Below, in pieces: positions 1-22,877 of a DNA stretch of 22,877 bases. This stretch comes from a virus, in the IMG/VR virus record IMGVR_UViG_3300049479_000338, positions 1-22,877 of that record; one strand, 5' to 3'. Positions within the stretch are counted from its first letter, which is position 1; every line of letters begins with the position of its first letter. Under the pieces are notes generated by a model, which saw only the letters and a list, made by a program, of their open reading frames with translations, was not told the DNA's origin and made no database searches. The position numbers and the translations under genes are program-made.

Positions 1-84
1 CTGTTTGCGGTACTTTTCAAGCAGCTTATCAATCAAAGCATTGATACGTGCTTCGAGAACTTGAGTGTGTTCAGCGAGCTTCAT
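1..84 (-). CDS. Hypothetical protein, C-terminus outside window
   Basis: Reading from 84 down to the window edge gives 28 codons, beginning MKLAEHTQVLEARINALIDK and still open at base 1. The visible part is an amphipathic, probably coiled-coil helix with many Leu, Ile and charged residues. The start is supported by a GGAG motif about 8 bases upstream in the minus direction. The ATG lies inside the end of the preceding gene (14-base overlap), so the two are probably translationally coupled and co-transcribed. Nothing about its function can be read from this fragment. It is too short to recognise a family. Confidence 0.6.
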   Translation of the reverse strand, partial: MKLAEHTQVLEARINALIDKLLEKYRKQ

Positions 85-274
85 TAGTTTTCTCCTGGGT
101 AGATTGAGGATTGACTTGTGTGATATCAACGCCAAGAAGTGCTGTAGCACTGATGGTGGCGATGGTGATGGAGAAGAGGGCAATGAACACTGACCAACGT
201 CGAGTCCCATGAGACTCACCGTAAGAATCAAGTGTAATGTACTTGCCTCTTCCCATGGAATAAATAGTCTTCAT
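71..274 (-). CDS. Small single-pass membrane protein
   Basis: This is a 67-aa protein starting MKTIYSMGRGKYITLDSYGE. A basic stretch (SHGTRRW, about residues 22-28) precedes a hydrophobic segment of about 20 residues (VFIALFSITIATISATALLG, about 30-49). A short polar C-terminus follows. This predicts one membrane helix, and the basic N-terminal side should stay in the cytoplasm. A longer reading frame exists upstream, but the ATG at 274 has GGAG 7 bases before it and overlaps the upstream stop as TAATG, the classic coupling arrangement. A phage membrane protein of this size could be holin-like or an accessory inhibitor; there is no motif to decide. The family is not recognised. Confidence 0.65.
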   Translation of the reverse strand: MKTIYSMGRGKYITLDSYGESHGTRRWSVFIALFSITIATISATALLGVDITQVNPQSTQEKTNEAR

Positions 275-582
275 TAGATAGTCTCCAGGATGTAACGACA
301 AGTAAATACGTCCTGCTCTGGGAGCAAGATCGTCATGCCACATTCGTATGTGCCATAGGTGTCGATCCAGTGGTTGTAGAGCTTGACATCCATGCACTCA
401 AGGCATTCATCGATGTAGTCCTGCACCTGATCCCTGGATGCAACCCAGTGCAAATACACTGTGTCTTCTGTGAATTCCAGGAAGTAATCAGATGCTTCAA
501 TCTTGAATAGCTTGAGTGCTGCGTCAATCTCTTGTGGTCCGACACGTAGAGATCGTGGTGAATCGTGATAACACATCAGCAT
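274..582 (-). CDS. Hypothetical protein, 102 aa
   Basis: A 102-aa soluble, acidic protein starts MLMCYHDSPRSLRVGPQEID. It is rich in aromatic residues and cysteines (four to five Cys, including CLEC about residues 60-63), but the cysteines do not form a clear zinc motif. No signal peptide or membrane segment is visible. A second in-frame Met two codons later is an equally possible start. There is no good Shine-Dalgarno motif; the start is preceded by ACACC, a context shared with several genes of this block. It overlaps the downstream membrane-protein gene by a TAATG. Function unknown. Confidence 0.6.
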   Translation of the reverse strand: MLMCYHDSPRSLRVGPQEIDAALKLFKIEASDYFLEFTEDTVYLHWVASRDQVQDYIDECLECMDVKLYNHWIDTYGTYECGMTILLPEQDVFTCRYILETI

Positions 583-607
583 GGTGTCGTAGCAATGGTG
601 TAGTAGC

Positions 608-653
608 CCTCGTTGAGGACTACAGAGAAGGGCCGTAGCCCCTCAGTGTAGTC
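608..653 (-). other. Intergenic RNA-like hairpins with UACG tetraloop
   Basis: Just after the stop of the 655-900 gene, the minus-strand RNA can form a long hairpin. The outer stem pairs 618-624 with 647-653 (7 bp). The inner stem pairs 627-633 with 638-644 (7 bp, one G-U) and is capped by UACG, a member of the very stable UNCG family. A second small hairpin (608-611 with 615-618) follows. No uridine run follows, so it is not a standard intrinsic terminator. mRNA stabilisation, processing or partial termination are possible roles. Confidence 0.55.
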
Positions 654-654
654 G

Positions 655-900
655 TCAGTCTTGTTCCAATTGCTTCCGTTCCCACCGCAGCAGATCCCGG
701 TTGAGATCTACCTTACGCTGCACGATGGCAACGAAGGGAACAAGGTCTTGGAATTGACGCATACCGTCTTGCCACTCGAAGAACAACTCGAGAGCAGCTT
801 GACGCTGCGCCTCAAGTTCTTGGTCGATGCAAGGGGCATCTCTCCTGGCGAGCAGACGAGCGTCTTGGGTCAGGAGATGTTCAACAGCTTTAGGAGTCAT
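655..900 (-). CDS. Hypothetical helical protein, 81 aa
   Basis: An 81-aa protein starts MTPKAVEHLLTQDARLLARR. It is strongly charged and predicted almost entirely helical, with heptad-like Leu spacing in the C-terminal half (DLNRDLLRWERKQLEQD). No membrane segment or catalytic motif is seen. An AGGA motif lies about 8 bases before the ATG. An equally long plus-strand frame covers the same bases, but the minus frame fits the direction of all its neighbours and has the ribosome site. Function unknown; a small coiled-coil accessory protein is the most that can be said. Confidence 0.6.
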   Translation of the reverse strand: MTPKAVEHLLTQDARLLARRDAPCIDQELEAQRQAALELFFEWQDGMRQFQDLVPFVAIVQRKVDLNRDLLRWERKQLEQD

Positions 901-943
901 GGTTGAGTCCTGGTGGTGTCGTGTGGTGTATGCAGAGCTAAGC

Positions 944-1000
944 CCTGCAGAAAACCTACCGTCCGATACGAATTCGTATCAACGGAAGGGTTAAGTGCAG
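944..1000 (-). repeat. 57-bp intergenic repeat, copy A, long hairpin
   Basis: This 57-bp element recurs at 1433-1489 with a single mismatch (56/57). At its centre is a perfect 16-bp palindrome, GATACGAATTCGTATC (965-980). Flanking arms also pair (CCGT/ACGG, AACC/GGTT, CTGCA/TGCAG), so the minus-strand RNA can fold into one long interrupted hairpin. It starts three bases after the stop codon of the 1004-1207 gene. A short TTTT lies inside the 3' arm, not after the stem, so a simple terminator is uncertain. The palindrome could also be a protein-binding site in DNA. Confidence 0.8.
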
Positions 1001-1003
1001 AGA

Positions 1004-1207
1004 TCAGTTGACGTACTTACTGTTTATGCAGTAGTACGTATCGCCAAGGAATCCTTGGACGTAGATCAGATTGTGTCCTGGTCGGTCATGGCACGTTGCT
1101 TGGTAGTGTCTGTTGAGAAGCTTCTGCGCTCCAACAGATAGCAGTAAACCCAAGCCAGAGCCAAGAATAAGAGCGACACAGGAATCAGAGATGTAGTTGG
1201 TACGCAT
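1004..1207 (-). CDS. Small membrane protein, 67 aa
   Basis: A 67-aa protein starts MRTNYISDSCVALILGSGLG. Residues about 10-28 (CVALILGSGLGLLLSVGA) form a hydrophobic, glycine-rich helix near the N-terminus, followed by a polar 40-residue tail with His, Cys and Tyr. This suggests a signal anchor with the tail on one side of the membrane. Its ATG lies two bases after the TGA of the upstream gene, which points to coupled translation. The stop is followed directly by repeat copy A. Not recognised. Confidence 0.6.
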   Translation of the reverse strand: MRTNYISDSCVALILGSGLGLLLSVGAQKLLNRHYQATCHDRPGHNLIYVQGFLGDTYYCINSKYVN

Positions 1208-1209
1208 GA

Positions 1210-1398
1210 TCAGTTGCCTTGCTTAGGAGTGATGACGAATGCCATATCGTTTGGCATCATGAGTGCCGCTGCACGCAGCCGATACTCATTCACCTTAGTA
1301 CCGATATCTTCCTTGGTAGGAAGCTTGGCATTGTCAATAGCTGCCGCTGTATTAAATAGCGCAGCAGCAATGTTCTTTCGGATGTTGAGTGCAGTCAT
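1210..1398 (-). CDS. Hypothetical protein, 62 aa
   Basis: A 62-aa, alanine-rich protein starts MTALNIRKNIAAALFNTAAA. It is predicted mostly helical, with a basic/acidic mix and no membrane segment long enough to span a bilayer. No clear Shine-Dalgarno motif precedes the ATG; the leader is C/A-rich (CTACCAACTCAACTCAGCTC). It is followed by the membrane-protein gene with a two-base gap. The other strand is also open here because of the Ala-rich composition, but strand continuity favours this frame. Function unknown. Confidence 0.55.
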   Translation of the reverse strand: MTALNIRKNIAAALFNTAAAIDNAKLPTKEDIGTKVNEYRLRAAALMMPNDMAFVITPKQGN

Positions 1399-1432
1399 GA
1401 GCTGAGTTGAGTTGGTAGTGCAGGCTTGATTG

Positions 1433-1489
1433 CCTGCAGAAAACCCACCGTCCGATACGAATTCGTATCAACGGAAGGGTTAAGTGCAG
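1433..1489 (-). repeat. 57-bp intergenic repeat, copy B, long hairpin
   Basis: The partner of the 944-1000 element, identical except for one base, lies directly after the stop of the 1493-1702 gene. The core palindrome GATACGAATTCGTATC is at 1454-1469. In this copy the single difference restores a C-G pair in the AACCC/GGGTT arm on the minus strand, so the RNA stem is slightly better than in copy A. The two copies sit 489 bp apart in equivalent positions after two genes. Confidence 0.8.
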
Positions 1490-1492
1490 GAG

Positions 1493-1702
1493 TCAGAAAA
1501 CAAATTCGTTTTGTAGTTGCATCCAGCTATTGAATGACAGGACGGCAAGCTTAGGTGCAGGCGTTTCGGAACCACAGTCAGCGTGGTGCCTCCACTCTTG
1601 TGCTAGCTCCAGTGCTTGCTGCTCTGCCGCTTGTTCTGTTGCATGCATCCCAACGACGTTGCCGTTGGAGAGTACGACAGTGCAGTGCTTGATCATTGAC
1701 AT
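1493..1702 (-). CDS. Hypothetical protein, 69 aa
   Basis: Starting at the ATG at 1702 gives MSMIKHCTVVLSNGNVVGMH, 69 aa. The frame extends further upstream, but that part would run through the spacer hairpin at 1738-1771 and into the preceding gene, so the internal ATG is preferred. It is preceded by AACACC, the start context common in this block. The pattern is a short beta-rich N-terminus followed by an acidic helix (ATEQAAEQQALELAQEW). The 2044-2205 protein has a similar layout with TEQQAQDYIQTFEDW, so the two may be distant paralogues. Function unknown. Confidence 0.6.
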   Translation of the reverse strand: MSMIKHCTVVLSNGNVVGMHATEQAAEQQALELAQEWRHHADCGSETPAPKLAVLSFNSWMQLQNEFVF

Positions 1703-1737
1703 GGTGTTGAATGAGCAGTGGGATACAGGATGTGGAG

Positions 1738-1771
1738 TCCTGTTGAGGGGACCGTAGTCCCCAGAGCAGGA
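1738..1771 (-). other. Intergenic hairpin with UACG tetraloop
   Basis: After the stop of the 1777-1962 gene, the minus-strand RNA forms a perfect 6-bp stem (1747-1752 with 1757-1762) closed by a UACG loop. It sits inside a second 5-bp stem (1738-1742 with 1767-1771) across a 4+4 internal loop. The architecture matches the element at 618-653. No uridine tract follows it. A role in transcript stability, processing or attenuation is inferred only. Confidence 0.6.
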
Positions 1772-1776
1772 GTCAG

Positions 1777-1962
1777 TTAGATTTTGTAGCCGTTGGCGAT
1801 GCACCAGTCACGGTGGATTTGATCGGCCTCCTTGGGCCAATCGTGAGTCAGGCATTGCTTAGTTGTCGCCTTATCGATGAAGTATGCAGCGACTGGACCA
1901 GCGATGATACCCATGGCAAATGCCTGGATGATGATGAGTGCGAATACGTTCTGTCCTTTCAT
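1777..1962 (-). CDS. Small membrane protein, 61 aa
   Basis: The preferred start at 1962 gives MKGQNVFALIIIQAFAMGII, 61 aa. Residues about 6-28 are strongly hydrophobic and form one N-terminal transmembrane helix or an uncleaved signal anchor. A polar, charged tail with Lys, Asp and Trp (THDWPKEADQIHRDW) follows. The longer frame upstream would read through the tRNA-like element at 1984-2047 and is rejected. The leader CTACACCACACGACC has no Shine-Dalgarno motif and shares a 12-mer with the leader of the 655-900 gene. Function unknown. Confidence 0.6.
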   Translation of the reverse strand: MKGQNVFALIIIQAFAMGIIAGPVAAYFIDKATTKQCLTHDWPKEADQIHRDWCIANGYKI

Positions 1963-1983
1963 GGTCGTGTGGTGTAGGTAGAT

Positions 1984-2047
1984 GCCACTAAGTTGTGGCA
2001 ATACTGAGTGGGGGATTCGATCCCCCGGCATCACGCCTGGTACTCAG
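1984..2047 (-). ncRNA. tRNA-like three-way-junction element 1 plus hairpin
   Basis: On the minus strand, stem I pairs 2042-2047 with 2004-2009 (6 bp). Stem III is a small hairpin (2027-2029 with 2035-2037). Stem II is a 5-bp GGGGG/CCCCC arm (2010-2014 with 2022-2026) with the 7-base loop AUCGAAU. As in a tRNA, the T-arm-like hairpin joins the 3' strand of the closing stem without a spacer, and its loop differs from the T-loop consensus at one position. The UGA stop of the 2044-2205 gene lies in stem I. AUUGCCAC and a 5-bp hairpin (1984-1999) follow. It is not a complete tRNA: there is no anticodon arm. Confidence 0.6.
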
Positions 2048-2205
2048 AAAGGATTGAAGTCAATCTCCAGGAGATCTTGTTCCCAGTCTTCAAATGTTTG
2101 AATGTAATCCTGAGCTTGCTGCTCAGTATCAAACGATTGCTCACAACCCTGGAGATAAGCCTGAGAAAATGCGTCGTGATGCTTGATGATGACGGAGTAA
2201 GTCAT
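2044..2205 (-). CDS. Hypothetical protein, 53 aa
   Basis: The start at 2205 gives MTYSVIIKHHDAFSQAYLQG, 53 aa, acidic. The frame is open further upstream, but that stretch contains the spacer element at 2224-2289. The layout is a beta-like N-terminus (YSVIIKH) and then an acidic helix (TEQQAQDYIQTFEDWEQD), similar to the 1493-1702 protein. There is no strong ribosome site; the leader is ACCACTACAACCT. Its stop codon is part of the stem of tRNA-like element 1. Function unknown. Confidence 0.6.
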   Translation of the reverse strand: MTYSVIIKHHDAFSQAYLQGCEQSFDTEQQAQDYIQTFEDWEQDLLEIDFNPF

Positions 2206-2223
2206 AGGTTGTAGTGGTTTAAT

Positions 2224-2289
2224 GCCACTGAATTGTGGCAATGCTGAAGGCAGGGTTTGCACCTGCCAATGCCGCTTAGACGGACTCAG
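2224..2289 (-). ncRNA. tRNA-like three-way-junction element 2 plus hairpin
   Basis: Minus-strand RNA: stem I pairs 2285-2289 with 2244-2248. One pair is G-U only on this strand, which argues that the minus strand is the folded RNA. Stem III is CCG/CGG (2272-2274 with 2281-2283). Stem II is a 6-bp arm (2249-2254 with 2262-2267) with loop UGCAAAC, matching a tRNA T-loop except at position 55. The stop of the 2286-2567 gene lies at stem I. AUUGCCAC and a 5-bp hairpin (2224-2239) follow, as in element 1. Confidence 0.65.
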
Positions 2290-2567
2290 TCCTCATCTTG
2301 CCAAACAAGGCGCTCTTGCTCACGCTGACGCATGAACTTGATGATGCCTTGCAATTCGGCAAGTGTTAAGTAACCGGTCGGGTCACACATGCCTGGAAGC
2401 CACGCTTCATACGTGGTCTCTGCACCTGGATCGTTGGCTGCCATCAGTCCTGAACCCTTGGGTCCAGTGACGATAGAAATCTCGCCAACGAGGCTATCGA
2501 TGTAAACCAGGTGAAAACCACCAGGTACACCAGGATGCGGTACCCAACCAGCAGTCAGGTCAATCAC
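2286..2567 (-). CDS. Hypothetical protein, 93 aa
   Basis: A GTG at 2567 with GGAG about 8 bases upstream gives a 93-aa protein starting MIDLTAGWVPHPGVPGGFHL. The frame continues upstream, but that part overlaps the structured spacer at 2615-2661 and lacks a ribosome site. The N-terminal half is beta-rich and glycine/proline-rich. The C-terminal half contains a helix ending in a charged stretch (FMRQREQERLVWQDED). No membrane segment. Its stop codon is embedded in tRNA-like element 2. Function unknown. Confidence 0.65.
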   Translation of the reverse strand: MIDLTAGWVPHPGVPGGFHLVYIDSLVGEISIVTGPKGSGLMAANDPGAETTYEAWLPGMCDPTGYLTLAELQGIIKFMRQREQERLVWQDED

Positions 2568-2614
2568 GGGTGCTCTCCGTGTGTGTGCGTGGTGCCCATC
2601 TCCACAGGGGGCAA

Positions 2615-2661
2615 TAACTGTGGGAGGGTTTGCACCTCCCAACCCGCTTTAACGGATCAGT
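2615..2661 (-). ncRNA. tRNA-like three-way-junction element 3
   Basis: Same fold as element 2. Stem I pairs 2657-2661 with 2615-2619 (AACUG/CAGUU). Stem III is CCG/CGG (2643-2645 with 2652-2654). Stem II is a 7-bp arm (2620-2626 with 2634-2640) with the identical loop UGCAAAC. Stem II differs in sequence from element 2 at several paired positions while pairing is kept, which is covariation-like support. The stop of the 2657-2818 gene lies in stem I. AUUGCC follows stem I here too. Confidence 0.65.
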
Positions 2662-2818
2662 TGTTCTCCAGCATCTCGTCCACGTAGGACTTGATGACCT
2701 GGAGGTGCTGCGCTCCAAGAGTCTGGCTATGACCATGCTCAAGGAGATCAAGGATCTCAAGCATGATCTTGTCGCCAACCTCTTCGCGAGAGAGCAGCTT
2801 GGTGGGGTTGATGGTCAC
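2657..2818 (-). CDS. Hypothetical protein, 53 aa
   Basis: A GTG start at 2818, with GGAG about 9 bases upstream and the AACACC context, gives 53 aa starting MTINPTKLLSREEVGDKIML. It is acidic and helical, with leucine repeats (IMLEILDLLEHGH) and a C-terminal helix (LQVIKSYVDEMLENN). A small dimerising protein is plausible but not shown. It is the first gene downstream of the operator-like palindromes at 3003-3036 in the minus direction, so transcription of this block may start just before it. Its stop lies in tRNA-like element 3. Confidence 0.6.
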   Translation of the reverse strand: MTINPTKLLSREEVGDKIMLEILDLLEHGHSQTLGAQHLQVIKSYVDEMLENN

Positions 2819-3002
2819 GGTGTTACTCCGTAGGGTGAGCTTGGGCTTACACCACTGAAGTGTGGATGCCAAGGTCGTGACCGACCGCCGAGTTGTCTGC
2901 TGCGTTTAACGTCCAGCTTGACGAGCAATCGCTGAGATCCCTTGCGCGAGAACCATTCTTGGCAAAGTAGGAGCGGAGATACCCTAAAACCCACGCGCGC
3001 GA

Positions 3003-3036
3003 TAGGTATAAACACCTAAATAGGTATGAATACCTA
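3003..3036. promoter_or_regulatory. Two tandem operator-like palindromes
   Basis: TAGGTATAAACACCTA (3003-3018) and TAGGTATGAATACCTA (3021-3036) are 16-bp inverted repeats of the form TAGGT(A/G)T-NN-A(C/T)ACCTA, spaced 18 bp centre to centre. The second is perfect around its central GA, apart from that dinucleotide. Equal spacing of about two helical turns suggests cooperative binding of a dimeric repressor or activator on one face of the DNA. No regulator gene is identified in the window apart from the AbrB-like protein, which is not linked to it by any evidence. Confidence 0.55.
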
Positions 3037-3083
3037 GCAAACGTAGTTAGATAACGTTATGCGTATAGAAGCATAGGTGTTAA

Positions 3084-3115
3084 GGGCTAAATGAACCCCT
3101 GGCTCTCACCAGGGG
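3084..3115 (-). terminator. Probable terminator hairpin after the 3128-3412 gene
   Basis: In the minus direction, shortly after the stop at 3128, a perfect 7-bp stem CCCCTGG/CCAGGGG (3109-3115 with 3096-3102) with a 6-base loop is followed by TTCATTT. The stem is strong and the T-tract is interrupted, so termination may be partial. Confidence 0.6.
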
Positions 3116-3127
3116 AAGAGTTAACCG

Positions 3128-3412
3128 TCAACGGATAACAGATACTCGCGTTATACGCAGTCCTTGTTCGTCAGTATAAACTGTCAGCCCTAGCTTCTTG
3201 TCGCTCTTGTGGAGCAACCAATACAGCAAGTGCCGAGGCGTTGTTGGCATGTTAACCAACTCTACGCTGTCGCATGTCGTCAGCAACTGAAGTACTCCAG
3301 TCGCATACTCGACAAACTCCTTCTCAACGGCAGCATTGCCGTCGACTGCAGCGTGGTAACGCCAGTCATACTTCCAGGACTTCTCAATGCGAGGTGTCTG
3401 ATGGATTCGCAT
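3128..3412 (-). CDS. Hypothetical protein, 94 aa
   Basis: A 94-aa basic protein starts MRIHQTPRIEKSWKYDWRYH. The middle is helical (VEKEFVEYATGVLQLLTT) and the end looks beta-rich (KLGLTVYTDEQGLRITRVSV), suggesting a small alpha/beta fold. No membrane segment or catalytic motif. The ATG is preceded by AACACC and lacks a Shine-Dalgarno motif. A strong hairpin follows the stop, so it may form its own short transcript. Not recognised. Confidence 0.6.
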   Translation of the reverse strand: MRIHQTPRIEKSWKYDWRYHAAVDGNAAVEKEFVEYATGVLQLLTTCDSVELVNMPTTPRHLLYWLLHKSDKKLGLTVYTDEQGLRITRVSVIR

Positions 3413-3704
3413 GGTGTTGGATGCGGTGGTAACCTGCGTGGTACGGATGCGCAGCCCCCGATAACTATTTCAACCCATCACACCTTTCTTTTTTTCTATA
3501 CGTATTTCACTACGCGTGGGGTGTTGGAGAAGGCTCAGATAATTTTTTATCCTTTTTTGACCCTATAGAGGGCCTTCTTTTGTATCACAACGTACCAAAA
3601 CCTAAAAAGTGTCGTGGTATCTAAGGTTTTACCCTAATTTACAGACAAAAATGCCGGGGTATTATCCCCGGCTGTGTGTAAATTTACTTTTGTGTTACCT
3701 AAAA
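3413..3704. other. Non-coding spacer with terminator and AT-rich tract
   Basis: No gene is supported here. A plus-strand frame (3209-3568) covers part of it but is a shadow of the 3128-3412 gene. The spacer holds an AT-rich stretch (about 3480-3560) that could contain the promoter of the minus gene at 3412, a short imperfect palindrome CCCTATAGAGGG (3561-3572), an ACCCTA box (3631-3636) and the strong terminator at 3646-3672. Confidence 0.5.
3646..3672 (-). terminator. Intrinsic terminator of the 3705-3911 gene
   Basis: The minus-strand RNA forms a perfect 7-bp stem GCCGGGG/CCCCGGC (3666-3672 with 3653-3659) followed by AUUUUUG. This is a textbook Rho-independent terminator located about 33 bases after the stop codon. 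Confidence 0.85.
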
Positions 3705-3911
3705 TCAAAAACTGTTCTTTGCTTTCTTTGCAACAACGGCTGCATCAAAGTAATTTTCCACATCAGGCCGTTGATCGGCTAATTCTTTCCTGGCACCAAC
3801 CGTAAAACTCTTAACGGTAAGGGGATCAGCGCCACTTGCCGCTAACTTTTCTGCTTCTTCGGTAATTGCATCTAACGCAACAACGCGTTCTGCCCGGTTT
3901 TTAGGGTTCAT
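3705..3911 (-). CDS. Hypothetical helical protein, 68 aa
   Basis: A 68-aa protein starts MNPKNRAERVVALDAITEEA. It is charged and almost entirely helical, with a lysine-rich end (AAVVAKKAKNSF). It stands alone between a strong terminator and the divergent promoter region at 3912-4033. It therefore appears to be an independently transcribed unit, back to back with the large structural gene at 4034. No domain recognised; its small size and isolation would suit a regulator or a small structural factor, but nothing shows which. Confidence 0.6.
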   Translation of the reverse strand: MNPKNRAERVVALDAITEEAEKLAASGADPLTVKSFTVGARKELADQRPDVENYFDAAVVAKKAKNSF

Positions 3912-3991
3912 ATCGTGTTAAATCCCTAGATTCAGGGTATTCTTACGTCTTCTGCTACTACTTTAACTCATCTACGTGCGTTTTAATACCC

Positions 3992-3998
3992 TAAAATA
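3992..3998 (+). promoter_or_regulatory. TAAAATA box, candidate late promoter
   Basis: TAAAATA lies 35 bases before the ATG at 4034 in the divergent intergenic region. It overlaps an ACCCTA box. The same heptamer precedes three other plus-strand genes. No obvious -35 hexamer lies at the usual distance, reminiscent of phage late promoters read by a dedicated sigma factor. Functional assignment is inferred. Confidence 0.4.
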
Positions 3999-4033
3999 CA
4001 AATAACAGGATTACATAAGCGAATAAACGACCC

Positions 4034-7000
4034 ATGGCACTAGCACCCGCTGATTTTTACGCCTACAGCCGTGCAACCGGGGTGCCGGTACCAGAAGATC
4101 CGGAAGAAAGGGCTGAAATGGCTCCAGAAGTCCTGGAATTCCGCCGTAATCAGCTCAAAGCCCCCGATCAAGGCGGTAATCTCCTTGGTGCTGTGGGAGC
4201 CGCTCTTGCCGGCGCTGGTATTTTAGGTGGTGGGTTCCTTGGCGTCCGTGCATTACGTGGACGAGAGGCGCAAAAAACACCACAAGCCCCTTTGGGGGTG
4301 AATCTGACTGATCTTGCCAAAATCAAAGAAACTCCTTTGCGTTCAACAACGCCTGCTTCTTCAAAAGTTGCTGATCCATGGGGTGCTCCAACTGCAATTC
4401 CTCGGTCAACTGTTGATTTAACAACAATTCAACAAACGCAAAAACCTAATGTTGTTGTTCAAGCGACAGAAGCTGTAGACGGCGGTCTTGATCAAGCTAT
4501 TACGAATTTGTCAGTTATTCCCGAACAACGTCAAGTCAACGGTTTTAAGCTATTCAGTCAGGATGTTGACCGTATTATTCGTGAAGCGCGTCTTCAAGAG
4601 TTAACAAACCAATTTCCAACTGAAGTTGCTAATGTCGCACAAGTACGCCAGGGTGTTGTATCAGGCAATCCTTGGGAACTTGAAGAATTACTTGAAGAAG
4701 GTGGTCGTCAGGCCCAAGAATTTCTTGGCTCGCGTTATGAACGTGGCGGTCGTACCGTTGCAGATTTAACAGGAGAGCTTGAGGTTTCTCCGGCCCTTGG
4801 CAGACAATTACGTAAATCTGGCATCAATGTCCGCCAGGGACGTGGTGTTCAGTTAAGTCAATTTTCTGATACCCCCACACGCGAAGGTATTGGTGTTAAT
4901 CGCTTCACGCCTAACGAAATCTTGGAGCGTACGATGGCCGCGGCTTCATATCCACGTGAAATACGTGACATGCTCCTGGACCCTTCCGTCAAACTTTCTG
5001 ATGTAATCCCCCTTGGTCCAGTTGAAGCACGTGATACTTATTTAAACAAGTACGTGTCGGAGAATGCGGATCGCCTTTATGAGGCTGGTGCAATTAAAAA
5101 TCCTGCGTTAGTGCGTAAGTACGCAACACCTGAGCAATTAACACTTTCTCAGTTCTTGGGGCGTACTCCGCAAGTTCGTGGTGGTGCAGTAAGCATCAAC
5201 CCAACGATGGAGATCGCAGGTGGTGCACGTGCGTCAATGACTGGAGCAAACGTCGAAGAACTGCAAACCGCTACAGTTGGCGGCCAGGGCTTGACATACG
5301 CAGATACAACTAATTTAAAACAGTTGCAACAAAAAGAAAAGTTAGAACAAGCTGGTTTTACCTATGATCCAAATACAGGCAATTACTTACAGGAAGAAGA
5401 TATTCCTGATTTAGATCCTACGGAATACATGTCTCGCGGTCCTCAAATGGGTACTGATTATGGAGACACAGAAGGTGTTGGCAATCTTTTGATTGAAACA
5501 GAATCTTTCCGCGAGCGCACCAATCAAGGAACAACTCAAATCCCAGGCGCTGTTCAACAAATGTCGGGATTACGCGGTGGATCAGAACGTCAGGAACGTT
5601 TTTCCGATGTTGTCACTCCATTACGCCGCACAGCGGAAGGGCAGCAAACGTCAGGCCTTGACGTTGTTGCTAACCCGGAAATGCCTTTTGCTCGTCAACT
5701 TCGCGCTCAAAACGTGGGTTACCGGCAAGGTGGACGTTTAACCTCGGAAGATCTTAGTGCACAAGGGATAAGACTTGTGGGTGGTTTTGAAACGGCGGAA
5801 TCAAATGTATCAGATGCAATTAGTACAATGCCTTTGACGGAATGGCGTCAAGAAGGCGGGGTTATCCGTGGCTCTGATGGCAAGTTATATTCCGCTGTTG
5901 GCCTTGAAGTTGTTGGTGAGCAACCCCTGATTGGCTTCAAACGTACTCCTATTATCCAAATAGATCCGGCAACAGGAAGAGAGAGGCGCATTGGGTTTGA
6001 AACGCCACCAGATGCAACTCCCGTCCCTTTGACATTATCGCGTCAGACGTTACAGCAATATGCAGAGGATGCAAAAAATGCATATTTCAATGATCCATCG
6101 GCTAAGTTACGTTATCTTCAAGAACGTAATCCAGAAGCTCTGGAACTTGGAAGAGCGCAGGGTAAAACATTGGCCGAGATTGGCGAACCTTACGATTACC
6201 AAGGATTTATTACGCAGCAACTGGATAAACAGTTAATGGAAAATGAAGGGATTGACCTTCCTTTCTTAAAACCAGATATCGACAAAGTAACCGGTGCACA
6301 ACGCTTAAATAAGGAAGCAAGTACTTTTGCAATGAATTTACTTAAGACAGAGAAGAATACACCTGTCTTTGGTGAACAATTTTTAATTGATCCTAATACT
6401 GGACAGCGGATTCCGCTCAGGGATGACCAAGGCAAGATCATGACTAATAGAGGTGGTTATGTTATTTATCAAACCACTGGTAAGAAAGTTGCAGTTCCCG
6501 GGAAGTTTGACGTAACCGGCGGCGGTGGTGTTGATCCAATGACCATTGCGGATGAATACGAAGGAGGTAGTGTTTCTTATTACACACCACGCGTTGATAC
6601 GGCTTCTCAATCTAAAGTCATGCAGTTAGGTAAAACTCTTGACATCCCGGCATCTTCAATGATTGGCGCGGTTTCCAATCCTATTGGAGTATTGGCCTCA
6701 CCCTTGGTAGCAGGCACCCCCACCGGTAATTTAATGACTGCCTTGCGTAATCAAATGTCAACGCCCCAAACGGGTGAAGGCATGCGCACTGTTCTTGTCA
6801 GAGACCCGAGAACAGGAAATGTTATTGGCCGCCAGCAAGTCTCGACTATGAATATTGGTTCTTTTGCGCGGACACAAAATCCTTATACAGGACCTGCCGC
6901 ACCTGCCATGGGACCCGCATCACGTGTTATTTCTGGTAATTATCAATACACAGATCCTCAATTAACAGTTGATCTTGAGCCAACATCACCACGTCAACAA

Positions 7001-7498
7001 CAAGAACGTAATAGGTTTGCATTAGCTGCAAATCTTACCCCCGGTGGACGTGTTAAAGCAGGTGCTTTAAATCTCAGCGGAAATCTTGGTATTATTAATG
7101 CAGGCCTTGGAAATCTAACCGAGTCCCAAACCATTCAACGCTACGGACTAACCGGTGGACAATTACAGCAGTTTGGCAGACAGCTCATGGATCAAGCAGC
7201 ACAACGTCGCAATCTTCCTTCTGGCCCAACTAGTGTTTCCGCTGCTCCTCAAGTACCGTCTACCGGTGGTTCTAGGCAGCCTGTAATTCCAGGTGTCCTG
7301 GAAGGTTCTCCCTTAAACGAGCGTGGGTACAGCCCTAACCCAACACTTGATTTTTATGAACGTGCCTTACAACAAGAAGCTGCTCAACTTGCAGCTAATC
7401 AACCTCAAGAACGTCTCGTTCGTAGACAAGGTAAATTGGTTCCACTGAGTCAAGTTACGAGGCCCAAACAACGTAATGTATTTTTCCAAAGGGGTTAA
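4034..7498 (+). CDS. Large probable virion protein, 1154 aa
   Basis: This is the longest gene in the window. The protein starts MALAPADFYAYSRATGVPVP. Residues about 48-74 are a Gly/Ala/Leu-rich hydrophobic segment followed by basic residues, compatible with one membrane-active helix. The rest is hydrophilic, rich in Gln, Thr, Pro and Gly, with few cysteines and no catalytic motif I can identify. Such length and composition are typical of phage internal or tail-associated structural proteins, including DNA-ejection proteins; it lacks the long coiled-coil repetition of a classical tape-measure protein. It heads the plus-strand block behind a TAAAATA box and is followed by a small basic gene two bases after its stop. 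Specific role not established. Confidence 0.75.
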   Translation: MALAPADFYAYSRATGVPVPEDPEERAEMAPEVLEFRRNQLKAPDQGGNLLGAVGAALAGAGILGGGFLGVRALRGREAQKTPQAPLGVNLTDLAKIKETPLRSTTPASSKVADPWGAPTAIPRSTVDLTTIQQTQKPNVVVQATEAVDGGLDQAITNLSVIPEQRQVNGFKLFSQDVDRIIREARLQELTNQFPTEVANVAQVRQGVVSGNPWELEELLEEGGRQAQEFLGSRYERGGRTVADLTGELEVSPALGRQLRKSGINVRQGRGVQLSQFSDTPTREGIGVNRFTPNEILERTMAAASYPREIRDMLLDPSVKLSDVIPLGPVEARDTYLNKYVSENADRLYEAGAIKNPALVRKYATPEQLTLSQFLGRTPQVRGGAVSINPTMEIAGGARASMTGANVEELQTATVGGQGLTYADTTNLKQLQQKEKLEQAGFTYDPNTGNYLQEEDIPDLDPTEYMSRGPQMGTDYGDTEGVGNLLIETESFRERTNQGTTQIPGAVQQMSGLRGGSERQERFSDVVTPLRRTAEGQQTSGLDVVANPEMPFARQLRAQNVGYRQGGRLTSEDLSAQGIRLVGGFETAESNVSDAISTMPLTEWRQEGGVIRGSDGKLYSAVGLEVVGEQPLIGFKRTPIIQIDPATGRERRIGFETPPDATPVPLTLSRQTLQQYAEDAKNAYFNDPSAKLRYLQERNPEALELGRAQGKTLAEIGEPYDYQGFITQQLDKQLMENEGIDLPFLKPDIDKVTGAQRLNKEASTFAMNLLKTEKNTPVFGEQFLIDPNTGQRIPLRDDQGKIMTNRGGYVIYQTTGKKVAVPGKFDVTGGGGVDPMTIADEYEGGSVSYYTPRVDTASQSKVMQLGKTLDIPASSMIGAVSNPIGVLASPLVAGTPTGNLMTALRNQMSTPQTGEGMRTVLVRDPRTGNVIGRQQVSTMNIGSFARTQNPYTGPAAPAMGPASRVISGNYQYTDPQLTVDLEPTSPRQQQERNRFALAANLTPGGRVKAGALNLSGNLGIINAGLGNLTESQTIQRYGLTGGQLQQFGRQLMDQAAQRRNLPSGPTSVSAAPQVPSTGGSRQPVIPGVLEGSPLNERGYSPNPTLDFYERALQQEAAQLAANQPQERLVRRQGKLVPLSQVTRPKQRNVFFQRG

Positions 7499-7500
7499 AT

Positions 7501-7716
7501 ATGGCTGAAAAGAAAAAGAAAGACAAAAAGTGGATTCAAGGCATGGAGATGAAGGAGGGTGCCTTTACTGCTAAAGCAAAGCGCAAAGGCATTACCACTG
7601 CTCAGCTCCAAGAAAACGTACTATCCAACCCAGATGAGTACGATGAAAAAACTGTGAAACAAGCACGGCTTCGTCAGACGTTGGTAGGATTGAAAAAACG
7701 TAAAGATAAGAAGTAA
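7501..7716 (+). CDS. Small lysine-rich protein, 71 aa
   Basis: A 71-aa, very basic protein has lysine clusters at both ends (MAEKKKKDKKW at the start, LKKRKDKK at the end) and a helical middle (ITTAQLQENVLSNPDEYD). Small Lys-rich proteins of this type are common in the late regions of phages, where they may bind DNA or accompany virion assembly. It begins two bases after the large virion gene and its TAA overlaps the next ATG by one base, so it is translated from the same transcript. Family recognised only as a type, not by name. Confidence 0.7.
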   Translation: MAEKKKKDKKWIQGMEMKEGAFTAKAKRKGITTAQLQENVLSNPDEYDEKTVKQARLRQTLVGLKKRKDKK

Positions 7717-8270
7717 TGGCAAAGGATCATCGCTTAGCCTTAGATCGTTATATTGATTACGCAAAAGATCCTTTTCTTAAAAAACGTCAAGTTAACTTTG
7801 ATGATTCTTTTGCATCTAAGCCATCCAGTGGTGCGGCACCATGGATGCCAAGTCGGTTTGAGCAATCGGACTTATTGCGTCGCATCCAAACACGTAAATT
7901 AAAACTTAACCCTGGCCTTAATTTTGTTGGTGATACACCAGAAGAATATGAGGTGTTTGCCGACATTGGTCGTTTTGTACGCAACGAAAGCTATGACTTC
8001 GACGAAGGACGTGCTTTAACAACCTTGCGTCCTGAAGATCAGCCAGGTTTTTCTCCTGTATGGGTGGAAGCTTATCGCATCAGTCCGACTGTTAATCCAG
8101 ATAAGCGAGCAAACAATCCAATGCCGCGCATGTCCAACCCTGATCCCAAGGGTTATATGATGGCATCAGCAGAGAAGCGTGCATTAAATGAGGTGGAAGA
8201 TAATAAGTCTGTTGCTCAACTACTTAATAAACCTTCAGAGGAAGATAAAGAAAAACCAGAACAAGCCTAG
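7716..8270 (+). CDS. Hypothetical structural-region protein, 184 aa
   Basis: A 184-aa soluble protein starts MAKDHRLALDRYIDYAKDPF. It contains many aromatic and proline residues and ends in an acidic, disordered tail (SEEDKEKPEQA). No membrane helix or enzyme motif is visible. The ATG overlaps the upstream stop (TAATG), so it is coupled to the Lys-rich protein. A TATAATA box follows its stop, suggesting a new transcription start for the next gene. A virion or assembly role is inferred from position only. Confidence 0.65.
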   Translation: MAKDHRLALDRYIDYAKDPFLKKRQVNFDDSFASKPSSGAAPWMPSRFEQSDLLRRIQTRKLKLNPGLNFVGDTPEEYEVFADIGRFVRNESYDFDEGRALTTLRPEDQPGFSPVWVEAYRISPTVNPDKRANNPMPRMSNPDPKGYMMASAEKRALNEVEDNKSVAQLLNKPSEEDKEKPEQA

Positions 8271-8272
8271 GC

Positions 8273-8279
8273 GTATAAT
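8273..8279 (+). promoter_or_regulatory. TATAATA box, candidate promoter
   Basis: TATAATA preceded by GCG lies 19 bases before the GTG start at 8299, in the 28-base gap between two genes. It matches a -10 element and resembles the TAAAATA boxes at 3992, 11539, 12823 and 16511; the GCG prefix is shared with 11539. Confidence 0.4.
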
Positions 8280-8298
8280 AGAGAAAAAGAGTAGATAG

Positions 8299-8820
8299 GT
8301 GTCTTTCCAACGGTTATTAAGTTTTGTTGGGCGCAATGCCGGTGACGTTGCAAAGTCCGTTCTCCCCGGCAGTTTACTGGCCGGGGGATTTGGCATGCTT
8401 GAAGGACCTGGTGCAGCATTGACCTATGGCCTTGCGGATGCAGCGGCTGCTTTCCCGGCAACGATGGCAGCCCGTGCTTTGACGCGTAATGTGAAGACAC
8501 CTTGGATCAGGGGCGCAGCAGAAAACACGGCAAATATTGGGGCATCCCTTGGGTCAACTCTTGTTGCAAGTAACTTGCTTTACGGCAATCAAGCATTAGC
8601 GCCACAATCTCAACAGATTGCACAACAAGTTGAGCAACGTGCCTTAGTCAATAACCTAGGCCAAGGACAACTCCTGTCTCCTGGCACTAATTTCCAAATG
8701 GCAGGATTACCCGATCCTGAAAATTTTCAACAGCTTTTAAATCAACGTAATAATTGGACACAATATTTAAGTCCTGAAGATCAAGCTTTGATTCAACAAA
8801 CAATGGGAGGAGTGGTGTAA
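8299..8820 (+). CDS. Gly/Ala-rich, membrane-active-looking virion protein, 173 aa
   Basis: A GTG start gives MSFQRLLSFVGRNAGDVAKS, 173 aa. Residues about 20-60 are hydrophobic and Gly/Ala-rich (SLLAGGFGMLEGPGAALTYG and onward); the C-terminal half is Gln/Asn-rich and polar. It is the first of a set of neighbours with this composition (8820-9749, 9789-10634, 11575-12186, 19679-20290). In several phages such proteins are packaged in the head and ejected to form a channel through the cell envelope; that is an analogy, not a detected homology. Its TAA overlaps the next ATG. Confidence 0.65.
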   Translation: MSFQRLLSFVGRNAGDVAKSVLPGSLLAGGFGMLEGPGAALTYGLADAAAAFPATMAARALTRNVKTPWIRGAAENTANIGASLGSTLVASNLLYGNQALAPQSQQIAQQVEQRALVNNLGQGQLLSPGTNFQMAGLPDPENFQQLLNQRNNWTQYLSPEDQALIQQTMGGVV

Positions 8821-9749
8821 TGGGGTTCCAACAGCTCCTTAACGCTTTTTCCACTGGCGCAAGCAAAAGTGCTGAAGCTAGTCGCCTTGCTTACTTGCAA
8901 GGTGAACGTAATCCAACAATCTTTAAAAGCGCTCCAGGTCTCCGTGGTGAGTACCACCAAAATCTTAAAAAACTAGGCGTCTCTCTTTCTGAAACACCTG
9001 TTCAAGCTGCAGGTGCTTTTGCAACCCGTCTGATGACGGACCTTACAAATGACGGAACACGAGGCATCTATTGGCGCTACAACCACCCCCTGGCAATCTT
9101 GGAAGCAGGCGCTAAAGCTGCCATCGGCAAAGAAGCATACGAAGCCCTGGGACCCGCAAAGACAGGCCTTATTACCGCCAGTGTTGTTGTCCCCGCCACA
9201 GCCCTTGCTGGTGCATACAACATTGCCAATCCCGGTGAAATGTTTAGGCCAAAGGGTTTTGCTCAGGCCTATGCAGGGGAAGGCTCAGAAGATCGCAGGG
9301 AAACAACGCAACCTGTACCTGAATTATTTGAACGCTTCTTCCTTGGCCGTACCGGACGCCCTCTTGCGTACGAAGAAGCACAAAAAGATATTCCTTCCTT
9401 AACACCTGAACGCTACGGTAATTACCTACGTACCTACTATCAAGACAAAGGATTCCTGGGCATCGTAAAAGCAACACCTGAGAACTTAGAAGGTGTACCA
9501 GAAGCTCGGCTCCTTGGTTATCCAGTGACCATCCCTTCTGTTACCACGGCTGTTGGTGGTATTGCCGGTGCTGCTGCTGCGATACGTACTGCTCCCAAAT
9601 TGGGAGGTTCCTTTAAGCGTGGTTTAGCCGGTGCGGCATTAGGTTCTGGCGCTGGTGTTATTGCAGGCAACTTAGCTAACACTGCACTTGCCGCAAAAGC
9701 AACTGAGCAAAAACTGCCGACCATCGGTCAGTATGAAATAATGCAGTGA
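8820..9749 (+). CDS. Virion-associated protein with hydrophobic segments, 309 aa
   Basis: A 309-aa protein starts MGFQQLLNAFSTGASKSAEA. A hydrophobic stretch at about residues 103-122 (GLITASVVVPATALAGAYNI) and a long Gly/Ala-rich region at about 236-290 (TTAVGGIAGAAAAIRTAP, then GLAGAALGSGAGVIAGNLAN) flank a soluble, charged middle domain with many aromatic residues. The N-terminal MGFQQLLNAF resembles the MSFQRLLSFV start of the gene before it. It is coupled to that gene by TAATG. An internal virion or ejection role is the best guess from composition and location. Confidence 0.65.
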   Translation: MGFQQLLNAFSTGASKSAEASRLAYLQGERNPTIFKSAPGLRGEYHQNLKKLGVSLSETPVQAAGAFATRLMTDLTNDGTRGIYWRYNHPLAILEAGAKAAIGKEAYEALGPAKTGLITASVVVPATALAGAYNIANPGEMFRPKGFAQAYAGEGSEDRRETTQPVPELFERFFLGRTGRPLAYEEAQKDIPSLTPERYGNYLRTYYQDKGFLGIVKATPENLEGVPEARLLGYPVTIPSVTTAVGGIAGAAAAIRTAPKLGGSFKRGLAGAALGSGAGVIAGNLANTALAAKATEQKLPTIGQYEIMQ

Positions 9750-9788
9750 TAGAATTTATTTAAATAAAAGCTATTTATAAAAGAGGGC

Positions 9789-10634
9789 ATGGCTATCAAT
9801 TACGCCTTCCCAATGGAAGGAATGCTTCCTTTACCACAGGGACCAACAAGCCCCATTGATCGAGAAGCTGCTGCACGTCAAGAGCGTTTTGAAGTACGTA
9901 AACAACGCTTGGAAGCGGACCAGGCTCGTGACCAGTTAGCGGGTAGATTAAAAACAGGCGCACAAGGTGCTCAAGAGTTTTTAGGTAAGTATGCACCGCT
10001 TGTGGCTGGAGCAGCCTCTGTTATCCCTGGGGTTACAACTGCGCTTTCCGAGGTTAACGCAGGGCGACCTGCGGGCGCTTTAGGTGCTCTTGCTCCTAGC
10101 GCATTGAGCGCGGTCGGAACGGGTCTTGCAATGATTAAAAATCCTGTTGCTCAGGTAGCAGGTTACGGTCTGATGGGACTTGGTGCACTGCTCCCTGGCG
10201 CTGCGGCATCAGGCACTGAATCTGTTCGCCAAAAACTTACCGGTGAGCCCACCAAAGGTAAAGAGGGCGAGTTTAGTACTCAGATGGCCATGAATAAGCA
10301 ATTGGCTGAGCTGGGCACTACGCAATATCGTGACAACATGGGCGTTTATACCAGTACAATTCGCGATTTAAGTCGAGATGCTTCCAATCAAGCGTATCTT
10401 GATTTGCAGCGCAATATTCCTTTGATCAACCAAATGAAGAATGCTGATCTCGTTCGTCAGCAAGCCCTTCTTAACACTCAAGGTCAGATTCAAGGTCAGC
10501 TAGGAGTTCTTGCAACCGCCGGCACTCTGGCACAAGGTGCGCAAGCTGGTAATTTTGCCCTGACTCAAACCGCCCTGACATCTAATCCATACGCAGGCTC
10601 AACCGTTCAAGCTCCTGCCATTCGCTTTGGGTGA
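9789..10634 (+). CDS. Virion-associated Ala/Gly-rich protein, 281 aa
   Basis: A 281-aa protein starts MAINYAFPMEGMLPLPQGPT. An Arg/Glu/Gln-rich helix (about residues 28-60) is followed by a Gly/Ala-rich hydrophobic region (about 69-143, including GYGLMGLGALLPGAAASG) and a polar, Gln-rich coiled-coil-like C-terminus. AGAGG-type sequence (AAGAGGGC) directly precedes the ATG. The 40-base gap before it is AT-rich, with the palindrome TTTATTTAAATAAA, and may contain a promoter. No family recognised; probably a packaged structural protein. Confidence 0.65.
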   Translation: MAINYAFPMEGMLPLPQGPTSPIDREAAARQERFEVRKQRLEADQARDQLAGRLKTGAQGAQEFLGKYAPLVAGAASVIPGVTTALSEVNAGRPAGALGALAPSALSAVGTGLAMIKNPVAQVAGYGLMGLGALLPGAAASGTESVRQKLTGEPTKGKEGEFSTQMAMNKQLAELGTTQYRDNMGVYTSTIRDLSRDASNQAYLDLQRNIPLINQMKNADLVRQQALLNTQGQIQGQLGVLATAGTLAQGAQAGNFALTQTALTSNPYAGSTVQAPAIRFG

Positions 10635-10639
10635 TCACA

Positions 10640-11062
10640 ATGAATACTCCTAAATACGGCGAATTAAATGTTGCAGGTTTTGGCGCTGCTCAGCCAGGTA
10701 CCACGCCAATTGCCGGCCGTTTTAGCTTTGATAAAGATCGGATCCAGCAATATAAAGACGCATTTGGTAGCGATCTTGGGGCAATGGCATATCTGCTTGA
10801 GCAGCAGCGGTCACAAGCTTCTGATCCACAACGCATCAGGGAAATGCTTAATGTGATCGGTCCTTATCAAAAGGAGATCGCAAGAGAGAATCAACGCCTT
10901 GGGAAGGAGTCTGCAGAATTTGCAAATATCATGTCTTTCCCGGATAGGGCATTTCGAGCAATGGCCGCATCTCATTACTACATGCCGGAGACAATGCAGA
11001 CAATTGCTCAGGGAATTGGTCGACCTATTCCTTTTGCAAATCGCCAATACACGAGCCTTTAA
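10640..11062 (+). CDS. Hypothetical structural-region protein, 140 aa
   Basis: The ATG at 10640 gives MNTPKYGELNVAGFGAAQPG, 140 aa. A GTG three codons earlier, overlapping the stop of the preceding gene, is an alternative start. After a Gly-rich N-terminus it is mostly helical with charged residues (NVIGPYQKEIARENQRLG), and no membrane segment is visible. It is tightly packed between neighbours (5 bases before, 3 after). Function unknown; assembly or virion component by context. Confidence 0.6.
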   Translation: MNTPKYGELNVAGFGAAQPGTTPIAGRFSFDKDRIQQYKDAFGSDLGAMAYLLEQQRSQASDPQRIREMLNVIGPYQKEIARENQRLGKESAEFANIMSFPDRAFRAMAASHYYMPETMQTIAQGIGRPIPFANRQYTSL

Positions 11063-11065
11063 ATC

Positions 11066-11527
11066 ATGAACTGGAACAGCGGGTTTGGGGTTGGTAATAA
11101 TGGCGTCTTTGGTGCCATAGGAGCCAATTTAGAAAAAAATCCCTTCGGTGGTTACGGCGGGTTAAACGTCGGTGGCTTCACTGGCTCCGCACCTAGTTAT
11201 GGTGGCGCAGCTTCTACGGGAGGATTTAGCCCTGGGATGGGTTTTCTTACTGCAGCAAATTCAGCAATAGCTGGGATGCAGCAAGCCAATCTCAATACAG
11301 CAGCCCAAAACCAGTTTGCTGCCCAAAACGCAATGTTTGGTGCCAATTTTGGTAAAGACATCTTGGCGCAAAATTGGGATCGTTCTCGTTCCCTGCAAGA
11401 CCCAATTCGTGCGGCACAGATTGCAACTGATGTAGGTCCATATCGTCGCTCTTTGACTAGAGCCAATCTTCCCGACCTTGCAGGCAAGTACGGAAGCTTT
11501 GGTGCTTTTTCTTATTCTCCTGTGTAA
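11066..11527 (+). CDS. Gly/Asn-rich structural protein, 153 aa
   Basis: A 153-aa protein starts MNWNSGFGVGNNGVFGAIGA. The first 70 residues are dominated by Gly, Ser and Asn; the middle is Ala/Gln/Asn-rich (NLNTAAQNQFAAQNAMFGAN); the end is more ordered and basic. It ends in FSYSPV; the pentapeptide FSYSP also occurs inside the 12200-12811 protein. Low-complexity, polar composition is common in phage virion decoration or connector-associated proteins, but no domain is identifiable. No clear Shine-Dalgarno motif before the ATG, which lies 3 bases after the previous stop. Confidence 0.6.
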   Translation: MNWNSGFGVGNNGVFGAIGANLEKNPFGGYGGLNVGGFTGSAPSYGGAASTGGFSPGMGFLTAANSAIAGMQQANLNTAAQNQFAAQNAMFGANFGKDILAQNWDRSRSLQDPIRAAQIATDVGPYRRSLTRANLPDLAGKYGSFGAFSYSPV

Positions 11528-11538
11528 AACAGGTGCGT

Positions 11539-11545
11539 TAAAATA
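11539..11545 (+). promoter_or_regulatory. TAAAATA box, candidate late promoter
   Basis: GCGTTAAAATA lies in the 47-base gap after the 11066-11527 gene, with the heptamer 29 bases before the ATG at 11575. It shares the GCG prefix with the TATAATA box at 8273. Confidence 0.4.
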
Positions 11546-11574
11546 AACAGTAAGAGAAAGACAAAGTTAACGTA

Positions 11575-12186
11575 ATGTTACCTGCGATTTTAGGGGGGTT
11601 GGCAACAGGGGCGGGCAGTAGCCTTATCGGTGGTTTGTTTGGCGGTGCTTCCAGTGGCCCGACATACGAGCCTTCTCCGTTGATGAAAAGCCTAGAAGAC
11701 TATGGGCTTGATCAGCTCAGGGCTTCTCCTAGCTTACGCAAATCAATTCGATCTGAAGCAAAAACATACGGTTCCCCTGGTGCGAAAGAAGCCTTTCTTC
11801 AGAGCTATATCGGGCGTTTTTCAAATCCTAAGTTCATTGAAAAACAATTAACAAAAAGCTATAAAAAACCCGTCGACTATGAAGGCGGACCATATCGTGA
11901 TGTTGCCTCTTTTGCTTACGGGCAACAGGGTCTTGCAATGCCAGAAGATGCTTTTCAGCAGTACGTAAACCTTGCCAAAGCAACTAACGTCCGTAGCCCC
12001 GAGGCTTTCTCTGACATTGTACGTAGTGGCATGATCGCTTCGGACATGGTCAAGACACCTGGGGACATTGCTTGGGAACAGCAGTATGGGAATATGCCAC
12101 GCGATGCGCAAGGTCGCCTCATAAAAGGTATGGTGAAATTTGATGCGGGTAAAGTAAAACAACTAGCAGAAACCATGTTCGGTTGA
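11575..12186 (+). CDS. Virion-associated protein with hydrophobic N-terminus, 203 aa
   Basis: A 203-aa protein starts MLPAILGGLATGAGSSLIGG. The first 28 residues are hydrophobic and Gly-rich, the type of N-terminus seen in phage minor structural and ejection proteins. It is not a standard cleavable signal peptide, because it lacks a basic start. The remaining 175 residues are soluble, helical and basic, with several aromatic residues. A 14-base gap containing GAAGGAG separates it from the next gene. No catalytic motif. Role inferred from neighbours. Confidence 0.65.
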   Translation: MLPAILGGLATGAGSSLIGGLFGGASSGPTYEPSPLMKSLEDYGLDQLRASPSLRKSIRSEAKTYGSPGAKEAFLQSYIGRFSNPKFIEKQLTKSYKKPVDYEGGPYRDVASFAYGQQGLAMPEDAFQQYVNLAKATNVRSPEAFSDIVRSGMIASDMVKTPGDIAWEQQYGNMPRDAQGRLIKGMVKFDAGKVKQLAETMFG

Positions 12187-12199
12187 AGGAGCCACTACA

Positions 12200-12811
12200 A
12201 TGTCAAAAGTTAACAAATTAATCGAGAAAGCTGGCAAAAACATAAGTGCCAAAGAGCTGAAAGAAATTCAGCAAAAAACAGGCTATACCCCTGCAAGTAT
12301 TATTCAACGCGCAGAAAAGGCAGATGTAAACGTCAAGCCCTCTGCTCAATCTTTTGTACAGCAGTTTGCTACACAGCAGACCCAAAAACAAGAGCAAGCA
12401 GCACAAGCCGCCGCAAACCCTGGCACACAGGCAGTATTTTCTTATTCTCCGGCAGGTGCGGTTTCCGGTGTCAGCTATGAACCTGTATCCGTAGCTTCAA
12501 CATCTCAGCCAAGTTCTTCGACAACAACCACAGCAACAGCAAATACAGACTCTCTGGCAGGATTACTAGAAGTTCAAGCAGCGCTTCAAAAAGGTGAACT
12601 TGACAACCAAAGGGCCATTGAACAGCTTAGAGACGCAGGCATGACCGAACGTCAGAAGCTTGTCAATGAAAATAACCTTGCTGTAACCGGTGCAGAAATT
12701 AAGGGCAAACTTGATCTACAAGGAATCGTGAATGCCGGTTACAAAAACATTGCTAATATTGAGAGGGGAACCGGTATGTTCCAAAGCATTATGGGTGCAT
12801 TCAACTTCTAA
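12200..12811 (+). CDS. Hypothetical coiled-coil protein, 203 aa
   Basis: The ATG is preceded by GAAGGAG at good distance. The 203-aa product starts MSKVNKLIEKAGKNISAKEL. Residues 1-40 form a basic helical domain (KELKEIQQKTGYTPASIIQR). A Gln/Ala/Ser/Thr-rich linker spans about 55-115, with a run of Ser and Thr near SSSTTTTATANT. The C-terminal part is helical and charged, suggesting a coiled coil. Two ordered ends joined by a flexible linker would suit a scaffold or connector-type assembly protein. Not recognised. Confidence 0.65.
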   Translation: MSKVNKLIEKAGKNISAKELKEIQQKTGYTPASIIQRAEKADVNVKPSAQSFVQQFATQQTQKQEQAAQAAANPGTQAVFSYSPAGAVSGVSYEPVSVASTSQPSSSTTTTATANTDSLAGLLEVQAALQKGELDNQRAIEQLRDAGMTERQKLVNENNLAVTGAEIKGKLDLQGIVNAGYKNIANIERGTGMFQSIMGAFNF

Positions 12812-12822
12812 GTTGTTTGTAC

Positions 12823-12829
12823 TAAAATA
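12823..12829 (+). promoter_or_regulatory. TAAAATA box, candidate late promoter
   Basis: TAAAATA followed by a T-run lies in the 41-base gap before the ATG at 12853 (23 bases between). It is the same heptamer as at 3992, 11539 and 16511. Confidence 0.4.
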
Positions 12830-12852
12830 TTTTTATACCTTTCAAAGGAAAC

Positions 12853-13125
12853 ATGACTTACGGAGTTTCTACCCCTTCTCGTCAAACGAAGACTAAGGCA
12901 CAGCTCATGGCTGAAGGCATGAGCGAGTTAGAGGCACAACAACTTGTAGACGCTCAGCTTGGCCGCGAGTACGGTGGCGGCATGTCCAAGGCTGAGCTTC
13001 AGGACTTTGAAACGCTCATCGGTCGCCTTGAAGGCTCGAAGATGCGTCAGGCAGGCCAAGCAAATCGTGCTCGTCAGCGTGATGTGATGGCCGGCGGTCT
13101 TGCCAGCATGATGACCAACTTCTGA
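12853..13125 (+). CDS. Hypothetical protein, 90 aa
   Basis: A 90-aa protein starts MTYGVSTPSRQTKTKAQLMA, with AAAGGAAA just before the ATG. It is helical and charged, with a motif GMSELEAQQLVDAQLGREYG in the middle and an Arg/Gln-rich helix (GQANRARQRDVMAGG) near the end. No membrane segment. It lies between candidate virion genes and the terminase genes. Function unknown. Confidence 0.65.
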   Translation: MTYGVSTPSRQTKTKAQLMAEGMSELEAQQLVDAQLGREYGGGMSKAELQDFETLIGRLEGSKMRQAGQANRARQRDVMAGGLASMMTNF

Positions 13126-13129
13126 TCAC

Positions 13130-13294
13130 ATGAAGGACGATAACGCTGGCTCTAGTGAACAAGCCGAACTAAATCGTTATCGCCAGGCTGCAGACGTAGC
13201 TTATCGATACGCAAAGAGTAAGCTTGAATCAAAGACAAAACCAGAAGATAATCTGGAAGAGTCAGCGTTTAGTTCAGGTAAAGAAGAGGTTTAA
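13130..13294 (+). CDS. Small hydrophilic protein, 54 aa
   Basis: An ATG 5 bases after the preceding stop opens a 54-codon frame, MKDDNAGSSEQAELNRYRQA, ending KEEV and followed 2 bases later by the next ATG. The peptide is acidic and helical (AADVAYRYAKSKLESKTK) with disordered ends. It fills the gap between two genes exactly, with no slack on either side, which is the main argument that it is real. Function unknown. Confidence 0.65.
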   Translation: MKDDNAGSSEQAELNRYRQAADVAYRYAKSKLESKTKPEDNLEESAFSSGKEEV

Positions 13295-13296
13295 AA

Positions 13297-13593
13297 ATGG
13301 CATCCTCCTATACGGGTACCCCATCTGATTGGGAGACACCCGAAAATCTTGATCCGTACGATCTACTATTTGACGAGGATAAAGCTCGTAAAGCTGCGTC
13401 TGCCGTTAAGATCTTCCAAGATGTTTCCGTTGGTTCCACCAAGGAAAAAATGAAGGAAGAAGGCGCCCAGCAACGAGAGACCATTGGAACCTCTGGTAAA
13501 GAACAACGTGAGACAGCAGCTCAAGCCCAACGCTTCGCTCAGGAAGACGAAGCACGAGACTATAACCAGTCCCAAAGGGCATATCGATATTGA
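13297..13593 (+). CDS. Gln/Glu-rich helical protein, 98 aa
   Basis: A 98-aa protein starts MASSYTGTPSDWETPENLDP. The second half is a polar helix with repeated Gln-Arg-Glu-Thr units (QQRETIGTSG, EQRETAAQAQ), a style seen in phage head or tail-fibre-associated coiled coils. Its end overlaps the 13484-14080 frame (+1 relative) by 110 bases. The downstream gene has no good start of its own, so the possibility that this is the first part of a frameshift product is real. Function unknown. Confidence 0.65.
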   Translation: MASSYTGTPSDWETPENLDPYDLLFDEDKARKAASAVKIFQDVSVGSTKEKMKEEGAQQRETIGTSGKEQRETAAQAQRFAQEDEARDYNQSQRAYRY

Positions 13594-14080
13594 GATCTTC
13601 GGCCAATGGGTCGATAATCTTGACGCACCAACCGAAGAAGCATTCACAGGTTTTTGCTCTGAAAACTATTCGGTAATTGAATGTTATCTATACGCCCGTT
13701 TCCTTGGTTACACAGGCAGTATCGCTGGTTGTGATCTATGGGTTCAAAAGAACTATCCCAAGCCTGATCACAGGGCAGTTCTTTTGAATGAGATTGAAGA
13801 GATGCAGGAAGATATTCGCAAGCTTCGCGCGGACGTTGATGACGGCATTGTTAAGCGTGATGCCGGTGTTGCACGTATTGCTGGTATGCAAAAGGAATTA
13901 CGTGGCACCATTGCACAGGTCGAGCTGAGTACTGCCAACAAGGACCGCAAAGGCCTGCTTATGGCTGGTGCTGATCGTGCCATACGTGAACTTCTTACCA
14001 TCTTCAAAGATGATCCAATTGAAGTCCCCCTGGAAGAAGCATCGATGAGCGTATGGGCTCATATGCAACTAGAGGAGTAG
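13484..14080 (+). CDS. Putative terminase small subunit; start unresolved
   Basis: Two genes upstream of TerL, a frame whose convincing protein-like part begins near 13590 (IEIFGQWVDNLDAPTEEAFT) has a globular N-terminal half with aromatics and cysteines. A charged helical region (LNEIEEMQEDIRKLRADVDD) and a C-terminal domain ending WAHMQLEE follow. Position and size fit a small terminase subunit, which binds DNA and recruits TerL, but I see no diagnostic motif. The longest reading uses a TTG at 13484, where the first 35 residues look like an out-of-frame shadow of the 98-aa gene. An ATT at 13589 after AAAGGG, or a +1/-2 frameshift from the upstream gene, are alternatives. Confidence 0.5.
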   Translation: MEPLVKNNVRQQLKPNASLRKTKHETITSPKGHIDIEIFGQWVDNLDAPTEEAFTGFCSENYSVIECYLYARFLGYTGSIAGCDLWVQKNYPKPDHRAVLLNEIEEMQEDIRKLRADVDDGIVKRDAGVARIAGMQKELRGTIAQVELSTANKDRKGLLMAGADRAIRELLTIFKDDPIEVPLEEASMSVWAHMQLEE

Positions 14081-14098
14081 CCCAAGTAAACTTGAAGG

Positions 14099-14449
14099 AT
14101 GAAGCAACCAGTCTCACAACCTCAATACGGGGAAAATATCGCTGGACGTTTATTTGACGTTGCTCGTCAACTTCAAAAGAATCGTGAGCGTGTAACTGGT
14201 TTTCGTCGCCCCACACCCGTTATCGACAAGGTCGCTGACGGAGAAAAAGTAATTGCCGCTTTACAGGCCAATAAGCAAAATGAGCAAGAACAAGATGCCG
14301 CCAGAACTCCTGGAGCACTTCAAAAAGAAGGAGGCCAAGAGGGAGGACGGCAGCGAAATGTCGGACAAGGAAAAGAGGAAGGCAGCCTTGGACAAAGCTC
14401 GCAAGTACAAAGAGCAAAAGAAAGACAGCAAGGACAACGAATGAGGTAG
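14099..14449 (+). CDS. Hypothetical protein with low-complexity tail, 116 aa
   Basis: GAAGG precedes the ATG directly. The product starts MKQPVSQPQYGENIAGRLFD. Residues 1-60 look like a normal small basic domain (LFDVARQLQKNRERVTGFRR). From about residue 61 the sequence becomes Gln/Gly/Arg/Glu-rich low complexity. That tail is read in a different frame over the 14280-14444 gene. No stop interrupts the frame before 14447-14449, so the ribosome should make the whole tail unless it shifts. Function unknown. Confidence 0.55.
   Translation: MKQPVSQPQYGENIAGRLFDVARQLQKNRERVTGFRRPTPVIDKVADGEKVIAALQANKQNEQEQDAARTPGALQKEGGQEGGRQRNVGQGKEEGSLGQSSQVQRAKERQQGQRMR
14280..14444 (+). CDS. Small Lys-rich protein, nested in another gene, 54 aa
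   Basis: The ATG at 14280 opens MSKNKMPPELLEHFKKKEAK, ending KKDSKDNE. The PPELLEHFKKK opening followed by a Lys/Glu/Asp-rich helix (SDKEKRKAALDKARKYKE) has the look of a conserved small phage protein of the terminase region, more so than the overlapping frame's tail. It lies wholly inside the 3' part of the 14099-14449 gene, in another frame, and both stop within 5 bases of each other. The ribosome site is weak (AAGCAAA), so reinitiation or a frameshift could be needed. Confidence 0.6.
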   Translation: MSKNKMPPELLEHFKKKEAKREDGSEMSDKEKRKAALDKARKYKEQKKDSKDNE

Positions 14450-14479
14450 TATTCAGTAATACACTGAACAATACTTACC

Positions 14480-16006
14480 GTGCCTGCGTACCAACATCTT
14501 GCATACCGCCGTAACGCACAAGCGGCTGCTCGCAGGCAACAAATACGTGTCCCCCGAAATCTTGAATCCCTGGAGAAAGCAAGGGAAGATTTTGGATTTT
14601 TTTGTGAGTACGTAGCAGATAAACCTCCGGCTGATCACCATAAAGAATGGCATCGTCACTTTGTTACCAACGAAGACAGTAGCTGCCTGCGAAAAATTGC
14701 TGGACCCAATGTTGATCTCCTGGCGCCACGGGGTTCTGCCAAATCGACAGTCTTGGGTCTGTTTACTGCCTGGGCTATTGGTGTTCATACGGCAGCCAAG
14801 TTACCGCTGCAGATCTTGTACTTGTCGTACACAGTCGATATTGCGCGTTCCAAATCGGCAACCATCAAACGCATCATCGAAAGCAAGCGATATCAAGAAG
14901 TTTTCCCGACCGTACGTCTTCTAAAGAACGTCACCAGCAATGAGTACTGGTCCATTGACCACAAGTTTGCAGGCATCGATACCACTGGTGAGGAACAATT
15001 CACACTCTGCGCTGCGGGCCTCAAAGGTTCGGTGACCTCCAAACGCTCACATCTGGTCATCATTGATGACGCCATCAAATCTGCTGCGGACATCTCCAAC
15101 CCTGACATTCGGAAACAAATGCAGGACAACTGGAATGCTGTGATTGCACCCACCATGTTTGAAGGCGGCCGAGCCATCTGCCTTGGCACACGTTTCAGAC
15201 ACGATGACATTCATGCCACAACATTCAACCCACAAAACAATTGGTTGCAAATTGTGCTTTCCGCCATCATCAATGATCCCAAGACGGGGGATGAAATGTC
15301 TTACTGGCCATCGATGTGGTCTTTGGATTACCTAAAGGAAAAGAAACGACAAGCGCCAATTGCTTTCTCGTTCCAGTACATGAATCAAGTCATTCGCCAA
15401 AACGAGTTGTCCTTGGCGCCAGAGCTAATTGTCAAGGCGGAGATTGCAACGGAGTTTGATACCCTTGGCATTGGAGTTGACCTTTCAGTTGGAACGAAAG
15501 AAAAGAATGATTACACCGTCATGGTTCTTGGTGGACGTATTGGTGATCAGATTCACATCATTGATTACAGGCGGCTACGCGTCATGGGTAACCTAGAAAA
15601 ACTAGATGCACTCAAGGAGCTTCTTAACGATTGGTCGATCCTTGGCAAAGATGAAGGCGGTCATTACTTTCCGACTTATTCCACGTGTGATATCTGGAGT
15701 GAAGCGGTTGCGTACCAGGCATCACTGGAAGCTGACTTCAAACGTGTATGCCTCACCAATGAAAGCTTGTACAACCTGAATTGGCATGCCGTCAAAGGAT
15801 TCCGTGCTGACAAATTGGCTCGATTCCGTGGTTGCATGGGCATGTTCGAAGACCGCAAAATCATCTTCAATCGTTTCCGCAACTTTACGGCTATGTTTGA
15901 AGAGCTGACCAACTTTGGCGTTAGCAGTCATGATGATTGCGTCGACGCGCTTGTGTATTTATTGACAGGATTAATGCGCAAGGGCCAGCTTCAGCTTGAT
16001 TACTAA
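14480..16006 (+). CDS. terL: Terminase large subunit
   Basis: This is the packaging motor ATPase/nuclease, 508 aa, the usual size. The N-terminal ATPase has a Walker A motif at residues 82-90 (APRGSAKST) and a Walker B at 192-197 (LVIIDD). The C-terminal RNase H-like nuclease shows GIGVDLSVG (Asp at 334) and, near the end, SSHDDCVDALVY with acidic residues at 485, 486 and 489, as expected for metal-binding catalysis. It cuts concatemeric DNA and pumps it into the prohead through the portal encoded downstream. The start is GTG (MPAYQHLAYRRNAQ), chosen because it lies just after the preceding genes; no strong ribosome site is seen. Function is secure from the motifs; the subfamily (cos, pac or headful type) is not determined. 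Confidence 0.93.
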   Translation: MPAYQHLAYRRNAQAAARRQQIRVPRNLESLEKAREDFGFFCEYVADKPPADHHKEWHRHFVTNEDSSCLRKIAGPNVDLLAPRGSAKSTVLGLFTAWAIGVHTAAKLPLQILYLSYTVDIARSKSATIKRIIESKRYQEVFPTVRLLKNVTSNEYWSIDHKFAGIDTTGEEQFTLCAAGLKGSVTSKRSHLVIIDDAIKSAADISNPDIRKQMQDNWNAVIAPTMFEGGRAICLGTRFRHDDIHATTFNPQNNWLQIVLSAIINDPKTGDEMSYWPSMWSLDYLKEKKRQAPIAFSFQYMNQVIRQNELSLAPELIVKAEIATEFDTLGIGVDLSVGTKEKNDYTVMVLGGRIGDQIHIIDYRRLRVMGNLEKLDALKELLNDWSILGKDEGGHYFPTYSTCDIWSEAVAYQASLEADFKRVCLTNESLYNLNWHAVKGFRADKLARFRGCMGMFEDRKIIFNRFRNFTAMFEELTNFGVSSHDDCVDALVYLLTGLMRKGQLQLDY

Positions 16007-16034
16007 ACTTTAGAATTAGAAAAAAGCATTGTTT

Positions 16035-16334
16035 GTGGTGGGACCCGAATACTTAGCCATCGGCTTGACGGCCGTCATATCGGCTATCACAGGCGGTGGA
16101 TGGGCCGCATCTAAAATCTTGAATCGATACAACGATCAAGTCCAACAGGCCTTCAATTACATTGGATCACAGAAACGGAGAATTGACGTGTTAGAGGAAG
16201 ACCTCAAGCGTATGCCTTTGGAATACGTGTTAAAGGTTGACTTCTTAAGAGAAATTCAAGATATGCATGACAATTTTCGCGAAATCAATAATAAACTTGA
16301 TAAACTGATCGATAAGATGCTTGACAGTAAATGA
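16035..16334 (+). CDS. Small membrane/coiled-coil protein, 99 aa
   Basis: Starting at the GTG at 16035 gives MVGPEYLAIGLTAVISAITG; a TTG two codons earlier is an alternative. A hydrophobic N-terminal helix (about residues 6-27) is followed by a long charged helix with heptad-like spacing (VLEEDLKRMPLEYVLK and DNFREINNKLDKLIDKM). An N-anchored coiled coil of this size next to terminase genes occurs in many phages, sometimes near lysis genes; a holin or spanin role cannot be claimed. Its stop overlaps the next start (ATGA). Confidence 0.7.
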   Translation: MVGPEYLAIGLTAVISAITGGGWAASKILNRYNDQVQQAFNYIGSQKRRIDVLEEDLKRMPLEYVLKVDFLREIQDMHDNFREINNKLDKLIDKMLDSK

Positions 16335-16513
16335 GTTACATCCTTGAAGTCCAAGAGGACGAAAACGGTGATCAGTACATTACCCTGCCTGACGAGGTGA
16401 TCGAAGAACTAGGTTGGCAAGAAGGCGATGTGCTCAACTGGGATGTACGTAGTAACGGCATTGTCCTCAGTAAAGTAAATGACGCCGCTGGCTACGAGGT
16501 TATAGAAGAGTAA
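16331..16513 (+). CDS. AbrB/SpoVT-type swapped-hairpin DNA-binding protein
   Basis: A 60-aa protein starts MSYILEVQEDENGDQYITLP. The stretch YITLPDEVIEELGWQEGDVL followed by a beta strand (NGIVLSKV) is the hallmark of the SpoVT-AbrB fold found in MazE antitoxins and AbrB transition regulators: strand, Pro-x-Glu/Asp-hinge, short helix, G-W-x-x-G-D turn. Such domains form swapped dimers that bind DNA. There is no toxin gene beside it, so a free-standing regulator is more likely than an antitoxin. Translation is coupled to the gene before it by ATGA. The fold is confident; the target is unknown. Confidence 0.8.
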   Translation: MSYILEVQEDENGDQYITLPDEVIEELGWQEGDVLNWDVRSNGIVLSKVNDAAGYEVIEE

Positions 16514-16517
16514 AATA
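16511..16517 (+). promoter_or_regulatory. TAAAATA box, candidate late promoter
   Basis: TAAAATA begins in the TAA stop of the AbrB-like gene and lies 21 bases before the ATG at 16539. It is one of four exact copies placed just upstream of plus-strand genes. Confidence 0.35.
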
Positions 16518-16538
16518 AAAGGATTGATAGGTAGTTAG

Positions 16539-16892
16539 ATGCGTTACAGCGGAATGGCTAATGTCCCTGGCGCCCCAGGAAATTTCCCGATTGGAGCAGG
16601 TGGGCTGAGTGATCTTGTGTATCGGGGAGAGCCCGTGCAAGCTGTGCCGCTGCCTTACTACGGTGGTCAAGGAGAGATCCAACTTCTTGCACAAGGTATT
16701 CCAGCCTTTCAGGATCCGCGTTTTCCCATGACGCAAGATCAATTTGAACGAGAAGTTGAAGAATTGCGTTTCAATAAAAAGTATCAGGCCCCAGGTTCGT
16801 TCAGGCAAGAAATAAAAAATTATCTAAAATCAAATCCTCTTGGTTTACAGGCGTCAGCCCCTGCAAACTTTGATGCTAAATACGTCTCTTGA
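16539..16892 (+). CDS. Hypothetical protein before portal, 117 aa
   Basis: A 117-aa protein starts MRYSGMANVPGAPGNFPIGA. The first half is rich in Gly, Pro and aromatics, without predicted helices. The second half is charged and helical (DQFEREVEELRFNKKYQAPG). No membrane segment, enzyme motif or known domain is visible. A conserved position directly before the portal gene would suit a head-assembly factor, but that is inference. Ribosome site weak. Confidence 0.6.
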   Translation: MRYSGMANVPGAPGNFPIGAGGLSDLVYRGEPVQAVPLPYYGGQGEIQLLAQGIPAFQDPRFPMTQDQFEREVEELRFNKKYQAPGSFRQEIKNYLKSNPLGLQASAPANFDAKYVS

Positions 16893-16925
16893 ACTGCTAA
16901 GCTTTAACTAACACAAGAATAGATA

Positions 16926-19214
16926 ATGGCAGACGCTAAAGCCAGGCTTCAGGAAATCATCAATGCCTATCTCGATAAAGATAGTGACGTTGTTGTAGAT
17001 ACTGGTGTTGTCGCGTCTCATATCGCACAGATGAAACTTTTTGGCATTCGCCAAGGGGTTGAATTCTTTCCTTCCCAAGATAACTTTGGTAACCAGCGCA
17101 AAGACTTTATCGATCGTGTAGCCAAGTACAACAAACTAGACACGCGCCTGGATTCAATCTGGGAGTATTTCCTGTGCGATGGCAAGGGTCTCTTCTACAT
17201 TCGTCCTACAAAACAAAATTATCGTCTCTACTATTTCCGCGAGCATGAATATCGTGCGTACTACAACGTCGACGGTGAGCTTGACGAAGTTGTAATCATC
17301 TACAGCTACAAGGTACGCAAGGCCAATGGATTTGGCGACCAGCTTGCAACTACATCGTTGACAGGTGGTCTAAGTACTGGAAGCCCTGGTGCAAAGCGTT
17401 ACATCAGACTTTCCATCAAACCCAGGGAAATCGAAGAGACGCACTCGGATTCCGAGATGTCGTTTGAGATGCCAACCTACGCACTGACTGGTCATACCAA
17501 AACGTTTAAAAACAGTCTTGGCTTTATTCCTTGCGTTGAAATCATCAATAATCCTCAGGGCTTCTCGTCTGATGGTATTGGTGAATTTGACGCATTAGCC
17601 AATCACATCTGTACGCATGACGAAATGATGCGTACGATGCGAAAGAATATCACTTTCTTTGGCAACCCAACGCTGTTGTCGTCTCGTCCCAAGACTGACC
17701 TTATGGAAGCAGGGGGAGACGCTATTGTCCAACGTCCTTCTATTGCTGCAAACTCTGGCTTTACAAGTCCATCACCGATGAGTCGGTCGATGTTTAAGGC
17801 TGATCCCGTCAGCCGTGGTGTTGATGGTCAGATCCGCGTACCACGCGTCATCGCAAACCTGGAACCAAACGACCGTGTTGGCTACATCGTCCCAGATGCG
17901 ATCACTGGTGACCAAAACGCATTTGCTCGGCAGTATCGAGAAGAGATTCGTACCGCACTTGGTGGCGTGGACGAACTATCTATTTCTGCTGGCGTGACTG
18001 CAACTGAGTATAAATCTTTGTTTGGACGTGTTGCCGCAACATCGAAGAAAAAAGCAAATGCTATTTATACCCACGGCTTGTGCCGTTGTTTTGAGTTAAT
18101 TATTTACCAAGAAGAGCAACTGTTCAAAGCAACTCTTGCATCAGCGGCAGGCCTTGAAAAGCCCGTTGATCTGGCGCCAGATGCTTCTCCAGAAGATGAA
18201 GCAGCTTACGAAGCAGCAGAAAAACAATACAACGAGCAGCTCAAAAAACTTATGATGGCTTGCGTGGAAGCACAACAGATTCCACCCAATGTTATTGGCT
18301 TGATTCCAGATGGTGACGTCACTATTTTATGGCGTTGGTTGGGACCTGTTTACGAGGATTCCACTCAGGACATCCTTAACAACTCCATCGTGGTACGCAA
18401 CCTTCAGGAGTTAGGTGTTGATAGCATTGAAGCACTGAAATACCTCTTCCCGTCTAAGACGGATGAGGAACGGGCCGAGATGTTATCTGGGTTCCCATTC
18501 AGGATGGTGAACGAATTACAGGGTGCATACTCTCAATTCGCTCGCTTAGTGGGGGGCATGATGCAGACTCCTCACCCGCAAGCACCGGATCTTCCGATGG
18601 CTGCGGATCCAAGATTGGATTTAACCCCATATCTGTATCGAACCTTAGAAGCTCTACAAAAGGAGATGAGTTATGCAGGACGCTACCGTCCAATCGATCC
18701 CACAGACGAGCCAAGTCCCGGCAGCGGTGGCTCCAAGCAGCTACGTGGCTCCAGCCCCGGTCAATTACCAGGTGGCACAGAGCCCGGCTCCAGTGGCGTA
18801 TCAAGTGGGTACCAGTTACCCCCAAGCGGTGCCTCAGGTGGCCCCCAATTACCAATCAGCCCCTACGCAGTACGCCCCCCAATCCCAACCGGAAGCTCCG
18901 AGCAGCAACCCATGGGAATCGGCGTTCAACAAAGTAGTGAATCTGCTGAGCGCACCAGTTCAATCCCCGTTCCAGGGTCAACCGTCTCAGACGACTCAAT
19001 ACGCTCCAGCCAACTACGGCCAGCAGTACAGCAACCCAGCTACGCAACAATCGGGTCAGCAGACTTGGTCACCCAACCAGGCTTACTCGCCCAACTCTTC
19101 CCAAATCTCCTCGGCAATTTACTCAACCCTGGACGGACTGAGCCCGACGTCCGAGGTGCAGACCGCAATCGCGGATTACCTGCAGCTAAACGACGAAAGC
19201 CGTCACGTCGTTGA
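16926..19214 (+). CDS. Portal protein with a long overlapping C-terminal tail
   Basis: The portal is the dodecameric ring at one vertex of the head through which TerL pumps DNA. The 762-aa protein starts MADAKARLQEIINAYLDKDS. The alpha/beta body (residues about 1-580) has the portal-like aromatic strand region near DGKGLFYIRPTKQNYRLYYF and a helical stem/wing part. It lies between TerL and the scaffold/capsid genes, the standard position. Residues 583-762 are Gly/Ser/Pro/Gln-rich, disordered and end in a basic cluster (AAKRRKPSRR). This tail is encoded over the start of the next gene in another frame. There is no earlier stop, so it should be made unless the sequence contains an error. Assignment rests on context and general features, not on a diagnostic motif. 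Confidence 0.8.
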   Translation: MADAKARLQEIINAYLDKDSDVVVDTGVVASHIAQMKLFGIRQGVEFFPSQDNFGNQRKDFIDRVAKYNKLDTRLDSIWEYFLCDGKGLFYIRPTKQNYRLYYFREHEYRAYYNVDGELDEVVIIYSYKVRKANGFGDQLATTSLTGGLSTGSPGAKRYIRLSIKPREIEETHSDSEMSFEMPTYALTGHTKTFKNSLGFIPCVEIINNPQGFSSDGIGEFDALANHICTHDEMMRTMRKNITFFGNPTLLSSRPKTDLMEAGGDAIVQRPSIAANSGFTSPSPMSRSMFKADPVSRGVDGQIRVPRVIANLEPNDRVGYIVPDAITGDQNAFARQYREEIRTALGGVDELSISAGVTATEYKSLFGRVAATSKKKANAIYTHGLCRCFELIIYQEEQLFKATLASAAGLEKPVDLAPDASPEDEAAYEAAEKQYNEQLKKLMMACVEAQQIPPNVIGLIPDGDVTILWRWLGPVYEDSTQDILNNSIVVRNLQELGVDSIEALKYLFPSKTDEERAEMLSGFPFRMVNELQGAYSQFARLVGGMMQTPHPQAPDLPMAADPRLDLTPYLYRTLEALQKEMSYAGRYRPIDPTDEPSPGSGGSKQLRGSSPGQLPGGTEPGSSGVSSGYQLPPSGASGGPQLPISPYAVRPPIPTGSSEQQPMGIGVQQSSESAERTSSIPVPGSTVSDDSIRSSQLRPAVQQPSYATIGSADLVTQPGLLAQLFPNLLGNLLNPGRTEPDVRGADRNRGLPAAKRRKPSRR

Positions 19215-19674
19215 GGCATACGGCTGGAACGCACCCGCCGTCCTTAACAACTATGCCCTTCAACTGGAAGGGATGCTGGATAGTGCAGTTGCCTGGGGCA
19301 GCAAAGCCCAAGATGTTCTGCAGCGTTATGCCAATTTCTCTGTTGCCGAGCACCAAGAGAACCTGGCTTACAACGAGATCCTGACCAACCCCGATGTTCT
19401 CAGCGATTACACGCTGAAGTTTTTCGGTCCTGAAGGCCCGTACCCTGTGTACGAAGATGAAGCTCAACTGGAGACCCGTGGTTATCCCACTGCTCCCGTG
19501 ATGAATGCCCTGGGTCAATTCCCTGCTCCTCCTGCGGCTTCTGCTCCCCAGCAACCTGAAAACTTCTGGGGTTCCTTCAAGCAGCAAATGGACGTGGATC
19601 CTGCACAAGCCTGGCGCCTTCTGAACCAAGCTCAGCCTCAAGTTGTTGCTAACAAACTGTTTGTAATGGAGTGA
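18673..19674 (+). CDS. Scaffold-like head assembly protein, 333 aa
   Basis: AGGAG stands 7 bases before the ATG, the best ribosome site in the region. The protein starts MQDATVQSIPQTSQVPAAVA. The first 150 residues are Pro/Gln/Ala/Ser-rich and disordered with repeated NYQ/YAP units. From about 155 it becomes ordered and acidic with helices (AIADYLQLNDESRHVVEAYG). A location between portal and major capsid protein and this composition fit a scaffolding protein that guides prohead assembly; no protease motif is seen. Its first 542 bases overlap the portal gene in another frame. Codon choice in this frame looks like its downstream, non-overlapping part, supporting it as a genuine gene. Confidence 0.7.
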   Translation: MQDATVQSIPQTSQVPAAVAPSSYVAPAPVNYQVAQSPAPVAYQVGTSYPQAVPQVAPNYQSAPTQYAPQSQPEAPSSNPWESAFNKVVNLLSAPVQSPFQGQPSQTTQYAPANYGQQYSNPATQQSGQQTWSPNQAYSPNSSQISSAIYSTLDGLSPTSEVQTAIADYLQLNDESRHVVEAYGWNAPAVLNNYALQLEGMLDSAVAWGSKAQDVLQRYANFSVAEHQENLAYNEILTNPDVLSDYTLKFFGPEGPYPVYEDEAQLETRGYPTAPVMNALGQFPAPPAASAPQQPENFWGSFKQQMDVDPAQAWRLLNQAQPQVVANKLFVME

Positions 19675-19678
19675 GGCC

Positions 19679-20290
19679 ATGCGACCATTAGGGCAAACAC
19701 GTCCCTTGCTCGCATATGGAGTTCCCGCCGCCGCTGGTCTCGCGGTTGGCGGGGCTCTTGCCGCACAGGGTGAAGATCCCGGTACTGCCGCTTTAGGTGG
19801 TGCAGCCGCTGCGTTGGGTGCGCGAGGCGGTTTAGGTGCAGGCCGCGTCCTTGCTGGTAAGTACAGTCCAGAGCTTATTATGGCTGCACAAAAGCAAGTG
19901 ACAGGACTTGGAAATCAACTTGGTGACGCCATGCGTGCTTTACCGGAGACTAGTAAAGTAAGGCGTGCTGCTGGTAATGTTGCGGCAGATATTGTTGCCG
20001 GAGTGGATACACGTCTATTCGGTGATCCCAATGCAGGACGCAAAGCATTAATTCCCTTCCCCACTAAAAACGTACAAGGGAATATTGCAAAAGCAATTTC
20101 TGCCACAGCGGCACCTGCCGCAGCGCTTACCGCTGGTCTTGGCGGTGTAGCACTTGGTGCTATTCCTGGTGCTATGGGTGCTCCAGGTTTTGGTCAAGGC
20201 GGCGCAATTGATCCAGAATCCCCTGGGTCTAGCAACACGGCAAGTGCCAAATATGGCGTAACACCTTACGCTAGTACGCAGTACATGTGA
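19679..20290 (+). CDS. Ala/Gly-rich protein with hydrophobic segments, 203 aa
   Basis: A 203-aa protein starts MRPLGQTRPLLAYGVPAAAG, 4 bases after the scaffold-like gene, with GTGAGG in front. Two Ala/Gly-rich hydrophobic regions (about residues 10-30 and 137-165, the latter APAAALTAGLGGVALGAIPG) flank a more polar middle. The composition matches the candidates at 8299-10634. It sits in the head-gene cluster, so it may be a minor head component. No family recognised. Confidence 0.6.
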   Translation: MRPLGQTRPLLAYGVPAAAGLAVGGALAAQGEDPGTAALGGAAAALGARGGLGAGRVLAGKYSPELIMAAQKQVTGLGNQLGDAMRALPETSKVRRAAGNVAADIVAGVDTRLFGDPNAGRKALIPFPTKNVQGNIAKAISATAAPAAALTAGLGGVALGAIPGAMGAPGFGQGGAIDPESPGSSNTASAKYGVTPYASTQYM

Positions 20291-20310
20291 CATCTAAGTT
20301 CACTACCTGC

Positions 20311-20348
20311 TAAAATTTGTGTTAGATAAGACGTAAATGTCTTTATCT
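20311..20348 (+). promoter_or_regulatory. Candidate capsid promoter and 5' hairpin
   Basis: TAAAATT at 20311-20317 resembles the TAAAATA boxes. A transcript starting about 7 bases later would begin with a 9-bp hairpin (20324-20332 with 20339-20348, one bulged T, loop GTAAAT). A hairpin at the very 5' end often protects abundant phage mRNAs. As an alternative the hairpin may terminate upstream transcription, although the T-tract (TTTC) is poor. Confidence 0.35.
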
Positions 20349-20388
20349 TTCACCCGATAAAAACATCGACACTGGAGGATAAACCAAG

Positions 20389-20400
20389 GTGTTTATTGAT
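20389..20400 (+). CDS. Major capsid protein, exon 1 (four codons)
   Basis: GTG TTT ATT GAT, preceded by GGAGG (20374-20378) at 10 bases, would encode M-F-I-D. Without splicing the frame stops two codons later (AGC TAG), so the ribosome site serves no other gene. The last base, U at 20400, forms the G-U pair expected at a group I 5' splice site, with G21005. Joined in phase to 21226 it yields MFIDNDFPKILGAEL. The ribosome site, start, splice-site wobble and reading phase all agree. The exon is nonetheless inferred. Confidence 0.65.
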
Positions 20401-20402
20401 AG

Positions 20403-20957
20403 CTAGTTCAGATCCTGGTAGGTATAGCCCTTCAAGATTTGGTAAATAGCTCCGTGGTTACAGTTAAACTTTTCAGCAATCTTTCGATAAGAAAGTCCCG
20501 CTTCTTTTAAAGATTTAATCTGAGCCACATCCTCCGAAGAAAATTTTCTCAAAGATTTCTTCGGTGCTCCTTTACTGGCAAAGCCATTGTTTTTATAACA
20601 ACCGCTCTTCCAGGCTCTTGTTAAGTTCTCTTGTTTGGTAACGATCTCTAGATTGTCAAGTCGATTATTCCTCTTGTCATTATCTTTGTGATCAACTTGT
20701 AAGGAAAAGTTACTAGTTCCATGTGAACGAAGATCTAATCCTAAGAAAGCAACCGCCATCAAGACATGAAGATGAAAACGTTTTCTCTTCCCATCTACAA
20801 GAACTGAAATGCGGTCGTAAACACTGGTTGAACGAATGGGGATCTCTTGAAAATATTCTTGATTATCGGGATCAAGTTGTTTTTCAAAAGCTTTTCCCTC
20901 TTCCGTTAAGTAAAGGTTACCAAATCCAGGAACAAGTTTTGGATCCATGTTGTTCAT
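20403..20957 (-). CDS. HNH homing endonuclease, antisense inside the intron
   Basis: A 184-aa protein starts MNNMDPKLVPGFGNLYLTEE. The start at 20957 has GGAAAG 6 bases upstream; an ATG at 20981 would add 8 residues and one at 20946 is also possible. The N-terminal part resembles NUMOD4-type modules; residues about 85-115 carry the HNH core (LQVDHKDNDKRNNRLDNLEI, then VTKQENLTRAW); the C-terminus has a helix-turn-helix (SYRKIAEKFNCNHGAIYQIL). Such enzymes nick or cut intron-less alleles so that the element is copied into them. Unusually, it lies on the strand opposite to the intron RNA and occupies the P1 loop, its stop codon touching the P1 stem. It cannot be translated from the capsid transcript. 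Confidence 0.9.
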   Translation of the reverse strand: MNNMDPKLVPGFGNLYLTEEGKAFEKQLDPDNQEYFQEIPIRSTSVYDRISVLVDGKRKRFHLHVLMAVAFLGLDLRSHGTSNFSLQVDHKDNDKRNNRLDNLEIVTKQENLTRAWKSGCYKNNGFASKGAPKKSLRKFSSEDVAQIKSLKEAGLSYRKIAEKFNCNHGAIYQILKGYTYQDLN

Positions 20958-20958
20958 A

Positions 20959-20973
20959 AACAGCTTTCCAAAG
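20959..20973 (+). repeat. Near copy of the exon 2 start inside the intron
   Basis: AACAGCTTTCCAAAG here matches AACGACTTTCCAAAG at 21226-21240, the first 15 bases of exon 2, at 13 of 15 positions. The bases before it (TTGTTCATA) weakly resemble the end of exon 1. It lies immediately beside the 5' end of the endonuclease gene and contains its ribosome site on the other strand. It looks like a resident homing-site mimic or an exon fragment carried with the endonuclease. Confidence 0.6.
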
Positions 20974-21225
20974 CATAGCATGCCTCAACTGAACGCTCAA
21001 CGTTGTCACCCCACCGAGCAATCGATGGGTGCAAACCGGATGAATTCAGGGAAGCCCTAACGTAAAGACGAGGGTAATCCTGAGCCAAGCCAATCAAGTC
21101 GTGATTGGAAGGTGCAGAGACTACTGGGTGTAACACGATCTTGTTACGTAATACCAGATTTAGCGTCCGGCATCCCACAGGGATGAAGAGATAGTCCACC
21201 CCTCTAAGAAACTAGAGACCAGGAG

Positions 21226-22377
21226 AACGACTTTCCAAAGATTCTGGGTGCGGAACTTTACCGTCCTCACCCTGCTTACATTGCCGAAATGGCAGTGGAG
21301 CCCGTGGTGGTCCATGACTTCACCCGTCAGCCCGGTCAAACCGTTCAGTTAGACCGTTATAAGTTCTGGGGTACCCCTGGTACGAAGGACAGCCGTGAGC
21401 GTATTGCCGACCAAACTATCGGTACCGCTAACAGCCGTAACATCACCAAGGAGAAAGTCCTGGTGGTGCTTAAGGAATACACTGGTCCTGCCGACCCGGG
21501 CGATCCGACCCAACCCAGCACCTTCAAAATTGCTCGGGAAACCCTGATTACCGCCCAGCGTCTTCTGCTGGACACCGGTAACCTCAACATGTTCCACCAG
21601 TCGATCGGCAGCCTGACTCTGCTTGACGACTATCGCCGTTGGCGTGACCGCGTTTTCATTGACGAACTTGCCAAAGCAGAAGCTAACGGTGTTGCTTCTA
21701 CTACCCAAGGTGGTTACTACTTCGCTGGTGGTAAGACCAAAGATTCTCAGGGTCGTGTGTCCTACACCTCCACTGAGTATGGTAACGAGGTGCAGCAGTT
21801 CCAGGTGCGTACCGACCTTCTGACCGTTGTTAAGGACCTGCGTAAGCGCAATACTCCTACCTTCGCTGATGGTCTGTATCGCTGCATCTGCGATCCTACC
21901 TTCATGATGCACCTGCGTCGTGATCCTGACTTCCGTGAGATCGCACGTTATAGCGGCAATCCTGGTCAAGGCATGTACATGGGTAACCCCATGATGCCTA
22001 ACAACGCCAGCTTCTACATGGGTCCCCAAGCTGGTCAGGGCTACTTCCTGGCTGGTGAACCCGTCATGCCGACTGGTGTGCAGTTTGAAGGCGTCAAGTT
22101 CTTCGAGTCGACCAACTTCCCGACCAAGAGCGTGTCCGCTTCCTTCGACAACGGCTCTAGCTATGCCTCCAAAGAAGTGGCCCAAGGTTACTTCTTCGGT
22201 CCCCAGTCTGTTGGTGTTGGTATCGGCGGTCCTAACGCTCAGGTGCTCATCAACAACAACGATGACTTCAGCCGTTTCATCATCCTGATCTGGCAACTGT
22301 ACGCTGGCTTCGAGATCCTGAACAAGGACTTCGTGACCACTGCTTACAGCTTCGTCCAAGACGACGGCACTGTTTGA
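21226..22377 (+). CDS. Major capsid protein, exon 2
   Basis: The head shell protein, about 387 aa when joined to exon 1. Open frame continues upstream of the ATG at 21289 and reads NDFPKILGAELYRPHPAYIA before MAVEPVVVHDFTRQPGQTVQ, so 21289 is not the true start. Position after portal and scaffold-like genes, size, the Thr/Gln-rich N-arm and a C-terminal beta-rich region with aromatics all suit a HK97-fold capsid protein. From memory it resembles N4 gp56-type capsid proteins, which could not be checked. Codons are C-ending and GC-richer than in neighbouring genes (CGT, CTG, AAC, TTC), typical of a highly expressed gene. The opposite strand is open for 336 codons only because of this codon bias. 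Confidence 0.85.
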   Translation, partial: NDFPKILGAELYRPHPAYIAEMAVEPVVVHDFTRQPGQTVQLDRYKFWGTPGTKDSRERIADQTIGTANSRNITKEKVLVVLKEYTGPADPGDPTQPSTFKIARETLITAQRLLLDTGNLNMFHQSIGSLTLLDDYRRWRDRVFIDELAKAEANGVASTTQGGYYFAGGKTKDSQGRVSYTSTEYGNEVQQFQVRTDLLTVVKDLRKRNTPTFADGLYRCICDPTFMMHLRRDPDFREIARYSGNPGQGMYMGNPMMPNNASFYMGPQAGQGYFLAGEPVMPTGVQFEGVKFFESTNFPTKSVSASFDNGSSYASKEVAQGYFFGPQSVGVGIGGPNAQVLINNNDDFSRFIILIWQLYAGFEILNKDFVTTAYSFVQDDGTV

Positions 22378-22413
22378 TAATTACGCATAAACAATCAACA
22401 TAGGAAAAGATAA

Positions 22414-22877
22414 ATGACCTATTTGTCCGCTAAGAAAATCTACCCAGGCAACTGGGCAGAACCCCTGAACGGTTGGTACAAGAACATTGATACCAACGAT
22501 GATGGCTCTAATAACGCCTCCAAGGGCGGCCCCACTTCGGTGCTGGCTATCCCTGGTTATCGTTACTTCCAGCAGCGTGGTTACGTCCCTGTGACTGCCA
22601 CCTCTGGCGCTGGCGCTGTTGCCGCTGCTGATGTGATCGTTCCCTCGCCTTACCGCCAGGACGACACTCGTCCCGACATCACCGGCATGGTGATCTCTGG
22701 TAGCAGCACCCTGCCTGCTTATGTGTATCGCGCCACCATCTCCGTTGCCTCTGGCTGGGGTGATGGCCGCGTTGCCTCCGGTGTGTATGCCGCAACTGGT
22801 AACGTCATCTCCTTTGGCCGCAGCAATGCCGGCAGCCCCACCGCTGCCTCCGGTATTGGCGAAGCTGTTATCCAGGC
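22414..22877 (+). CDS. Probable head decoration or structural protein, partial
   Basis: AGGAAAAG stands 5 bases before an ATG that opens MTYLSAKKIYPGNWAEPLNG. The frame is still open at the window edge after 154 codons. The visible part is rich in Ala, Gly, Ser, Thr and Val, apparently all beta (for instance TSGAGAVAAADVIVPSPYRQ), with no membrane helix. It shares the biased, C-ending codon use of the capsid gene 36 bases upstream, so it is probably also made in large amounts; a decoration, cement or second shell protein is a reasonable guess. C-terminus not seen. Confidence 0.75.
   Translation, partial: MTYLSAKKIYPGNWAEPLNGWYKNIDTNDDGSNNASKGGPTSVLAIPGYRYFQQRGYVPVTATSGAGAVAAADVIVPSPYRQDDTRPDITGMVISGSSTLPAYVYRATISVASGWGDGRVASGVYAATGNVISFGRSNAGSPTAASGIGEAVIQ

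Follow-up and report, generated by a model that had tools for sequence, protein, structure and literature searches.

Processing signals that mimic tRNA are known from organelles, from mammalian long non-coding RNAs and from RNA viruses. In mitochondria, tRNAs and, in plants, the tRNA-like folds called t-elements mark the sites at which polycistronic RNA is cut. Phage T7 carries RNase III sites between its genes, at which a host endonuclease cuts the polycistron and leaves structured ends behind. The tRNA-like structures of plant viruses and the tRNA-like domain of tmRNA mimic the acceptor stem and T-arm while the other arms are reduced or missing. These last mimics are found at genome 3' ends or in a stand-alone RNA, and usually involve CCA and aminoacylation (reviewed in PMC5723415). 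MALAT1 and MEN-beta terminate in mascRNA and menRNA, which are anticodon-less tRNA mimics at the 3' end of a longer RNA and are read by tRNA-processing enzymes; they are mammalian, nuclear, present once per transcript and processed by RNase P (PMC11693755). Structured cyanophage RNAs have also been described, namely manA, wcaG and PhotoRC-II (PMC2864571), in a paper whose text contains neither "tRNA-like" nor "T-loop". The open-licence papers searched describe no tRNA-mimicking signals that recur between the genes of DNA phages, nor was any tRNA-like processing element of such a kind found there for phages, which is weak evidence of absence.

The DNA analyzed here (the window) is a virus record of 22,877 bases. 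Among isolated phages its nearest relative is Synechococcus phage S-EIV1, with a terminase that is 84% identical. The left 4 kb of the window contain a row of small genes on the minus strand, and three consecutive gene ends within it form tRNA-like folds, designated E1 to E3. Like mascRNA and menRNA, these are anticodon-less; however, they are repeated between genes and hold a stop codon in the closing stem. While mitochondrial punctuation relies mostly on true tRNAs, the elements described here are short mimics that belong to a DNA phage, and each is followed by a dedicated 5' hairpin. The long double-stranded hairpins of the T7 RNase III sites contrast with the 12-bp acceptor/T-arm stack with a T-loop and, unlike the plant virus and tmRNA mimics, the phage elements are intergenic and encode no CCA.

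E1 (2002–2048, minus strand) was identified from its sequence, from the descriptor introduced below and from its relatives. Its closing stem pairs UCUGAGU (2048–2042) with ACUCAGU (2009–2003), leaving the outer U-U open, and is followed by a small GGC/GCC arm within 2041–2027 and a 5-bp T-stem (GGGGG, 2026–2022, with CCCCC, 2014–2010) that carries the T-loop AUCGAAU (2021–2015). A discriminator-like A is found at 2002. E2 (2242–2290, minus strand) was identified with model R1 and the descriptor. Its closing stem is formed by ACUGAG (2290–2285) and UUCAGC (2248–2243) with the outer A-C open, its small arm is CCG/CGG, and its 6-bp T-stem (GGCAGG, 2267–2262, with CCUGCC, 2254–2249) presents the T-loop UGCAAAC (2261–2255), with the discriminator-like A at 2242. 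E3 (2615–2662, minus strand), identified in the same manner as E2, has a closing stem of AACUG (2662–2658) and CAGUU (2620–2616), a CCG/CGG small arm, a 7-bp T-stem (UGGGAGG, 2641–2635, with CCUCCCA, 2627–2621), the T-loop UGCAAAC (2634–2628) and a discriminator-like A at 2615. Model R1, of which the sequences of E2 and E3 are themselves a part, scores E2 at 58.7 bits (E 1e-15) and E3 at 82.7 bits (E 6.5e-23).

The small genes connect these elements on the minus strand. The gene ending in E3 spans 2657–2818, with a putative GTG start at 2818 and its UGA at 2659–2657. The next (2286–2567) probably starts at a GTG at 2567 behind a GGAG and ends with a UGA at 2288–2286 in E2, and a third (2044–2205, putative ATG at 2205) ends with a UGA at 2046–2044 in E1. 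Downstream of E1 lies a gene at 1777–1962 that starts with an ATG at 1962. The first-pass annotation had attributed a common architecture to these three successive spacers, and every feature it described is present on the minus strand: a closing stem that holds the UGA of the upstream gene in whole or in part, a small arm of either composition, and a second arm of 5, 6 or 7 bp with a 7-base T-loop-like loop that abuts the closing stem without a gap and is followed by A-UUGCC. What it missed is that the closing stem and T-arm together occupy 12 positions in each of E1, E2 and E3, divided as 7+5, 6+6 and 5+7, respectively. Folding of the single minus-strand sequences provided weak evidence (z of -4.0, -1.6 and -0.7 for E1, E2 and E3), with the minimum-energy fold of E2 being a different structure. 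Single-sequence folding is not decisive; the comparative evidence is.

A pattern of the E2/E3 type was found in at least 119 stretches of the viral collection. The family is distributed among viruses related to S-EIV1 plus a few less related contigs, and S-EIV1 itself has two homologues in the same kind of position, which lie on the minus strand of KJ410740 at 43443–43509 and 43737–43803. The covariance model matched 41 of 43 other virus records; these records had been picked for pattern hits, and the two that lacked a model match came via the E1 pattern. A record usually contains one to seven elements in one cluster on one strand. One genome each from 84,980 species of bacteria and archaea was searched, which gave 27 scattered chance hits with T-stems of 0–4 bp, three of which had weak model scores of 15–20 bits. 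In comparison with this maximum of 4 bp, a T-arm of 7 bp forms in 182 of 198 viral copies. One 16-kb contig carries an element and no protein resembling those of S-EIV1 or the window, so it is probable that the element has reached more than a single lineage. In some records (G030, G023 and G024, which underlie loci L048, L084 and L105), four to seven elements follow one another at intervals of about 250–600 nt, with an element behind nearly every small gene of the row.

Strong covariation accompanies this recurrence. Across 121 aligned copies, 98.0% of the predicted pair cells do pair. Double-sided changes were counted in 334 cells as compared to 94 in shuffles and are present at 11 of the 16 pairs, and the covariation score is 0.519 versus at most 0.114 for slid structures. 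The outer pairs of the closing stem differ between copies (AU, GU, GC, CG, UA), with the outermost pair open in 24 of the 121, and the 3' flank is conserved while the 5' flank is not. In alignment A1, the CTGA, CCGYNNAAGCGG and TGCAAAC columns are invariant since the search pattern required them; as a result, no evidence was drawn from these columns being conserved, and the stems (except CTG) and the 3' flank are the parts free of the pattern. On the coding strand, G-U pairs are common (74 in sum) while A-C and C-A are rare (8), which indicates that selection acts on the coding-strand RNA. The stems vary while pairing is kept, as had been seen in the three copies. Covariation and recurrence in relatives, whose absence made up half of what would have spoken against the earlier reading, are both present and clearly favor it. 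That reading is supported in part overall, and its suggestion that the fold mimics a tRNA T-arm on an acceptor stem is strongly supported.

This geometry was explored with a sequence-blind descriptor that specified a 12-bp composite helix, a 7-nt loop, one base and TTRCC without requiring a T-loop class. Further types were recovered with very different sequences and the same loops. A later version, in which the T-loop class was required and the helix total was not, added types such as GCCUG-auggugua-GGAGGGG-uucgauu-CCCCUCC-CAGGU and UCUGAU-agcuggugcgca-GCCGGG-uucaauu-CCCGGC-AUCAGA. With a following hairpin included, there were 253 hits in viral DNA and 13 when the same DNA was reversed, a control that gauges the effect of the pairing demanded by the descriptors behind the helix counts from 243 and 253 copies. 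Among 243 copies, the closing stem and T-arm total 12 bp in 143, 11 in 55 and 13 in 33, a total of 11 corresponding to an open end pair; the division between the stems, closing stem first, shifts from 5+7 to 6+6 to 7+5 while the total is kept. When the helix criterion was dropped, the distance from the T-loop to the TTRCC behind it was 13 nt in 213 cases and 14 nt in 40, with 0–3 cases at any other distance. Of the 243 copies, 215 have A as the discriminator-like base and 238 close the T-loop with a G-C pair, like G53-C61 of tRNA. At the base past the discriminator (253 copies), U predominates (226) over A (22), C (3) and G (2). The elements combine the features of a tRNA acceptor/T-arm mimic, namely a 12-bp coaxial stack and a 7-nt T-loop with C56, R57 and A58, with two that are expected of an RNase Z substrate, namely an unpaired discriminator and a trailer that does not start with C. 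In most copies, position 55 of the T-loop is G and not U. In 14 of 16 distinct sequences with a U55-type T-loop, the small-arm region contains a GG; this association was set aside since other types also have a GG, mostly in stems. The stop codon is usually within the closing stem, and 157 of 235 stops begin 1–3 nt inside the helix. This position is the stronger point; a count of antisense stop codons (115 of 243) admits too much to be a sharp control. In six loci (L032, L069, L083, L091, L106, L146), hairpins with CUCAACA, CUCAAUA or CUCAAUG loops have a TTRCC 12–14 nt later and a different preceding arm, and are perhaps a further variant of the element or chance.

Known classes of element were considered in turn. 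A tRNA gene is ruled out by the lack of an anticodon arm and of an ARAGORN call: the program found no tRNA in the window and none at the elements of ten loci, where its one ordinary tRNA-Leu (in L112) lies away from the elements. No Rfam family matches the elements, those of manA, wcaG and PhotoRC-II included, and lax thresholds gave chance hits or none. No terminator-like site was called at the elements, which are followed by UUGCC and not the U run of an intrinsic terminator. An integron attC site was likewise rejected since the constant RYYYAAC...GTTRRRY core is absent and the outer stem pairs vary. The element would work like mascRNA or tRNA punctuation, and is neither a tRNA nor a member of any family described in the searchable literature.

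A second structure adjoins nearly every element: 235 of the 243 copies have a hairpin, its stem 5 bp or longer, that starts 1–2 nt from the predicted new 5' end. Leaders of the first class form a simple hairpin, either GCCAC...GUGGC or a variant of it. In the window, a conserved UUGCC and the hairpin UGCCAC/GUGGCA follow E1 at 1983–2001 (minus strand), with the hairpin starting at the second base past the predicted cut, and the same arrangement is read from the sequence after E2 at 2223–2241 (minus strand). Some contigs that have few S-EIV1-like proteins, or none, lack UUGCC; there another hairpin, UGACACC...GUGUCA or UGGCC...GGCCA, follows N-U, which implies that the arrangement is conserved and not the letters. 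In the second class of leader, with 122 distinct sequences, a UGCCY/RGGCA stem overlaps with a GCGG/CCGC stem. The latter is paired in 122 of 122 with eight sequence types, and the former in all but two. The leader after E3 (2589–2614, minus strand) is of this class, with UGCCC (2613–2609) and GGGCA (2597–2593) overlapped by GUGG (2605–2602) and CCAC (2592–2589). As an H-type pseudoknot, loop 3 would be 0 nt, which is disallowed in the standard fold; since there is no spare base between the 3' strands, alternative hairpins are more probable. In second-class leaders (L123, L125–L127, L131–L141 and others), the overlapping stems, 25–30 nt past the elements, look mutually exclusive, and the leader may possibly be a switch. 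At 2565–2582 of the window (minus strand) and at many other loci, the downstream start codon and its Shine-Dalgarno sequence are often inside a small hairpin, such as CACGGAG...CCGUG or CAUGGAG...CCAUG, whose 5' strand apparently covaries with the start being ATG or GTG.

Taken with the structure, covariation, position at gene ends and adjoining hairpin, the geometry makes it reasonably probable that the elements act as anticodon-less tRNA mimics with which small phage genes end, and that the host RNase Z cuts after their discriminator-like base to provide gene-by-gene punctuation. RNase Z cuts just 3' of the discriminator, where cytidines suppress cutting, and the B. subtilis enzyme contacts the acceptor stem and T-arm only (PMC7479834). 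Cyanobacteria possess RNase Z (PMC10989914). The closing stem would represent the acceptor stem and the second arm the T-arm, stacked into a 12-bp helix capped by the T-loop that the host enzyme would bind. With the cut placed directly 3' of the discriminator-like base, the upstream mRNA would retain its stop codon and its tRNA-like 3' fold should resist 3' exonucleases, while the downstream mRNA would start with U or UU and then a hairpin, which should protect it at the 5' end. If the genes are indeed co-transcribed, their polycistronic transcript would thereby be divided gene by gene. Punctuation fits a 3' RNase Z cut well, given the constant 12 bp, the discriminator-like base, the U that follows and the hairpin at the predicted 5' end, and protection of the 3' end is compatible with it as a consequence of cleavage. 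Since the closing stem must be opened by a ribosome reaching the stop codon, folding and cutting would have to follow or compete with translation, which counts against this reading. Two further points do so as well. One, which calls for caution, is that two archaeal RNase Zs needed a mature 5' end (PMC7479834), and a long mRNA leader does not offer one; the other is the G at T-loop position 55 in most copies. More tentatively, the elements may be modular anticodon-less mimics at which host RNase Z cuts the small-gene operon of the phage into single-gene mRNAs with tRNA-like 3' ends, perhaps CCA-tailed by a host enzyme, so that shuffled cassettes become independent messages.

The same acceptor/T-arm stack is what RNase P reads. 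Acting alone or ahead of RNase Z, it might cut on the 5' side of the 12-bp helix and release the element as a small RNA, in the way mascRNA is freed from MALAT1, and some RNase Zs do act after 5' maturation (PMC7479834). We regard this as unlikely, and as less likely than a cut by RNase Z, because a cut by RNase P would detach the stop codon: where the stop begins 1–3 nt inside the helix, the message would be left without one. The 5' flank is also unconserved and the outermost pair is open in about a fifth of the aligned copies. A further thought is that the elements are uncut and act as stable 3' end blocks that halt 3' exonucleases arriving from downstream. The folds are stable, G+C-rich and at gene ends, and unrelated hairpins are present at other gene ends of the same cluster; however, a block needs no T-loop, 12-bp total or discriminator-like base, nor a second hairpin exactly 1–2 nt beyond, and this explanation appears improbable.

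A comparably low probability is given to a translational switch or coupling device in which the element and leader tie translation termination in one gene to initiation in the gene that follows. The stop codon within the closing stem, the two overlapping conserved stems of the second-class leader and the several starts in a hairpin with a Shine-Dalgarno sequence would suit such a device, which leaves the tRNA-like geometry unexplained; first-class leaders, in addition, are plain hairpins without overlapping stems. Recombination joints that shuffle cassettes at the DNA level, as do integron attC sites or the stem-loops of T4-like early genes, are very improbable. They would explain the many downstream families to which a single upstream gene family is linked, but the tolerance of G-U and avoidance of A-C on the coding strand only, the T-loop and the constant 12 bp point to selection on RNA, and no constant attC-like core is present at the stem ends. 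Shuffling may instead be a by-product of shared sequence.

The joins made via the elements comprise 162 ordered pairs of gene families, the largest upstream family having 13 downstream families in 25 joins. These families were obtained by coverage-filtered clustering, without which they collapsed into one giant cluster. Within a single family, the T-arm sequences differ. The cluster acts like an array of exchangeable cassettes, which a self-contained processing signal at each gene end would suit, and the shared element sequence itself may promote exchange.

With cleavage by RNase Z as the favored reading, many S-EIV1-related cyanophages probably use the tRNA-processing machinery of the host to split multi-gene messages into single-gene messages. 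If the cut is real, a phage organizes its transcripts with an essential tRNA enzyme co-opted from its host, and hundreds of natural variants would provide a ready-made substrate library of what the enzyme requires: 12 bp freely split over two stems, a T-loop, a discriminator and no C next to it. The element would also be a compact tool for producing single-gene mRNAs in cyanobacteria. The idea can be tested directly in the isolated phage S-EIV1 with the two copies that it carries.

Other features were observed in the window and its relatives. A near-identical long bipartite hairpin, closed by CUGCA...UGCAG with an inner GAUACGAAUUCGUAUC, is present at two gene ends (945–995 and 1432–1488), with further bipartite hairpins at about 601–651 and 1739–1780. 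A group I intron (Rfam RF00028, 90.3 bits) is located at 20976–21218 on the plus strand. The GGUGCAAACC sequence also occurs at 21028 inside this intron, where the model scores only 6.8 bits, and a link to the elements was dismissed as coincidence. The intron lies directly upstream of an ORF (21289–22377) whose match to a major head protein family begins at profile position 59, and may for that reason interrupt the capsid gene; its first exon was not identified. The S-EIV1 terminase (L002 from 23346 onward; KJ410740, 54080–56620) is annotated as about 340 residues longer than that of the window. The match between them falls into two parts, suggesting that an intein or similar insertion is present.
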